Source of the DNA: Spirochaetes bacterium GWE1_32_154
Lineage (GTDB): Bacteria; Spirochaetota; GWE2-31-10
NCBI GenBank assembly: GCA_001829315.1
Contig: MIAY01000033.1
Coordinates: 1-64,000 of the forward strand
DNA length: 64,000 bases
Direction of reading: 5' to 3'
The notes beneath the pieces are model-generated. The model ran no database searches and was not told where the DNA came from. It saw only the letters and a list, made by a program, of their open reading frames with translations. A program made the translations under genes and the position numbers. Below are positions 1 to 64,000 of the stretch, piece by piece. The stretch's first letter is position 1. The number at the start of each line of letters is the position of its first letter.

Positions 1-192
1 CAGCTGATTTTAAAGAAGAAAATATAGCATAATGTCCGGATTTTTTTATAAAAAAAGTCTTGACTTTAGGGGGTTAATGCAATAGTGATAGAAAATATTA
101 TTGACAATCAACTTGTTTTTACACTTTCGCTTAAGTGAAGAATTGATTATTTAAAGTATCAAATTACATGCAGTTTACTTATGATAAGAAAA

Positions 193-213
193 GGGCCGGC
201 AGAATGCCGACCC
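193..213 (-). terminator. intrinsic terminator of the giant lipoprotein gene
   Basis: On the minus strand a 9-bp GC-rich stem (GGGTCGGCA / TGCCGGCCC, one G-T pair) with a 3-nt loop is followed by TTTTCTT. It lies 14 nt past the stop codon of the gene at 227-3925. The sequence left of it (1-192) shows no gene. Confidence 0.85.
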
Positions 214-226
214 TATATGTTAAGAA

Positions 227-3200
227 TTAACGTCTTACAACGCGAAAACCTACACAATTAAATAGTGTATATGGGTTATAACTCCATGCCCCCCAGCCTA
301 AAGATTGATTATTCAAAGAGCCATAAAAATTATCATAGTCAGCAGCAATACGCATAGTTCCGCTTACCGGGCCTTTGTAGTCGGTCTGATTCGCAGTCGG
401 CCAAGTTCCAGACCAATCCCATCTGAACTCAGTGATGTTTCCCGACATATCAAAGAGTCCCAGACGATTTGCTCTTTTCTGTCCAATTGTCTGTGTGTGA
501 CCAGTGGAGTTACCACTATACCATGCAACTTCACCAGTTGCAGCGACATCAGTTGTAGGTGCTGTTGCCCCTGAAGCATAGTTGTAAGGAGTTGCTCCTC
601 TTTCTGATGCAGCGAAGAACCACTCACCTTCAGTAGGAAGTCTGTATCCGTTTGCATCCCATTTCACATACGGATTATCTTCAGATCCTGCTGTACTATT
701 AATAGATGCAGTGTTCGTTGATACTTTAAGCGGTGTGGTAAATTCAGCATCAGTGTAGTACACTGAGTCCACCGGGCCCAGGAGGCCACCAGTCATCTGA
801 CTGTACGCATTACACCACACGATCGCATCACGCCAGTTGATACCGGTCACAGGTTCGAGTTTCGCAGCAGTAGGTACTGCACCAGCTACTCCGTCATCTC
901 CCTCTTTCCCGGCATTAGCAAATGCATATCCGTTTGAAACAGCCCATGTTTTTACCGTATACCAGAGTTCGTAGGTGATTTCATATCTGCCCATCTGAAA
1001 ACCGGTAATAGTATGCTGAAATGCACTCGATCCATTGTACTGCTGATAAGTACCACCTGGTATGGCTGCCATGTCACGGTATGGAATTGCCTGCACCACT
1101 GATTCCACCGGTATTGTATGCTTTATAAATAAACCTGAAGATTTTCTATCACCGGTATACATTGTTTTGACTGTTACCTCGAAACGTTCCCCCATACCTT
1201 TTGTAAAATTAATAGAAGTAACTCCTTTTGGTTCCAGAATTGTAGTTTTTGTTAATCCTTCATAACCTGATATTATTTCTACACCTGTGAAATCAGCGTC
1301 TGAAGGTTCAGTCCATGTTGCAGTGATTGTATTCCCGCTTGAGGTGATCGCAAGACTAGTCACCTCTTTTGGTGTTCGTGTGCCACTTCGGGCTACACGG
1401 AAGCCTAGATCATTTGAAATAATGCTAAAAAATGTATCATTTCTACAACATACATCAATCAAATCACAACCCATAGAATAACTTCCTCCACGAATTATAG
1501 GATTATTTATTATATTCCCTTCATAATCAATAAATATTCCGTTTGGATAATTCCATGTTCTATCATAACACATTTCATAGACATTGCCTGACATATCATA
1601 TATAGATAACTCATTAGGATTTTTAGTACCTACCAAATGTGTAACTCCATTTGAATTATCACCAAACCATGCAACGTCTTTTGTTGCTACTAAATTGTGA
1701 ATATAGTCTGATGCTCCACTGGCATAATAATAAGGTGTCGCTCCTTTATTCCTTGCTGCATATTCCCACTCACCTTCGGACGGTAAACGGTAGCCACCGT
1801 CTTTTGACCAGTCGCATACTGCACTATCGCACGCAGTTTCATTCTCAATTCTTGAGTCTCTGATAATCTCACTGTTATAACTGTACACAGGAGTCAACGC
1901 GGTCATCTCGCTGTATGCATTGCACCACACGATTGCATCACGCCAGCTTACCGTGGTGACAGGTTCATATTTTGCAGCAGTCGGTACAGCTCCTATCATA
2001 CCATCATTACCTTCGCGTCCTGGATTCTGGAAATAGTATCCGTTGTCTATAGCCCAGTGATATACTGTATACCATAGTTCATAGGTGATTTCATATTTGC
2101 CTAGTGAGAAGTCTGAAATCGTATGTTGAAAATAGCTGTTTGTCCCCTCTCCCTGTATAAAAGTACCGCCAGGTATTGCAACCATTTCACTTTTCGCTAC
2201 TGCGTTAATAGGAATCTCCCACACCGCATGCAGCACCACATTAGCATTCCCCATAGTCAATTCTGTACCATCAGCATAGACCACTGCACCCGCTGTACTT
2301 GTCGCCCAGCCTGTAAACACATAGTCAGTTCTACTCATCGTACATGCAGGAAGTGTCACCTTTGCTCCATAATTCACTGTAAGTGCGGTCATTAATCCTG
2401 TTGCATCTGCATGATTTTTATTAAAACTCACGGTAAACGATTTCACTGTCCACTTCGCATAAAAATTCTTATTCCCCGTTGTTGCCTTCGCAATACCCGT
2501 TACCGGTATCGAATAAGCAATATCCTCATACCACCCGGTAAAATCATGGTACTCCTTTGATGGTGATTGTAATGTCAGTACCGTTGCTGCGGTGAAACTC
2601 GTAGGGTTATCCCCATGATTCGTTCCGCCGTCAAGGTGATAAGTGATCATGTAACTAGTCGCACTCCACTGTGCATACAGCACAACATCAGCATTACCCA
2701 TCATAAAGTTTGAGTCAACTGCCCGGGCTGTACCTGTACCGTCAGTCTTTGAGTTCCACCCGTTGAATGAGTATCCGGTTCGTGCCATAACGTCTTTATC
2801 AAGTACTACGACATTCATGCTGTTCGTATACAATGTATTGTCAGCCGGCACACCGGTTACCCCGTCGCCATTACCGTTGTAAATCACACGGTATGTCGGT
2901 ATATAAATCCCCCATTTCGCATAAAGGGTGATATTCGCGCCGTTAATAGTTACAGATGCTTTGTCTGCATATTCAGCCGCTCCGTCTGCCGAAGTTGCCC
3001 AGCCTTTAAAAACCATACCTGTTTTTATAAATCCGCACGCCGGTAATAATACCGGTACTCCGTTAACTCCGGTAATCCCGGCCATTGAACCGGTTGCGTC
3101 CACATCATTTTTATTGAAATTGATCACATATTGTATGGAACTGTCCACCCAGAGTGCATAAAGTATCATATCTGTTGCACCAATTACTAGAGATGCCTTG

Positions 3201-3925
3201 TCATTAAATGCCGACTCGCCACCTGCAGTTAGTGCCCAGCCTTTAAAAGTATAACCGGCTCTTGTGAATGTACAACCAGACAATGTTACGGTCACGCCTT
3301 CTGCGCCACCCACTGCAGTCATAGTTCCTGTAGCCTCTGCATGGTTCTTATCAAAAGTAATATTCTTCGGTGTCCCGGCAACCCATTTTACATAGATTGT
3401 TGTATCAGCCGTAACCGTATCAGTTGTAAAATTCCAGAGTGTTTTGAAACCGGCATCCTTGTACCAGCCTGAAAATGCAAAACCCGTTTTTGCAGGAGGT
3501 AATGGTATATTGGCCAAACCACCATTTTCAATCGTCTGATTATCTATTGAGCTACCGTTATCAGTCCAAAATGTAACGGTGAATACCACAATAGAATTAA
3601 CCCATTTCGCATAGACCGTAATATCCGCATCAACTGCTGTTGTTGCAGTAAACTCTGTTCCTGCACCATTTACTTCAGTAAACCAGCCTGCGAAAGTATT
3701 ACCCGCTTTCACTGGTGTTGTTGGAAGTGTTACCACCGTCAATGCAGGCCGTTTAACCATTTTAACACCAGGATTCGCAGCCATTTCAGCACCCTGACTG
3801 TCAAAAGTTACCGCGTATGTTGGAAGAGTACCTCCATTATTCAACCCTGATTCGTCCAATAAATTACATGATACCGTTACGGTCATTATTGCGGCAATCA
3901 AAAAATTAAGAAACATTTTTTTCAT
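227..3925 (-). CDS. surface lipoprotein: seven InlB B-like repeats plus two formylglycine-enzyme-like domains
   Basis: 1232 aa. The N-terminus (MKKMFLNFL...TVTVSCN) is a lipoprotein signal peptide with the lipid-modified Cys near residue 20. Residues about 37-590 hold seven tandem modules of about 75 aa, each with a central GW (FAGWF, FSGWY, FKGWA) and ending in YAKW or a close variant: the Listeria-Bacteroides/InlB B repeat. Residues about 595-830 and 935-1232 are two FGE-sulfatase (SUMF1-like) domains, each with IPGGT, KYEITYELW or RYEITYELW, WRDAIVWCNAYS, GYRLP and GFRV. A fibronectin-III-like stretch (about 840-925) separates them. The first FGE domain keeps RGGS and nearby Cys residues; the second has lost RGGS, so it is probably non-catalytic. 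An adhesin or substrate-binding surface role is inferred, not shown. The SD is AAGGGGAAAG, just before ATG. A terminator follows the gene. Confidence 0.85.
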   Translation of the reverse strand: MKKMFLNFLIAAIMTVTVSCNLLDESGLNNGGTLPTYAVTFDSQGAEMAANPGVKMVKRPALTVVTLPTTPVKAGNTFAGWFTEVNGAGTEFTATTAVDADITVYAKWVNSIVVFTVTFWTDNGSSIDNQTIENGGLANIPLPPAKTGFAFSGWYKDAGFKTLWNFTTDTVTADTTIYVKWVAGTPKNITFDKNHAEATGTMTAVGGAEGVTVTLSGCTFTRAGYTFKGWALTAGGESAFNDKASLVIGATDMILYALWVDSSIQYVINFNKNDVDATGSMAGITGVNGVPVLLPACGFIKTGMVFKGWATSADGAAEYADKASVTINGANITLYAKWGIYIPTYRVIYNGNGDGVTGVPADNTLYTNSMNVVVLDKDVMARTGYSFNGWNSKTDGTGTARAVDSNFMMGNADVVLYAQWSATSYMITYHLDGGTNHGDNPTSFTAATVLTLQSPSKEYHDFTGWYEDIAYSIPVTGIAKATTGNKNFYAKWTVKSFTVSFNKNHADATGLMTALTVNYGAKVTLPACTMSRTDYVFTGWATSTAGAVVYADGTELTMGNANVVLHAVWEIPINAVAKSEMVAIPGGTFIQGEGTNSYFQHTISDFSLGKYEITYELWYTVYHWAIDNGYYFQNPGREGNDGMIGAVPTAAKYEPVTTVSWRDAIVWCNAYSEMTALTPVYSYNSEIIRDSRIENETACDSAVCDWSKDGGYRLPSEGEWEYAARNKGATPYYYASGASDYIHNLVATKDVAWFGDNSNGVTHLVGTKNPNELSIYDMSGNVYEMCYDRTWNYPNGIFIDYEGNIINNPIIRGGSYSMGCDLIDVCCRNDTFFSIISNDLGFRVARSGTRTPKEVTSLAITSSGNTITATWTEPSDADFTGVEIISGYEGLTKTTILEPKGVTSINFTKGMGERFEVTVKTMYTGDRKSSGLFIKHTIPVESVVQAIPYRDMAAIPGGTYQQYNGSSAFQHTITGFQMGRYEITYELWYTVKTWAVSNGYAFANAGKEGDDGVAGAVPTAAKLEPVTGINWRDAIVWCNAYSQMTGGLLGPVDSVYYTDAEFTTPLKVSTNTASINSTAGSEDNPYVKWDANGYRLPTEGEWFFAASERGATPYNYASGATAPTTDVAATGEVAWYSGNSTGHTQTIGQKRANRLGLFDMSGNITEFRWDWSGTWPTANQTDYKGPVSGTMRIAADYDNFYGSLNNQSLGWGAWSYNPYTLFNCVGFRVVRR

Positions 3926-3972
3926 TTTCTTTCCCCTTACAAGTTTTAATCGAAAAGTATGACTTTAGACTT

Positions 3973-4021
3973 TAGAATGTAGAATGTAGAATGTAGAATG
4001 TAGAATGTAGAATGTAGAATC
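3973..4021. repeat. heptanucleotide tandem repeat (TAGAATG)x7 upstream of the lipoprotein gene
   Basis: Six perfect TAGAATG units and a seventh ending in C run from 3973 to 4021. They are preceded by two TTTAGACT-like steps. The array lies 48-96 bp upstream of the start codon of the minus-strand lipoprotein gene, inside the otherwise gene-free stretch 3926-4223. A 7-bp unit changes promoter spacing rather than reading frame when copy number slips. No clear -35/-10 pair could be fixed on either side. Confidence 0.9.
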
Positions 4022-4223
4022 TTTTTACTTTTTCATTTCTTTACGTCTTACTTTAGACAAAGATTACATCATTAGTATAAATATTTCAAGATAATAAGTT
4101 AAAATAGTCCAAATTGTGATAAATTATATAATTCAATAACTTTAGTATCTCTAGTTTGAAAACAGATTTATTGTATAAATTCTTAATTTATGATAAAATT
4201 GATTATCAGAGGGAGGAGACAGT

Positions 4224-5786
4224 ATGAAACAATTAAGTTTAAACCGGCAGGAATTGTCTGAGATTATCAATAACAATTGCATCTATGTCGATAAAACTGA
4301 GTTAATATTCAATATTATCAACAACGGTAAAGCGTTCTTTCTCTCCCGGCCACGGCGGTTCGGTAAATCACTCTTAATTAACACATTCAAAGAAATTTTT
4401 TCCGCTAACCGTGAATTGTTGAAAGATACATGGATATATGACAAAATAGACTGGAAAAAATACCCTATACTGAAACTTGATTTTTCATTGATGCAAGTTA
4501 AAGATTTGGGGCTAACACAAGCTCTCGATGAAACACTACAAAAAATTGCCAACGGTTATCAGCTAATTCTTGAAAAAACATCTGTTTCAGGCAAATTTGC
4601 TGAACTCATAGAAAAACTTTCTATTAAATATGATAAAGTCGTCATCCTTGTTGATGAATATGACAAACCGATTTCTGATTACATTGACAACCTCGATAAA
4701 GCAGAAGAAAATCGCGAAACACTGAAAACATTTTACGCGTGTCTCAAGAGCCTTGATTCTTGCATACAATTTCTTTTTATCACAGGAGTTTCAAAGTTCA
4801 GCAAAGTGTCGATTTTCTCTGACCTCAATCATCTCACCGACCTGACGATGAGCAGATATGCTGCAACACTGCTCGGATATACAAAAGACGAACTTATCAG
4901 ATATTTCGATGAATATATTACCATTATCGAAAAAGAAAATGGCTTATCACGTGATGAATTATTTGAGAAAATGGCTAAAACTTATAACGGATACAGTTGG
5001 GATGGCATAAACTTTGTTTATAACCCTTTTTCTATCCAGTCATTTTTCAAAGAGCGGAGTTTTCATCATTTCTGGTTTGCAACAGGTACAGCAACATTCC
5101 TCGTTAAAGCATTAAAAGATACAAATAAAATGCCTCAGGATGTAAGCCCCCGTGAAGTGACACTTTCATTTTTTGACAAGTTTGAACTGCGAAATATGGA
5201 TCTTATCTCCCTGCTTTTTCAAACCGGGTATTTAACTATTAAATCAATAGATCAGGAAAATCAGATTTATATGCTGGCATTCCCTAATGGCGAAGTTGAA
5301 TCGGCATTTCTTAATAACCTCCTTGAAATCTGGTCCGGCAAAGTACAGAGTGAAGTTGGTGAAATAATGATTAATATTATGCGAAGTTTACAACAAGCCA
5401 AACCCGAACTTATGATCGAAGCATTCAAAAAGCTTTTTGCCGGGATTCCTTATGATCACTTTATACAAAAGCATGCAATCGAAGCAATATTCGCATCGAA
5501 TATTTATACTGCCCTGAAAATCATCGGTGTACGGGAAGAGGTTGAAGTGCATACTTCAACAGGGCGAATTGATGCAGTGATGGAAGGTAAAGACTGCATA
5601 TTTATAGCTGAATTCAAGATGGGCAGTGCTGAAGATGCGATGAAACAGGTTGTATCAAAAAAGTATCACGAGAAATATGCCGGCGGGGTTAAGAGGGTTT
5701 TTCTTATTGCTCTCGGGTTTGATGAGGCAGAAAGGAATATTACAGGGTATCTGGTTGATGAACTGCGGGAAATTAAAAATTTATAA
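4224..5786 (+). CDS. AAA-ATPase-like / PD-(D/E)XK nuclease family protein
   Basis: 520 aa. The N-terminal part matches the AAA-ATPase_like family (PF09820 type): YVDKTELI, a P-loop RPRRFGKSLL near residue 42, and a Walker B VILVDEYDKPI near 140. The C-terminal part has a PD-(D/E)XK nuclease signature, GRIDAVM then FIAEFKMG, near 450-470 (PF08011 type). Members are widespread in spirochaetes and Bacteroidetes, often in many copies, and their function is unknown; defence or mobile-element roles are guesses. The start is supported by GGGAGGAG 6-7 nt upstream. A paralogue lies at 50021-51760. The gene is monocistronic, and the M16 peptidase gene converges on it. Confidence 0.85.
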   Translation: MKQLSLNRQELSEIINNNCIYVDKTELIFNIINNGKAFFLSRPRRFGKSLLINTFKEIFSANRELLKDTWIYDKIDWKKYPILKLDFSLMQVKDLGLTQALDETLQKIANGYQLILEKTSVSGKFAELIEKLSIKYDKVVILVDEYDKPISDYIDNLDKAEENRETLKTFYACLKSLDSCIQFLFITGVSKFSKVSIFSDLNHLTDLTMSRYAATLLGYTKDELIRYFDEYITIIEKENGLSRDELFEKMAKTYNGYSWDGINFVYNPFSIQSFFKERSFHHFWFATGTATFLVKALKDTNKMPQDVSPREVTLSFFDKFELRNMDLISLLFQTGYLTIKSIDQENQIYMLAFPNGEVESAFLNNLLEIWSGKVQSEVGEIMINIMRSLQQAKPELMIEAFKKLFAGIPYDHFIQKHAIEAIFASNIYTALKIIGVREEVEVHTSTGRIDAVMEGKDCIFIAEFKMGSAEDAMKQVVSKKYHEKYAGGVKRVFLIALGFDEAERNITGYLVDELREIKNL

Positions 5787-5836
5787 CTTCCCACATTCAT
5801 TCATAAAGTAATCGCTGAATTTTTGTATAATTAACA

Positions 5837-8782
5837 TTATATTTTTTCTATTGTTATGCCGGTAATTTTTTCTTTTTCCAGTATTTCGTCTGATGTAATT
5901 GCGGAAACCGAGCCTTCTGTCTGTAAATATTTCAAACCGGCATTGATAACATCCTGCAACTCAAGTTTAAAAACTGCGTCTTTAAACTTCTGCTTAACAT
6001 CATCGGTGACCCCGGATAATTCAGAAAAGAAATCATTTACAGCCAATTCAGATGGTGTGCCTGAACCGTCCAATTCACCAAGTATTTTAATTTTCAAATC
6101 TGATACATCACTTTCCGGTATTGTACCTGACTTAAGAAAATCTATTACACCATTATATGTATTTACTGTTCGCATAAAATGAGGATCTCTATATGACCCG
6201 AAAGAAATAATCCCGTTCAAATTATTATACGAACAAAAACCACCATAAGCACCACCTTTTTCTCTAACCTCGGGATGTAAATACGTCAAACCTATAAGAT
6301 TTGATAAAAGACGTAATGCAGCAGAATCCAAACCTGTTATGTCGGGAACTTTAAATGATTTTGCAACATACGACACAGGCGTTGTTGTCGTCCAGGCTTC
6401 ATTAAGGTTTTTCGGTGTTACACCTTCAGATTTTTGTTTGTGCAATTCAATATCGTGAAGTTCTCCGGTAAATTTTTCAAATACGCCATCAATTTCCAAA
6501 TCAGCTTTCTGAGCTACGCAATACGCAATAAGATTATTTTTACCAAATACTTTTTTACCAATACTGTTAAGCTTTTCTATAATTATTTTAATTCCATTTT
6601 CATCTGATTGGGCTAAACTTTGTAATTTTCTTAAATGGGTTATACCTGAGAACATTTCAGAATAATATGAACTTTCTGTAAGGAATCTGCCTGAAAGCCC
6701 CATTGCATAACGATGCCCGGATGACACAATATCACTTTCAAGGTTATTAAGTTTCTTTTTGATTAAAGTGGAAGTCCGATTTATATCCGAAAAATCCCAT
6801 TCAGTAATAAAATTTGTGATTAATTGAAACATTTTTTCTGTATTGTGAGCTAACGCACCTGATTTTATTTTAACATACTTATTGCATACGCTTGCATTGC
6901 CGGGTATTGTAACTAACCGTACCGATGAACTGATACCTCCCGTATACCGTGAAACATCTTCGGCAACGGTGTCGTATGTTTTCCCGCCTGCTCCCGACTG
7001 AGTAAGTAATAACGTGAAAACCGGTAAAAGTGATAATTCATCGTCAGATAAATGATTAACGTCGAATAATAAACCGGCTTTAACTATACCATTGGTTGTT
7101 TGTTCATATAAACTAACCGGTACCGAGTTAATGTGTTTCTTAACCGGTCGTGGTTGCAAGATAGTAATTTTTCTATCAATATCGGAAATATTTATTTTTG
7201 GTAACACTGAAGGATCATCTTCTGAATCCTGTCTTTCTTTTAACAGGGATGACTGTTCTTTAATCGCAATTTTCTCATCATCAGTCATTGCGTCTTTACG
7301 TTCTTTTAAATGCTTTTGTACCAATGCCTCTTCCCGTGCTTCAAGCGTTGAATCAGGTGATAAAACGACTTCAACTCTATGCTGATTATTTAAAAAATGT
7401 TTTTTTATAAGTGCTTCAAAAAAACCGCCTTTCTTAATCTTTTCTTTTATATTTTCAATTGTTTTGTCCAAATCAAGTTCATCAATTGATTTCCCGCCAT
7501 GAATCATTGAGCCCATCATTCTGAAAAGCAATGAAAGAAAATATGCATAATGTCCGCCATTTATATCTCTTGTATGATATTCAAACTGATGCAATGCTGT
7601 ATCTATTTCGTTTTGAGGAATACCGTTTTCAGCTACCTTTTGAAGTGTATCCAAAATAATTTTCTCAATCGCTTTGTAATCAGTTTCAGAAACACCTTCA
7701 AGCCCCGCTGTGAAAAACACTTCTCTACTTTGATCTGCTAACCCCGAAGCGGATATTAATGATTTACCGAGTTTTGATTCCATAAGATTTTTATTAAGAA
7801 TCGCGCCTGAATGGCCAAGTAAAATCTGATCAAGTAATTTTAAGGATAATAACTCTTCAGTTTCGGTAATAGTACAGAGTAACCAGGAAAGTGCATAAAA
7901 ATTACGTTTTCCATCATTATCATTTTCATTCAACGGATAAGAATAATGAAGATTTTGCGGTTTTGTATACCGGACTTCATCATTCACTTCAGTTTTCGGG
8001 TCAATTTTTGAATAATTTGATAAAATACGATCATTTATAAATTTTAAATGATCATTAAGCGGTAAATTACCATACGTATAAAAATAGCTGTTTGAAGGAT
8101 GGTAATATCGTTTATGAAACTCAACAAATTGCTCATACGTCAAATCAGGTATAATTGCAGGGTCTCCTCCTGAATTATAATGGTAGGTAGTCGTTGAAAA
8201 CAGTGACTGCCCTAATTTATCCCACAATAAAGACCTGCTGTCTGACATTGCACCTTTCATTTCATTGTAGACAACACCTGAAATTGTTAAATCTGAATCA
8301 GTAGAATCAGGTTGGGTAAACTCAAGACGATGACCTTCCTGCATGAAATCGAGTTTATTTAATAACGGGTTAAATGCAGCATCAAGATAAATATCAAGCA
8401 GATTGTAATAATCAGTCTTATTCTTTGTTGAAAACGGATACGATGTCCAGTCAGATGAAGTCATCGCATTCATAAATGTATTTAAACTTCTTTTTATCAT
8501 GGAAAAAAACGGATCACGTACCGGATATTTTTTAGAACCGCACAATACGGTATGTTCTAAAATATGAGCAACACCGGTGGAATCCTGAGGGGTTGTTTTA
8601 AATGTTACGGCAAAACCATTATCTTTATCATCGGTGCTTATGTGAATATGTTTTGCACCGCTTTTAATATGTTCTAATTCGTAATAAAAAATGTTTAACT
8701 TGGATAAATATGATTTTTGTAGTACTTTGTAACCATGTAATTCCGACCCCTCATGTAAATCAATAGTATATGCATCAATCAT
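5837..8782 (-). CDS. M16C zinc peptidase, presequence-protease (PreP)/insulinase type
   Basis: About 981 aa, the usual length of PreP-type M16C peptidases. The inverted zinc motif HILEH (family HxxEH) lies near residue 75, followed by TVLCGSKKYPVRDPF, typical of the PreP branch. The distal Glu region EMKGAMSD is also present. Two M16 halves make a clamshell that degrades short unfolded peptides. There is no signal peptide, so a cytoplasmic peptide-recycling role is likely. The start is set at the ATG at 8782, because AAGGA lies 6 nt upstream. An in-frame ATG at 8809 has no ribosome site. The gene is divergent from the kinase at 8840. Confidence 0.88.
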   Translation of the reverse strand: MIDAYTIDLHEGSELHGYKVLQKSYLSKLNIFYYELEHIKSGAKHIHISTDDKDNGFAVTFKTTPQDSTGVAHILEHTVLCGSKKYPVRDPFFSMIKRSLNTFMNAMTSSDWTSYPFSTKNKTDYYNLLDIYLDAAFNPLLNKLDFMQEGHRLEFTQPDSTDSDLTISGVVYNEMKGAMSDSRSLLWDKLGQSLFSTTTYHYNSGGDPAIIPDLTYEQFVEFHKRYYHPSNSYFYTYGNLPLNDHLKFINDRILSNYSKIDPKTEVNDEVRYTKPQNLHYSYPLNENDNDGKRNFYALSWLLCTITETEELLSLKLLDQILLGHSGAILNKNLMESKLGKSLISASGLADQSREVFFTAGLEGVSETDYKAIEKIILDTLQKVAENGIPQNEIDTALHQFEYHTRDINGGHYAYFLSLLFRMMGSMIHGGKSIDELDLDKTIENIKEKIKKGGFFEALIKKHFLNNQHRVEVVLSPDSTLEAREEALVQKHLKERKDAMTDDEKIAIKEQSSLLKERQDSEDDPSVLPKINISDIDRKITILQPRPVKKHINSVPVSLYEQTTNGIVKAGLLFDVNHLSDDELSLLPVFTLLLTQSGAGGKTYDTVAEDVSRYTGGISSSVRLVTIPGNASVCNKYVKIKSGALAHNTEKMFQLITNFITEWDFSDINRTSTLIKKKLNNLESDIVSSGHRYAMGLSGRFLTESSYYSEMFSGITHLRKLQSLAQSDENGIKIIIEKLNSIGKKVFGKNNLIAYCVAQKADLEIDGVFEKFTGELHDIELHKQKSEGVTPKNLNEAWTTTTPVSYVAKSFKVPDITGLDSAALRLLSNLIGLTYLHPEVREKGGAYGGFCSYNNLNGIISFGSYRDPHFMRTVNTYNGVIDFLKSGTIPESDVSDLKIKILGELDGSGTPSELAVNDFFSELSGVTDDVKQKFKDAVFKLELQDVINAGLKYLQTEGSVSAITSDEILEKEKITGITIEKI

Positions 8783-8839
8783 TTGTATTCCTTGTTTATA
8801 ATATGACATAGAATATAATATTTATTAATAAAGCTGTCT

Positions 8840-11356
8840 ATGAAAGATTTCAAACTAACATTAGACATTACATTAAAAAAAAATTATACTAACAATATGG
8901 GATATATTTATACAATGAGAAATAAAATTACAAATATATTTTTTCTATTTCTGGTTTCAATTGTTTTTCAATATTTGCTCGTTTCATTGAGCGGTATTCC
9001 ATTTTTATTTTATCCCCTTATTACAGGTTTGATGTTATTAAATTACTATGGGATTATCACCCTTCCTTTTTTTATTCTGACAACATTTATTTCATACTTA
9101 ATGATTTATCATTTACCTCTGCAAAACAGCCTATTAATAACATTCAACTCAACATTAATTATAATTTTCTCTCTTATTTTTAAAAAAGTTATCAAATGGG
9201 ATAGAAAAATCAGAACAAATACCGCACTTTTATCTTTTATTGTATATGGCTGTTTATTTCCCTTACTGATTACACTTGCATGTATTTATCTTGAGAAAAA
9301 ACTTAATATCCATAATAACAATTTAACGACATCTAACAGATATATATTTTCAACTTTTTTCGGGATAATATCATTCGGCATACCATTGTTCTTTTTATTT
9401 ACAGGAATCAATACATTTAAAGCGTATATTATATCCAAAGAAAAACGAACAAAATTCATAATTAAATTTATTCAATGGTCGCTGATATTCTTAATTTATA
9501 TTCATGTCGTTTTTTATTTTTCTCAATCTTATTCGGAAAAAATATTATTTGTCGGATGTGCTTCATTGTTTTTTGCAATTCGTTTTGGGTTATATCCGAC
9601 AGCGTTATTCAATGTGACCTCAATTACCGGCATATCAATAGGTGTCATTGTTTTCTATAAAAATGATGTTAACGGTATATCAGAATATTCTGCTGAAATA
9701 ATGCATTCGTTTATTACTATGACTTTATTATTTGGTTCTTCACTTATCGTTGCCAGATCAGTTACTGATAATAAAAAGAAATTACATGAAAAAGATAAAA
9801 ACGAAAAAGTTCTTATTGAAAATAATAACTATGTCAGATCTATACTAAATTGTACGAATGAAGCAATATTCATTCATGATTCAAAAACAGGTAAAATTAT
9901 ACACGTTAATGATCGAATGTTAGAAATTTATTGTTTACAAAAAGAAAACATTGCATCGCTATCAATGGAAAAAATCAGTTCTAATAATCCCGGGTATACC
10001 GAAAAAGACGCTATTGAAATAATCAATACCATACAATTGAATAAACGAATATCATTTTTATGGGAAGCCAAAAGATCAACCGGTGAATTATTTTGGGCTG
10101 AAGTAAGTTTGATCCGGACAGAACTTCGTGGCGAAGAGCAAGTAATAGCAACAGTGTATGATATTACTGAAAGAAAACAGCAAAATGATGAAACCTTACG
10201 AATTCGAACCTATTTAAATACAATATTAAATTCTATGCCATCGATAATTATCGGCCTTGATGAAGACCTTACAATTATTTTATTTAATGAATTTGCTGAA
10301 AAAGAACTCGGTTTTCTCTCGGTTGAAGTTATGGGAAATAATTTAACAACGCTTAATTCCCATTATGAAACATATATTCCATATATAAATCAAACAATGA
10401 GTACCGGTAAATTATATAGTTTAGAAAAACAAAAAACTATCAATGACAATTCCATTTCGTATGAGGATGTTATTATTTTCCCGATTAATTTAGCAAACTC
10501 AAAAGGTGTTGTTCTAAAAATTGATGATGTTTCGAGTAAAGTCAAGCTTATGGAAGCGATGCTTCAAACAGAAAAAATGATGAGTATCGGTGGTCTTGCT
10601 GCGGGAATGGCACACGAAATTAATAATCCACTGGCTATTATTTTACAGGGCATTCAGAATACAACAAGAAGACTTGACCCGCTGATAGAAAAAAATCAAA
10701 TTGAAGCGATTGACTGTGGTACCGACATTGAAAAAATAAATAATTACCTGATTAGACGAAATATCATGTCGTATATTAATGGAATAAAAGAGGCATCTGA
10801 AAGGTCTGCAAAAATAGTTAGGAACATGCTGGAGTTTTCACGAACACCGGCAGATATAAAGGTCCGTGTTACTATTTGTGATCTAATTGATACAGTTTTA
10901 GATATTTCAAATTCTGATTACGACGCTGTTAAATCACATGATTTTAAATTAATCAAAATAATAAAAAATTATAATATTCCAAAAATAGAATTAATGGTTT
11001 ATAAAACAGAATTAGAACAGGTTCTTTTAAACATTTTGAAAAATGCCACATATGCAGTATATGAAAAATTTCATACTAATGAAAATGGAGTTATTACAAT
11101 AACAGTGGGATATACCGGAACATCAAAAAATATGATAACCATAGCTATTTCTGACAACGGTTCAGGAATGAAAGAAGAGCAACTAAAAAGAATATTTGAA
11201 CCGTTTTTTACCACAAAAGCTCCCGGCCAGGGAACGGGCTTAGGTCTTTCAGTATCATATTTTATTATTAAAGAAAAACATAACGGTTCAATTTTTGCCG
11301 AATCTATCGAGGGAAAAGGGTCTACGTTTTTTATTGAATTACCGATAGGGACATAG
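8840..11356 (+). CDS. membrane sensor histidine kinase (MASE1-like, two PAS)
   Basis: 838 aa. Residues about 30-310 are strongly hydrophobic with about eight membrane spans and resemble MASE1-type integral sensor domains. A PAS-PAC follows at about 330-450 (SILNCTNEAIFIHD... VNDRMLEIY), then a second PAS at about 455-570. The HisKA box MAHEINNP is near 590. The HATPase has N box NILKNATYAV, G1 ISDNGSGM, F box FEPFFTTK and G2 GTGLGLSVS. No receiver domain or cognate regulator is adjacent. The next gene is a FliG homologue 18 nt downstream, suggesting co-transcription and a link to motility control (inference). The first ATG has no clear SD; later Met codons, for example at 8915, are possible starts. 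Confidence 0.88.
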   Translation: MKDFKLTLDITLKKNYTNNMGYIYTMRNKITNIFFLFLVSIVFQYLLVSLSGIPFLFYPLITGLMLLNYYGIITLPFFILTTFISYLMIYHLPLQNSLLITFNSTLIIIFSLIFKKVIKWDRKIRTNTALLSFIVYGCLFPLLITLACIYLEKKLNIHNNNLTTSNRYIFSTFFGIISFGIPLFFLFTGINTFKAYIISKEKRTKFIIKFIQWSLIFLIYIHVVFYFSQSYSEKILFVGCASLFFAIRFGLYPTALFNVTSITGISIGVIVFYKNDVNGISEYSAEIMHSFITMTLLFGSSLIVARSVTDNKKKLHEKDKNEKVLIENNNYVRSILNCTNEAIFIHDSKTGKIIHVNDRMLEIYCLQKENIASLSMEKISSNNPGYTEKDAIEIINTIQLNKRISFLWEAKRSTGELFWAEVSLIRTELRGEEQVIATVYDITERKQQNDETLRIRTYLNTILNSMPSIIIGLDEDLTIILFNEFAEKELGFLSVEVMGNNLTTLNSHYETYIPYINQTMSTGKLYSLEKQKTINDNSISYEDVIIFPINLANSKGVVLKIDDVSSKVKLMEAMLQTEKMMSIGGLAAGMAHEINNPLAIILQGIQNTTRRLDPLIEKNQIEAIDCGTDIEKINNYLIRRNIMSYINGIKEASERSAKIVRNMLEFSRTPADIKVRVTICDLIDTVLDISNSDYDAVKSHDFKLIKIIKNYNIPKIELMVYKTELEQVLLNILKNATYAVYEKFHTNENGVITITVGYTGTSKNMITIAISDNGSGMKEEQLKRIFEPFFTTKAPGQGTGLGLSVSYFIIKEKHNGSIFAESIEGKGSTFFIELPIGT

Positions 11357-11374
11357 TTTTAAAAAGGGGATAAC

Positions 11375-12541
11375 ATGAGTAATAATTACTTTTTGAATGC
11401 ATATAAAAAAAATTCACCTAAACCGGAAGATATGGAAGTTCCAAAAGAAAAGACAGTTAAGCCCTTTGTTTTTGAAAAAGTACCGACAACTCCACCTCAG
11501 GATAAATTAGAAGAGAAAATAGAAAAAAAAGCAACGGAAAATGAAGAACCTGTTTCAAAAGTAAAATTATCAGCTATTTTTTTTGTTCTTTCCGGTATTG
11601 ATAAGGCATCGTCTATTTTAAAATCATTTAATTACGATGAAATAAATAAAATCACTAAAGAAATTATGAAAATTCTGTCTATTACAGAAAATGAATTGAA
11701 GTTAGTTGAAAAACAATTCGGGCCGCTTAACATTTCTGATCTGAAATCCTATTCCGGCGGAAAAGAATTTGCCAGACAATTATTTCAAAAATTATTTGGT
11801 TTATCAGACGGTAGTGAAAAATTCGTCAAAATTGTAGAAGAAAGTCAAAAAGAAGAAATAAAATACCTTGAAAAGTTATCATCTGAACAAGCCCTGACAT
11901 TATTATCAGGTGAGTCAGATTTAATCTTTTCATCAATTTTAACATTATTACCCCCACAAACAGCAGCAGGAGTAATAAAATCACTTCAACCTGAACGATC
12001 TGTTTCAATAATCAGAATGTTATCAAGTAAAACAGCTGTCAATTCAGATATAAAAAAAATGATTATTACAAAACTTAATGAAAAAGCAAAAGAAATCATC
12101 ATTAACGAAGAATTTAAAGTACAGGGAACAAAAAAACTGATTGATATCATCAAAAACAGTGACTCTGATATAACAGACCGGATTATTTCATCAATTGAAA
12201 AAGATGACCCTGTACTTGCAAATACATTAAAGGAAGCCATTTTTACATTTAATGATATAATAAAAATGCCACGAAAATCATTGGAATATGTAATGAAAAA
12301 CTACGATAACAAAGAGCTTGCCTATATATTAAAAGGTTCATCAGATGAGATTAAAGCAGTTTACCTTACCTGTGTGACAACAAGAAGAAAAGAATTAATT
12401 ATCAATGAGATTGAATTATTGGGTCAGGTGAAAAAATCGGATGTAGATGAAAAGAGAAAAACATTTGTATCATTTATAAAAAAACTCGAAGAAGACGGTA
12501 CAATAGTTGTGAGGGATGATAAAGACATTTATGTTAATTAG
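11375..12541 (+). CDS. FliG-like flagellar rotor/switch protein (stand-alone, diverged)
   Basis: 388 aa. The first 60 residues are a Pro/Lys/Glu-rich extension. The rest follows FliG: an N/M part with LSAIFFVLSGIDKA, EFARQLFQKLFG and LLPPQTAAGVIKSL, and a clear C-terminal torque domain with YILKGSSDEIKAVYL, RRKELIINEIELLG, KSDVDEKRK and KKLEEDGTIVV. FliG couples the MS ring to the C ring and the stator. The canonical EHPQ motif is altered. Spirochaetes commonly carry two FliG proteins; this copy sits outside any flagellar operon, behind a histidine kinase, so it may be the accessory FliG1-type protein (inference). The SD AAGGGG is 6 nt before ATG. The stop is 7 bp from the convergent mscS-type gene. 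Confidence 0.8.
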   Translation: MSNNYFLNAYKKNSPKPEDMEVPKEKTVKPFVFEKVPTTPPQDKLEEKIEKKATENEEPVSKVKLSAIFFVLSGIDKASSILKSFNYDEINKITKEIMKILSITENELKLVEKQFGPLNISDLKSYSGGKEFARQLFQKLFGLSDGSEKFVKIVEESQKEEIKYLEKLSSEQALTLLSGESDLIFSSILTLLPPQTAAGVIKSLQPERSVSIIRMLSSKTAVNSDIKKMIITKLNEKAKEIIINEEFKVQGTKKLIDIIKNSDSDITDRIISSIEKDDPVLANTLKEAIFTFNDIIKMPRKSLEYVMKNYDNKELAYILKGSSDEIKAVYLTCVTTRRKELIINEIELLGQVKKSDVDEKRKTFVSFIKKLEEDGTIVVRDDKDIYVN

Positions 12542-12548
12542 GATTCAG

Positions 12549-13616
12549 CTAATTATTTTTAATACTGATTGTTTGAGTCGGGAAAGCGAACTCAATATCA
12601 TTGGTATTACAAAAGTCATATATCATAAGATTAATCTTCTGTTGAATATCCATATAAACAGTATAATCTGAACTTAGCACATAATACACAGTTTCAATTA
12701 ACAACGCTGAATTACCAAAAGACTTAAAATGTGACCGGTCAAATTTGGAATTTTTTATTGATAGAATTGAATTTTTTATAAATTCACAAAGTTGTATTAT
12801 TTTATCTGTATCAGTTCCATAGGTGATTGATAATTCAAAAACAACTCTTCTTTGTTCCATTTTTTTATAATTTCTGACTCTGGATTTGACTATATCTGAA
12901 TTTGGAATTACAATAAGTTCTCCTGAAAGACTTCTGATTCTCGTTGTCCTTAAACCAATTTTTTCGATACACCCCATATAATTTTCTAAGATAATAAAAT
13001 CATCCGGCTCAAAAGGGCGATCAAATACCAATGAAACATAACTTAATAAATCACCTAAAATGTTTTGAGATGCAATTGCAATCGCAATCCCGCCAATACC
13101 AAGACCGGTAACAATACTTGAAATTTTAAAACCAAAGTTGTCAAGTATAAAAATGCCGCCTATACCCCATAATAATACACTAATAAAAGGAGAAAACATT
13201 TTTGGATTAAAAACATTAATACCATTACTGCCTGCTCGATTATTAAGCCATGCAAAAAGCGCATAACTAATACTTCTGATAATACTTATAGTAATTAACA
13301 AAATCCATACAGATGATAAAATGGTATGGACCGTTTCAGGTAGAACAAGAATTCGAATTGATACAAAAAAGAAAGAATAATAAATAATGAAATTAAAATT
13401 TGAATAAAGAGGAATAATGTTTTTACTTACAAAGCCTAATCTATTAATTTTTTTAGAAATTCTTTGTAAAAATATTTTTTTAATTATAAAATATACTATA
13501 AACAATGCTATAAATAAGCATATGCTTAAAAAATATTGAGTAATAGAATTTTGGAAAATAGTTATATACATATAATTTTCTATAGCAAATGATTTCATAA
13601 TTATATTCTTTAACAT
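12549..13616 (-). CDS. MscS-family small-conductance mechanosensitive channel
   Basis: 355 aa. Four hydrophobic spans lie between residues 20 and 165, followed by the glycine/alanine-rich pore helix GLGIGGIAIAIASQNILGDL and the conserved cytoplasmic beta domain (DRPFEPDDFI, GLRTTRIRSLSGELIVIPNS). A C-terminal alpha/beta domain follows. The channel opens under membrane tension to release solutes during hypo-osmotic shock. The length and one extra N-terminal span fit short MscS homologues. The gene is convergent with fliG and divergent from the glycosyltransferase. The start is uncertain between the Met at 13616 and a second Met seven codons later. Confidence 0.88.
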   Translation of the reverse strand: MLKNIIMKSFAIENYMYITIFQNSITQYFLSICLFIALFIVYFIIKKIFLQRISKKINRLGFVSKNIIPLYSNFNFIIYYSFFFVSIRILVLPETVHTILSSVWILLITISIIRSISYALFAWLNNRAGSNGINVFNPKMFSPFISVLLWGIGGIFILDNFGFKISSIVTGLGIGGIAIAIASQNILGDLLSYVSLVFDRPFEPDDFIILENYMGCIEKIGLRTTRIRSLSGELIVIPNSDIVKSRVRNYKKMEQRRVVFELSITYGTDTDKIIQLCEFIKNSILSIKNSKFDRSHFKSFGNSALLIETVYYVLSSDYTVYMDIQQKINLMIYDFCNTNDIEFAFPTQTISIKNN

Positions 13617-13677
13617 ATTTTAGAAATACTATCAATAATTCAACTATATTATTAAGTGAATAATAAGAGGTACACAT

Positions 13678-14772
13678 ATGAGGTTATTAATTTTTTCAGA
13701 TGAATTTCCTCCTTTAGGAAATAGAAGAGCATATACCGTATATTATTTTCTTAAAGATTTTGCCAACAGATTTGATTTTGAAATAGATGTAATTACAGCA
13801 TCAAGGAATAAAAATAAAAAAGAAATGTTTGCTGATAATATTTTTATTCACTATATTGATGTTGGTCGAAGAGGTGAAGACGCATCATTAAACTGGTACG
13901 AGAAAATAATATATTCCACCAAGGCGATGCAGTATTATAAAAAAAATTTTAAAAAGAAAGAATATGATTTAATTCATTTTTTTTCACTTTTTTCAGGATA
14001 TATGCTCAATAAATATTTTAAAAGAAAATTTATTGTAAATGTTTTTCCTACTGATATTTACGGAAAAGCAATAACTCTCAGAAAATACTTTGTAAAAAAT
14101 GTACTGTCAAAATCACTTGCATCAATAACATCATGCCAGGCTGATTGGAATGAAATAAATAAAATAATACCTAAAAAACCGGCTCAACTTATATACAGTG
14201 GTGTAATAGCTAAAAAATTCATTTTTAACTTACGGCCTGTCAATAAAAAACTGACACTTTTATCAGTAGGACGAATGGTTAATAAAAGTGATTACGAATT
14301 CTTAATTAGTGCACTCAAAGGAATAAGTGATTATCGGTTAATCATAATAGGAGACGGAAAATATCGTCAGATACTTGAGAAAATGTCGATAAAAGAAGCA
14401 GTTGACGTTGAATTCACCGGAAGATTAGGGCATGATGAAATCAAAAAAATTATGTCACGGTCTGATATTTATATATCAGTCACATCAGTTGGCGGAATTA
14501 GCAACAGTATGATGGAGGCGATGTCAATGGGTCTTCCTGTTATTTGCTATGACACCGGCGGTAATAAAGAAATTATGACTGAAAACGGTTTTGTTATTGA
14601 AAAAAATAATATAAACGGTTTACGAAGTTCATTTGATATTTATAGAAATAATAAATCATTAATTAAAAGACACGGTAAAAATTCAAGGAAAATAGCTCAA
14701 GGTTTATCATGGAAAATATCCGGTGAAAAGTATCGTGATTTATATAAGTCTCTTCTTACGAATAGTCAATAA
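13678..14772 (+). CDS. GT4-family glycosyltransferase
   Basis: 364 aa, GT-B fold. The N-terminal domain has LIFSDEFPPLGNRRAY and a poorly conserved acceptor part. The C-terminal domain has LLSVGRMVNKSDYEFLISAL, IIIGDGKYRQILEKM and the nucleotide-sugar site MMEAMSMGLPVICYDTGGNKEI. These are family-4 hallmarks. It probably transfers a sugar from a nucleotide donor to a lipid or surface polysaccharide precursor at the inner membrane; donor and acceptor cannot be read from sequence. AAGAGG lies upstream of ATG. It is alone and ends 83 bp before argC, which has its own promoter. Confidence 0.85.
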   Translation: MRLLIFSDEFPPLGNRRAYTVYYFLKDFANRFDFEIDVITASRNKNKKEMFADNIFIHYIDVGRRGEDASLNWYEKIIYSTKAMQYYKKNFKKKEYDLIHFFSLFSGYMLNKYFKRKFIVNVFPTDIYGKAITLRKYFVKNVLSKSLASITSCQADWNEINKIIPKKPAQLIYSGVIAKKFIFNLRPVNKKLTLLSVGRMVNKSDYEFLISALKGISDYRLIIIGDGKYRQILEKMSIKEAVDVEFTGRLGHDEIKKIMSRSDIYISVTSVGGISNSMMEAMSMGLPVICYDTGGNKEIMTENGFVIEKNNINGLRSSFDIYRNNKSLIKRHGKNSRKIAQGLSWKISGEKYRDLYKSLLTNSQ

Positions 14773-14783
14773 TTTTGAAAAAC

Positions 14784-14811
14784 TTGACATTTTACATAAA
14801 TAGTGTATTCT
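14784..14811 (+). promoter_or_regulatory. sigma-70-type promoter of the arg-car operon
   Basis: A perfect -35 TTGACA (14784-14789) is followed after 16 bp by TATTCT (14806-14811). It lies 43 bp upstream of argC in an otherwise featureless gap. No ARG-box palindrome was recognised. Confidence 0.7.
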
Positions 14812-14854
14812 TTTTGGTTAAAACATTGATTTTTTATCATATTAGGGGGTTGTT

Positions 14855-15892
14855 ATGATTAAAGCGGGCATTGTTGGCATAACCGGATATGGCGGTATAG
14901 AATTATTTCGTCTGCTCTACGGACATCCGGAAGTAGAAATTGCAGTGATAAAAGCAAACTCTGCAAATGGTGAATCAATAAAATCATTATATCCTCATGT
15001 ATCTCACTTTGATAATATTTGCGAAGATATTTCTTATGAAGAAATAGCAAAGAAATGTGATGTTGTTTTTACTGCTACACCACATGGAGGAGCATCTGCA
15101 CCATATCTTCCGTTTATAAAAAAAGAAAATAAAAAACTCATTGATTTAAGTGCTGATTTCAGGTTAATAAACCCGTTGGTATATAAAGAATGGTATAATG
15201 AAGATCACAAAGGAACGGAATTTCTTTCTGAAGCGGTCTATGGAATGCCTGAATTACACAAAGAGAAAATAAAAAAAGCATGGCTCATAGCAAATCCCGG
15301 TTGTTACACAACAGCTTCAATTCTTGGCAATGCACCTCTTGTAAAACATAATTTAATTGATGTTGAAACTCTTATTATTGATGCAAAATCAGGCGTTTCA
15401 GGAGCCGGCAGAAAGCCAAAACAAAATTTACATTATCCTGAAATGAATGAAGGTTTTTCCGCTTACGGCCTGACCAGTCATCGACATACACCAGAAATTG
15501 AACAGGAATTGTCATTATTATCAGGAAAAAACATAACAATTAATTTTACACCCCATTTAGTACCTATGAATAGAGGAATTCTTGCATCATCTTATTCAAA
15601 ACTTGTAAAAAAAATTGCAGAAAAAGAAATTTATGATATTTATAAAGAGTTCTATAAAAACGCTCCGTTTGTAAGAATTGCTGAGGATTATTTACCGAAT
15701 ACAAAATATACAGCAGGTTCAAATTTTATAGACATTCACATAAAGACAGATGAAAGAACAGGACGTGTAATTATAATATCTACATTAGATAATTTAATAA
15801 AAGGTGCAAGCGGACAAGCAGTGCAAAATATGAATTTAATGTTTGGATTAAATGAAAAAACCGGATTAGATCTCATATCTTTATATCCGTAA
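14855..15892 (+). CDS. argC: N-acetyl-gamma-glutamyl-phosphate reductase
   Basis: 345 aa, full family length. It makes N-acetylglutamate semialdehyde from N-acetylglutamyl phosphate with NADPH, the third step to ornithine. The nucleotide-binding start is GIVGITGYGGIELFRLL, the catalytic Cys is in NPGCYTTA near residue 150, and GVSGAGRKPK is present. It opens a six-gene operon (argC-argJ-argB-argD-carA-carB) with gaps of only -4 to 71 bp. AGGGGG lies 6 nt before ATG. Confidence 0.95.
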   Translation: MIKAGIVGITGYGGIELFRLLYGHPEVEIAVIKANSANGESIKSLYPHVSHFDNICEDISYEEIAKKCDVVFTATPHGGASAPYLPFIKKENKKLIDLSADFRLINPLVYKEWYNEDHKGTEFLSEAVYGMPELHKEKIKKAWLIANPGCYTTASILGNAPLVKHNLIDVETLIIDAKSGVSGAGRKPKQNLHYPEMNEGFSAYGLTSHRHTPEIEQELSLLSGKNITINFTPHLVPMNRGILASSYSKLVKKIAEKEIYDIYKEFYKNAPFVRIAEDYLPNTKYTAGSNFIDIHIKTDERTGRVIIISTLDNLIKGASGQAVQNMNLMFGLNEKTGLDLISLYP

Positions 15893-15908
15893 TAAAAAAG
15901 GTGATAAA

Positions 15909-17123
15909 ATGAACAAAAAAATAATCTTAATAAATAACCCTGCAATCGAAATGGTTCAAGGTTTTCATTCAAATGGTATTGCGTCAGGTATTAAAAAAAA
16001 TGGTAATCATGACCTTGGTGTTGTTTTTTTTGATAAAGAATGTGATGGCTTTGGCATGTTTACAACAAACAAAGTGAAAGCAGCACCGGTTCTTGTATCA
16101 AAAAAACATATAAAAAATAAAATCCGCGCATTGTTTGTTAATAGTGGAAACGCAAATGCCTGTACGGGAGAAAGCGGTTTCAATGATGCAATAAATATTT
16201 GTAAGGAAATCGGCGAGTCATTTAACATACCATACACAAGTGTTATTCCAATGTCAACCGGTGTAATTGGTCAAAGACTTCCAACGACTGTCATAAAAAA
16301 CGGAATTATTAAAATTTCAAAAATTATCAACGAACCAAATGACAATCAATTTGTAAAAGCTATTATGACTACAGATACAAAAATGAAAATATATGGCGTT
16401 AAAGTTAAAACAGAAAACTACGAGTATTCTGTTATCGGATGTGCTAAAGGCTCAGGAATGATACATCCGAATATGGCAACAATGCTTGGTTTTATTTTTT
16501 CTGATGCAGTCATATCAAAAAGTATGGCCAATAAAGCATTTAGAAGCTCAATTGATAAATCATTTAATTCAATCACTGTTGATGGAGATACAAGTACTAA
16601 TGATTCTGTTTTTTTATTTAACAGTAATTGTGCTAATAATAAACCAATAACATCATCGAATGCTGATTACAAATTATACGAAGAAGCTGTACAAATGGTT
16701 GCTTCACAATTAGCAAGAAAAATAGTTGAAGATGGTGAAGGCGCTACAAAACTTGTCGAAGTTGAAGTAAAAGGTGCAAAAAATATTAAACAGGCGAAAC
16801 AAGCTGCATTTTCCGTAGCAACTTCAAGTCTCGTTAAAACTGCATTTTATGGTGAAGATGCAAATTGGGGACGAATTGTCTGTGCAATCGGTTATTCAGG
16901 CATACCCTGCAAACCAGAAAATATTAAATTATATTTTGACAATCTTTTGTTGTTTAAAAATGGTGAACCTACAACATTTAATGAAGCTGATGCTTCTAAA
17001 ATTCTTAAAAAAACAGAGTTTAAGGTTACTGTTGATCTTGGAATCGGAAATAAAAGTTGGACTGTATGGACAACAGATTTAACTAATGAATATATAAGAA
17101 TAAATGCAAATTACAGATCATAA
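15909..17123 (+). CDS. argJ: bifunctional ornithine acetyltransferase / N-acetylglutamate synthase
   Basis: 404 aa. ArgJ recycles the acetyl group from N-acetylornithine to glutamate. The self-cleavage and nucleophile site is visible as HPNMATMLGFIFSDA, with cleavage before the Thr of ATML (near residue 190). The oxyanion-hole region STGVIGQRLP and the terminal region NANYRS fit the family. Its presence, with no argA or argE in the window, implies the cyclic acetyl pathway. It follows argC by 16 bp and precedes argB by 14 bp. Whether it also makes acetylglutamate from acetyl-CoA cannot be read from sequence. Confidence 0.95.
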   Translation: MNKKIILINNPAIEMVQGFHSNGIASGIKKNGNHDLGVVFFDKECDGFGMFTTNKVKAAPVLVSKKHIKNKIRALFVNSGNANACTGESGFNDAINICKEIGESFNIPYTSVIPMSTGVIGQRLPTTVIKNGIIKISKIINEPNDNQFVKAIMTTDTKMKIYGVKVKTENYEYSVIGCAKGSGMIHPNMATMLGFIFSDAVISKSMANKAFRSSIDKSFNSITVDGDTSTNDSVFLFNSNCANNKPITSSNADYKLYEEAVQMVASQLARKIVEDGEGATKLVEVEVKGAKNIKQAKQAAFSVATSSLVKTAFYGEDANWGRIVCAIGYSGIPCKPENIKLYFDNLLLFKNGEPTTFNEADASKILKKTEFKVTVDLGIGNKSWTVWTTDLTNEYIRINANYRS

Positions 17124-17137
17124 TTAAGGAGCACTAC

Positions 17138-18037
17138 ATGATAAAAGGACTTTCAGAAAAAGCAGAAATATTAATTGAATCGTTACCGTATATTAAAACT
17201 TTTCATTCAAAAACATTTGTAATAAAATATGGCGGTGCAGCCATGCTTGATGAAAATATCAGAAAAGATATAATAAGAGATTTTATTTTATTACGATACA
17301 TTGGTATAAATGTAGTCGTTGTTCATGGCGGTGGGCCTGAAATCACAACATACTTAAATAAAACCGGTAAAAAGACTGAATTTGTAAACGGCTTGCGGGT
17401 TACTGATAAAGAAACAATGGAAGCTGTACAAATGACATTAGTCGGTAAAACAAATTTAGATATTGTAAGTTTAATCAATCTTTATGGTGGTAAAGGTGTT
17501 GGACTTAATGGTAAAGATTCTAATATCATTTTAGCACGAAAAAGACTTCCTGAACTTATTTTTAATCATGAAACAAAAGAAGAAAAAACTGTTGATCTTG
17601 GTTTTGTCGGCGAAATTGAAAAAATAGATCCGGCTTTAATCAATTTGTTATGTCAAAATAACTATATTCCTATCATAGCACCTATTGGTGTTGGTTTGGA
17701 TGGTGAAAGTTACAATATTAACGCGGATGAAGCAGCAAGTGAAATAGCGGTTTCATTAAAAGCGGATAAATTGATAATGGTCACTGATGTTGACGGTATT
17801 TATGAATCACCAAATAATCCGGCAACAAAAATTGAGTCATTAACAATACACCAGGCAAAACAATTAATTGATAAAAATATAATCAATGGCGGTATGATTC
17901 CAAAAGTAACAGCATGTATCAATGCAATTTCAAATGGTGTTAAACGGACTCATATAATTGATGGTAAAATGAAGCATTCAATGCTTCTTGAGTTCTTTAC
18001 AGATGAAGGTATAGGCACAATGGTAGTAGGTAACTAA
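17138..18037 (+). CDS. argB: acetylglutamate kinase
   Basis: 299 aa, an amino-acid-kinase fold protein. It phosphorylates N-acetylglutamate with ATP, the committed step of the pathway. VIKYGGAAM (phosphate binding), VVVHGGGPEI (substrate glycine loop), NADEAAS and GGMIPK near the C-terminus are all present. The N-terminal helix ahead of the core (LSEKAEILIESLPYIKTF) resembles the hexameric, arginine-feedback-sensitive ArgB type; feedback inhibition is therefore likely but inferred. AAGGAG precedes the ATG. argD starts 2 bp after its stop. Confidence 0.95.
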   Translation: MIKGLSEKAEILIESLPYIKTFHSKTFVIKYGGAAMLDENIRKDIIRDFILLRYIGINVVVVHGGGPEITTYLNKTGKKTEFVNGLRVTDKETMEAVQMTLVGKTNLDIVSLINLYGGKGVGLNGKDSNIILARKRLPELIFNHETKEEKTVDLGFVGEIEKIDPALINLLCQNNYIPIIAPIGVGLDGESYNINADEAASEIAVSLKADKLIMVTDVDGIYESPNNPATKIESLTIHQAKQLIDKNIINGGMIPKVTACINAISNGVKRTHIIDGKMKHSMLLEFFTDEGIGTMVVGN

Positions 18038-18039
18038 TT

Positions 18040-19227
18040 ATGAAAACAATTGAAACAACGAATCAATTTATTTTAAATACATATAAAAGGTATCCTGTAG
18101 TTTTTGAAAAGGGAACAGGTTGTTATTTATTTGATGAAAATGGTAAAAAATATCTCGATATGAGTTCAGGAATCGCTGTTTCTCTACTGGGGCACAGTCA
18201 TCCTGAAGTTGTAAAAGCTATCAAAAAGCAATCAAATAAATTACTTCATACCAGTAATTTATATTACAGTACCCCGGCTCCAAAATTAGCAAAAAAACTG
18301 GTTGAGAAATCAGTTTTTTCTAAAGCATTTTTTTGTAATTCCGGTGCAGAAGCAAATGAAGCTGCATTAAAAATTGCAAAAAAATATGGTAAAATACATG
18401 GCGGTGAAAAGAAGTTTAAAATACTTTCATTTAAAAACTCATTTCATGGTCGAACTATTGCGACAATAACAGCAACCGGTCAGACTAAATATCAGGAATC
18501 GTTCACCCCTTTATTACCCGGTGTTGAATATGCAGAGTACAATAATATTGAGTCAGTAAAAAAATTAATTTCTGATGACGTTTGCGCTGTAATTATTGAA
18601 CCATTACAAGGTGAAGGCGGAGTACATCCTGCTCAGGGTGATTTTATTAAACAACTAAGGGAATTATGCGATAAACATAATGCGCTATTAATATTTGATG
18701 AAATTCAAACCGGGGTCGGAAGAACAGGTACTTTATTCGCTTATGAGCAATTTTTACCAACAAAACCGGATATCGTAACACTGGCAAAAGGAATAGCAGC
18801 CGGTCTTCCTATGGGTGTGACATTAGTCAATGAGAAACTATCGGAAGTTCTTCAACCCGGTGATCATGCAAGTACATTTGGCGGTAATCTTTTAACATCA
18901 TCTGTTGCATTAGCAGTATTAAACTGTATTGATAATGATAAAATTCTTGAAAATGTTCAGAAATCCGGTTCATATTTAATAAAAAAACTTAATGAATTAA
19001 AACTTAAATATTCATCAATTAAAGATATTAGGGGACAGGGGTTACTGATTGGAATTGAGATTGACTTTCCTGCTCCCGAACTTGTCAATGCCCTCATTGA
19101 TAAAAAAATAATTACGGTTCCTGCCGGCACATCAGTTGTCCGGTTCTTACCGCCTTTAATTATTAAGAAAAAGGAAATTGATATATTAATCGATGCACTT
19201 GATGAAATCTTTAAAAAGAGGATATGA
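18040..19227 (+). CDS. argD: acetylornithine aminotransferase
   Basis: 395 aa, class-III PLP aminotransferase. It converts N-acetylglutamate semialdehyde and glutamate to N-acetylornithine. Visible motifs are FCNSGAEANEAALK (PLP phosphate), SFHGRT, the Asp in LIFDEIQTGVGRTG, and the Schiff-base Lys in TLAKGIAAGLPMG near residue 250. The operon position makes the acetylornithine role secure against other class-III members. It ends in ATGA overlapping the carA start, indicating translational coupling. Confidence 0.94.
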   Translation: MKTIETTNQFILNTYKRYPVVFEKGTGCYLFDENGKKYLDMSSGIAVSLLGHSHPEVVKAIKKQSNKLLHTSNLYYSTPAPKLAKKLVEKSVFSKAFFCNSGAEANEAALKIAKKYGKIHGGEKKFKILSFKNSFHGRTIATITATGQTKYQESFTPLLPGVEYAEYNNIESVKKLISDDVCAVIIEPLQGEGGVHPAQGDFIKQLRELCDKHNALLIFDEIQTGVGRTGTLFAYEQFLPTKPDIVTLAKGIAAGLPMGVTLVNEKLSEVLQPGDHASTFGGNLLTSSVALAVLNCIDNDKILENVQKSGSYLIKKLNELKLKYSSIKDIRGQGLLIGIEIDFPAPELVNALIDKKIITVPAGTSVVRFLPPLIIKKKEIDILIDALDEIFKKRI

Positions 19228-20306
19228 TTTTGGAAGAAAATAAAAAAGCTTATCTGGTATTAGAAGACGGATCGATATTTGAAGGTCTTGCTTTTGGCGG
19301 TGGAGATTTCGTTGAAGGTGAAGTCGTTTTCAATACAGGTATTACTGGGTATCAGGAAGTATTAACAGACCCATCGTATAGTGGTCAGATAGTGGTTATG
19401 ACGTATCCGCAAATTGGTAACTATGGTTATATTGAGGCGGATAATGAATCATCAAAAGTTCAAGTTCGTGGTTTTGTTGTTAAAGAACATTGTGATTATC
19501 CTAATAACTATAGAAGCCAGGGAAAATTAACCGATTATCTTAAAGCAAATAATATTCTTGGTATTCAAGGTATAGATACAAGGGCTATTACAAAAAAAAT
19601 AAGAAATCGAGGAACGATGAGAGGGCTTATAACCCTTAACAAATTGCCTGATGACAAATTAATCGCGTTAGCAAAAAACATTGAAGATATATCCAATATC
19701 GACTTTGTTCTTAAAGCTACAACTGAAAAAGAATATACTATCGAAGGTAGTGGAAAACATATAGCACTTGTTGATTTCGGCATAAAAACAAATATTATTA
19801 AGCACCTTAAAAGTAGAGGTCATAAAATAACCGTTATGAGAGCTGATTCTACCGCACATGATGTTTTATCAAGGGATTTTGATCTTGTTCTATTATCAAA
19901 CGGTCCCGGAGACCCAAAAAAAGCAACCTATGCAATTGATCTTGTAAAAGGTTTAATTGGTAAAATTCCGGTTACCGGGATATGTCTTGGACATCAGATT
20001 ATTGCCCTGGCAATGGGATTGGATACATTTAAACTTAAATTCGGTCATCGTGGTGGAAATCATCCTGTAAAAAATCTGTTAAAAGATAAAGTAACCATTA
20101 CGACTCAAAACCACGGTTATGCAGTTATCAATGAAAATATTCCAAAAGAGATTGAAGTTACTCATTTAAATCTTAATGACTTTACCATTCAAGGGATCAG
20201 ATGTGAATCTAAAAAAGTGTATTGTGTTCAATTTCACCCTGAAGCCGGACCGGGTCCTGAAGATTCATCGTATATTTTTGATGATTTTATTGCTCTGGCG
20301 AAATAA
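19224..20306 (+). CDS. carA: carbamoyl-phosphate synthase small (glutaminase) subunit
   Basis: 360 aa. It hydrolyses glutamine and channels ammonia to CarB. The N-terminal CPSase domain begins AYLVLEDGSIFEGLAFG. The C-terminal class-I amidotransferase triad is visible: Cys in GICLGHQI, His and Glu in QFHPEAGPGPED. Carbamoyl phosphate feeds both citrulline and pyrimidine synthesis; placement in an arg operon points mainly to arginine. The start overlaps argD by 4 nt, with GAGG just upstream. Confidence 0.95.
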   Translation: MILEENKKAYLVLEDGSIFEGLAFGGGDFVEGEVVFNTGITGYQEVLTDPSYSGQIVVMTYPQIGNYGYIEADNESSKVQVRGFVVKEHCDYPNNYRSQGKLTDYLKANNILGIQGIDTRAITKKIRNRGTMRGLITLNKLPDDKLIALAKNIEDISNIDFVLKATTEKEYTIEGSGKHIALVDFGIKTNIIKHLKSRGHKITVMRADSTAHDVLSRDFDLVLLSNGPGDPKKATYAIDLVKGLIGKIPVTGICLGHQIIALAMGLDTFKLKFGHRGGNHPVKNLLKDKVTITTQNHGYAVINENIPKEIEVTHLNLNDFTIQGIRCESKKVYCVQFHPEAGPGPEDSSYIFDDFIALAK

Positions 20307-20377
20307 TTTAGTTTAATGTAAAGAGCAGTACATGCTGCTTGATTTATATATATAATCTTACGAATAAGGATGACAAT

Positions 20378-23300
20378 ATGCCTTTAGATAAAAGTATTAA
20401 AAGTGTTATGGTTATAGGGTCGGGACCGATTGTTATCGGACAAGCAGCCGAATTTGATTATGCAGGAACTCAGGCGTGTAAAGCGTTACGGGAAGAAGGA
20501 ATACGAGTAATTCTTGTAAATTCCAATCCGGCAACTATTATGACAGACCTCAATATGGCTGACGTGGTATACCTGGAACCGTTAAATGTTCAAAGTCTTG
20601 AGAAAATCATACAAAAAGAAAAACCTGATGGTCTTCTTCCTACTCTTGGCGGTCAAACGGGTTTAAATCTTGCAGTTGAATTGTCTGATAAAAAAATTAT
20701 AGAAAAATATAATATCAGGCTACTCGGGACTCCTCTTGAAGCAATTAGAAAAGCGGAAGATCGTGAATTATTCAAAAACCTATGTATTGAAATTGGTGAA
20801 CCGGTTGCTGAGAGTGCAATTATAACTACTATAACTGGAGCTGTTGAATTTGCTAATAAAATTGGCTATCCATTAATTATAAGACCTGCCTATACTATGG
20901 GTGGCCTTGGTGGCGGGATTGCTGCAAATGAAGAAGAATTAGTGAGTATCGTTTCACGTGGTTTGAAACATTCAAGAATACAGCAGGTTTTACTTGAACG
21001 ATCTGTTGCCGGCTGGAAGGAAATAGAATATGAAGTTATGCGTGACTCAAATGGAACATGTATAACTGTTTGTAATATGGAAAATATAGATCCGGTTGGT
21101 ATTCATACCGGTGATAGTATTGTTTTAGCACCAAGTCAGACACTCTCTGATAAAGAATATCAAATGCTTCGAACTTCGGCATTAAAGATTATTTCTGCTT
21201 TAAAAATCGAAGGCGGTTGTAATGTTCAGTATGCATTAGACCCGTATTCATCAGATTATATAATCATTGAAGTAAATCCGAGGGTTTCGCGATCATCGGC
21301 ATTGGCATCAAAAGCAACCGGGTATCCGATTGCAAAAGTTTCTGCGAAAATTGCAGTAGGGCTCAGACTTGATGAAATAGAGAATTCGGTTACAAAAAAA
21401 ACACTTGCCTGTTTTGAACCGACACTTGATTATATCGTAACAAAAATTCCCCGATGGCCATTTGATAAGTTTACCACAGCAGACAGGCTTCTTGGAACTC
21501 AAATGAAGGCAACAGGCGAAATTATGAGTATTGACAGAACAATTGAAGGTTCTATTATGAAAGGTATTCGTTCACTTGAAATTAAAGTTGACGGACCATA
21601 TATGAAAGAAATAGCTCAACAGGAAACAGAGTTATTAATTGAACATGTTGGATTGCCTGATGATAGAAGACTTTTTGTTTTATTTGAATTATTACGAAGA
21701 GATTATCCGATTGAAAAAATTCATGAAAGTACAAAAATTGACTATTTCTTTCTCAAGAAATTTGAAAATATTATTAAACTTGAAAAAGAATTTTTAGCAA
21801 AAATTAATGCTGATATTGTTTTATCGAATGAGAAAATAAGCGAAGAAACAATCGCATTAATGTTACAGCTAAAAAAATATGGTTTTGGCGATACTTATTT
21901 AGCACGATTAATTGGCGTAAAACATTTAGATTTCAGAAAATTCAGAAAAAAATGTAATATCAAACCTGTATATAAAATGGTTGATACCTGTTCGGCTGAA
22001 TTTGAAGCAATGACTCCGTATTATTATTCAACATACGAAACAGAAGATGAAGTTGTAGTAACATCACGAAAGAAAATAATCGTTCTCGGGTCCGGTCCAA
22101 TTAGAATCGGACAGGGTATTGAGTTTGATTATTGTTCAGTTCATTCAGTGTGGGGGTTAAAAGAAGCCGGTATTGAATCGGTTATAATTAATAATAATCC
22201 TGAAACAGTCAGTACCGATTTTGATACATCTGATAAATTATATTTTGAACCTCTCAACATTGAGGATGTTTTAAATATAATTGACAAGGAAAACCCTGAA
22301 GGTGTTATTGTACAATTTGGCGGACAAACTGCAATAAATCTCGCAGGCCCGTTACATGAAGCCGGTATTAAAATTATTGGTTCTTCAGTTGATTCGATTG
22401 ACCTTGCAGAAGATCGAAAAAGATTCTCAGGTTTATTACATTCAATAGGTATTTTACAAGCAGAAGGAAAAACGGTATTGTCTTTTGAAGAGGCTCTAGG
22501 TGTAACAAATAAACTGGGTTATCCGGTTTTAGTACGACCTTCGTATGTTATCGGTGGTCATGCAATGGAAATTGTTTATAATGATGATGAGTTATTTTCA
22601 TATATGCGATTTGCCACAAAAATATCGCCCGATCATCCGGTTCTGGTTGATAAATACCTTGTCGGAAAAGAAGTTGAAGTAGATGCAATTTGTGATGGAA
22701 CCGATGTTTTTATCCCGGGTATATTTGAACATATTGAAAGAGCAGGAGTACATTCCGGTGACTCAATGACCGTGTATCCGCCATTTAACTTGACTGAAGA
22801 ACAAATGAGTACAATAAAAAGACATACAATAGCATTAGGAAAAGCATTAAATATTATAGGTTTAATGAATATTCAGTTTGTTATTTCTGAAGACAAAATA
22901 TATTGTATAGAAGTAAATCCTCGAGCAAGTAGAACGGTTCCTATTTTGAGTAAGGTAACAAATGTTCCAATGGTCAATATAGCGACTAAAATAATGACGG
23001 GTCAATCACTGAAAGATCAGGGATATACAACCGGTATTTTAGAAACCCCTTCATATTTTACAATTAAAGCACCGGTATTCTCTTTTGACAAATTAAAAAT
23101 GGTTGAACCGAGTCTTGGTCCTGAAATGAAATCAACAGGTGAAGTATTAGGTTTAGGATTTGATAGACTCGATGCTCTTTTTAATGCTATTTCCGGAACC
23201 GGTTTACAGATTCCGGCTTCAGGAAATATCTTATTATCGATTGCTGATAAAGATAAAGAAGAATCTGTCGAAGTCGCTCAAAGATTTTCAGATTTAGGGT

Positions 23301-23644
23301 ATACATTATTCGGTACAACGGAAACATACGAATATTTAATGAAAGCCGGTATTCAAGTGACAAAAACATTACAACCGGGTGAAGGTTCTCCAAATGTTCT
23401 TGATTTAATAAAAACCAACAAAATTGACTTAATAATCAATACACCTACAAAAGGTAAATTACCTGACAAGCTTGGTTTTAAAATTAGAAGACTTGCAGTA
23501 GAATATAAAACACCTTGTATAACATCACTTGATACGACTATGAGTATTATGCACATATTAGATCAGGAAAGAACAGGAACAGCACTCAATGTGAAATCTC
23601 TTAATTACTATTTAGAGACATCACCTTTGAAGAAAATTCTGTAA
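20378..23644 (+). CDS. carB: carbamoyl-phosphate synthase large subunit
   Basis: 1088 aa, two homologous ATP-grasp halves. Each begins with a glycine-rich [17 protein letters not shown] or [17 protein letters not shown] motif, and each has an EVNPR(V/A)SR stretch. The C-terminal MGS-type allosteric domain is present (about residues 940-1088). It makes carbamoyl phosphate from bicarbonate, ammonia and two ATP. The start is taken at the ATG at 20378, with AAGGA 7 nt upstream; the open frame runs 13 codons further up but without an SD. A small inverted repeat (AGCAG/CTGCT, 20324-20339) lies in the 71-bp carA-carB gap; it has no T run, so it is not a terminator. Confidence 0.95.
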
Positions 23645-23669
23645 TTGCAATTTATTTTTTTAATATCAG

Positions 23670-23741
23670 AGCTTCTTGCAAAAATACTCTTTTTATCTCG
23701 AATTTTTGCAAGAAGCTACCTCTAACGCAATTATATTGCGT
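23670..23741. repeat. dispersed palindromic repeat, composite copy A
   Basis: The 48-bp palindrome 23670-23717 has arms AGCTTCTTGCAAAAAT and ATTTTTGCAAGAAGCT around CTCTTTTTATCTCGA-like DNA. It is followed by the linker ACCTC and a second perfect hairpin ACGCAAT-TAT-ATTGCGT (23725-23741). The same palindrome-linker-hairpin order occurs inverted at 40084-40157. It lies in the carB-gltD convergent gap. Confidence 0.88.
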
Positions 23742-23834
23742 ATTGCCGTAAGCATAAAAAAAGTACACTTTTTTTCATCAAGTACTGTTGATTTTTAAGA
23801 GGCTCATTATTTTTGATAATAACTAATAAAAATC

Positions 23835-23867
23835 AAAAAGGGATGAGTTACAAACTCATCCCTTTTT
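23835..23867. terminator. bidirectional intrinsic terminator between carB and gltD
   Basis: AAAGGGATGAGTT-ACA-AACTCATCCCTTT is a perfect stem flanked by an A run on the left and a T run on the right. It can therefore end both the arg-car transcript and the convergent glt transcript. Confidence 0.9.
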
Positions 23868-23870
23868 TAA

Positions 23871-25319
23871 TTATTTTAATAAATATTCGTTTACCATATC
23901 GGCCACAGCTCGACCGTTAGCAATAGCCCAAACAACAAGTGAAGCGCCTCGAGCACAGTCTCCTACGGAGAAAACTTTATTAACACTGGTAGCTCCATAT
24001 CCAAAATTATTAGTTTTAAAATTTCCTCGCGGATCTAAATCAATCCCCAATTCCTTTACAAGTTGATCATGCACAGGATGAACAAAACCCATAGCTAGGA
24101 ATATTAAATCTGCTTTAATTTCGAATTCACTACCGGCAACCTCTTTCATATCCCAGTTACCTTTTTCATTTTTTACCCACTCAACCTCGGCAGCAAGAAC
24201 TTTTTCAATCTTACCGTTAGTGCCCTCAATCTTCTTTGTGGTAATACACCATTTTCTTTCACATCCTTCATCATGTGATGTTGATGTTCGTAACTTTTTA
24301 GCATATTGTGGCCATGGTGTTTCTTCTGATCGTTTTTCAGGCGGTTTAGGTAATATTTCAATTTGAGTAACGGAAGTAGCACCTTGTCTTCGGGATGTAC
24401 CAACACAGTCAGCACCGGTATCGCCCCCGCCAATTACAAGAACAGATTTCCCTTTTGCATCGATCAATGCGCTTTTGTCAAATGAAATACCATCAACTCT
24501 TTCATTCGATTGTGTTAAATAATCAACAGCCTGATAAATACCGGATAGTTCTCTTCCGGTTATTTGTATATCTCTGGCTTCACGTGCACCACATGCGAGA
24601 ACGATTGCATCAAAATCTTTATGTAATGCATCAACGGTAATATCCTTTCCCACATATGTGTTTGTCTTTATAACAACACCTTCATCAGTCATTTGCTTAA
24701 TTCGTCTATCTAAAACCCATTTCTCAAGTTTATAATCAGGAATTCCATACCGCAAAAAACCACCGGCTTTCGGAGCTTTTTCAAATAATGTAACTGAATG
24801 CCCCATTCTATTAAGTTGTTGAGCAGCTGCAAGACCTGCAGGACCGGACCCGATAATAGCAACTTTCTTACCGGTTCTTTCAAGTGGCGGATTAGAAATT
24901 ATCCAGCCATTCGTAAAACCTTTTTCAACAATCGTCATTTCAATATCCCGAATTGTAACTGACTCCAAACCAACATTGAGCGTACAAGACTCTTCACAAG
25001 GCGCAGGACAAACCCGTCCGGTTACTTCAGGAAAATTATTTGTTGAATGTAAAAGACGGCATGCTTCTTCCCATTTACCTTTATAAACCAAATCATTCCA
25101 GTCAGGAATCAGATTTGATACAGGACATCCGTATCCATGACAAAAAGGGATACCGCAATCCTGACATCGTGAGGCTTGCAATTGAATATCTTCATCGGTA
25201 TAATTAACATGAAGATCTTTATAATCATGTAAACGCTCTTCAACAGTTCTATATTGAATTGGGATTCTCTTAATCAATTTAAAATTTCTATAATTTGGTT
25301 TTTCTTTTTTCTTAGCCAT
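23871..25319 (-). CDS. gltD: glutamate synthase (NADPH) small subunit
   Basis: 482 aa. It passes electrons from NADPH through FAD and iron-sulfur clusters to GltB. An N-terminal Cys-rich domain (CQDCGIPFCHGYGCP and CPAPCEESC) binds [4Fe-4S]. The FAD site is IIGSGPAGLAAAQQL near residue 150, and the NADPH site is VIGGGDTGADC near 290. GDCARGASLVVWAIANGR near the C-terminus completes the FAD site. It starts inside the last codons of gltB (8-nt overlap). A shared bidirectional terminator follows. Confidence 0.95.
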   Translation of the reverse strand: MAKKKEKPNYRNFKLIKRIPIQYRTVEERLHDYKDLHVNYTDEDIQLQASRCQDCGIPFCHGYGCPVSNLIPDWNDLVYKGKWEEACRLLHSTNNFPEVTGRVCPAPCEESCTLNVGLESVTIRDIEMTIVEKGFTNGWIISNPPLERTGKKVAIIGSGPAGLAAAQQLNRMGHSVTLFEKAPKAGGFLRYGIPDYKLEKWVLDRRIKQMTDEGVVIKTNTYVGKDITVDALHKDFDAIVLACGAREARDIQITGRELSGIYQAVDYLTQSNERVDGISFDKSALIDAKGKSVLVIGGGDTGADCVGTSRRQGATSVTQIEILPKPPEKRSEETPWPQYAKKLRTSTSHDEGCERKWCITTKKIEGTNGKIEKVLAAEVEWVKNEKGNWDMKEVAGSEFEIKADLIFLAMGFVHPVHDQLVKELGIDLDPRGNFKTNNFGYGATSVNKVFSVGDCARGASLVVWAIANGRAVADMVNEYLLK

Positions 25320-28300
25320 GTATTACCTCCTCAGTAATATTGATATTATCTGAGCTTGCCATTTCTCTTTCTTTCATTTGTTTTAATGCCTGCTTATAAT
25401 CAATAGGAAAAACTTTTACAAATTTATCAATTGATTCTTCCCACTTATCAAGAATATTTTTTGCTTTTTCACTTCCGGTTAATGAATGATGTTTTGTTAA
25501 CAACAACTTCAATTCATCACGATCGTTATTCTCTATTACCGGGGTAAGATCAACCATTTCAAGATTACAATTATTATCAAAAGTTTGATTAGGATCCCAC
25601 ACATATGCAATTCCACCGGACATTCCTGCTGCAAAGTTTTTACCGGTAATACCAAGTACAACAACTTTACCACCAGTCATATATTCACATCCATGATCAC
25701 CAAGCCCCTCAATTACAGCTGTTGCCCCGGAATTTCTAACTGCAAATCGCTCACCAGCAGCACCACGAATAAATATTTCACCACTCGTTGCACCATAGAG
25801 CAAAGTATTTCCAACAACAATATTATCAGCAGGATCAATAGTTGTTGTTTTTGGAGGATATACAACAATACGGCCACCTGACATACCTTTACCAAGATAG
25901 TCATTAGCGTATCCTTCAAGTTCCATCGTAATACCTTTTGCAAGAAATCCGCCAAAACACTGACCGGCATTTCCTTTAAACTTGAAATGAATTGTTCCTG
26001 ATGGCAACCCGCCTTCACCGTATTTCTTTACAAGTTCGCCACTTAACATTGTACCGACAGATCTGTGAATATTTTTTATATCTACATTTGCCATTACCGA
26101 TTGTTTTCTTTCCAATGCTGGTTTTGCCAATTCAATAAGTTTTATTCTATCCAATGATGTATGTAGCATATGATCCTGAGGTTTAGTACATCGCGGACTA
26201 ACCGGAGGATTTGCGTTATAATATAACATTTTAGATAAATCCAGACTATTTGCTTTCCAGTGATTAATCGCTTTATTAACTTCAAGTAAATCTGATCTAC
26301 CAACCATTTCATCCATTGTTCGCATACCGAGAGAAGCCATGATCTCTCTTATTTCCTGAGCAAGAAATTGAAAAAAGTTCACAACATATTCTGCCTTTCC
26401 TCTATACAGTGCCCGTAAATCTGTATCCTGAGTTGCAACACCCATTGTACATGTATTTAAATGACACTTTCTAAGCATACAACACCCTAAAATGATTAAT
26501 GCAGACGTTGCAAAACCAAATTCCTCAGCACCAAGAAGAGCACCGATTACAACATCACGACCTGTCATGAGTTTACCATCAACCTGAACTCTTATTTTAT
26601 CTCTAAGATGATTTGAAACTAAAACCTGTTGGGTTTCAGCAAGTCCCAACTCCCATGGAATACCGGCATGCTGGATTGAAGTTAAAGGCGAAGCACCTGT
26701 TCCACCATCATATCCTGCAATAAGCACCATATCAGCTTTACCTTTTGCAACTCCGGCAGCAACGGTTGCAACACCGACTTCAGAAACCAGTTTAACTGAA
26801 ACCCGGGCTGTTGTATTAACACAATGTAAATCAAATATCAGCTGTGCCATATCTTCAATTGAATAAATATCATGATGCGGAGGAGGAGAAATCAATGTTA
26901 CACCGGGCGTCGAATGTCTTGTTCTACCTATTACTTCATCTACTTTATGTCCCGGTAACTGTCCACCCTCACCAGGTTTTGCCCCCTGAGCAATTTTAAT
27001 CTGTAATTCTTTCGCATTTACAAGGTAATTTGTTGTTACACCAAATCGACCGGAAGCAATTTGCTTAATTGCAGAACAAGCATTGTCGCCATTTGCCCGA
27101 GTAGTAAATCGTTCAATTTCTTCACCACCCTCACCGGTATTACTTGATCCGCCCAGTTTATTCATTGCAATTGCCAGTGCTTCGTGCGCTTCTTTACTAA
27201 TCGAACCATACGACATTGCGCCTGTTGCAAATCTTTTGAAAATTGATTCAGCAGGCTCAACTTCATCAATACTAATTGCTGTTGTATTTTTAAATTTCAA
27301 CAAACCTCTTATTGTATATAATGATTGTTGCTGATTATCAACAAATGAACTGTATTGTTTAAATTTTGCATAATTATTTGTTGACGTTGCTTCTTGAAGT
27401 AATGAAACCGTTGTCGGATTCCATAAATGCTTTTCTCCATTCTTTCGATAATGAAAAACACCGCCATAAACTAAATCTTCAGGTGTCACTTTTTTAGCAG
27501 GATACGCCAAAGCATGTCTCATCATTGATTCTTTTGCAATTATATCATAATCAATACCGCCAATTCGGGAAGCGGTTCCTTTAAAATGTTTATTTATTAT
27601 AGTCTCTGAAACCCCTATAGCTTCAAAAATCTGAGCCCCCTGATAGCTTCTAAGAGTTGATATACCCATTCGTGAAAAAGTTTTCAAAAGACCTTTTTTT
27701 ATTCCATTAATAAAATTGTTATAACCGTCTTCAGCTGTCAATTCTTTTGATAATTCATTTTCATCTTTTAAACTTGATATTGTTTCAAATGCAATATATG
27801 GACAAACTGCATTTGCTCCATATCCAATTAAAAGGGCAAAATGCATGGTATCCCGAACTTCACCTGAATTAACAATTAAACCGACAGATTCTCTTTTTTT
27901 ATTTGAAACCAGATATTGATGTACTGCACTTAAAGCTAATAGTGACGGTACCGGAACTTTATCGGGTCCGAATCCTGCATCGGATAAAACAATAATTGTT
28001 GTATCTTTTTCTGCTTCCTCAAGAGCCTTTTTGCATATTGCATTAATAGCATTTTCAAGTGATTTACCACCTTCTGCAGGTGTGTAACAAATATCAATGG
28101 TAACCGATTTTAATTCCATTCTACTTGTTGTTGTTACCCTTTGCAAATCATCAGGAGTCATTATTGGATGTTGCAATTTGAGTTGTTTACAATGATCTTC
28201 TGTTTCATCAAGAATATTTCTTTTTTTTCCAAGCCACGTCATAAGACTCATAACTAAAGACTCTCGATACGCATCTATTGGCGGATTAGTTACCTGCGCA

Positions 28301-29847
28301 AATAATTGTTTGAAATAATTAAAAAACAATTGAGGTTTATCTGACAAAACGGCAATTGGAGAATCATACCCCATCGATCCAACAGGTTCCTGAGCATTTT
28401 CAGCCATATCCTGAATCTGAAGTCGGATATCTTCTGTTGCATATCCAAATACCTGTTGTGCTCTTAACAGTTCTATAGAATCTCTTTTTCTTGCATCAGG
28501 ACTTTCAAATAAGCCACGAAGTTCTATTCTATTTTTTTCAAGCCATCTTCTATACGGCTGGCTTCTGACAATTTTACTTTTTACTTCATTATCAAATCGA
28601 ACTCTACCATTGATTATGTCAACGGACAACATCTTTCCCGGTTGCAATCTACCAAGTTGTCGAACATTATCGTCTGCAAATTCTACAATACCAATTTCAG
28701 AACCTGCTATAATATATCCGTCTTTTGTAATCACAAATCTTGATGGTCGTAATCCATTTCTATCTAATGTTGCACAAATTGATTTTCCATCAGTCACAAT
28801 TAATGCAGCAGGTCCATCCCATGGCTCAATTATTGAAGAGTAATACTCATAAAACGCTCTTCTGTCTTCACTCATTTGTATTTTAGAACCAAATGCTTCA
28901 GGAACCATCATCATCATAGAATGTTCTGGTGACCTTCCGGACAAAATGAGTAATTCAAGACAATTATCAAATGATGCAGAATCACTCGCATTCGGTGTAA
29001 TTACAGGATATAATTTAGAAATTTCATCACCAAATACTGATGAAGCTAAATTTTCCTCTCGTGCGATCATTTTATTCACATTACCTCTAAGGGTATTTAT
29101 TTCTCCATTATGAGCAAGGTATCTGAAAGGATGTGCCAATTTCCACTCAGGCATTGTATTTGTACTATATCGTTGATGAAGAATAGCATATCTTGTTCTC
29201 ATCAATGGATTTTCAAGATCAGGAAAGTATTTATTTATTTGTTCTGCTAAAAGCATACCTTTATAAATGATTTTTGAATCTGAAAGAGAACAAATATAAA
29301 AATCACGACCGGTTTCACCAAGTTCTTTTGTAATACGATTTTCAATGACTTTTCGTAGAATATATAAACGCTGTTCTGATAAATGATTTTTATCTTTTTC
29401 AATGAAACATTGCTTAATTGCCGGTTGTGACTCTTTTGCAAGGTACCCCAATGATGAATCATCAGTAGGAACAGTTCTCCATGAAATAAGTTTTAGCCCT
29501 TCAGATTGTATTGAATCTTCTATTATATCTATACATTTTTTTTGTAATACGCTATCAGTCGGAAAAAAAACCATCCCGACACCATATTCACCAATATGAT
29601 ATTTAGATAACTCTTTAACACGGTCTTTAAAAAATAAATGAGGAATTTCAAATAAAATACCTGCACCATCGCCGGTATTAGCATCTCCCCCGACAGCACC
29701 TCTATGCGTCAAATTAAAAAGCGCTGTTATTGCCATCTCAAGAACCTTATGTTCCGGCTCTCTATTTAATGTCGATATGAAACCTACACCACAATTATCA
29801 TGTTCAAGTGCCGGATCATACAGTGGTGGTAATTCTCTTTTAATCAT
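25312..29847 (-). CDS. gltB: glutamate synthase (NADPH) large subunit
   Basis: 1511 aa, full length. The class-II amidotransferase nucleophile is the Cys in HDNCGVGF near residue 19; it needs removal of a short leader, as in other GltB proteins. The glutaminase, central and FMN-binding synthase domains and the C-terminal GXGXG beta-helix follow in order. The [3Fe-4S] cluster is CMLRKCHLNTC. It makes two glutamates from glutamine and 2-oxoglutarate. The start is set at 29847, with TTGGAGCG 5 nt upstream; the frame is open to 29913 but without an SD. gltB and gltD form one operon. Confidence 0.95.
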   Translation of the reverse strand: MIKRELPPLYDPALEHDNCGVGFISTLNREPEHKVLEMAITALFNLTHRGAVGGDANTGDGAGILFEIPHLFFKDRVKELSKYHIGEYGVGMVFFPTDSVLQKKCIDIIEDSIQSEGLKLISWRTVPTDDSSLGYLAKESQPAIKQCFIEKDKNHLSEQRLYILRKVIENRITKELGETGRDFYICSLSDSKIIYKGMLLAEQINKYFPDLENPLMRTRYAILHQRYSTNTMPEWKLAHPFRYLAHNGEINTLRGNVNKMIAREENLASSVFGDEISKLYPVITPNASDSASFDNCLELLILSGRSPEHSMMMMVPEAFGSKIQMSEDRRAFYEYYSSIIEPWDGPAALIVTDGKSICATLDRNGLRPSRFVITKDGYIIAGSEIGIVEFADDNVRQLGRLQPGKMLSVDIINGRVRFDNEVKSKIVRSQPYRRWLEKNRIELRGLFESPDARKRDSIELLRAQQVFGYATEDIRLQIQDMAENAQEPVGSMGYDSPIAVLSDKPQLFFNYFKQLFAQVTNPPIDAYRESLVMSLMTWLGKKRNILDETEDHCKQLKLQHPIMTPDDLQRVTTTSRMELKSVTIDICYTPAEGGKSLENAINAICKKALEEAEKDTTIIVLSDAGFGPDKVPVPSLLALSAVHQYLVSNKKRESVGLIVNSGEVRDTMHFALLIGYGANAVCPYIAFETISSLKDENELSKELTAEDGYNNFINGIKKGLLKTFSRMGISTLRSYQGAQIFEAIGVSETIINKHFKGTASRIGGIDYDIIAKESMMRHALAYPAKKVTPEDLVYGGVFHYRKNGEKHLWNPTTVSLLQEATSTNNYAKFKQYSSFVDNQQQSLYTIRGLLKFKNTTAISIDEVEPAESIFKRFATGAMSYGSISKEAHEALAIAMNKLGGSSNTGEGGEEIERFTTRANGDNACSAIKQIASGRFGVTTNYLVNAKELQIKIAQGAKPGEGGQLPGHKVDEVIGRTRHSTPGVTLISPPPHHDIYSIEDMAQLIFDLHCVNTTARVSVKLVSEVGVATVAAGVAKGKADMVLIAGYDGGTGASPLTSIQHAGIPWELGLAETQQVLVSNHLRDKIRVQVDGKLMTGRDVVIGALLGAEEFGFATSALIILGCCMLRKCHLNTCTMGVATQDTDLRALYRGKAEYVVNFFQFLAQEIREIMASLGMRTMDEMVGRSDLLEVNKAINHWKANSLDLSKMLYYNANPPVSPRCTKPQDHMLHTSLDRIKLIELAKPALERKQSVMANVDIKNIHRSVGTMLSGELVKKYGEGGLPSGTIHFKFKGNAGQCFGGFLAKGITMELEGYANDYLGKGMSGGRIVVYPPKTTTIDPADNIVVGNTLLYGATSGEIFIRGAAGERFAVRNSGATAVIEGLGDHGCEYMTGGKVVVLGITGKNFAAGMSGGIAYVWDPNQTFDNNCNLEMVDLTPVIENNDRDELKLLLTKHHSLTGSEKAKNILDKWEESIDKFVKVFPIDYKQALKQMKEREMASSDNINITEEVIHG

Positions 29848-29931
29848 ATTCGCTCCAATATTCTTAATATTTAATTGTGATGTCTTTATAATATTTTTTT
29901 TTAAGGAATGCAAAAAGAATATTCTAAATTA

Positions 29932-29990
29932 TGCTAATTTAGCAAAAAGTATGCCATTTAAAAACCACATAAAAGTAACTTTAGCATAAA
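29932..29990. promoter_or_regulatory. putative operator pair upstream of gltB
   Basis: A 13-bp palindrome TGCTAATTTAGCA (29932-29944) lies about 85 bp upstream of the gltB start. A related half site, TTTAGCATAAA, lies at 29980-29990. The spacing and sequence suggest a dimeric regulator, which is not identified. The whole gap 29848-30106 holds no gene. Confidence 0.4.
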
Positions 29991-30106
29991 AATGATACAA
30001 TGTTGTATTAAACATTAAAATCCGGCACAATACTGTATCGACATATAAATCTATCGTTTTTTTTAACAAACACCATGAGTCATTAAAAAATTTGAAAAAA
30101 AAAAAA

Positions 30107-30137
30107 GCGGATATACTATTCATACATCCGCTTTTAA
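30107..30137 (-). terminator. intrinsic terminator of the FMN glutamate-synthase-domain gene
   Basis: On the minus strand AAAAGCGGATGTA and its near-complement TATCCGCTTTTTTTT form a stem ending in a T run, 18-50 nt past the stop at 30155. Confidence 0.75.
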
Positions 30138-30154
30138 AATTTTTTGTTAAAAAA

Positions 30155-31786
30155 TTATTTCAATAATTTTTTTGCCTCATCATCATCAACATCAGTAATA
30201 TAAGGAACATTTGTTTCTTTTTCAGTTTCTCTATTCATTGAAAAAATATCATCCCTTGAGATTTCATTAACATTGAATTTTCGTGCACCGGCCATTAATT
30301 GCTGCAAACCGGCTGCAAGTTTATCTGCCAATGTCCACGCAGCAACAGCTCCAAACGGTATGTTTTTCATTTCATCTTTACCTATTTTCTTTTCTATATC
30401 ATAGTATCCGGCAAAAATAGATTCAGGTGAATTACCAATATCGGTAACTGACTTAGGAAGTTCATTCCAATTTCCATTTAACAGCATTTTATTTGCAGGT
30501 TTAATAACACCTTCAATATTTGAACCGAGAAATGCCGGCACCATTAAAGATCTGCCCATACAAATTAATTTCGTAAACGGTGCGCCAATTGCAAGAGCTT
30601 TAAATATCTGATCTTCTTTTGCAAGACCGCCTGCAAATGCAAGATCAACAACTTTTTGTTTCTTCGAAAGAATTGTAGCATATTCATACGCTTTTGCATG
30701 AAGAAGAATATTAGGCACACCCCAGCTTTCCATCATATTCCATGGACTCATACCGGTTCCGCCACCTGCACCATCAATCGTAAGAAGATCTAATTTCGCA
30801 TCACTTGCAAATTTTATTGCCATTGCAAGAGCTTTCATACCATAGGCACCGGTTTTCAACGAAATTCTTTTGTAGCCCATTTTTCTTAAACCTGCTACAG
30901 CATTCATAAAATCAGCACGAACTTCTTCTACAGAATCTAAATTGGTATAACCAAGTCTCGAATGTCTTGCAAATGATTTTATTGCCCCTGATTTAAATGC
31001 AGCCTGAACCTCTGAAGACATTGGATCAGGATCAACAACATATCCACGATTTTTTAAAAACTGTGCATACTCTAAATTGGCAACCTGAATCTCACCGCCA
31101 ATATCTTTAGCTCCCTGACCCCATTTCAACTCTATAACAACTTTATCACCAAACTTACCGATAACATACTCAGCAACACCATTTCTGGTATCTTCAACAT
31201 TCATCTGGACAATTATTGCACCATATCCATCATAATATTTTAAGAATTTCTCAATTCTTCTATCTAATTCCGGTGCTTTTTTAATAACACCTTTCTCAAT
31301 AACAGCTTCTTTATCAACACCAACAACATTTTCACCAATAACTATAGGATATCCGACTAATGCCGCTCCAATAGCAAAAGAGTCCCAGTATTTTGCTGCA
31401 ATAAAAGTAGAACCTAAAGCACCTGTCATCAAAGGAACTCTGGATTTTGTTTTAACCTCATTACCAAATTCAGTTTCTAAAGAAACATTTGGAAAAATAC
31501 AATCATCAGCAGAATTTGACAACCCTTTCGGTAAACCATAAGCACCATAATTGTAACCTTGAATTCTTAAAGAACTATATGAAACATCAGTAGAAGAAAC
31601 ATTCTTACTACCCGCAGTAACTGTACCAAAATCTCTTGGATATAAAAGCTTCCTTCCAATCATACTTGACAACCATGTTTCACATTTCCCCTGACAATCA
31701 GCTCTACATAAAGTACATAAACCGGACTCGCAAACATTACCTCGATTTACAACTCCCAATGCATCATTAGTCTTTGAATATTCCAT
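30155..31786 (-). CDS. FMN-binding glutamate synthase family protein (stand-alone synthase domain)
   Basis: 543 aa. It matches the GltS-FMN domain that forms the central part of GltB and occurs alone in many anaerobes and archaea. GAGGGTGMSPW (FMN/substrate loop), LKWGQGAKDIGGE and LAFAGGLAKEDQIFKAL are visible. A Cys-rich N-terminal segment (CESGLCTLCRADCQGKC, residues 20-36) may bind an iron-sulfur cluster. No glutaminase domain is present, so ammonia or another subunit must supply nitrogen if it makes glutamate. It is next to gltBD on the same strand with its own terminator. The SD is GGAGGATACT, before ATG. The true reaction is uncertain. Confidence 0.85.
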   Translation of the reverse strand: MEYSKTNDALGVVNRGNVCESGLCTLCRADCQGKCETWLSSMIGRKLLYPRDFGTVTAGSKNVSSTDVSYSSLRIQGYNYGAYGLPKGLSNSADDCIFPNVSLETEFGNEVKTKSRVPLMTGALGSTFIAAKYWDSFAIGAALVGYPIVIGENVVGVDKEAVIEKGVIKKAPELDRRIEKFLKYYDGYGAIIVQMNVEDTRNGVAEYVIGKFGDKVVIELKWGQGAKDIGGEIQVANLEYAQFLKNRGYVVDPDPMSSEVQAAFKSGAIKSFARHSRLGYTNLDSVEEVRADFMNAVAGLRKMGYKRISLKTGAYGMKALAMAIKFASDAKLDLLTIDGAGGGTGMSPWNMMESWGVPNILLHAKAYEYATILSKKQKVVDLAFAGGLAKEDQIFKALAIGAPFTKLICMGRSLMVPAFLGSNIEGVIKPANKMLLNGNWNELPKSVTDIGNSPESIFAGYYDIEKKIGKDEMKNIPFGAVAAWTLADKLAAGLQQLMAGARKFNVNEISRDDIFSMNRETEKETNVPYITDVDDDEAKKLLK

Positions 31787-31830
31787 TTAGTATCCTCCGA
31801 TAAAATTATCATTAGAGTATAAAATATAAA

Positions 31831-33393
31831 TTACTTTTTTTCTACATTAATGTAAGAATTAAATTTTTTTCCACAAATTAATTCAGCACCAAGACGTCCC
31901 GACAGACTTGACCCGTAAACACCGCCACCTGCTTGAAAGGAAAACATCCCGACCTGGTACAGATTTTTGACCGGCGTTTGAAGAAACACTTTTGTCAGCG
32001 AAAGTGCTTTCATAAACGATTTTTTTCTATCCCATGAAAACCCGCTTGATGCTCCGCCAGTACAGTTTACCCAATTTTCAAGTGTTTTAGGTGTTGCAAG
32101 GTCAATAACCTCAATTTTTGATGTTATACCGGGGATCAGAGTTTCCATTCGATCAACGAGGATGTCTTTTAATATCCTTTTTGTTTCTTTGTATTCATCT
32201 TTTTTTAAATCCCACCATGGCGAATGAAGTTCAGGTGGTATAGAAACATGAACGATAATCGAAGTACAGCCGTCTTTAACCCGGTCTCCGGTTAAATAAT
32301 ACGACGGTGACACTTGAAGAGAACATATTTTCATATAATCATAAATATCATTAACGGGTTTAAAATCTTTGTTAACATACAACATCTCAGTCTCAGGTAT
32401 ATATTTCTTAACTTCATCATTCGTCATTTTTACACCAAGATATAAAATCAGACCGGACTCGGATGGTTGAGCCTCAGAAAGTCTTTTTTGTAAGGATTTC
32501 CTGAATGTAAAATCAGGACACATTGTTAAAATAAGTTTCTTCAAATCAATATTTGAAACGATGTGCTCTGCATAAAATTTATCAGTATCAGTTTCTACAC
32601 CAATTGCCTTACCATTTTCAATAATGATTTTATTAACTTTCTGTTTTTTTAATAAAGTCACTCCATTATCTGTTGCAACTTTTGCAATCTTTTCAGCCAT
32701 CTCGAGATATCCATTTTTTGCGCCGCCCAACCCCCTGACGTACTCAAACCACATGCCCACAAACATAAAAAAAGGCGGATTATAATAGTAACTCATATTA
32801 GCAAAATAATACCCCGGATTAGTTTTTATACTGCCAAAATATTCCAGTAAAACAGTATTAAGCTGTTTGGGATAATAAAATATAAAAAACCAGGCATTTT
32901 TTACAATAACCGGAGTTAGTTTTAACATGGTTAGTGCTTTTTTGAAAAAACCACTTTTAAAGTACTTGTAATGATCAAAAACGCTAAAAAATTCTTTAAT
33001 TATTTTTGCACCTTTATTAATGAATTTAAAAAAACGTCTTACTTCCTTCTCATTTTCAGGAAACATTTTTACATACTGATCTTCAATTTCCTTCGTATTT
33101 TTACCATCACAAACTTTATCACAAATGACATATTTATAAAATTGTCTATGAACTTCATCAGGTAATACCGGATCAATATCATACAATAACGCCTTAAACA
33201 TATCTATTAAGTTAATGCCGAGCGTTCCTGCTTCAAAATAATAACCTTTTCTATGAAAACCGGAAGTCAGCCCCCCAATTACATTATTCTGTTCAAGAAT
33301 AAGCACTTTTTTATCACTATACTTTGAAATATGAGAAGCACACGATAACCCTCCAATTCCACTACCTATAACAATTACATCATATTTATCCAT
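31831..33393 (-). CDS. FAD-dependent oxidoreductase, CrtI / phytoene-desaturase-like
   Basis: 520 aa. The N-terminal dinucleotide fold is VIVIGSGIGGLSCASHI followed by VLILEQNNVIGGLTSGF, typical of the CrtI/CrtN/retinol-saturase group. The C-terminal FAD-contact motif appears as LYQVGMFSFQAGGGVYGS. Family members desaturate, isomerise or reduce polyprenoid chains. No other carotenoid genes are in the window, so the substrate is unknown. It lies 44 bp upstream of the FMN glutamate-synthase-domain gene on the same strand, so co-transcription is possible. Confidence 0.8.
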   Translation of the reverse strand: MDKYDVIVIGSGIGGLSCASHISKYSDKKVLILEQNNVIGGLTSGFHRKGYYFEAGTLGINLIDMFKALLYDIDPVLPDEVHRQFYKYVICDKVCDGKNTKEIEDQYVKMFPENEKEVRRFFKFINKGAKIIKEFFSVFDHYKYFKSGFFKKALTMLKLTPVIVKNAWFFIFYYPKQLNTVLLEYFGSIKTNPGYYFANMSYYYNPPFFMFVGMWFEYVRGLGGAKNGYLEMAEKIAKVATDNGVTLLKKQKVNKIIIENGKAIGVETDTDKFYAEHIVSNIDLKKLILTMCPDFTFRKSLQKRLSEAQPSESGLILYLGVKMTNDEVKKYIPETEMLYVNKDFKPVNDIYDYMKICSLQVSPSYYLTGDRVKDGCTSIIVHVSIPPELHSPWWDLKKDEYKETKRILKDILVDRMETLIPGITSKIEVIDLATPKTLENWVNCTGGASSGFSWDRKKSFMKALSLTKVFLQTPVKNLYQVGMFSFQAGGGVYGSSLSGRLGAELICGKKFNSYINVEKK

Positions 33394-33476
33394 ATTTTGT
33401 CACCCCATTTGTATATAAAAAGTAATAATATAATTCCACTATTTAATCAATCGATAAAAAGCTGTATTAATAAGAA

Positions 33477-33504
33477 AAGCAGAGCGTAACAACCCGCTCT
33501 GCTT
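33477..33504 (-). terminator. second of two tandem intrinsic terminators on the minus strand
   Basis: A perfect 10-bp stem, AAGCAGAGCG / CGCTCTGCTT, with an 8-nt loop is followed on the minus strand by TTTTCTTA. It has no gene directly upstream on that strand. Two perfect small hairpins (33522-33539 and 33542-33562) lie just before it, so it may close a second short RNA. Confidence 0.75.
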
Positions 33505-33590
33505 CATTTATTTAACAACAACAATGAATAATTCTATTCATATAGAGTATCGATAACTCTATTCATAAAATTGAATAAATCTAAAAATTA

Positions 33591-33709
33591 ATAAAAAAAA
33601 GGCAACCACTTCATTGCGAAATGGTTGCCTTACAATAGAATTGATTCACACAATCAATTTTTTGTTTGTTGTTGTTTGTTGTTGTTTGTTCGGGTAAGAT
33701 AATAAATCC
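33591..33709 (-). ncRNA. candidate small RNA with CAA-rich leader and terminator hairpin
   Basis: On the minus strand a perfect -10 TATAAT (33716-33721) precedes a predicted start near 33709. The transcript would have a CAA-rich unstructured stretch from three 10-bp units (33661-33690), a perfect hairpin AATTGATT-GTGTG-AATCAATT (33639-33659), and an intrinsic terminator (stem 33599-33608 / 33622-33631, then eight T). No ORF with an SD lies inside it. The -35 is weak, so the promoter rests on the -10 alone. Confidence 0.5.
33661..33690. repeat. three 10-bp tandem units (GTTGTTTGTT type)
   Basis: Three near-identical decamers, the first with T for its leading G, run head to tail. They give a CAA-rich single-stranded RNA if read from the minus strand. 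Confidence 0.8.
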
Positions 33710-33825
33710 AACCACATTATAATGTTCGATATTTTGAAAAAATACTTTAGCAAAATCATTAATTATTTTTAATTTATTTGTATTCGTATGAAGTATATAC
33801 TATAATTAATTTTATGGAGTGAAAC

Positions 33826-33984
33826 ATGAAAAAAACTATAACTGTACAAGAGTTTGCGACCGAGTTAACTAAAAGAATTAATGAAGCTAAAACAATTGAA
33901 TGTTGTAAAGATGAGATTCTAAATTTAGCACAATTAGCAGCTAAAAAAATTGGTAGCGAAAAAATAGAAGTTAACTGGAAATAA
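33826..33984 (+). CDS. small hypothetical protein, 52 aa
   Basis: A 52-residue ORF, MKKTITVQEFATELTKR to IEVNWK, with TATGGAGTG ending 7 nt before ATG. It is predicted mostly helical, with 14 Lys/Arg/Glu residues in the first 40 and a CC pair at 26-27. It ends 7 nt before a perfect 18-bp stem terminator, which supports a real expressed gene. No family was recognised. Confidence 0.65.
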   Translation: MKKTITVQEFATELTKRINEAKTIECCKDEILNLAQLAAKKIGSEKIEVNWK

Positions 33985-33991
33985 TTTCGTT

Positions 33992-34033
33992 ACGGAAGTT
34001 CTTGCAAAAGAGTATTTTTGCAAGAACTTCCGT
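33992..34033. terminator. bidirectional terminator built from a palindromic repeat copy
   Basis: A perfect 18-bp stem ACGGAAGTTCTTGCAAAA / TTTTGCAAGAACTTCCGT with a 6-nt loop GAGTAT. It sits between the 52-aa gene and the convergent outer-membrane-like gene. The inner arms CTTGCAAAA match the dispersed repeat family seen at 23670 and elsewhere. It has no long T run, but the stem is strong in both directions. Confidence 0.7.
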
Positions 34034-34037
34034 GTTC

Positions 34038-35219
34038 TTAAAAATTGGAAGTAACACCAAATATAATATGTAAGCCTTCTAAACTTATCAAATCGTTTGC
34101 TTTTGTTTGTGCTTCCAGAACTTTTGAAAAATCATAACCTGTACTGAGAAACCATTCAACGCCGGATAATACAATCGAAAAATATGGTGCGACGGTAAAA
34201 TTCCATGATTGAGTAGCATCACTCATAATGTGATAAGTAAAATTAATATGTGTACCACCATTCATTAATTTATCCGGTGAACTGATAAGCAATTTATAAT
34301 TTACATTGAAATCAGACTGTGTTGTTTTTGCTACCTCATTATACAAGGCCGGTGTTGTAAGAAATGATATTATATTTTTTGTGATATACAGATTAAATTT
34401 TAACTCGGCAATTAAATATAATGAATCAAATAAATTTCGCCCGCCGGTTGAGACTTGAGAAAAAGTTTCTTTATCCAAATCAGGTATGCCTATAGTAGTA
34501 AAAAACTCAATATCTTTATTACCAACCCAGAAAGTAAAACCTATTTTTCCACGTCCGTATTCGAGATCTGTATTTTTATTCGGATACATAATATCTTTTG
34601 TAAAACCATAAAACAATTCAAGATAGAGATAATCCAAATATAAACCTATTTCATTGTCGAAAGAAAAGAAATTTAACTTGGCAAATGTATCTGTCGGCAA
34701 AATAAAATTTGTATTGTTATATAAATGAAGTTTTATTCTAAACTTATCCTCCCAAAGTCGAACATTTGCCGAAACCCCGGTTCCACGAAGCCTGTAAAAC
34801 CCCTGAATATCTAAAGTATCTGTTTTTGGGAAAAATAAATACCCTTTATAAATATTTCCGGAACCTAAATATTTATAACTACCCGTCCATATTGACAGCT
34901 CGAGCATTGAATTAAATAAATCACGAGCGGTAACTGATGCATTATTAAAAATGAGGTACAAACCGGCTAACCCGTTTGTTCCATTAAGATATGAGGACTC
35001 AAGCATTGCTGTACTTGCAGAAAAAGTTGCTTTTGCTGAAAATTTATATCCGCCTTGAAAAGATGTTTGCAGTTTGAAAAATGTATTATTTTTTAATTTA
35101 TTATCATAGGAATCAAAATTTATGTCTGATATAATTTGCATTTCATCAATACTTAAATTAGCACCACTTATCGTATACATAATAAATAAAAATATATTTA
35201 ATAAAAAAAACTTTTTCAT
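34038..35219 (-). CDS. probable outer-membrane beta-barrel protein
   Basis: 393 aa. A signal peptide covers MKKFFLLNIFLFIMYTISG, followed by repeated amphipathic beta-strand patterns with many aromatic girdle residues (for example FRLRGTG, YLDYLYLELFYGF) and a C-terminal Phe (GVTSNF), as is usual for barrels assembled by BamA. No specific family was recognised. The start is placed at 35219, because GGAGGAAGAA lies directly upstream; an ATG four codons earlier overlaps that SD. A 19-aa peptide unit with its own terminator lies upstream on the same strand. Confidence 0.65.
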   Translation of the reverse strand: MKKFFLLNIFLFIMYTISGANLSIDEMQIISDINFDSYDNKLKNNTFFKLQTSFQGGYKFSAKATFSASTAMLESSYLNGTNGLAGLYLIFNNASVTARDLFNSMLELSIWTGSYKYLGSGNIYKGYLFFPKTDTLDIQGFYRLRGTGVSANVRLWEDKFRIKLHLYNNTNFILPTDTFAKLNFFSFDNEIGLYLDYLYLELFYGFTKDIMYPNKNTDLEYGRGKIGFTFWVGNKDIEFFTTIGIPDLDKETFSQVSTGGRNLFDSLYLIAELKFNLYITKNIISFLTTPALYNEVAKTTQSDFNVNYKLLISSPDKLMNGGTHINFTYHIMSDATQSWNFTVAPYFSIVLSGVEWFLSTGYDFSKVLEAQTKANDLISLEGLHIIFGVTSNF

Positions 35220-35306
35220 TTCTTCCTCCATATAAAAACGTACCTGGTAATAGTATCGGGTTTAATTGTTAAAATTTCAATAGAAATATAAAAATGTATA
35301 AAAAAA

Positions 35307-35322
35307 GACGGCATTCGCCGTC
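35307..35322 (-). terminator. intrinsic terminator after the 19-aa peptide ORF
   Basis: GACGGC-GAAT-GCCGTC on the minus strand is followed directly by TTTTTT. It lies 10 nt after the stop codon of the peptide ORF at 35332 and 88 nt before the start of the outer-membrane-like gene. Confidence 0.85.
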
Positions 35323-35331
35323 CTATATATA

Positions 35332-35391
35332 TTATACGCAAAACCAGGTGATAATGCGTGAAAATAATTTGAGGTGATGAATAATATTCAT
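35332..35391 (-). CDS. 19-aa peptide ORF (MNIIHHLKLFSRIITWFCV)
   Basis: A 20-codon ORF has an exceptionally strong SD, GAGGAGG, 5 nt before ATG. A promoter lies at 35423-35451 and a terminator at 35307-35322. This makes a self-contained unit of about 115 nt. The peptide is short, basic and hydrophobic, with adjacent His residues and a Trp-Phe-Cys end. The start codon is inside an inverted repeat (ATAATAT/ATATTAT), so RNA folding may control translation. It could be a leader peptide attenuating the outer-membrane-like gene downstream, or a small membrane-active peptide. No antiterminator pairing was found. Confidence 0.55.
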   Translation of the reverse strand: MNIIHHLKLFSRIITWFCV

Positions 35392-35422
35392 ATTATCCTC
35401 CTCTAATTACTAAGATGATTTA

Positions 35423-35451
35423 ACTTTACCATAATACCGCATAAGTTGCAA
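35423..35451 (-). promoter_or_regulatory. promoter of the 19-aa peptide unit
   Basis: On the minus strand TTGCAA (35446-35451) and TAAAGT (35423-35428) are 17 bp apart. The predicted start near 35416 leaves a short leader with the GAGGAGG site. It is back to back with the promoter at 35484-35511. Confidence 0.5.
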
Positions 35452-35483
35452 GTCGAAATATTTTTGTTTTTGTCGTAAATAGA

Positions 35484-35511
35484 TTGACTTATTATTAGTT
35501 ACAACTATAAT
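35484..35511 (+). promoter_or_regulatory. sigma-70-type promoter of the HD-GYP regulator gene
   Basis: TTGACT (35484-35489) and a perfect TATAAT (35506-35511) are 16 bp apart, giving a start near 35518. This leaves room for either proposed start codon of the gene at 35577. Confidence 0.75.
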
Positions 35512-35576
35512 AGAAATAAGGCTTCTTCAAGAAGGTTAATAGGCTTTATATGTTTTCTTTTTCCGGAGCATTGAAT

Positions 35577-37118
35577 ATGATAGAAAGTGAAATAATGGCA
35601 TTTACTGAAGATAATTATCAAAACAATCAAATAGAATATAATGAATCCTGGAAATTAATCATCGCTGATGATGAAGAAGAAATTCATACTGTAACTCAAA
35701 TGGTACTTGAGGATACTGTTTTTGAAAATAAAAAAATACAATTTATCAGTGCTTTTTCCGGAGCTGAGACAATCAGGCTTATTACTGAAAATCCGGATAC
35801 AGCAGTTATTTTACTCGATGTTGTTATGGAGACAGATGACGCCGGTTTAAAAGTTGCCCGTTATATTCGCGAGGATCTAAAAAATAACCTTGTTAGAATT
35901 ATTTTACGAACAGGACAACCCGGACAGGCTCCGGAAAGAAAAGTGATAACTGAATATGACATCAATGATTATAAAGAAAAAACTGAATTAACAGCACAAA
36001 AGCTTTATACTGCAGTTTTATCTTCGCTACGATCGTATCGTGATTTAAATATAATTGAAATGAATAAGGTGAATCTTGAAGCAATCATCAATAATTCAGG
36101 GGTTTTATTTGAAACTCAAGGTTTAGTAAGTTTTTCAAGTAATGTTCTTAAACAATTATCTATATTATTAGCAAATTCGTATGGATCAAAAAATAATTAC
36201 TCTTTTTCAGGGTTCACATTATCACTTGTTAATGATACTATTTCTTTTTTAACAGGTACCGGAGACTATAAAGTGTTGCCTGACTTTTCGTTTGACACAT
36301 TTGATGCTGAAATAACGGGTAGAATTAAACATGCTATTGAAACAAAATCCATTATTTTCGGGAATCACTTTTTTGCCGGCTATTTTGCCTCAGAATTAAA
36401 TACTGTATTTATTATCTACTTCACAACAAATAGAGATATCGTTGAAACTGAAAAAAATATAATCAGAATCTTTTCGACAAATATTCTTGCTGCGTATGAT
36501 AATATCATTTTAAATAAAGAAATAATTGATACACAAAAAGAAATCATTCTTACTTTAGGTGAGGTTGTAGAAACACGATCAAAAGAAACCGCATACCATG
36601 TTAAGCGTGTAGCTGAAATATCAAGAATTGTTGCATTAAAAATGGGCATCGACGAAGAGTCTTCCGAACTTATTAGAATGGCATCACCCATGCATGATGT
36701 CGGTAAAATTGGTATTCCTGATGCAATTTTAAATAAACCTGCAAAACTCACTTTTGAAGAATTTGAATTAATAAAAAAACATACAACAATTGGTCATGAA
36801 ATCCTAAAATCATCCAACCGGAAGATTTTACAGGCGGCATCACTCATTGCTCTTGAACATCACGAGTGGTGGGACGGGTCGGGGTATCCTGCGCAATTGA
36901 AGGGTACTAATATTCATATTTATAGTCGAATTACTGCATTAGTTGATGTTTTTGATGCCCTTTTACATAAGAGATCATATAAAGATGCCTGGTCAATTGA
37001 CCAGGTTTTAGAATTTATCAAAATGGGTTCCGGTACTCAATTTGATCCTGATATAGTCAGGGTTTTTTTGAAAAACATTGATATAATATTAAAAATAATT
37101 GACTCATATCCGGATTAA
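35577..37118 (+). CDS. response regulator: REC - DUF3369 - HD-GYP phosphodiesterase
   Basis: 513 aa from this start. The receiver domain has acidic residues IADDEEE and the phospho-acceptor Asp in VILLDVVM. A DUF3369 region follows, with INDYKEKTELTAQKLYTAV. The C-terminal HD-GYP domain has HDVGKIGIPD, HTTIGHEIL and HHEWWDGSGYP, so cyclic-di-GMP hydrolysis is likely. The start was chosen for GGAG 8 nt upstream; an ATG nine codons earlier at 35550 is the alternative. It is 33 bp upstream of a hybrid kinase carrying the same REC-DUF3369 block, so the two probably act together. Confidence 0.9.
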   Translation: MIESEIMAFTEDNYQNNQIEYNESWKLIIADDEEEIHTVTQMVLEDTVFENKKIQFISAFSGAETIRLITENPDTAVILLDVVMETDDAGLKVARYIREDLKNNLVRIILRTGQPGQAPERKVITEYDINDYKEKTELTAQKLYTAVLSSLRSYRDLNIIEMNKVNLEAIINNSGVLFETQGLVSFSSNVLKQLSILLANSYGSKNNYSFSGFTLSLVNDTISFLTGTGDYKVLPDFSFDTFDAEITGRIKHAIETKSIIFGNHFFAGYFASELNTVFIIYFTTNRDIVETEKNIIRIFSTNILAAYDNIILNKEIIDTQKEIILTLGEVVETRSKETAYHVKRVAEISRIVALKMGIDEESSELIRMASPMHDVGKIGIPDAILNKPAKLTFEEFELIKKHTTIGHEILKSSNRKILQAASLIALEHHEWWDGSGYPAQLKGTNIHIYSRITALVDVFDALLHKRSYKDAWSIDQVLEFIKMGSGTQFDPDIVRVFLKNIDIILKIIDSYPD

Positions 37119-37151
37119 TCCGTCGAAAGTTATAATGTAGAGGGATATTAA

Positions 37152-39185
37152 ATGAGTAATAAAAAAATACAATTTGATGAAAATATATTATTCGGCAGTT
37201 TCTCTGATTTGCCTGAGAAAGAAGGTAAATGGAAAGTTATTATCGCGGATGATGAAGAAGAAGTACATACTATTACAAAAATGGTACTGAAAAACATCAT
37301 TTTTGAAGGTCGTTCCATTGAGTTTCTAAGTGCGTATTCAGGCCTGCAAACGATTGAATTGATTACTGAAAATAAAGATGTTGCAGTTTTATTACTTGAT
37401 GTTGTCATGGAAAAAGATGACACCGGACTTGAAGTTGTTAAATACATACGTGAAGAACTCGGGAATAAAAAAGTTCGAATTATATTAAGAACCGGTCAAT
37501 CGGGTCAGGCTCCTGAAAAAAATGTTATTGATAATTATGACATTAATGATTATAAGCAAAAAACTGAATTAACTGCTCAAAAATTATATACAGCACTTAC
37601 ACTTGGTTTAAGGGGTTATAAAGATTTAATTCGTATTGAGAAAAGTCAGGAAAGGGTTAATGTCATTAAACTTTTTCTACACAACATTTTAGAATCAATG
37701 GCCTCAGGACTTATTGTTCTTAATGAAGAATTTACTATTACACTTTGTAATGGTATCGCTAAAGAATTAATTAATGATGAAACGGACACTGTTCTTGGAA
37801 AAAATATTTTTCAGATATCCGATTTCTTCAGTAAATATCAAAAAACACTCAATGCATCACTGGCAGAAAATGTTGTTAATACAATTTACCATATTCCTCA
37901 TTTAGCAAATAATATGTATGATATTATGATTTATCCATTTGATTTTTATAATTTTTGCGGTTTAGTTATTAGAATTGACGATGTTTCTGAAATAGTTGCT
38001 CGTGACGAACAAATTAGAAGAATTCAAAAACTCGATACAATTGGAACTCTCGCTGCAGGTTTAGCCCACGATTTTAATAATATACTCGGTGGTATTTCAG
38101 GTGCTCTTTCATTAATTAAAATTGAATCAGATCACTTACATGAAGATAGTCTGATAAGATCAGGTGTTGAAACTATTAACGAATCAATTACCAGAGCTTC
38201 TGTTATTGTAAAAAAATTATTATCCATAACAAGAAAAGAAAACGTTGAATTTCTTCCTATTGATTTAAATACGGTAGTTCGCAATATAATGTCAATTTGC
38301 GAAAAAAGTCTTGACAAGTCTATTGTAACTACAATCAATTATTACGAAAAAGAAGCAATGATTTATGGTGATGTATCTCAAATAGAACAAATTATACTAA
38401 ATCTTTCTATCAATGCCGGTCATGCCATGACTATTATGAGAGAAACTGCTGAATCATGGGGTGGTTACCTTGATATTTCAATATTTCTTGCAGAAAATAA
38501 CGATGAACTCTACACAAATCATCATACAAAAATAGATAATAAATTTTATGTCATTGAGATTAAAGATACCGGTGTCGGTATTGATGAAAAATTAAAAGAT
38601 AAAATATTTGATCCTTTTTTCACAACAAAAAAAAAGGATGCCGGAACCGGACTCGGACTTTCCATGGTTTACAACACAATAACTCAACATAATGGCGTGA
38701 TTATTTTAAATTCATCAAAAGGGCATGGTGCATCATTTAAATTGTACTTCCCTAAATTGGATACGAATGAAAAAAAAATACAAAAAGATTCATCACTGAT
38801 ACAAGGTAAAGGTACAATTATTGTCGCTGATGATGAACCGGCAATTTTACAAATTATAAAAAAAACACTTGAAATTTGCGGATACACGATAATTGTATGT
38901 GCAAATGGTAAAGAAGTAACTGAAGAATATAAAAATAACAAAATTGATTTAGTTATAGCTGATATTGAGATGCCTTGTGTATCAGGAGTTTGTGCTTTTC
39001 GGGAACTTAAAAAAATTGACCCGACTGTTAAACTGGTTTTTATCAGCGGACATGAAATCGATCATGAAATATCAGAGTGTATCGAAGATGGTGCATTAGG
39101 ATTAATCAGCAAACCGTTTAATATGCAGAAATTCAGTTTAATGATTTTTAATATAATTAATGATATAAAGCCGTATGACGCTTAA
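37152..39185 (+). CDS. hybrid signalling kinase: REC - DUF3369 - PAS - HisKA - HATPase - REC
   Basis: 677 aa. The N-terminal receiver (IIADDEEEVHT, Asp in VLLLDVVM) and the DUF3369 stretch (INDYKQKTELTAQKLYTAL) are clearly paralogous to the preceding gene. A PAS-like domain spans about 190-290. The H box is GLAHDFNNILGG, near residue 305, and the ATPase has IKDTGVGID, FDPFFTTK and GTGLGLSMV. A C-terminal receiver has LVIADIEMP and ends near 670. Two receivers around one kinase suggest a phosphorelay or feedback-controlled kinase. Its 3' end overlaps prmC by 11 nt. Confidence 0.9.
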   Translation: MSNKKIQFDENILFGSFSDLPEKEGKWKVIIADDEEEVHTITKMVLKNIIFEGRSIEFLSAYSGLQTIELITENKDVAVLLLDVVMEKDDTGLEVVKYIREELGNKKVRIILRTGQSGQAPEKNVIDNYDINDYKQKTELTAQKLYTALTLGLRGYKDLIRIEKSQERVNVIKLFLHNILESMASGLIVLNEEFTITLCNGIAKELINDETDTVLGKNIFQISDFFSKYQKTLNASLAENVVNTIYHIPHLANNMYDIMIYPFDFYNFCGLVIRIDDVSEIVARDEQIRRIQKLDTIGTLAAGLAHDFNNILGGISGALSLIKIESDHLHEDSLIRSGVETINESITRASVIVKKLLSITRKENVEFLPIDLNTVVRNIMSICEKSLDKSIVTTINYYEKEAMIYGDVSQIEQIILNLSINAGHAMTIMRETAESWGGYLDISIFLAENNDELYTNHHTKIDNKFYVIEIKDTGVGIDEKLKDKIFDPFFTTKKKDAGTGLGLSMVYNTITQHNGVIILNSSKGHGASFKLYFPKLDTNEKKIQKDSSLIQGKGTIIVADDEPAILQIIKKTLEICGYTIIVCANGKEVTEEYKNNKIDLVIADIEMPCVSGVCAFRELKKIDPTVKLVFISGHEIDHEISECIEDGALGLISKPFNMQKFSLMIFNIINDIKPYDA

Positions 39186-40029
39186 AGAAATAACTATTCA
39201 ATCAACAGAATTATTAAAAAAATCAGACTTCATTTCTTCACCGGCACTTGAAGCTCGTATTTTAATCTGTTCAGTTTTACAACTTGATTTAAAGAAATTT
39301 TTCTTAAATCTCGAAAACCACATTGTAAATGACATTGAACTTCAATCTATACAGTTATTAGTTTCTAAACGAATCGCCGGTAGAAGTATTGCAAGTATTA
39401 TCGGATATCAGGAGTTCTACGATTGTCAGTTTTTTGTTGATGATTCAGTTCTTATTCCGCGACCTGACACAGAAATTATAGTTGAGCATATCATTAAAAT
39501 CGTTCATGATAAAAAATTATCCAATGCTATTGATATTGGTACAGGCCCGGGAACTATAGCAATCAGTGTTGCTAAACATTGTAAAGAGTTACAAATAGAT
39601 GCTATTGATATCAGCCGGAAAGCGTTAGAGTTATGTGCTAAAAACATACAATTCAACATACCGGGCAATACAACTATTAATATTTTTGAGGCGGATATTG
39701 CACATTACACTACTACAAAAAAATATGATTTAATTATGAGTAACCCGCCCTATATTCCATCGAATGTTGTAACTGAAATTCTATCAAACCATACCGTTGA
39801 TGACCCGGTGATTTCTTTAGATGGCGGAATAACCGGACTTGAATTGTATCACGCAATAAAAAGGTTTGCACAGGAGTCCCTGATCAAAGGTGGAATAATT
39901 ATTCTGGAACACGGGTATGATCAAAAAAATGCAATGATGGAAATATTCAATAATGATGGTTTTGTTTATAAAGAATGTATTATTGATTATGGTAATAACG
40001 ACAGAGGCTGCATTATTGAACGCCTTTAA
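39175..40029 (+). CDS. prmC: release factor glutamine-N5 methyltransferase
   Basis: 284 aa. It methylates the Gln of the GGQ motif of peptide release factors, using S-adenosylmethionine. The SAM site is AIDIGTGPGTIAIS, and the catalytic NPPY is in IMSNPPYIPSN near residue 190. The N-terminal helical domain with LIPRPDTEIIVE is also typical. It overlaps the preceding kinase by 11 nt, an unusual partner, as prmC most often follows prfA. A composite palindromic repeat follows it. Confidence 0.93.
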   Translation: MTLKEITIQSTELLKKSDFISSPALEARILICSVLQLDLKKFFLNLENHIVNDIELQSIQLLVSKRIAGRSIASIIGYQEFYDCQFFVDDSVLIPRPDTEIIVEHIIKIVHDKKLSNAIDIGTGPGTIAISVAKHCKELQIDAIDISRKALELCAKNIQFNIPGNTTINIFEADIAHYTTTKKYDLIMSNPPYIPSNVVTEILSNHTVDDPVISLDGGITGLELYHAIKRFAQESLIKGGIIILEHGYDQKNAMMEIFNNDGFVYKECIIDYGNNDRGCIIERL

Positions 40030-40040
40030 AACTAATGTAA

Positions 40041-40157
40041 TTAGGCGGAAGTAAAATCAAGAGTACTCGATTTTGCTTCCGCCTAATGCGATAAAATCGC
40101 ATTAGAGGTAGCTTCTTGCAAAAACTCGAGATAAAAAGAGTATTTTTGCAAGAAGCT
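40041..40157. repeat. composite of three adjacent hairpins with palindromic repeat copy B
   Basis: Hairpin 1 (40041-40086) has arms TTAGGCGGAAG-AAAATC and their complement. Hairpin 2 (40084-40104) is TAATGCGAT-AAA-ATCGCATTA. After the linker GAGGT comes hairpin 3 (40110-40157), the common 48-bp palindrome in inverted orientation relative to the carB copy. Hairpin 2, linker and hairpin 3 match 23670-23741. Hairpin 1 may serve as the prmC terminator. Confidence 0.88.
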
Positions 40158-40235
40158 CAAGTTTCATGGAATAATTAATAGAAATATGATATAAACGTTC
40201 TCTAACATAAATACTTACAATCTTCGGAGGCAATA

Positions 40236-42248
40236 ATGACAGGACGAATAGAATTGGAAAATGCACTATTTAAAACTCTAAGTCAAAAAGGTTATCCCGA
40301 AGAAGATATTATATTTATCAGAAAGGCATTTGACCTTGCCGTTTTAAAACATGAAGGACAAAAAAGAGCGTCCGGTGAAGAATATATAATTCACCCGATT
40401 TCAGTTGCTCTGTATTTAAGCGAAATGAATGTCGATCGTGAAATGATTGCAACCGGTCTTTTGCATGATGTTGTTGAAGACACTGATGTAACGAAAGAAC
40501 AAGTTGCCGCAATGTTCGGGGAATCTGTAGCAAATCTTGTTGATGGTGTTACAAAAATAAGTAAACTGAAAACTGCTTCCAATAATGAGCGTAAAGCTGA
40601 AACAATACGAAAAATGCTTTTTGCAATGATTCTCGATATGCGTGTTATTATTGTCAAGCTGGCTGATAAAATCCACAATATGTCAACACTGCAGTTTCTT
40701 CCGGTTGAAAAACAAAGAAGAATCGCAAAAGAAACACTCGAAATTTACGCCCCGCTTGCCGGTAAATTAGGACTCGGTCTGATAAAAAATGAACTTGAAA
40801 ATATGGTTTTAAAAGCATTAAAACCCAATGTTTTTGAACAAATTGAAAAATATTCAAAAGAAAAAGAAAGTGAAAAACTTGATATTATATCTCAGGTAAG
40901 TAAAAAACTTAATCAGAAATTAGAAAGAAGCAATATTAAATATTCTATAAAATCACGAGTTAAACATTATTACTCTGTTTATAACAAAATGAAAGAGTAC
41001 AATAAAAAAATCGAAGATATTTTTGATCTCTACGGTATACGGATTATTACCGAAACCGTTGAAGACTGTTATGCTGTCTTCGGTATAGTTCACAGCCTTT
41101 TCAAACCCCTGCCCGGTAGATTCAAAGATTATATTGCAAACCCGAAAAGTAACGGGTATAAATCATTACACACAACCGTTATGGTAGGAAATCGAAAAGC
41201 ACTTGAAATCCAGATTAGAACTGCAGAAATGGATATGATGAATGAATACGGGGTTGCTGCTCACTGGCTTTACAAAACAGGTAATACAATGAGCGACCAG
41301 GGTGAATTTAAATGGTTGGAAAGCCTTAAAAAGGTTCAACAGGATGAATTATCACCGGAAGATTATTATCAGACAATCAGAAATGACATATTACGTGAAG
41401 AAATATATGTATTCTCACCAAAAGGTGATATTTTTGAACTTCCTAAAGGTGCAACTGCCCTTGATTTTGCCTATAGAGTTCATACCGAAGTCGGACACCG
41501 CTGTCGCGGGGCAAAGGCAAACGGTCAGATTATACCATTACATTCACCTTTAAAAAACGGTATGATTGTTGAAGTAATAACAGCAAAAGAATCGTTGCCA
41601 AAAATGGAATGGATTTCACTGGTAAAGACTGTTGATGCAAAGAAAAAAATCAGACATTTCTTCAGTCTGATCGAAAAAGAGAAAAAAGACCAATTACAGG
41701 AAAATGCAAAAAAACAGGTTAAATCAACACCGACAGATATTGTTAGAGAACATGAATTTACTCCAAAAAAGATTTCAGATAAAATCAGCTCAAAAACAGG
41801 TGATAAAATATTTATTGAAATGGATGGTGAACGAAACTTATTGTTTACCTATGCAAAATGCTGCAAACCAATCCCTCCTAATGAAATAATTGGTTTTATC
41901 TCACGGGGACGCGGTTTAATAATTCACAGAGCCGATTGTAAAAGCATTACTTGTATCAAAGATTTTGAAGAACGGAAAGTAACGGTAAATTGGGGACATC
42001 AATTAAAAAATCGAATAGTTGCATATTTTATGCGAACTACCACTAATAACAAAAGCTACATAGAGCTTTCAAATGTTATGAAAAAGCATGGTGGAACTAT
42101 AATCGAATTTCGTATTGATGAGTCAACAATATCAAATGACATTGTTGACGGATATTTTACTATTGAATTACCATTAAAAACTAATATTGATAATTTAGCC
42201 AAAGAACTATCAGCACTTCCATCAATAAGTTTTCTGGACAGGAGATAA
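40236..42248 (+). CDS. bifunctional (p)ppGpp synthetase/hydrolase, Rel/SpoT type
   Basis: 670 aa. The HD hydrolase domain is intact (HPISVALYL, GLLHDVVEDT). The synthetase domain keeps VKHYYSVYNKM, DLYGIRI, RFKDYIANPKSNGYKSLHTTV and EIQIRT. A TGS domain (VFSPKGDIFELPKGATALDFAYRVH), a zinc-finger-like segment (AKCCKPIP, HRADC) and a short ACT-like C-terminus follow. It is probably the single long RSH of the organism, balancing synthesis and breakdown of the stringent-response alarmone. It is slightly shorter than E. coli SpoT (about 700 aa). TCGGAGG lies upstream of ATG. Confidence 0.92.
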   Translation: MTGRIELENALFKTLSQKGYPEEDIIFIRKAFDLAVLKHEGQKRASGEEYIIHPISVALYLSEMNVDREMIATGLLHDVVEDTDVTKEQVAAMFGESVANLVDGVTKISKLKTASNNERKAETIRKMLFAMILDMRVIIVKLADKIHNMSTLQFLPVEKQRRIAKETLEIYAPLAGKLGLGLIKNELENMVLKALKPNVFEQIEKYSKEKESEKLDIISQVSKKLNQKLERSNIKYSIKSRVKHYYSVYNKMKEYNKKIEDIFDLYGIRIITETVEDCYAVFGIVHSLFKPLPGRFKDYIANPKSNGYKSLHTTVMVGNRKALEIQIRTAEMDMMNEYGVAAHWLYKTGNTMSDQGEFKWLESLKKVQQDELSPEDYYQTIRNDILREEIYVFSPKGDIFELPKGATALDFAYRVHTEVGHRCRGAKANGQIIPLHSPLKNGMIVEVITAKESLPKMEWISLVKTVDAKKKIRHFFSLIEKEKKDQLQENAKKQVKSTPTDIVREHEFTPKKISDKISSKTGDKIFIEMDGERNLLFTYAKCCKPIPPNEIIGFISRGRGLIIHRADCKSITCIKDFEERKVTVNWGHQLKNRIVAYFMRTTTNNKSYIELSNVMKKHGGTIIEFRIDESTISNDIVDGYFTIELPLKTNIDNLAKELSALPSISFLDRR

Positions 42249-42249
42249 A

Positions 42250-42714
42250 ATGGATATTAAAGACAGACCGGATTGGGATTTGTACTTTTTGAATATTGCA
42301 AGAGTTGTTTCAGACCGATCATCATGCAGAAGAAACAAAGTCGGCGCTGTCATTGTCAGTAATAAGGACATAATCAGTACCGGATATAATGGTGCACCTC
42401 AATATCAAAAAAATTGTCTGGAAATAGGTTTTTGTTACAGAGACAAAAATGAGATTCCCTCAGGAACTAAACTGGAAACATGTCGAGCAGTTGGAAGTCA
42501 TGCAGAGGCTAACGCGATAAGCCTGGCAGCCCGAAACGGACACTCAACAAGCGGAGCAACTATTTATATTACCGGTCACGAATTTGTTTGTAATCAGTGC
42601 AAAGCATTAATTGCAAACTCAAATATTAAAAGGGTTGTTTTAGAAAATAACGCAGGGAAAAGAATGGAATGGCTTCCTGAAAATGACTGGACAAATCACC
42701 CGGTTGATATATAA
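42250..42714 (+). CDS. dCMP deaminase / ComEB-like zinc deaminase
   Basis: 154 aa. It probably converts dCMP to dUMP for dTMP synthesis. The zinc ligand His and the catalytic Glu lie in HAEANAI, and the two Cys ligands are in VCNQC, where the family normally has PCxxC. SSCRRNKVGAVIV near the N-terminus fits deoxycytidylate deaminases. It starts 1 nt after the rel stop codon, so it is co-transcribed. It marks the right edge of the housekeeping block before accessory DNA begins. Confidence 0.88.
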   Translation: MDIKDRPDWDLYFLNIARVVSDRSSCRRNKVGAVIVSNKDIISTGYNGAPQYQKNCLEIGFCYRDKNEIPSGTKLETCRAVGSHAEANAISLAARNGHSTSGATIYITGHEFVCNQCKALIANSNIKRVVLENNAGKRMEWLPENDWTNHPVDI

Positions 42715-42931
42715 GAGTTACCAACAGTTTTCAGTGCAAAACATACGCTAAAAAAAAACAACCACATTTCCGACAAAGTATTGTTAAAAAATGTTTCATA
42801 TTAACGAAACGGATAAAAATCTGCATTAAGAACAAGTTCTCAAATATCTCCATAAATACAATCAGGTAAAATCAGAATTTGAAAAACAAAAAGCTGCAAT
42901 TGACACGGGGAAATGTACAAAAAGTAGCTGA

Positions 42932-43099
42932 AAAAACTTTGAATTATTGAAATATAATCTTTATCACCCATCACTTCACTTTAAACAGATAAAAACATTA
43001 TATTCTGTGAGAGCTGGTTTATATTATCGAGCTTTAAGAACATCAACACCGGATAAAAATGGCATAATATGGTTTTGGATAGGGAATCATTCTAATTAG
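42932..43099 (+). pseudogene. remnant of a RelE/ParE-like toxin gene
   Basis: The open segment of 55 codons reads LLKYNLYHPSLHFKQIK, then LYSVRAGLYYRAL, then GIIWFWIGNHSN. This is the C-terminal two-thirds of a common RelE/ParE-superfamily toxin (HPSLxFK, YSVRxGxxYRAL, WFWIGxH). A TGA at 42929-42931 and frame breaks upstream remove the N-terminus; DNA from 42837 has coding-like fragments in other frames. The whole interval 42715-43280 otherwise holds no intact gene. Confidence 0.7.
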
Positions 43100-43280
43100 T
43101 TAATCACAACGAACTGGGCTGAAATGGCAATTTATGCGCCAATGTACGCCTCACGGTTTAATCGGGTTTGTACAGAAAAATTATTGTTTTTCTATAAAAT
43201 CTTAAAAAATAAAAAAATGTGTTTTCTTGTGGAGAATAAAGTATATTATTAGATAGAGTTAGTTTTTTTGGGAGATACAA

Positions 43281-44474
43281 ATGAAAATTAAGTTAATAAT
43301 AATATCGTTATTTGTTTTTATTTTATTGCTCTCTTGTACAATTGAAGATGATGAAAAAAATGAAAAAAAAGCACGAGTTGGTGATACCATTAAAATGTTA
43401 ATGGATATTAATCCTGGACCTTCAAGTTCTCATGTCGAATATTTTATTGTTTTTAATGAAAAACTTTTTTTTAAAGCAGATGATGGAATTAATGGTAGCG
43501 AATTATGGTGTTATGATGGCATCAATGAACCTTTTATGGTATACGATATTAATTCTAGTGGAAGTTCAAGCCCAAGAAATTTGACTGTATATGATGGAAA
43601 ATTATATTTTAAAGCAAGTGATGGTACTGGAATCCCCAAATTATGGGAATATGATGGTGTTAATTCTCCAAAAAGTATATACACAACAATTGTTGAGCAG
43701 CCTGAGAATTTTATTGTTTTTGATAATAAATTTTATTTTGTTGGAACAGATATGTCTAATGATACAGAGTTATGGGTATATGATGGAGTGAAAAAACCTT
43801 CTGTAGTTTATAATATTCATCCGACTTATGACTCTTCTCCTAATTATCTTACAATTTACAAAGAAAAACTTTACTTTAGAGCAGATGATGGAGTTAACGG
43901 ATATATGATGTGGGTTTATGATGGTGTTAATGACCCAAGCTTAGCTTTTGATCCTCTTGAAAAAAAGATTTCTTCTCCTTATAATCTTTTTATCTATAAT
44001 GAAAAGTTGCTTTTTACAGCTTCAGATGAGACAGATTTTGGATTTTGGCAATATGATGGAGTTAATTCTCCAGTTCCATCCTATAATCATAGTCAAGCAC
44101 ATCTTGGGAAAATTGAGTATATTGTTGAATTAAATAATAAATTGTATTTTAAAGGTGATGATGGAACTGGAGAAGAGTTATGGATGTTTGATGGAGTTAA
44201 TCAACCTTCTTTAGTGTATGATATTTATCCTGGGGGTCAATCTGCACCTCAATTTCTTTGTGTATTCAATGATAAAATATACTTTATGGGTGATGATGGT
44301 GTTCATGATGCTGAAGTCTGGGTTTATGATGGAGTTAATAATCCATTTCTTGCTTTTGATGTTGAGCCATTAACTGATTCTTTTCCAAAATATTTTTTTG
44401 TTTTTAAAGATAAATTATATTTGAGTGCTTATACACTTGAATATGGCTATGAAATTATGGTGATTGAGCCATGA
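43281..44474 (+). CDS. lipoprotein with ELWxYDG-type repeats
   Basis: 397 aa. The signal peptide ends in the lipobox LLSC (Cys near residue 19). The rest is seven or eight repeats of about 46 aa built on ELWxYDGxNxP and KLYFxADDG, the ELWxxDGT repeat type, probably a beta-propeller. Such proteins are surface-exposed; ligands are unknown. GGGAG lies 6 nt before ATG. DNA here is AT-rich and lacks the frequent CCGG-type words of neighbouring housekeeping genes, suggesting acquisition. A 4-nt overlap with the next open frame suggests an operon. Confidence 0.8.
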   Translation: MKIKLIIISLFVFILLLSCTIEDDEKNEKKARVGDTIKMLMDINPGPSSSHVEYFIVFNEKLFFKADDGINGSELWCYDGINEPFMVYDINSSGSSSPRNLTVYDGKLYFKASDGTGIPKLWEYDGVNSPKSIYTTIVEQPENFIVFDNKFYFVGTDMSNDTELWVYDGVKKPSVVYNIHPTYDSSPNYLTIYKEKLYFRADDGVNGYMMWVYDGVNDPSLAFDPLEKKISSPYNLFIYNEKLLFTASDETDFGFWQYDGVNSPVPSYNHSQAHLGKIEYIVELNNKLYFKGDDGTGEELWMFDGVNQPSLVYDIYPGGQSAPQFLCVFNDKIYFMGDDGVHDAEVWVYDGVNNPFLAFDVEPLTDSFPKYFFVFKDKLYLSAYTLEYGYEIMVIEP

Positions 44475-44503
44475 TAATATATAATATAATGAAGGAGATT
44501 AAA

Positions 44504-44980
44504 GTGAAATATAAATATTTTATTTTATTACTTACAGTATTTTTCGTGTCGTGTCCTTCAGCATTAATCGTAGACTCTGTTTGGAGTGGTACAGGTGAGA
44601 GCACATTTAATAAAGTCACTATTGAAGACTGGAAATTTTATTCGGATAACACTACAGAATTAACTTTTAAATATTCAAATGATAGTATTTCAGCAGATTG
44701 GTTTTCTACAATTGACTTTAGTGGAGATTACACTATGAGTGATGATAATAAACTTACTACGACACTACATGCTACATTGAAAGAGACTACAGATACTGGT
44801 GGGTTTGTAGTTGAAGAATTTGAGTTAGAAATAGATGGAGAGCTATTGTTTACAATTAATGAAGGACAAGGTGAATATTCTATAAATGTGTATCAAAAGT
44901 CATTTGATTCTTCTGGAGATCAAACAGGAAGTATGAGTGGACCTGTTGATTCTGGTATTTGGAATATAAGTAAAGAATAA
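44504..44980 (+). CDS. hypothetical lipoprotein
   Basis: 158 aa with a GTG start, chosen because AAGGAG lies 7 nt upstream; the frame is open back to 44471. The N-terminus KYKYFILLLTVFFVSC is a lipoprotein signal. The mature part is rich in Thr, Ser and Asp and predicted beta (VDSVWSGTGES, WFSTIDFSGDYTM), like small lipocalin-like lipoproteins, but no family was recognised. It follows the repeat lipoprotein by 29 bp. The gap 44981-45238 shows no gene. Confidence 0.65.
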   Translation: MKYKYFILLLTVFFVSCPSALIVDSVWSGTGESTFNKVTIEDWKFYSDNTTELTFKYSNDSISADWFSTIDFSGDYTMSDDNKLTTTLHATLKETTDTGGFVVEEFELEIDGELLFTINEGQGEYSINVYQKSFDSSGDQTGSMSGPVDSGIWNISKE

Positions 44981-45238
44981 AAGTCTTGATTTCAATTATG
45001 AAACTGGAATGAAAAACGATAACGAAAAATTGAACCGGACAATACTACTGTCATAGTACTTGCTGAGATTGTTTTTATTGCAATTTAACTTGTGGTTAAC
45101 TGTATAGCTTTACTCTGTTACATCTGAGACTCTTCTTTTGGCATTCGCAAGTATTACGCCAGCTTAAAGTATTGCCGGTTAATTTGATGTTCGACGGAAC
45201 ATTTTTTCAGACAAATATTTAAAATAAAAGGATGAAAA

Positions 45239-46075
45239 ATGAGAAAACTGTTATTAATAATTTTATTTGTAACAATATTAGTTACATGTAAAAAAGAAAA
45301 AATTGAAGAAACTGTAAATGAAAAAACAGACAATCAAATGAATGAAAAAATAGAAGATAATATAAAAAAGGTAGTTCCTACAAGTGAAGAAGTTCTAACC
45401 ACTATTTTAACTGCATATAATAATGATGAATCTTTGTCAAAATTACTTAGTATGCCAGTAAAAATTAATATTTCACCTGATAATAATTATTATTTTGTTT
45501 GCAGCACAGATTGTGAAAACTTTTATGACTCACCTATTATAATTGAAACTGGGTTTAATTTATCTGACATTGAGTTTAAAACCGGAGATGTGCAGTGGTG
45601 GATAGTTTTTGATAATAAACAAAATAAAATTATTTTAAAAAATGTAGATTTAGCATTAATTGGAAATGTATTATGGGACTTAGATCATGAGTATGTTATT
45701 TTTAATTTAGGGACAGACTTGACTCGATCATTGATTTTTAATTCACTTATAGATAAAGTAAAAATATTTACGATTTCAGCAGTAACAAATGGAGATAAAT
45801 TATATTATTTTTCACCAAATAATAATAAAATTGCATTCTGTTATCATGGTGAATCAAATGATGATTTTTATGAACCTGGAATCCAAGAAACTGATAAAGT
45901 TTGGTTAGGTATAAAAATTCTTGATATTTCTACAGGTAGTCAAACAGCCATTAAGCCGGAAACAGATGGAGGAAAATTAACAATAAATAATTGGAAATCA
46001 GATGTTGAAATTGAATATACTGAAACAAATAATATTATAACTATTGATGAAAAAAAAGTAACTTATAAATTATAA
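45239..46075 (+). CDS. hypothetical lipoprotein
   Basis: 278 aa. The N-terminus MRKLLLIILFVTILVTCKK is a lipoprotein signal with Cys near 17, followed by a Glu/Lys/Asn-rich linker to residue 50. The body has beta-propeller-like strands (YYFSPNNNKIAFCYHG, WLGIKILDISTGSQT) reminiscent of WD40/TolB-type proteins, but no family can be named. AAAAGGATG precedes the start. It is the third lipoprotein in this accessory block. Confidence 0.62.
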   Translation: MRKLLLIILFVTILVTCKKEKIEETVNEKTDNQMNEKIEDNIKKVVPTSEEVLTTILTAYNNDESLSKLLSMPVKINISPDNNYYFVCSTDCENFYDSPIIIETGFNLSDIEFKTGDVQWWIVFDNKQNKIILKNVDLALIGNVLWDLDHEYVIFNLGTDLTRSLIFNSLIDKVKIFTISAVTNGDKLYYFSPNNNKIAFCYHGESNDDFYEPGIQETDKVWLGIKILDISTGSQTAIKPETDGGKLTINNWKSDVEIEYTETNNIITIDEKKVTYKL

Positions 46076-46185
46076 TGAATTTATTTATTATTAAAGTTGG
46101 TATTATAATAATATCAGCTTTTTTATTTAAAAAAATATTGATAATTAAGTCGTTATTTAGTATCATAAAAGAACCGGAGTGTTCT

Positions 46186-46473
46186 ATGAATATAAAAGAA
46201 GATATAAAACCAATCTCATACTTGAAATCTCATACAGCTGAAATAATTAAAAATATAAATACTAATCATCGTCCAATTATTATTACACAAAATGGTGAAG
46301 CCAAAGGTGTTTTTATTGATTCTGATAGTTATCAAAAAATGAAAAATACGAACAATATGATAAAATTATTGATATTATCAGAAAATGAAATGAGTAAAAA
46401 TGATGGCATTGAACAAAATGAAGTATTTAAACAATTTGATGAGAAATTTAAAAAATTAAGAAATGAATTATAA
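46186..46473 (+). CDS. Phd/YefM-like antitoxin
   Basis: 95 aa. The N-terminal part (IKPISYLKSHTAEIIKNI, then PIIITQNGEAKGVFIDSDSYQKM) is the Phd/YefM DNA-binding fold. The rest is a helical, charged tail that would wrap a toxin. The start is at 46186, with CCGGAG 6 nt upstream; the frame extends to 46075 without an SD. It overlaps by 11 nt a ParE-like toxin frame that carries a premature stop. It probably represses its own operon (family knowledge). Confidence 0.8.
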   Translation: MNIKEDIKPISYLKSHTAEIIKNINTNHRPIIITQNGEAKGVFIDSDSYQKMKNTNNMIKLLILSENEMSKNDGIEQNEVFKQFDEKFKKLRNEL

Positions 46474-46786
46474 AGTAATTTGAAATAAATCTGCTATAGA
46501 AAGTTTAAATGAAATAATTGATTATATTATCGAAAATCAAAGTATTAATACTGGTTATAATGTTTATACTAATATAAAAGAAAGAACAGAGTTACTATTT
46601 GTTAGTCCTAAACAGGGAAGAATTGTACCAGAAATTAAATTATATACTGATATGTATAGAGAGGTGTTTTATAAATATTGGAGAATAATATATAGAATTG
46701 AAAATGATCTAGTAAAAATTCTATTGATTATTGATGCAAGAATGGATTTTGAAGAATTGTTATATGAAAAATTAATTAAATTATAA
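46463..46786 (+). pseudogene. ParE/RelE-like toxin with an in-frame TGA at codon 7
   Basis: The frame reads MNYKVI, stop, NKSAIESLNEIIDYI and continues open for 100 codons to KLIKL. The TGA (46481-46483) falls where ParE proteins usually have Trp (KVIW), so a single TGG to TGA change has broken it. The body keeps SPKQGRIVPE, REVFYKYWRIIYRI and ILLIIDARMDFEELL. The partner antitoxin is intact. No alternative start with an SD lies soon after the stop. Confidence 0.8.
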
Positions 46787-46929
46787 TTGTATCAATATAT
46801 GTAGAAATCTAATCCAACAATATAACCTAGTTTTTGTACCATGAAATGGCATTATAAGTATATCTCAGGTGTCAAAAAAGAGGTTTTTCTACAGCCTCGT
46901 TAGCTAAACGCTTCGCGCAAGGAAGAAAA

Positions 46930-47391
46930 ATGTTTGAAATAAGATTTGCATCTATTAATGAAATAGATGAAATAGCAAAAATGAGAATGGCTTTCATTGA
47001 GGAGCTATTTCCAGATAAGAAACAAGATAAATTAACAGAAATAAAAAATGGTTTTATTTCTTTTTTAAAAGAAAATATTGGCAACCAATATTTGCCAGTT
47101 TTTATTATTAATAATAATCAGATCATTTCAGCATCTGGTATAATAGTTTATTATATTCCGCAATTACATGACGATCATGAGAGAAAGATTGGGCAGATAT
47201 TGAGTTTTTATACAAAACCAGAATTCCGAAAAAAGGGGTATGGTTCAATGATGTTAAAATTTATAATTAATCATGCCATATCAAATAATTTTTACAAATT
47301 AGAATTATCCGCCATGCCTGATGGTCTTCCAATATATATAAAACATAATTTTGTCAACGTAGCTGAACAAATGGAGCTAATTCTAAAATAA
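46930..47391 (+). CDS. GNAT-family N-acetyltransferase
   Basis: 153 aa. The acetyl-CoA loop is YTKPEFRKKGYGSMMLKFI near residue 95, with the beta-bulge strand KIGQILSFYT before it and a C-terminal LSAMPDGLPIYIKHNFV typical of GNATs. The substrate is unknown; small-molecule or antibiotic acetylation is possible. AAGGAAG lies 5 nt before ATG. It starts 25 nt after a GTTAGCT word and is followed by GGCTAACAA at 47486, an arrangement like a mobile gene cassette. The flanking genes are broken. Confidence 0.78.
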   Translation: MFEIRFASINEIDEIAKMRMAFIEELFPDKKQDKLTEIKNGFISFLKENIGNQYLPVFIINNNQIISASGIIVYYIPQLHDDHERKIGQILSFYTKPEFRKKGYGSMMLKFIINHAISNNFYKLELSAMPDGLPIYIKHNFVNVAEQMELILK

Positions 47392-47487
47392 ACAGCTTTG
47401 AATAATGCTGCAATAGATCAGATAATCTATGTCTGTTATTTACAATTATTGAATATAAGGAATAAATTAAATGAAAGATTATAATGG

Positions 47488-47805
47488 CTAACAAATACAA
47501 AATCCGAAATATATGTGAGCAATTTCATGTGATAAAATCCATTTCCAATATTCAATTGGTTTAACTTCAAACATATTTACACCGTGAAGATAAATTTTAT
47601 CCTTTCGATCTGGATAACCTCCAAATGAACTCTTGAAACCTGGGTTTATCAACAATTTTTTATATGGGTAAAAACCTAAAGTTTTATTGTAATATTCGAT
47701 TATTTCTTCTGCATATCCAAGTAATTTTTGTGAGATTACATTTTCATTCTTTCTATATGAAATTAAAATATCAATTCCAGATAAAATTGAGTTGATTTTT
47801 TCCAT
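47488..47805 (-). pseudogene. truncated gluzincin (M1-like) metallopeptidase fragment
   Basis: 105 aa, ending right after the zinc motif HEIAHIYFGF, then CIC and a stop. The pattern (KKLLINPGFKSSFGGYPD, WKWILSHEIAHIYFG) resembles the start of the catalytic domain of M1-type aminopeptidases, which are far longer and need a Glu ligand downstream that is missing here. The stop codon lies in the word TTTGTTAGCC, so the gene appears cut at a junction. The N-terminus also looks shortened. It is probably non-functional. Confidence 0.65.
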
Positions 47806-48316
47806 TTTAATTATACCTAATTGTTATTGATTATATAACATAACTGTAATAATTACAATTAGTTGTATGGAATACATTTAGTCTGTATTTTCAAAATCAT
47901 TAAATTTCTTAGCGTGGGTGAAAATTCGTATTTTCCATATTTTGTGCCCTTAGCGTACGTTTTGGTCGAAAATCTTGCTGTACCCATATAGAGAAATTCG
48001 TAAAATACATTAAAAATCCGTGTTCTTTCCAATCCTCCTTAAATTATTCCCCATCAATCTGTCGCCAGACCCATTAAATAATCTGTCGTCATATCCGACA
48101 CTTTTCAGAAGTTTTGTTAACTTTTCGATATAACAAAATTGCATTTTTGTTAAAAATCGCATAATCTATAAATAAATAACAATATAAACTATTACAATAA
48201 TAATTAAAAATAAATAAATATTTGTCGCTGATTAATTCACTAATAAAAAGTTATTGCTTATTTATGTGATATATTTAAAAATGATTTTATAAAAAAAGTA
48301 AAAGGTATATAAAAAA
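47806..48316. other. gene-free accessory stretch
   Basis: About 510 bp without a supported gene. It holds short inverted repeats (for example TAATTGT near 47820 with ACAATTA near 47860) and two copies of AATCTGTCG near 48056 and 48079. Overall it is very AT-rich. Confidence 0.5.
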
Positions 48317-48613
48317 TTGTCAGCAGTTACTCATAGTTCAATTGCAATATTTTGCAATCTGGTAGTTTTATCATTTTTTAATTTCACATTACAATTTGAA
48401 CATCTTCTTGCAATGATTGTTTTTGCATTGATTCCCGATATTGATACACCAGGCAGTTTTATAGGAAAAGTTTTTTTCTTTATTTCCAATAGAATTAACC
48501 TGGCATTTGGCCATAGAGGATTTATTCATTCGTTACATTTTCTTTTAATAATTATAGCATTATCAAGTTTTGTCTTTTTTCTGTTTCCTCCAACGATGTA
48601 TGTCTTTCCGTAA
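48317..48613 (+). pseudogene. truncated YdjM/DUF457-type membrane metal-dependent hydrolase
   Basis: 98 aa from a TTG start. MSAVTHSSIAIF, ALIPDIDTPGS and FGHRGFIHSLHFLLII are hallmarks of the LexA-regulated, membrane-bound YdjM family (PF04307), whose members are 160-300 aa. This one stops after three membrane segments. The start has no good SD. It is probably a gene fragment. Confidence 0.65.
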
Positions 48614-48643
48614 GATGAAGGTTTTCGTTCAAGGTACATAACA

Positions 48644-48835
48644 ATGTTTTATGTTGAGAACTCAGATCCTGATGAACTTTTAAAAAAAGTTGATATATTA
48701 CTGGACTTGATTAAAGAAGAAAATACGGAAGTATTGAATGATTTTGCATCATGGGTTAATAGTTATCTTTCGTATCTTGGCAATGATGATAAAGAAGAAA
48801 TACAGGAAAAAATTGAAGATTTACAGAAAGTATAA
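48644..48835 (+). pseudogene. probable C-terminal remnant of an Rpn/PD-(D/E)XK transposase-like nuclease
   Basis: 63 aa, MFYVENSDPDELL to KIEDLQKV, acidic and helical. The pattern of SYLSYLGNDDKEEIQEKIEDL resembles the C-terminal part of Rpn-family putative transposases/nucleases (PF12784), which usually continue further at both ends. The match is by eye and weak. No SD is present. It could also be a free-standing small protein. Confidence 0.4.
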
Positions 48836-48878
48836 TATTTTTTTTGAACAGAATTTCTGATATCATCGATAATAAATA

Positions 48879-48900
48879 AAGCCGGTTTATTAACCGGCTT
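48879..48900 (-). terminator. intrinsic terminator of ilvC
   Basis: AAGCCGGTT-AATA-AACCGGCTT on the minus strand is followed by TATTTATTATC. It lies 20 nt after the ilvC stop codon. Confidence 0.85.
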
Positions 48901-48919
48901 CATAATATAACACTAGTAA

Positions 48920-49906
48920 TTATTTCTTTTCAAAAAGACTTCTGATTTGTTTACCGACAATTTCAATTGTATGGCTACCAAGGTCTTCTCTATTTTTCTT
49001 GAGCTTATGAGCACCTGATTTGGCTTCCGCCATCCATTCTTTAGCAAATTTACCGGATTCAATGTCATTTAATACTTCTTTCATTCTTGTTTTTACTGAA
49101 GGATCAATGATTCTTGGACCTGACACATATTCACCCCACTCAGCAGTGTTAGAGATTACTTCGTTCATTTTTTGAATTCCACCTTCATAGATTAAATCTA
49201 CAATAAGTTTCAATTCATGAAGACATTCGAAGTAAGCCATCTCAGGTGGATATCCTGCTTCAGTAAGTGTTTCAAAACCATATTTAATTAACTGAACAGT
49301 TCCGCCGCAAAGAACAGCTTGTTCACCAAATAAATCTTCGTAGGTTTCCTGTTCAAATGTACACTCAAGTACACCGGCTCTTGTTAAACCTTCTGCTTTT
49401 GCCATAGCCATAGCTATTTTTAAAGCGTTACCAGTTTTGTCAGCATTAATAGCAACAAGTCCCGGTACACCAAAACCGGCAGAATATGTTTTTCGCACTT
49501 CAGTTCCCGGTGCTTTTGGAGCAACCATAATTACATCAACGCCTTCAGGCGGAGTAATTTGTTTGTAAACTATGTTAAAACCATGTGAACATGATAACAC
49601 TTTTCCTGTTTTTACATGTTGTTTAATTTCTGTTTCATAAACACCACCCTGAGTTTCATCAGGTAATAGAATATGAATAATGTCAGCTTTTGCAGCAACA
49701 TCACTAACACTCATAGGAGAAAAACCATCTTCTTTTGCTTTATTAAAAGAAGGTCCTTGTCTAACACCAACAATAACATTAACACCCGAATCTCTCATGT
49801 TAAGAGATTGAGCTCTACCTTGTGAACCATATCCGATAACACCAACTGTTAACCCTTTTAATACTGATAAATCAGCATCATTATCATGCAATATTTTTAC
49901 ACTCAT
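48920..49906 (-). CDS. ilvC: ketol-acid reductoisomerase (class I)
   Basis: 328 aa, the class-I length. It converts acetolactate or acetohydroxybutyrate to the dihydroxy acid with NADPH and Mg2+, the second step to valine and isoleucine. The Rossmann loop is VGVIGYGSQGRAQSLNMRD. Active-site acidic residues are in FEQETYEDLFGEQAVLCGG and the ESGKFAKEW region follows. The start was moved to 49906, with CGGAGG 6 nt upstream. No other ilv/leu gene is nearby. It has its own promoter and terminator. Confidence 0.95.
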   Translation of the reverse strand: MSVKILHDNDADLSVLKGLTVGVIGYGSQGRAQSLNMRDSGVNVIVGVRQGPSFNKAKEDGFSPMSVSDVAAKADIIHILLPDETQGGVYETEIKQHVKTGKVLSCSHGFNIVYKQITPPEGVDVIMVAPKAPGTEVRKTYSAGFGVPGLVAINADKTGNALKIAMAMAKAEGLTRAGVLECTFEQETYEDLFGEQAVLCGGTVQLIKYGFETLTEAGYPPEMAYFECLHELKLIVDLIYEGGIQKMNEVISNTAEWGEYVSGPRIIDPSVKTRMKEVLNDIESGKFAKEWMAEAKSGAHKLKKNREDLGSHTIEIVGKQIRSLFEKK

Positions 49907-49936
49907 CGAAATCCTCCGATACATTATAATCGTGAC

Positions 49937-49965
49937 AGAGTATAAAATATGAGGAATAATGTCAA
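49937..49965 (-). promoter_or_regulatory. sigma-70-type promoter of ilvC
   Basis: On the minus strand a perfect TTGACA (49960-49965) is 17 bp from TACTCT (49937-49942), 31 bp upstream of the ilvC ATG. No leader peptide or attenuator was seen. Confidence 0.65.
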
Positions 49966-50020
49966 GTAGTTTAATTATGTTCTTACAAAACTTTCATATA
50001 TTGCAGACTGAGTTAACCCG

Positions 50021-51760
50021 CTACACTTCACCAAGAAACAGTAATTCACTTGCTGTACAAATAATTGCTATTTTCTTTACGGTGCAACTTACCTTATGAC
50101 TTTTTGCATAACTATCTATCTGTTTCAAGGCTTCGGCTTTATATTTTAAAACCGTCGCTTCATTTTTATCTTCATCTGATTTCACATACTTTAATTCAAG
50201 TATATATTCAAACTTTGTTTTATCGGTTGTTAAATGATTTTTCCTCAAAAATATATCGGCATACCCTTTATTCATTTCGGGTTCGGACTCCACAAAATAC
50301 AAAGGGGTTACATTAAGATATGCAAGCATAAAAGATTTTATTCCCTGCTCACGATAGATAAAATCACGAATACTGCTTGCTTCATAGAATTTTTCAAGTA
50401 TATAGGATAATAACTTTTGCCAATCACCGTTAAAAGCTAATGACATAAACTCATTTTTGAGAAAATCAACATTTATTTTAAGATCATAACTCTCACGTAA
50501 TGAATTTCGAATATAATCAGAATGCATCGTCTTTATAACCTCATTGGGAATACACAACTTGAAATTATTTCCAAAAATATGCTCTTTAATCGTTAAAAGC
50601 CCTAAGTAATACAATAAAGACTTAAATTTGCTTGTTTCAATAATATCTTTTAATGCAAACGCTTTAATTAACTCGGTTTCACACTCACCCGTCTCCATAA
50701 TTTCAGATAAGATGTTAAAATTACCATTTAGTTTTTTGCTCTCCAGTATGATGAATCTCAATTTAGAATAATCAATCCGTACATTCTCATCCAAAAAATT
50801 ACCCGGTATTTCACTTTGTTGTAAATAATTATTGAAAAAATAAAGTACCATATCTGAGTTATATACTTTCTCATCAGTTTTTTTTGAAAAACAATAATTA
50901 TTGTAATTAACTCTAAATATTTCAAGAATCTCTTCCCGTTCTTCTTTTTTTACCCGGCCTTGTTGTATATAATAATCAAGCATTGTTTCAACTTCATCTT
51001 TGGTAAAACCGATCATTGAGTTAAATAAAATTTTATCGGATATATTGTCACCCATATTCATACCGCTTGTAACATCACTTAAAACAAGGGGTGATACACC
51101 GGTTGCAAACATCCTTTCAATTGTCCTGCTTTCTGTGGCATTTTTTATGATGGCAAAAAAGCCTTTTAAGAATCCGCTGCCGTGAGTTATCATCTGATAG
51201 TTGTCCCGACCATGATCGGTTAGTATGTTATTGGCAAAGTTGTCATATTCGTCAATGAGCAAAAAGTATGTAATGTCGATTTGATACATTTTTGATATGA
51301 ATCTGCTGAATAGATCATTCGCTGATTTTTCCTGATATATTTCCTGTTTTAATTCATTGCTGAAACTATAGAATTTTTCATACTTTGCAAAAAAGAGTTC
51401 TATACTGCCAAGCATGGACATAGCAAATGAATGTTCAACCTCTTTAATTGAACCGTTCGTTGATATACCCGAAAAATTTAACTTTAGAATTGGAAAACTG
51501 TTTCTTAACTCAGTTTGATTTTTACCGATGTAAGTGTCGCCGAATAATTCTTCAAACTGATCTTTTTTACTAATATCATAGTAATGTTCAAGAGTTGATA
51601 TGAAAAGTGATTTACCAAATCGTCTCGGTCGAAGAAAAAAGTGATATTTTGTTCCAAGATTTTCAAGTATTTCTATATTAATGGTTTTATCTACATAATA
51701 ATAATTATTATTTTCTTTTAACGCTTCAAAATTTGCTATGCCATACGGTATTTTTTTCAT
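50021..51760 (-). CDS. AAA-ATPase-like / PD-(D/E)XK nuclease family protein (second copy)
   Basis: 579 aa, same family as the gene at 4224-5786. It begins KKIPYGIANFEALKENN and YYVDKTINIEIL, with P-loop FLRPRRFGKSLF near residue 45 and Walker B LLIDEYDNFANN near 170. The C-terminal nuclease signature is KGYADIFLRKN then YILELKYVK near 510-530, with the Asp, Glu and Lys in place. It is longer than the first copy, and the two belong to different subgroups (IPYGIANF type versus LNRQELSEI type). The role is unknown. A second, unrelated gene (YibE/F) lies upstream on the same strand. Confidence 0.85.
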   Translation of the reverse strand: MKKIPYGIANFEALKENNNYYYVDKTINIEILENLGTKYHFFLRPRRFGKSLFISTLEHYYDISKKDQFEELFGDTYIGKNQTELRNSFPILKLNFSGISTNGSIKEVEHSFAMSMLGSIELFFAKYEKFYSFSNELKQEIYQEKSANDLFSRFISKMYQIDITYFLLIDEYDNFANNILTDHGRDNYQMITHGSGFLKGFFAIIKNATESRTIERMFATGVSPLVLSDVTSGMNMGDNISDKILFNSMIGFTKDEVETMLDYYIQQGRVKKEEREEILEIFRVNYNNYCFSKKTDEKVYNSDMVLYFFNNYLQQSEIPGNFLDENVRIDYSKLRFIILESKKLNGNFNILSEIMETGECETELIKAFALKDIIETSKFKSLLYYLGLLTIKEHIFGNNFKLCIPNEVIKTMHSDYIRNSLRESYDLKINVDFLKNEFMSLAFNGDWQKLLSYILEKFYEASSIRDFIYREQGIKSFMLAYLNVTPLYFVESEPEMNKGYADIFLRKNHLTTDKTKFEYILELKYVKSDEDKNEATVLKYKAEALKQIDSYAKSHKVSCTVKKIAIICTASELLFLGEV

Positions 51761-51826
51761 ATCATCGCTCTCCGAAGAGGATTATATAATTTATTGGTTA
51801 ATATTGCAAATAAACCTTAAAAACAA

Positions 51827-52951
51827 CTACTTACTCCTGTATTTATATACAAATCCTCCGGCAATTGCCGTAAGTGGCGCAACGGCGACTAAACCGAAAC
51901 TACCAACAATCGTATTTAATATTTCTGCTGCAACATATTGTAAATTGAGTATATTAAGCATAGGGGTGCCTTGAGCCATAAAAATCAATAATAATGTAGA
52001 ATACCCTCCTGAATATGCGAGTAATAAAGTTGTTGTCATTGTACCAACAACTGCTCTTCCTACTACAAATCCTGATAGAACCAATTCTTTTCTTGATATA
52101 TCTCTTTTCTTTTCAACAACCTCATTCATTGAAGCAGCGATATCCATTGCGATATCCATTATTGCACCGGAGGAAGCTATAAAAATGCCTGATAAAAAAA
52201 TATTTGAGAGGTTAAGATGTCCAAATCCGCTATAGAGTAACGTTTCTGAAAACGGTTTAATGCTACCTGATATAGTAAACATTTTCCCGAAAACCAATGA
52301 AAGAATGAGTGTTAATAAAACACCGGAGACAGCTCCAATAATTGCAGTAAGTCCTTTTTTAGTAAAACCGCCAATTAACAGTATAATCACCGATGTAATT
52401 ATCATTGTGATTATAAATGATATTACAACAGGATCAATCCCTTTTAGAACCGCTGGTAATAGGATTTTCCAAATTACCACTGCAGTAAACATAAAAGAAA
52501 TAATAGCTTTCACGCCAATCCATCGGGAAAATAAAATTAAAAACAATGCAAATATAATAAATAATAGTATTTCACTTCCTAATCGGTAATAGTCAATAAT
52601 ATTAGTATATACAATTTCATGATTTTCATTCTCGTCTATTACAACAAATACAATATCATTATCTTTATAAAGCCGGTCAAATTCAAGTTTACCAAGAAAT
52701 TGATTATTTGTTTCTACTTTTTCATTTTTATATGTACCATTTAAAATAGTTAGGAAAACCCGTTGTTCACCTGTATTTATAACACCTATTCTACGAACTA
52801 AAGAGTTATCGACTTTTTCAACCTTAGCTTTTGATGGAACACCTCGTTTAACTTTCGCACCTTCAAAACCGTTTGGGATAAAAAAAAGTACTACTATACA
52901 AATACTGATTACAAAAACAAAAATAAATTCCTTTGATATCTTAAAATTCAT
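51827..52951 (-). CDS. YibE/F-like integral membrane protein
   Basis: 374 aa. One N-terminal span (residues 5-25) is followed by an extracytoplasmic beta domain of about 90 aa, then seven or eight spans from about residue 120. The conserved YibE/F segments are IFASSGAIMDIAMDIAASMNEV and LAYSGGYSTLLLIFM (first region split for length: SGAIMDIAMDIA). The function of the family is not established; it may be a transporter. The start is at 52951, with TTGAGGA 6 nt upstream, rather than at 52990. The gene ends near the start of the AAA/nuclease gene on the same strand. Confidence 0.8.
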   Translation of the reverse strand: MNFKISKEFIFVFVISICIVVLFFIPNGFEGAKVKRGVPSKAKVEKVDNSLVRRIGVINTGEQRVFLTILNGTYKNEKVETNNQFLGKLEFDRLYKDNDIVFVVIDENENHEIVYTNIIDYYRLGSEILLFIIFALFLILFSRWIGVKAIISFMFTAVVIWKILLPAVLKGIDPVVISFIITMIITSVIILLIGGFTKKGLTAIIGAVSGVLLTLILSLVFGKMFTISGSIKPFSETLLYSGFGHLNLSNIFLSGIFIASSGAIMDIAMDIAASMNEVVEKKRDISRKELVLSGFVVGRAVVGTMTTTLLLAYSGGYSTLLLIFMAQGTPMLNILNLQYVAAEILNTIVGSFGLVAVAPLTAIAGGFVYKYRSK

Positions 52952-52978
52952 ATTTTTCCTCAAATAATTAAAAAAAGT

Positions 52979-53011
52979 AAGGCATGACACCTTTGGGGTA
53001 TGTCATGCCTT
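52979..53011 (-). terminator. hairpin after the alkaline phosphatase gene
   Basis: AAGGCATGACA / TGTCATGCCTT, a perfect 11-bp stem, lies 15 nt after the phosphatase stop. On the minus strand it is followed by ACTTTTTTTAATT, a good T run. Confidence 0.85.
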
Positions 53012-53025
53012 TAAGAGAGAACGAT

Positions 53026-54474
53026 CTATTTTACGCCCATAATTGATTTTAATTTAAAGAATATATCTGTGTTATCATAATATCCGTTAAACAAATCACT
53101 TCCCGATCCACTTGCATACGTCGGTACGGGCACCGCGGTATGTGAATATGATGTCCATGCAATACCTGCTTTTTTATTGATTATATGAGTAAGTTCAATA
53201 GTTAATGGCTCATAACCACCGTATTGTAAATAAATCATATCATTTTTTGGTCTTTCAGTTGCATTCATAGCTGTCAATTTAAATGCTTCTTTTAATGAAT
53301 TAAGTTCATATTCATTTAAAAATAAATCAGATTTTGAATCATCAGTAGTAAGACCGAAGTTTTCTTTTATTATTGGTAAAATATCTTCAAATTTATTTAA
53401 CGTACCTTCTTTTTTCATCGTTGCCAATAATGTATCAAATCCAACATACGATATCTTTTGTCCCTTTAATTTATTAAAAAATGTTGAGTACTGAGTTCCT
53501 GCAAAACCAATTGACATTCCACCTGTTTCATGGTCGCCGGTTACAATAATTAAGGTATCTTTTGGATTTTTTTTCATAAATTCAATAGCAACTTTTACTG
53601 AATCATCAAATGCTATGGTATCTAAAATTGATGATAGTGCGTCATTAGCATGACACGCCCAGTCAATTTTACCACCTTCAACGGTTAGAAAAAAACCATT
53701 TTTATTATCAAGAACTTCAATACCTTTTTGTGTAAAATCAGCTAATGACAATATGTCTTTTTTTCTATCAACTTCATAATTCATTGAACTTCCGTCAGCT
53801 AACTGAGCATTAATTGCAACTGATTTTTCGCCATTCTTAAGTTTTTTAAAGTCATCATTATTGAGTGCAAGGGTATAACCATTTTCTTTTATTACTTCAT
53901 AAATATCTTTTTGATCTTTATTTTTTCCTGTTGGTTGTACGAAACCGCCACCACCAAAATAGTCAAAATTACTTTTCGCCAATTGAATACCGATATCATA
54001 ATAATTACCTCTTGAAACTTCTTTAGCATAATATCCGGCCGGCGTTGCATGATCTAATGAAACACTTGTTACAACACCAACTTTCTTTCCTTTTGCTTTT
54101 GCCATTTCAGCAATAGTCGTAAATTTTTTTGTTTTTGTTGTATCCATATTAATAACGCCACTTAATGTTTTGTTACCTGAAGCGATAGCAGTAATTGCTG
54201 AAGCAGAATCAGTTATTAATGAACCTGCATCGTATGTTGTTGTTAAACCTTGAGCATCAAACTGAGAAAAACTTAATTTTGTCTGATCAGGTTTTGTTCC
54301 TGAAGCGGCTAAGTACATTTCAGTTGCAGCAACCTGAGCCATACTCATTCCATCACCAATAAATAAAAATACATATTTTGGCATCTTACCTTTAAAATCA
54401 TTGTTAGTTGCAGCACTAAGATTTGCCGTTACAACTAAGAATACAACAAGCACTTTCATAAGTAATTTTTTCAT
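53026..54474 (-). CDS. alkaline phosphatase, secreted
   Basis: 482 aa. The signal peptide is MKKLLMKVLVVFLVVTANLSA. The metal and nucleophile sites are FLFIGDGMSMAQ (Asp), LITDSASAITAIASG (Ser nucleophile near residue 85), and VTGDHETGGM. A C-terminal SHTAVPVPTYASG carries the last His. This is the PF00245 family, releasing phosphate from monoesters in the periplasm. The family usually responds to phosphate starvation, but no Pho box was recognised. GGAGG lies upstream of ATG. Its terminator separates it from the YibE/F gene. Confidence 0.92.
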   Translation of the reverse strand: MKKLLMKVLVVFLVVTANLSAATNNDFKGKMPKYVFLFIGDGMSMAQVAATEMYLAASGTKPDQTKLSFSQFDAQGLTTTYDAGSLITDSASAITAIASGNKTLSGVINMDTTKTKKFTTIAEMAKAKGKKVGVVTSVSLDHATPAGYYAKEVSRGNYYDIGIQLAKSNFDYFGGGGFVQPTGKNKDQKDIYEVIKENGYTLALNNDDFKKLKNGEKSVAINAQLADGSSMNYEVDRKKDILSLADFTQKGIEVLDNKNGFFLTVEGGKIDWACHANDALSSILDTIAFDDSVKVAIEFMKKNPKDTLIIVTGDHETGGMSIGFAGTQYSTFFNKLKGQKISYVGFDTLLATMKKEGTLNKFEDILPIIKENFGLTTDDSKSDLFLNEYELNSLKEAFKLTAMNATERPKNDMIYLQYGGYEPLTIELTHIINKKAGIAWTSYSHTAVPVPTYASGSGSDLFNGYYDNTDIFFKLKSIMGVK

Positions 54475-54578
54475 ACAAAAACATCCTCCGTAGAATAAAT
54501 AAATTAACTACTTATCCACTCTATTTATTAATATTCGATAAAGGAATTGTTAAATCATTATTAATAAATGCATTAAAA

Positions 54579-54629
54579 GGCTCTTGCAAAAATCCGAGAT
54601 AAAAAAAAAGTATTTTTACAAGAAGCTCT
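54579..54629. repeat. palindromic repeat, degenerate copy C
   Basis: GGCTCTTGCAAAAAT, then CCGAGATAAAAA and AGTATTTTTACAAGAAGC. It is in the same orientation as the copy at 40110 but has a longer A run and one arm mismatch. It lies between alkaline phosphatase and the esterase (divergent genes). Confidence 0.8.
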
Positions 54630-54705
54630 AAAGAATGTATTTTGTGCTTTATTTTTTTACAATTTAGTGGTTAAATAGAAAGTAGTATACTAACGGAGGC
54701 TTACA

Positions 54706-55449
54706 ATGAATTTTATCGAAGGGTCAAAACCATTCTCATATTCATCTGACAGTAAAATCGGAGTTCTTGTTATACACGGATATACCGGAGCACCCGGTTC
54801 TTTATTACCCCAGGCACAAGCTTTTGCTGATGCGGGTTACAATGTGGAACTGCCTCTATTACCCGGCCATGGCACAACAATTAATGATATGAATAAAACT
54901 AAATATACTGCATGGATAACAACCGTTGAAGAATCATACCGGCGATTAAAATCCAAATGTGAAAAAGTATTTATATTCGGCTTATCAATGGGTGGTGCTC
55001 TTGCGTTATATTTAGCAGAAACGAAACCCGATGTTTCCGGTATTATTATAGTAAACAATGCATTATTTGTTAATTCTATTTCAGCTAAGCTGGTATGGTT
55101 TTTAAAGTATTTTATTAAAACAGTTCCGGGTCTCGGTAATGACATAAAAACTCCGGGAGTAACAGAGCCGTGTTATGAAAAAAACCCGACGTCGGCAGCA
55201 CATGAAGCAATAAAGTTATTTGCTATTATTAAAAAAAATATTCATACCGTACAATGCCCTGCTATGATTTTTAAATCGTCTAATGATCATGTGATTCCTG
55301 TTGAAGTTGCAGAATATACTTTTGAGAATATCGGTTCTGCCGACAAAAAATTGATTTACCTCAATGATTCATATCATGTGGCAACATTGGATAATGATAG
55401 TGATACTATTTGTAAAGTTGCAATTAATTTCATTAAGGAGCGTTCATGA
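54706..55449 (+). CDS. alpha/beta-hydrolase, carboxylesterase / monoacylglycerol lipase type
   Basis: 247 aa. It follows the Est30-type esterases: HGYTGAPGS (oxyanion hole), the nucleophile in FGLSMGGALAL near residue 95, Asp in SSNDHVIP, and the catalytic His in SYHVATLDND near the C-terminus. It hydrolyses short- or medium-chain esters or monoglycerides in the cytoplasm; the exact substrate is unknown. CGGAGG precedes ATG. Its stop overlaps the next start by 4 nt, indicating coupling with the lipoprotein gene. Confidence 0.88.
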   Translation: MNFIEGSKPFSYSSDSKIGVLVIHGYTGAPGSLLPQAQAFADAGYNVELPLLPGHGTTINDMNKTKYTAWITTVEESYRRLKSKCEKVFIFGLSMGGALALYLAETKPDVSGIIIVNNALFVNSISAKLVWFLKYFIKTVPGLGNDIKTPGVTEPCYEKNPTSAAHEAIKLFAIIKKNIHTVQCPAMIFKSSNDHVIPVEVAEYTFENIGSADKKLIYLNDSYHVATLDNDSDTICKVAINFIKERS

Positions 55450-56000
55450 AAATATCAAAAGGTTTCATTTTTTTATTAATCATTACCGCTTTAGTATCTT
55501 GTAAAAGTACACCTGCCGGCACTAAAAGTGAAAGAAAAACCATTCAATATACACTAACAAATCGAGGTTACAGCTCACCTCAAATGTCATTAAATCAAAT
55601 TAATGCAACAATTATAAACATTGCGCAATTGTGCGTTGACGGAATGGGTTTTACATATTCAAAAAATGGAGAAATTTCAATTCTTTCTGATTCCACAATC
55701 GGTTCTGACCGATACAACTCTTTATCAGAAAGCCGTAAAATGGATATGGTTAGAAATGTTTATAAAATAAACGAAGAGGGTAAAATATATTTCATACCAC
55801 CAAAAATCGATGGTTTAAAAATATCAACGGTTATTAATTCAAATAAATCGGGAACTGTTTATAATGAATTACTGACTGTTTCAATAAAAAGAAATCTGAA
55901 ACCCGGTGCGACCGGAAAAATATATTTAACCGGTAATATTAAAATTGACGAGGAAATTGAAACAGGATCGGGTATTTTCACACTTGTATCCAATAAATAA
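55446..56000 (+). CDS. hypothetical lipoprotein
   Basis: 184 aa. The signal peptide ends in the lipobox LVSCKS (Cys near 18). The mature part is basic and beta-rich (SLNQINATIINIAQL, KIYLTGNIKIDEEI). No family was recognised. It overlaps the esterase stop by 4 nt with GGAG inside that gene, so both are one operon. It ends 80 bp before ychF. Confidence 0.7.
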   Translation: MKISKGFIFLLIITALVSCKSTPAGTKSERKTIQYTLTNRGYSSPQMSLNQINATIINIAQLCVDGMGFTYSKNGEISILSDSTIGSDRYNSLSESRKMDMVRNVYKINEEGKIYFIPPKIDGLKISTVINSNKSGTVYNELLTVSIKRNLKPGATGKIYLTGNIKIDEEIETGSGIFTLVSNK

Positions 56001-56080
56001 TAGTTTTAAATAATTATTTATTCTGTTATACATCTACTGCATCAAAATTAACACATAATAGTATATAAGGATTAATTAAT

Positions 56081-57184
56081 ATGAGATTAGGTATTGTAGG
56101 TCTTCCAAATGTTGGTAAAAGTACACTTTTTAATGCATTAACAAAAGCAGGTGCTCAAGCGGCAAATTATCCATTTTGTACCATAGAGCCAAATCTTGGA
56201 ACTGTCTGCGTACCGGATGAAAGGCTTGATGTATTACTTAAACTGTATGACTCACGAAAAGTAGTTCCGGCATTTGTAGAATTCGTAGATATTGCAGGAC
56301 TTGTAAAAGGTGCCAGTAAAGGTGAAGGTCTTGGTAATAAGTTTTTGTCACATATTAGAGAAGTTGATGCAATTGTTCATGTTGTACGATGCTTTGAAGA
56401 TAAAGATGTAATCCATGTTGAAGGCTCTGTTGATCCGGGCCGTGATATTGAAACTATTGAAACAGAGTTATTACTTGCAGATATTGATTCACTTGAAAAA
56501 AGAATTGAAAAAACAGAAAAAATGCTTAAAGGCTCAAAAGATAAAAAAATAGCTGATGAAGTTGAAATGATGAAGAAATTATTAGCTCACATTTCAGAAG
56601 GTAAAAGTGTCAGAACTTTTACTGACGATGACGAGGATAAAGAACTTATCAATGGTTATTTTCTTTTAACATCCAAGCCAATTATATATGCTGCGAATGT
56701 TAGTGAAGCCGAAATGACGAGCGGACACTCGGGTGATAATAAATCAGTTCAATTTGTTGAAGAAAGAGCAAAGATTGAAGGTGCGGAAGTCGTTGTTATA
56801 TCAGCAAAAGTAGAAGATGAAATAGCACAACTTGAAGATGAAGAAAAAGCATTATTTCTTGAAGAACTTGGTTTTAAAGAATCGGGTTTAGACAGATTGA
56901 TTAAAGCTTCATATAAATTACTCGGTCTTTTCAGTTACTTAACAGCCGGTAAACAGGAAATTCGTGCCTGGACAATTATTAACGGTACAAAAGCACCTCA
57001 GGCTGCCGGAAAGATTCACACTGATTTTGAAAAAGGTTTTATCAGAGCTGAAATTGTAAGTTATGACGATTTGATTAAATATGGCTCTGTTAGTGACGCA
57101 CGGGATCATGGGAAAGTGAGAGTTGAAGGGAAAGATTATGTAATGCAGGATGGAGATGTTGTTAATTTCAGATTTAACAATTAG
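56081..57184 (+). CDS. ychF: ribosome-binding ATPase YchF
   Basis: 367 aa, standard length. The G1 motif is GLPNVGKSTLFNALT, G3 is FVDIAGLVKGASKGEG, and the NVSEAE motif replaces the GTPase NKxD, as in YchF/Ola1, which prefer ATP. A coiled coil lies at about 125-170, and a C-terminal TGS domain (IRAWTIINGTKAPQAAG) follows. It binds the ribosome and modulates translation and the oxidative-stress response. Gene 57194 starts 9 bp after its stop. Confidence 0.95.
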   Translation: MRLGIVGLPNVGKSTLFNALTKAGAQAANYPFCTIEPNLGTVCVPDERLDVLLKLYDSRKVVPAFVEFVDIAGLVKGASKGEGLGNKFLSHIREVDAIVHVVRCFEDKDVIHVEGSVDPGRDIETIETELLLADIDSLEKRIEKTEKMLKGSKDKKIADEVEMMKKLLAHISEGKSVRTFTDDDEDKELINGYFLLTSKPIIYAANVSEAEMTSGHSGDNKSVQFVEERAKIEGAEVVVISAKVEDEIAQLEDEEKALFLEELGFKESGLDRLIKASYKLLGLFSYLTAGKQEIRAWTIINGTKAPQAAGKIHTDFEKGFIRAEIVSYDDLIKYGSVSDARDHGKVRVEGKDYVMQDGDVVNFRFNN

Positions 57185-57193
57185 GAGAACGAA

Positions 57194-57457
57194 ATGATTG
57201 AAAGCGGAATTGAAGATTTTAGAATTAATAAATGCCCGGTATGCGGTTTGCCACATACCGTTAAAATAGATGTACATAGAAATATGATTGCAAATGATAT
57301 GAATAAAGATATCAGGGTTCCTGAGTTTAAAAAAATTAATCTTGATATCATTTGCCCTACTGAAGAAATTAATTTTAATACTGAAATGTATATTCAAGAA
57401 GATTTTTATTCAAAAATAATAAAACTGTGCAAAGTGGATGTTGATTTCTTTAAGTGA
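57194..57457 (+). CDS. small hypothetical protein with CPVC motif
   Basis: 87 aa. A CPVCGLPH knuckle at residues 14-21 and a later Cys at about 54 suggest metal binding. The rest is acidic and unrecognised. TAGGAG lies 6 nt before ATG, and the gene is 9 bp after ychF, so it is co-transcribed. It is the last gene before the remnant region. Confidence 0.62.
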   Translation: MIESGIEDFRINKCPVCGLPHTVKIDVHRNMIANDMNKDIRVPEFKKINLDIICPTEEINFNTEMYIQEDFYSKIIKLCKVDVDFFK

Positions 57458-57500
57458 TGGTTAATTTTGACCAACTGACAAGGCATTTGTTACCGCCATT

Positions 57501-57641
57501 TTATAACATATTTGAATGTTTCCCTGATTTAAAAGGGATTACGACTTGATTGTAAATACCAATCAGTCCATTTATTTGTTTTCTAAAATCAATAAATCCG
57601 GGTTTAATAAATATTTTGATATTCTGCCAGTCTATTATCAT
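57501..57641 (-). pseudogene. truncated IS66 TnpB-like protein
   Basis: 46 aa. IKIFIKPGFIDFRKQINGLIG matches the start of IS66 TnpB, split here as IKIFIKPGFIDFRK and QINGLIG. It stops after about 46 of the usual 110-120 aa. Its ATG overlaps the tnpA stop by 4 nt. Confidence 0.72.
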
Positions 57642-57916
57642 AATCTTGACTCCAATACATCAAGTACTTTACTCAATAATTCTGGTGAAAAATCATGTTG
57701 TAATTCAATGATATGACGATTGTTGATTTTTATGGTTATTTGTTGTTCAACTTTAACAGGGATTTCTTTTTTTAACTGAATAAATTGGGATGTGTTTTCA
57801 TGTTTTGTTAACATCTTATTTTTAAGTCTTGAAAACTTTTTAACGTCGAGATTGTGCTGTCTGCAGTAATCAGCCTGAATTAAATCACTTTCTTGCCATA
57901 TTGATATATGATTCAT
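57638..57916 (-). CDS. IS66 TnpA-like accessory protein
   Basis: 92 aa. WQESDLIQADYCRQHNLDVKKF is the helix-turn-helix of IS66 TnpA (shortened: ADYCRQHNLD), followed by a basic linker and a C-terminal HDFSPELLSKVLDVLESRL, the usual TnpA tail. A strong SD (ATGGAGGATACT) serves an upstream ATG at 57948 that reads only ten codons (MQQIKNNISF) before TGA and overlaps this start, so a frameshift near the N-terminus is possible. Without TnpB and TnpC it cannot move DNA. Confidence 0.7.
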   Translation of the reverse strand: MNHISIWQESDLIQADYCRQHNLDVKKFSRLKNKMLTKHENTSQFIQLKKEIPVKVEQQITIKINNRHIIELQHDFSPELLSKVLDVLESRL

Positions 57917-58015
57917 CAAAAACTAATATTATTTTTTATTTGTTGCATAGTATCCTCCATAAAAAATACAATGCACAAAAAAATTTAGATTTTCAAGATA
58001 TGGTATTTGAAGCGC

Positions 58016-58147
58016 TTACAGTATTTCACCACCAGCCCCGTTTGCAAAAGCAATATCACTTTTACAGAAAGTATCAGACTCGGGCAAAACAAGTTTAAAC
58101 TCAATAAATCTGTTTTCCCCGTGCTTTATTTTTTCTTCTATCGTCAT
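58016..58147 (-). pseudogene. AlbA/Schlafen-type gene cut by the IS66 end
   Basis: 43 codons: MTIEEKIKHGENRF, IEFKLVLPE and DIAFANGAGGEIL, the N-terminus of AlbA_2/Schlafen-type ATP-dependent regulators (family: E-FK...AFANT-GG-I-IG). GAGGAAAG lies just before ATG. The frame ends in TAA formed by the first bases of the IS66 terminus (58016-58019). The family is normally 200-500 aa and the rest is lost. Confidence 0.7.
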
Positions 58148-58173
58148 AACTTTCCTCAAAAATATTTTATTTA

Positions 58174-58368
58174 CTAAAGAAGTTCTTCCAGCAATATTTC
58201 ATTGTATGCTGAAGCTCTTGCAAAAGTTTGAGATAAAAAGAGTTCTTTTGCAGGAGGGGCATTCACTTTTTTTAATGCAACATCATATAATTTACTGGAA
58301 ATTCTTATTTTATTTTCGATAAGTAAATCAATTTCCGAATTATCGGAAACACGTATTTTATAATTCAT
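58174..58368 (-). CDS. small hypothetical protein carrying an in-frame palindromic repeat
   Basis: 64 aa. The N-terminal part, MNYKIRVSDNSEIDLL to KLYDVALKKV, looks like a normal small protein. Residues about 37-53 (PPAKELFLSQTFARAS) are encoded by a copy of the dispersed palindromic repeat, after which AYNEILLEELL finishes the frame. The start overlaps by 11 nt the end of an older gene remnant (58358-58486). The AlbA-type gene starts 26 nt downstream, so the three were one operon. The function is unknown. Confidence 0.5.
   Translation of the reverse strand: MNYKIRVSDNSEIDLLIENKIRISSKLYDVALKKVNAPPAKELFLSQTFARASAYNEILLEELL
58211..58258. repeat. palindromic repeat copy D, inside a reading frame
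   Basis: It matches the common core with about four changes over 37 bp. It is read in frame by the gene at 58174-58368. Confidence 0.82.
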
Positions 58369-58486
58369 ACGAAGTTATTCGTTTTTTTACATCTGACCAG
58401 TCCGAATACCGGCTCAGTCCATTTTTATACAACTTGTATCTTGCAAAAATACTCCTTTTATCTAGAGTTTTTGCAAGAGCCTCATC
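58358..58486 (-). pseudogene. 3' remnant of a small gene fused to a palindromic repeat
   Basis: An open frame of 42 codons follows an in-frame TAA. The first 16 codons (EALAKTLDKRSIFAR) come from repeat copy E; the rest (YKLYKNGLSRYSDWSD, VKKRITSYEL) look like a genuine C-terminus. Its stop overlaps the next ATG by 11 nt. A similar tail, GWSDVEKKRITS, occurs at 59285-59325. Confidence 0.5.
58438..58481. repeat. palindromic repeat copy E
   Basis: TCTTGCAAAAATACTCC, TTTTATCTAGAG and TTTTTGCAAGAGCC. It lies within the remnant frame and is open in that frame. Confidence 0.82.
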
Positions 58487-58522
58487 TTAAAAGTATCTAT
58501 TGACGCTGCAATAAAAAACTCT

Positions 58523-59206
58523 TTAGAAAACACCTCTATTTTTCTTTGCCTCTTCATTATTCACTTCACTTTCAAGCTGGATAATGAGTGAAAATACTGC
58601 AACATCAAATGTATTAGTTGCATAAAATTCATTTTGAGCAGTTAATTCACTAACATTAGCACCGTTCATTGTATAATCTGCATTTTGATATACAACAAGG
58701 TCGTCATTACTAAAAATATTTGTCTTTACAGAAACACTCATTCCTTTCATATCTGTATGTTTTTCATATTTATACTGTTTACCAAAAAAATCAACCGCTA
58801 CGTTATTTTTTATCTTCATACCTGATAAAGAAACAGTATATACAACTGTTCCTCTTTTCTCAGTTTCTAAATCCTTAATATTGATTGTTACTGTTCCATC
58901 CATTGTATTAACAGAAGGCAACAAAATATACTTTTCAATTTTATTTTCATCAAATATTTTTATACCTTTTACAGCATAGTTTTTATTTTCTAATCTATCA
59001 TAGTAAGCAATTACATCTCCTGAACCACTTAAAACTTTCATTAGTTCATTCTCTTCAAAAACTACACTATCAAGCCTAATTGTCTCTCCTGTTAACTTTG
59101 CTGTCATATCGCTTTTACTTGACTTACTTTTCCTGGCATCAACTCCAGATTTACACGATACCATTGCTAAGAACAAAAAAGAAACTAAAATCATTAATCT
59201 TTTCAT
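58523..59206 (-). CDS. hypothetical lipoprotein
   Basis: 227 aa. The signal peptide ends in the lipobox MVSCKS (Cys near 18), followed by a basic KSKSSKSD linker. The body is predicted beta (YAVKGIKIFDENKIEKY, VVYTVSLSGMKIKNN). No family was recognised. AGAGGTG lies 5 nt before ATG. It is flanked on both sides by palindromic repeat copies, which suggests insertion-prone surroundings, but the frame itself is intact. Confidence 0.7.
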   Translation of the reverse strand: MKRLMILVSFLFLAMVSCKSGVDARKSKSSKSDMTAKLTGETIRLDSVVFEENELMKVLSGSGDVIAYYDRLENKNYAVKGIKIFDENKIEKYILLPSVNTMDGTVTINIKDLETEKRGTVVYTVSLSGMKIKNNVAVDFFGKQYKYEKHTDMKGMSVSVKTNIFSNDDLVVYQNADYTMNGANVSELTAQNEFYATNTFDVAVFSLIIQLESEVNNEEAKKNRGVF

Positions 59207-59237
59207 TTTTCACCTCTTTTAATGTATATTGTCTTTA

Positions 59238-59286
59238 GAGCCTCTTGCAAAAATACTTTTTTTATTTCGAATTTTTGCAAGAGGCT
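59238..59286. repeat. palindromic repeat copy F
   Basis: GAGCCTCTTGCAAAAATAC, TTTTTTTATTTCGA and ATTTTTGCAAGAGGCTA. It directly abuts a gene tail (GWSDVEKKRITS) on its right and lies upstream of the lipoprotein gene. Confidence 0.87.
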
Positions 59287-59347
59287 ATGACGTTATTCGT
59301 TTTTTTTCTACATCTGACCAACCCTGTTCACCTTTGCTCGATAAAAT

Positions 59348-59716
59348 CTACCTGATATGCTCAACAAACTGAATCTTTACCCCATTCGGATCGAGGATAT
59401 AAATAAACTGAATTGTCGGATTTGGTTTAAACGGGCCCGAATGAACCGGGATTGCATATTCTGAAAGCGTTTTGGTAATAGTATCAAGGGAATCAACTTC
59501 AAAACCCAATGAAATATCACTTCCGAAATCAACTGATGTTACCTGAGGATCAAATAATAATTCAACTTGTGTGTCCCCGGACCCTAAAAAAGCGATCTCC
59601 AGACCTGTCGGCGATTTAAACCGCCTGACAAGTGGCAAACCGATTATAGTTGAATAGAAATCAACTGAAGTATCCATATTTTTAACATTTATTGTAGTCC
59701 AGCAATATTTCATCAC
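59348..59716 (-). CDS. VOC-superfamily (glyoxalase/dioxygenase-like) protein
   Basis: 122 aa, two beta-alpha-beta-beta-beta units. CWTTINVKNMDTSVDFYST at the start, GLPLVRRF, VELLFDP, LGFEVDSLD, and IYILDPNGVKIQFVEHIR at the end are typical of lactoylglutathione-lyase-like proteins. The His in the usual first metal position is replaced by Thr, so glyoxalase I activity is doubtful. It lies 6 bp after the cNMP-domain gene and shares its operon. In-frame codons after its stop encode the tail seen next to repeat F. Confidence 0.82.
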   Translation of the reverse strand: MMKYCWTTINVKNMDTSVDFYSTIIGLPLVRRFKSPTGLEIAFLGSGDTQVELLFDPQVTSVDFGSDISLGFEVDSLDTITKTLSEYAIPVHSGPFKPNPTIQFIYILDPNGVKIQFVEHIR

Positions 59717-59722
59717 ATACTC

Positions 59723-62116
59723 CTATCGTTTTTGTATATCAAGATACGCCTGCAAATCCTCAGGAAGCGAGCCGTCATTTTGAACATATTTATGATATTT
59801 AGCCTCTAACGATTTAATTTCTTTACGTTTAATATTATTATACTTATTATCAAGATGTTCATACAAAGGTAAAAACTTCAATCGTTCTCTGATCTCTGAT
59901 GGAAATGGGATATGCCTGTAGAAAATAGCCCTGACAACTTTATTTATTTTAGCAACACCATCTTTTTCATACGTAAACCATTTCTCATAAAAATATGCAA
60001 ACCTGTCTCTATCAATCTTAATTTTATTAAATAATAACTTAATCTCTTCTTTAGCATCAATTGATAACTCATTTAATTTTGGATAATACTGTGAAAAATC
60101 ATAGAAAGCACCGACAAAACCACCTTCAACAGGGTCCATCCAGTTCGCACCTGCAATCATTTTGTTAAGTTCCCATCTGAAATTTGCAAATGTATGAACC
60201 AGCGCCTTATCAAGCGTACCATTAAATACAATAGGAACAATAATTCTCGCCCGGGTATTTCTTGAATTATTAACAATTTCCTGCCATAACTGAACACGAA
60301 TCCCGGATGATGGAACAAGAATCATATACGGCTTCACTTCTTTTCTGATTAATTCACTATGTCCGGTTGTTTTCCAGGTAAGTTCTCTAAAAAATAAATT
60401 AGGATCAACATCATTAATTCTTTTAATAAAAGTATCAACTTTTTTTGGAGTATTTAATAATGTACTGATATTACCTTTAAATGAATTTGATGATAAATAA
60501 GGAACAAATGCTCTTGGATTATCTGATGTAACCCTCATTCCCTCTTTAATCATATTTTCGATCTCAAAAGCAACTTTCCCGGCTGGAGTATCATCAATCG
60601 GTGTTCTACCGGTGTTCTTTCTAACCAGTTTACTATATTCTTCACCATTCAATGATAAACCCGGAGATTCTTCTTCTTTATAAATAAGATGCAAATAATC
60701 AACAAGCGTAATAATCGGATAATTCAACTCTGATAATCGCTCAAATTGAATCAAAGAATCACATAACCCGTCAATTTCTTCATCATTTAATAGATTCTCA
60801 TCAATAAAACCGAAATATAAAAATAATTTAACAGGAAGCGGTAATGCAGACCAGTCTTCAAATGCTTTAAATACCAATACAGAAAACAATCTGAAAAAAT
60901 CTGTATGAATATCTTTTATAATTTTCCGGGAATCTTTATCTGTCGGGTCTTTAAAATTAATATCATTAAATTTTGCAATATTAGATTTTATTTTCTCAGC
61001 TTCAACACCTGGTAAATTTGCAAAACTAAGTATGCTATTTTTTGATCCTATCAATTTTTGCTTGTGAACAGACTGATATTTCTTCTCTTCTTTACTGCCT
61101 TCACTCTTTGATAAATTTATTTTACTGAATCGATCAAGTTTTGGAAATATATTTGTATGTTCTTTTCCGCTTATTTTTTTATAGGCATGATCGAGATTTC
61201 TTGAAATCACAATAATTGCTTTTGAAATTGTTGGTGTAACTTTATCCGAACTTAAAACACTCTCACCATTATCGAGAATCTGATTAAGTACAGAAAATTT
61301 ATCCTCATAGAAAGCATCTATTTTTTCTTCTAACTTTGCAGCTATCTTACCGATGTCTGCACTTAACTGATTTAATATCAATGATAATTCAGTATATAAA
61401 TAGTTAAAAACCTGAATCTGTGTTGAAATTATCTGTATAAATGAATCGGGTCGTGATTTAAGTAAATTGTGAACGAACTCAAGTTTCTTCCATTGATATT
61501 TCGCTTTCGGATCAAAACCCGGGTTTCCATACGATTTACCTAAAATTGTTGAATAATCGGCTAATAAAAATGATGAGTCCACTTTCACCGGTATAGTTCC
61601 ACCATTTTTTAAATAAAGTAATAAAATTTCACTTTGGCTATTATTATCAACAATAGCTTTAAACAACTCAAGATTATCAACGATTTTTTCTAATTCCCCA
61701 AAAAGAGTTGAAAATGTTTTAAGATTATTAATATTTCTAACACACCCCTCTTTCATCGTTAAAAGAACATTCATAGCTATTTGCGGTGTACTTTTAAAAA
61801 AACCGATAATATCGCCCGACGGAATGATAAACTTGGTAATCTCACAATCAGACATTGCAATATATGAATATTTAACATCAGATTCACTTACAATATTTTC
61901 AATTGCAAATATTGAGGGACCTGATATAACTTCAACCCTTTTACTTTTCTCAATAACTTCTTCAGGTAAAAACCCCTTAATATTTTCCTGACATCTTTTA
62001 ACTTCAATTGTTCCTTCATTCAAAAGCAATATTTCTTTAAGAATTGAACCTTGCAAAGCAACAATTGATCCCATATTAATTCGTATCTTTTCTGATTTGT
62101 ATTCAACGGCGGGCAT
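59723..62116 (-). CDS. large protein with N-terminal cyclic-nucleotide-binding-like domain
   Basis: 797 aa. Residues about 10-130 follow the Crp-type fold: IVALQGSILKEILLLNEGTIEV, VISGPSIFAIENI, and IAMSDCEITKFIIPSGD. The rest is helical and unrecognised, with coiled-coil-prone stretches at about 215-310 and 375-405. There is no DNA-binding domain, signal peptide or membrane span. The phosphate-binding Arg of true cNMP sites is not evident. The start was moved to the second ATG (62116), which has TGAGGA 6 nt upstream. A cytoplasmic second-messenger-responsive role is only inferred. Confidence 0.65.
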   Translation of the reverse strand: MPAVEYKSEKIRINMGSIVALQGSILKEILLLNEGTIEVKRCQENIKGFLPEEVIEKSKRVEVISGPSIFAIENIVSESDVKYSYIAMSDCEITKFIIPSGDIIGFFKSTPQIAMNVLLTMKEGCVRNINNLKTFSTLFGELEKIVDNLELFKAIVDNNSQSEILLLYLKNGGTIPVKVDSSFLLADYSTILGKSYGNPGFDPKAKYQWKKLEFVHNLLKSRPDSFIQIISTQIQVFNYLYTELSLILNQLSADIGKIAAKLEEKIDAFYEDKFSVLNQILDNGESVLSSDKVTPTISKAIIVISRNLDHAYKKISGKEHTNIFPKLDRFSKINLSKSEGSKEEKKYQSVHKQKLIGSKNSILSFANLPGVEAEKIKSNIAKFNDINFKDPTDKDSRKIIKDIHTDFFRLFSVLVFKAFEDWSALPLPVKLFLYFGFIDENLLNDEEIDGLCDSLIQFERLSELNYPIITLVDYLHLIYKEEESPGLSLNGEEYSKLVRKNTGRTPIDDTPAGKVAFEIENMIKEGMRVTSDNPRAFVPYLSSNSFKGNISTLLNTPKKVDTFIKRINDVDPNLFFRELTWKTTGHSELIRKEVKPYMILVPSSGIRVQLWQEIVNNSRNTRARIIVPIVFNGTLDKALVHTFANFRWELNKMIAGANWMDPVEGGFVGAFYDFSQYYPKLNELSIDAKEEIKLLFNKIKIDRDRFAYFYEKWFTYEKDGVAKINKVVRAIFYRHIPFPSEIRERLKFLPLYEHLDNKYNNIKRKEIKSLEAKYHKYVQNDGSLPEDLQAYLDIQKR

Positions 62117-62253
62117 ATTCATTCCTCATTAGTTATGGTTTCAAAATTATAATAATAGTATCGATCATTCAATAATATAAGATTAGTGATTATATGTAAA
62201 GTAACTACTCAACAATTAATAATAATAAATTTATAAGGCAATTTTTATAAAAT

Positions 62254-62270
62254 CCTGTATAATGTACAGG
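62254..62270 (+). promoter_or_regulatory. palindromic operator over a -10 box
   Basis: CCTGTA-TAATG-TACAGG is a perfect 6-bp inverted repeat whose left arm and spacer form TATAAT (62258-62263). No good -35 lies upstream. It is placed for repression of the gene at 62289, possibly by its own product. Confidence 0.55.
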
Positions 62271-62288
62271 TTAAGAAAAAGGAGCTCA

Positions 62289-62966
62289 GTGTTGATTGAC
62301 CAGGAAATAAAATCATCTGTAAATTATGAAATCATCGATGAATCAGCACTAACTAATTCAGTTGCACAATATAAAGATTTATGCGAAGACATACAACCGT
62401 CATTTATTCCCTCAAATTTAGATGACATCGAACGACAAATTGAACGGTTAAAACAACGATGGGGTGAATTTACCTACCTGATCGGACAACGATTAAAATA
62501 CATAGTCGACAATAAACTCTATGAACAAAATAATTATCCAAACTTCAAAACGTATGTCAATATTGCCCTTAAAATGGCTGAAAACAATGCCTACTATTAT
62601 ATATCAGTTTTTCATTTTTTTACCGAAGAACAAACCCGAATGGCAGGCTCAAAACTTAAACTTATTATCCCTTTTCTAAATAAAATCAAAAGTGACAAAT
62701 CACTTCCCGAGTCTTTACGCGAAATAAAAATTAAAGCAATGCGTGATGAATTATTCTATAAAATATACAAAAAAAGTTACCGCGATGCTGAAAAAGTGAT
62801 TAAAGAAGTAAAAAGTAAAGTATTCAACAAAATCGCAGACCTTGAGTTTAACAAAAAGAAATTATTTGTAAAAAGCGATCGAATCGTATTATTAGAAGAT
62901 AATGAAGATGTGAAAAACGATATTATTGCACTCATTAAAAATTATTACGGTCGTGATGATTTATAA
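62289..62966 (+). CDS. unrecognised helical protein, possibly DNA-associated
   Basis: About 225 aa, almost all helical and basic. A central segment, FKTYVNIALKMAENNAYYYI, resembles the recognition-type pattern of ParB/DUF3102 and plasmid-partition-like proteins, but no family can be named. AAGGAG (62279-62284) favours the GTG at 62289 or the TTG at 62292. The ATG at 62262 lies inside the -10 box and cannot be used by that promoter. Its 3' end overlaps the convergent recQ by 22 bp. Confidence 0.6.
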   Translation: MLIDQEIKSSVNYEIIDESALTNSVAQYKDLCEDIQPSFIPSNLDDIERQIERLKQRWGEFTYLIGQRLKYIVDNKLYEQNNYPNFKTYVNIALKMAENNAYYYISVFHFFTEEQTRMAGSKLKLIIPFLNKIKSDKSLPESLREIKIKAMRDELFYKIYKKSYRDAEKVIKEVKSKVFNKIADLEFNKKKLFVKSDRIVLLEDNEDVKNDIIALIKNYYGRDDL

Positions 62967-64000
62967 AGGGAGACAAACTTCTTCCCTTTTTCAGATATAT
63001 AAATAGTCGGATATTTTGAATCATTGGTATACAGTAACGCATTTCGTGTTAACTTTGAAAGTTTATCGTAAATCACTTCAATCTGTAATGCAGAAAGACA
63101 ACCGAATTCTTCTATTTCTCTATATTTTTCTTCAAGCTCATACGAACCTTTCAATAACTTACCCATTTTCATTTTACCAAACTTCCCGTCATTCATATAC
63201 ACGGCAAAAAGAATGGTGATGTCATTTTCATCAGGTTTATTGCTCGTGCTTTTATTGGTTTTCCTGCAAATGTCACATTTACCGCAATTCTGTTCTTTAA
63301 ACTCCTCGCCAAAATAATTAAGAAGATATTTTCTTCTACAATCATTATCCTGTAATTCAGCATAATCAACAACAGATTTCAATTTAGACATATCATATTC
63401 CAATTTTATTGCAGATTTTTTTTCATGTTCTTTCAGAATATCATTCGGTATTTTCTTTTCAATTATTTTAATAACCCTTCCGGCAGGAATCAATTCATAA
63501 TTAATGATCTTTTTACTCACTAAACCATTCAAATCAGAAATAAAATCAAATTTCGACATATCAATCCGTTTTAGAATTGTATTAAGATTCATTCTGATTT
63601 CTTTATTTTTACCCGCCATTCTCACTAATTCAGTCAGAGTATAAAAAAGCGTTTTATCATTAACCGATTCTTTTTTTATTGCAATTTCACATATTTCATC
63701 TGACAGATAATCAATCGATATCAGATTCATATCATGAAGTATTTTTATAATTGCAGCTTTTTCAAATTTTGAAACTTTAATATCATCATCAGTAATTTCA
63801 GAATCTTCATAGAAATTTGTATCTTTTGAATATTTACATATATAATTAAACACTTCCTTAATTGACTCTGAAGAAGGGTTTTTAGATCGAATAAAAAAAT
63901 TCTGTATTTCCTCATCCCGTCTCATATATTGCAACAAACAATAACTGATTGCACCATCACGACCGGCACGACCGGTTTCCTGATAATACGCCTCAATTGT
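62945..64000 (-). CDS. recQ: RecQ-family ATP-dependent DNA helicase, 3' part
   Basis: Partial: the gene runs off the right edge, and 351 codons are present. At the edge lies helicase motif VI, YYQETGRAGRDG. The RecQ zinc-binding domain follows (CRRKYLLNYFGEEF, NCGKCDIC) and an RQC winged-helix region. The C-terminal end (FVSLYKSSRP) is short; an HRDC domain is not evident. It unwinds DNA 3' to 5' in recombination and replication restart. Confidence 0.9.
   Translation of the reverse strand, partial: TIEAYYQETGRAGRDGAISYCLLQYMRRDEEIQNFFIRSKNPSSESIKEVFNYICKYSKDTNFYEDSEITDDDIKVSKFEKAAIIKILHDMNLISIDYLSDEICEIAIKKESVNDKTLFYTLTELVRMAGKNKEIRMNLNTILKRIDMSKFDFISDLNGLVSKKIINYELIPAGRVIKIIEKKIPNDILKEHEKKSAIKLEYDMSKLKSVVDYAELQDNDCRRKYLLNYFGEEFKEQNCGKCDICRKTNKSTSNKPDENDITILFAVYMNDGKFGKMKMGKLLKGSYELEEKYREIEEFGCLSALQIEVIYDKLSKLTRNALLYTNDSKYPTIYISEKGKKFVSLYKSSRP

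Follow-up and report, generated by a model that had tools for sequence, protein, structure and literature searches.

The 64-aa reading frame and its palindromes

The window analysed here is a stretch of 64,000 nucleotides from Spirochaetes bacterium GWE1_32_154 (contig MIAY01000033.1, positions 1 to 64,000). One part of it holds a 64-aa open reading frame, two copies of a palindromic repeat that are referred to as D and E, and the remains of two protein-coding genes:

58016..58159, minus strand: truncated Schlafen AlbA_2 relic downstream of the 64-aa frame, matching positions 1-36 of 118 in profile PF04326, below the cut-off
58174..58368, minus strand: 64-aa open reading frame, a DUF3368 relic with a palindrome-encoded run-on tail
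58211..58260 (core 58216-58255), minus strand: copy D, a degenerate short form of 50 nt, with no 4-bp duplication (GAAT / AGCA)
58261..58335, minus strand: DUF3368 C-terminal segment, about residues 12-36 of the frame, matching positions 23-46 of 46 in profile PF11848, below the curated cut-off
58434..58483 (core 58439-58478), plus strand: copy E, a 50-nt unit whose 5' outer end is eroded (TTGTA, not GAGCC), with no duplication

The preliminary description of this DNA proposed that copy D encodes about residues 37-53 of the 64-aa protein, and it likened the arrangement to the Rickettsia palindromic elements (RPEs), which insert into genes without destroying them. The coordinates and the translation confirm that copy D encodes residues 37-53 and that its frame is open. 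The protein itself is a relic. In place of a full-length DUF3368 domain it contains the end part of the profile alone, below the cut-off, corresponding to about the last 25 residues of a DUF3368 gene, and its codon-usage score is 13 before copy D and -2 after it, so that the half containing D is negative. The single full DUF3368 gene in the genome, on contig C8, encodes 157 aa ending in ...IIELAGE* and lies beside a UPF0175-like gene (named by eye). A second DUF3368 relic, at locus L002 on contig C1, is 96% identical over 55 nt and ends in ...KKVNEL*. The stop position of both relatives is the position at which copy D starts, so D sits where a gene, now without its first ~120 codons, would naturally end; the last 28 residues of the 64-aa frame consist of palindrome and unrelated sequence. 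Because D has no target duplication, its right flank has probably been rearranged, and the case for an insertion at this site comes from membership in the repeat family described below. The end of the C8 paralogue at the start of D, together with the missing duplication, argues that all the palindrome encodes is a run-on tail. Copy D is such a tail on a dead gene fragment and not an insertion within a protein, and the proposed likeness to an RPE insertion does not hold for this reading frame.

Two further proposals held in part. Copy E, said to be open in frame with a gene remnant, is indeed open in three frames, but no gene remnant could be recognised there, and the surrounding stop-to-stop stretches (42-58 aa) are not called as gene. 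The consensus, said to be free of stops in the frame used by D, is so in its short form, whereas most long copies carry stops in that frame.

The L002 relic has an unusual structure of its own. At L002:1339-1563 (G000:C1:427184-427408), what looks by eye like the start of a UPF0175-like antitoxin runs in frame into the final ~20 residues of a DUF3368 protein. This is the second relic of that toxin-antitoxin type.

Anatomy of the element

The element ends in the terminal inverted repeats GAGCYTCTTGCAAAAAT. Its short form consists of 50 nt, GAGCCTCTTGCAAAAATACTCTTTTTATCTCGAATTTTTGCAAGAGGCTC. The long forms begin with this same 50-nt hairpin and continue with a second hairpin, either AATGCGATTATATCGCAT or AACGCAATTATATTGCGT, and a third, ATCAAGTACTCTTGAT and variants, before the closing end ATTTTTGCAAGAGCCTC. 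Long forms of 118-120 nt account for 57 copies (36 of them exactly 119 nt), with extra modules in forms of 138-139 and 156-212 nt. Nearly all resolved copies thus fall between 50 and 212 nt, too short for a transposase gene. An exact 4-bp target duplication flanks 90 of 152 copies (73/100 long and 17/52 short), compared to 0-3 when the borders are shifted. The three hairpins covary: changes occur on both sides in 102 cells, where shuffled data average 39 and reach at most 52. The first hairpin also covaries when analysed separately.

The combination of hairpin forms, shared ends and 4-bp duplications is the anatomy of a MITE. The family is short, multicopy and non-autonomous, has terminal repeats and target duplications, and occupies mostly intergenic AT-rich sites. 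Among the longer copies, six (L051, L066, L068, L079, L081 and L129) contain additional nested modules, TGCATGCCCGAGCAG..CGACCAGG and GTACAGTTTTCGGTACCCCGAAACACTGC; these suggest that hairpin modules have been gained by, or exchanged between, copies.

Copy number, distribution and placement

A covariance model search found at least 150 copies of the family in the genome. The 40-nt core, allowing up to 3 mismatches, has 110 matches there against 0 for a reversed control pattern, vastly more than chance would give, and a pattern of the two arms of the element has 143. The two-arm pattern matches this genome alone among 198 of the phylum, the 197 others being without the element, and a search of 40 relatives turned up a single weak, palindromic place in one genome of the same family. 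The exact core pattern is absent from 84,980 species genomes (the own genome left out) and has no match in viral contigs. Rfam offers no convincing RNA family for the element, its best match scoring 17.3 bits against a gathering score of 210. Besides D and E, the window contains these members:

23669..23805, plus strand: long-form copy of 137 nt
34000..34025, strand not assigned: shortened relative with two terminal-repeat arms and a very short loop
40109..40158, minus strand: 50-nt unit copy, found by the core pattern and by the covariance model
54577..54628, minus strand: diverged unit copy
59238..59287, plus strand: 50-nt unit copy, 3' of copy E

Outside the palindrome, a stretch of about 30 nt, GTTATTCGTTTTTTT..ACATCTGACCA, occurs in near-identical form at 58370-58400, upstream of copy E, and at 59288-59320, directly after the copy at 59238-59287. 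The window also holds repeats of other kinds: a DNA repeat at 43440-44446 with seven units and a period of ~135-138 nt, probably within the gene for a repeat-domain protein, and a short tandem GAATGTA repeat at 3961-4016, with 14-nt spacing and at least 3 units.

Placement was analysed in 110 stretches (~0.65 Mb) around the best copies, in which 156 copies were tabulated and genes were called with a hexamer model trained on the same stretches. Intergenic copies make up 135 of the 156 (87%), though 87% of the sampled DNA is coding. They tend to follow genes: 62 of 132 neighbouring gene 3' ends have a copy no more than 20 nt away, compared to 13 of 162 5' ends. The target sites are AT-rich, with duplications such as TATA, AATA and TAAA.

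A probable IS1182-type parent

Two left ends of an IS1182-type insertion sequence survive in the genome, both of them broken:

L281 (G000:C40), from 1091 onward: left end preceding a DUF772 transposase relic
L127 (G000:C31), 3714-3870: that left end again, with the opening codons of that protein

The relic on C40 is preceded by GAGCCTCTTGCAAAAATAGTTTTTGCAATG..., which includes a 17-nt terminal repeat identical to that of the MITEs; the DUF772 relics of this genome begin with GAGCCTCTTGCAAAAAT / GAGACTCTTGCAAAAAT. The C40 left end was apparently cut by an IS21-like transposase gene (IS21 assigned by eye), and the one on C31 by another palindromic element. The DUF772 relic is closest to IS1182 transposases, with a weak NCBIfam match of 17.7 bits and 44-45% identity to IS1182 elements on plasmids. 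Among such elements, a copy of ISUnCu17 on an Aeromonas plasmid has the ends GAGCCTCTTGCAAAA / GAGCTTCTTGCAAAA and a 4-bp duplication, ATGA, and an IS1182 element of Comamonas has GAGGCTCTTGC at both ends with TGGT on each side. Terminal repeat and duplication length therefore agree independently with those of the MITEs. Judging from these sequences, the parent of the family is probably an IS1182-type (ISUnCu17-like) insertion sequence, and a transposase of that type very probably mobilised the MITEs in trans.

Three transposase families were searched for genome-wide: DDE_Tnp_1, DUF772 and IS1380 (PF13701). No intact autonomous insertion sequence was found, both IS1182-type relics being broken. 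A DDE_Tnp_1 transposase on C36 was rejected as parent, since its flanks lack the terminal repeat, and IS1380 had no match in the genome.

Copies inside genes

Three complete genes contain a copy that is read in frame:

L095, C14:131445: ferric-reductase-like FAD/NAD oxidoreductase, duplication AAAA
L144, C36:124649: hybrid histidine kinase with the insert between two receiver domains, duplication TCTA
L155, C43:45499: PAS histidine kinase with the insert in the ATPase domain, duplication AGAT

All three inserts, each within a multi-domain protein, are 119-nt forms with perfect 4-bp duplications, adding 123 nt or 41 codons with the frame kept open, and homologues free of the insert align on both sides (C8:102193-103788 for L144, C1:120250-121386 for L155 and G001:C724 for L095). 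The proposal that the repeat inserts into genes without destroying them thus holds at these loci, but not at the reading frame for which it was made. We infer that the three inserts are translated as fusions in otherwise complete genes. The motifs of the L095 and L144 proteins appear intact by eye. In the L155 kinase (L155:1511-2797), the ATP-binding motif reads NNGNE, against DNGPG in the paralogue at C1:120250; with this degenerate motif, the kinase may be inactive. The three coding copies use three different frames, and hence there is no conserved peptide.

Rebuilding empty sites by joining the flanks in a script gave eight clear intragenic insertions. Three are those just described, and the other five break the gene (names by eye):

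L080: DUF4143-like protein
L085: small CopG-like protein
L098: methyltransferase
L102: AraC-type regulator
L125: GNAT protein

For random intragenic insertion of these copies the expected open fraction is 0.21, so that three or more open insertions among eight would arise with P=0.23; the test put forward in the preliminary description thus shows no excess of in-frame copies over chance. In the short consensus, stops are missing from 5 of 6 frames, a value of at least 5 being reached by 1.9% of palindrome-keeping shuffles (P ~0.02), and this may be chance for one sequence. Complete genes with an in-frame copy amount to 3 of 156 copies (~2%), a count that covers the best-scoring ~156, beyond which more diverged coding copies may exist.

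Comparison with known systems

BOX elements of Streptococcus pneumoniae are modular arrays of stem-loop units, and the present family resembles them, by description, in its modular stem-loops, while sequence, ends and host differ. It also comes close to IS1182 elements of the ISUnCu17 group and to MITEs derived from them, which share the terminal repeat GAGCYTCTTGCAAAA, the 4-bp target duplication and, through the DUF772 relic with the same end, a transposase type; unlike IS1182 elements, the family is non-autonomous, is 50-212 nt long and has internal hairpin modules unrelated to a transposase gene. Single-strand (Y1) transposition of the REP/RAYT kind leaves no target duplication and does not fit the 4-bp duplications seen here.

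In-frame fusions of MITEs are not unusual, and RPEs are the extreme case: nearly half of them sit in open reading frames, each encoding a conserved peptide (PMC10969869). Like RPEs, the present repeats are short and palindromic, and some are read in frame inside unrelated proteins. Unlike RPEs as published, only ~2% are in frame in genes (the large in-frame share is replaced by 3/156), 87% are intergenic, and different frames are used rather than one preferred frame with a conserved peptide. ERIC and RU repeats of enterobacteria are MITE-like repeats of ~100-170 bp that lie mainly between genes, some of their open frames being joined to genes (PMC2759123); judged by description, size class and behaviour are similar, the present family being set apart by its 4-bp duplications and IS1182-type ends. 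QMITE1 and QMITE2 of Coxiella burnetii are also sometimes in frame in reading frames, and QMITE2 provides a C-terminal extension in enhC (PMC5896051), much as copy D does here, but the QMITEs differ in size, ends and direct-repeat length (7-11 nt for QMITE2). In its behaviour the palindrome family is an ordinary MITE that now and then forms RPE-like fusions; it is not an RPE. Its kind, with in-frame MITE fusions, is known already, and the family itself is a further, lineage-specific member.

Origin of the family and of copy D

In all likelihood, D and E are both old members of a MITE family confined to this lineage, which has the ends GAGCYTCTTGCAAAAAT and 4-bp target duplications and was very probably mobilised in trans by an IS1182-type (ISUnCu17-like) transposase. 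The copies insert mainly into AT-rich intergenic sites, often just past stop codons. Copy D would have come to rest where a decayed DUF3368 gene naturally ended and would later have lost its right flank by rearrangement, a decay history that we infer from its surroundings; its open frame would then give a meaningless C-terminal extension. Many copies are open in several frames, and the commonest forms add 54 or 123 nt, so that some intragenic insertions, though a minority, can be expected to remain in frame.

Placement past gene 3' ends, together with the covarying hairpins, could instead mean that the palindromes serve as transcription terminators, or as hairpins at mRNA 3' ends, and are kept for that role, with mobility secondary. 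This is unlikely: the exact target duplications show that the copies have transposed, the interior of the stem is rich in A/T, no copy in the scanned stretch was called terminator-like, and selection against gene damage also yields placement past stop codons. It is also quite unlikely that the family is a gene-tolerant MITE, in which the sequence was kept nearly stop-free and the dominant lengths of 50 and 119 nt (plus 4 bp) were kept at multiples of three so that intragenic insertions are often survivable, with compensatory changes preserving the hairpins for some function in DNA or RNA.

It is very unlikely that selection or tuning for in-frame reading in genes has made the repeat an RPE-like element, with the 64-aa protein as an example. 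Three clean in-frame insertions, a short consensus open in five of six frames and commonest lengths that become multiples of 3 with the duplication (54 and 123 nt) would fit such an element. The intergenic position of 135 of 156 copies in DNA that is 87% coding does not, nor does the breakage of five of eight genes entered with no excess of open insertions (P=0.23); three loci in three frames leave no conserved peptide, and the 64-aa frame is a relic. Copies D and E could also bound a composite element of ~276 nt with the DUF3368 fragment as cargo, as they lie in inverted orientation on either side of the relic and their 64-nt arms are 75% complementary. However, no matching 4-bp sequences lie outside the pair, and the genome contains no second such pair; the composite was rejected on these grounds as highly improbable.

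Were the gene-tolerant reading true, RPE-like behaviour would have arisen independently outside Rickettsia, with an IS1182 element as its source. On the preferred reading, the ordinary MITE, the family provides an outside case for a question raised by RPEs, namely whether an element must be specialised in order to be read as protein. In this genome, three in-frame fusions with insert-free homologues have come from an ordinary MITE, one whose ends and duplications can be identified and whose parent is probably an IS1182 element, and the counts permit a chance expectation to be calculated. So far, chance and selection are enough to explain the in-frame reading of mobile palindromes.
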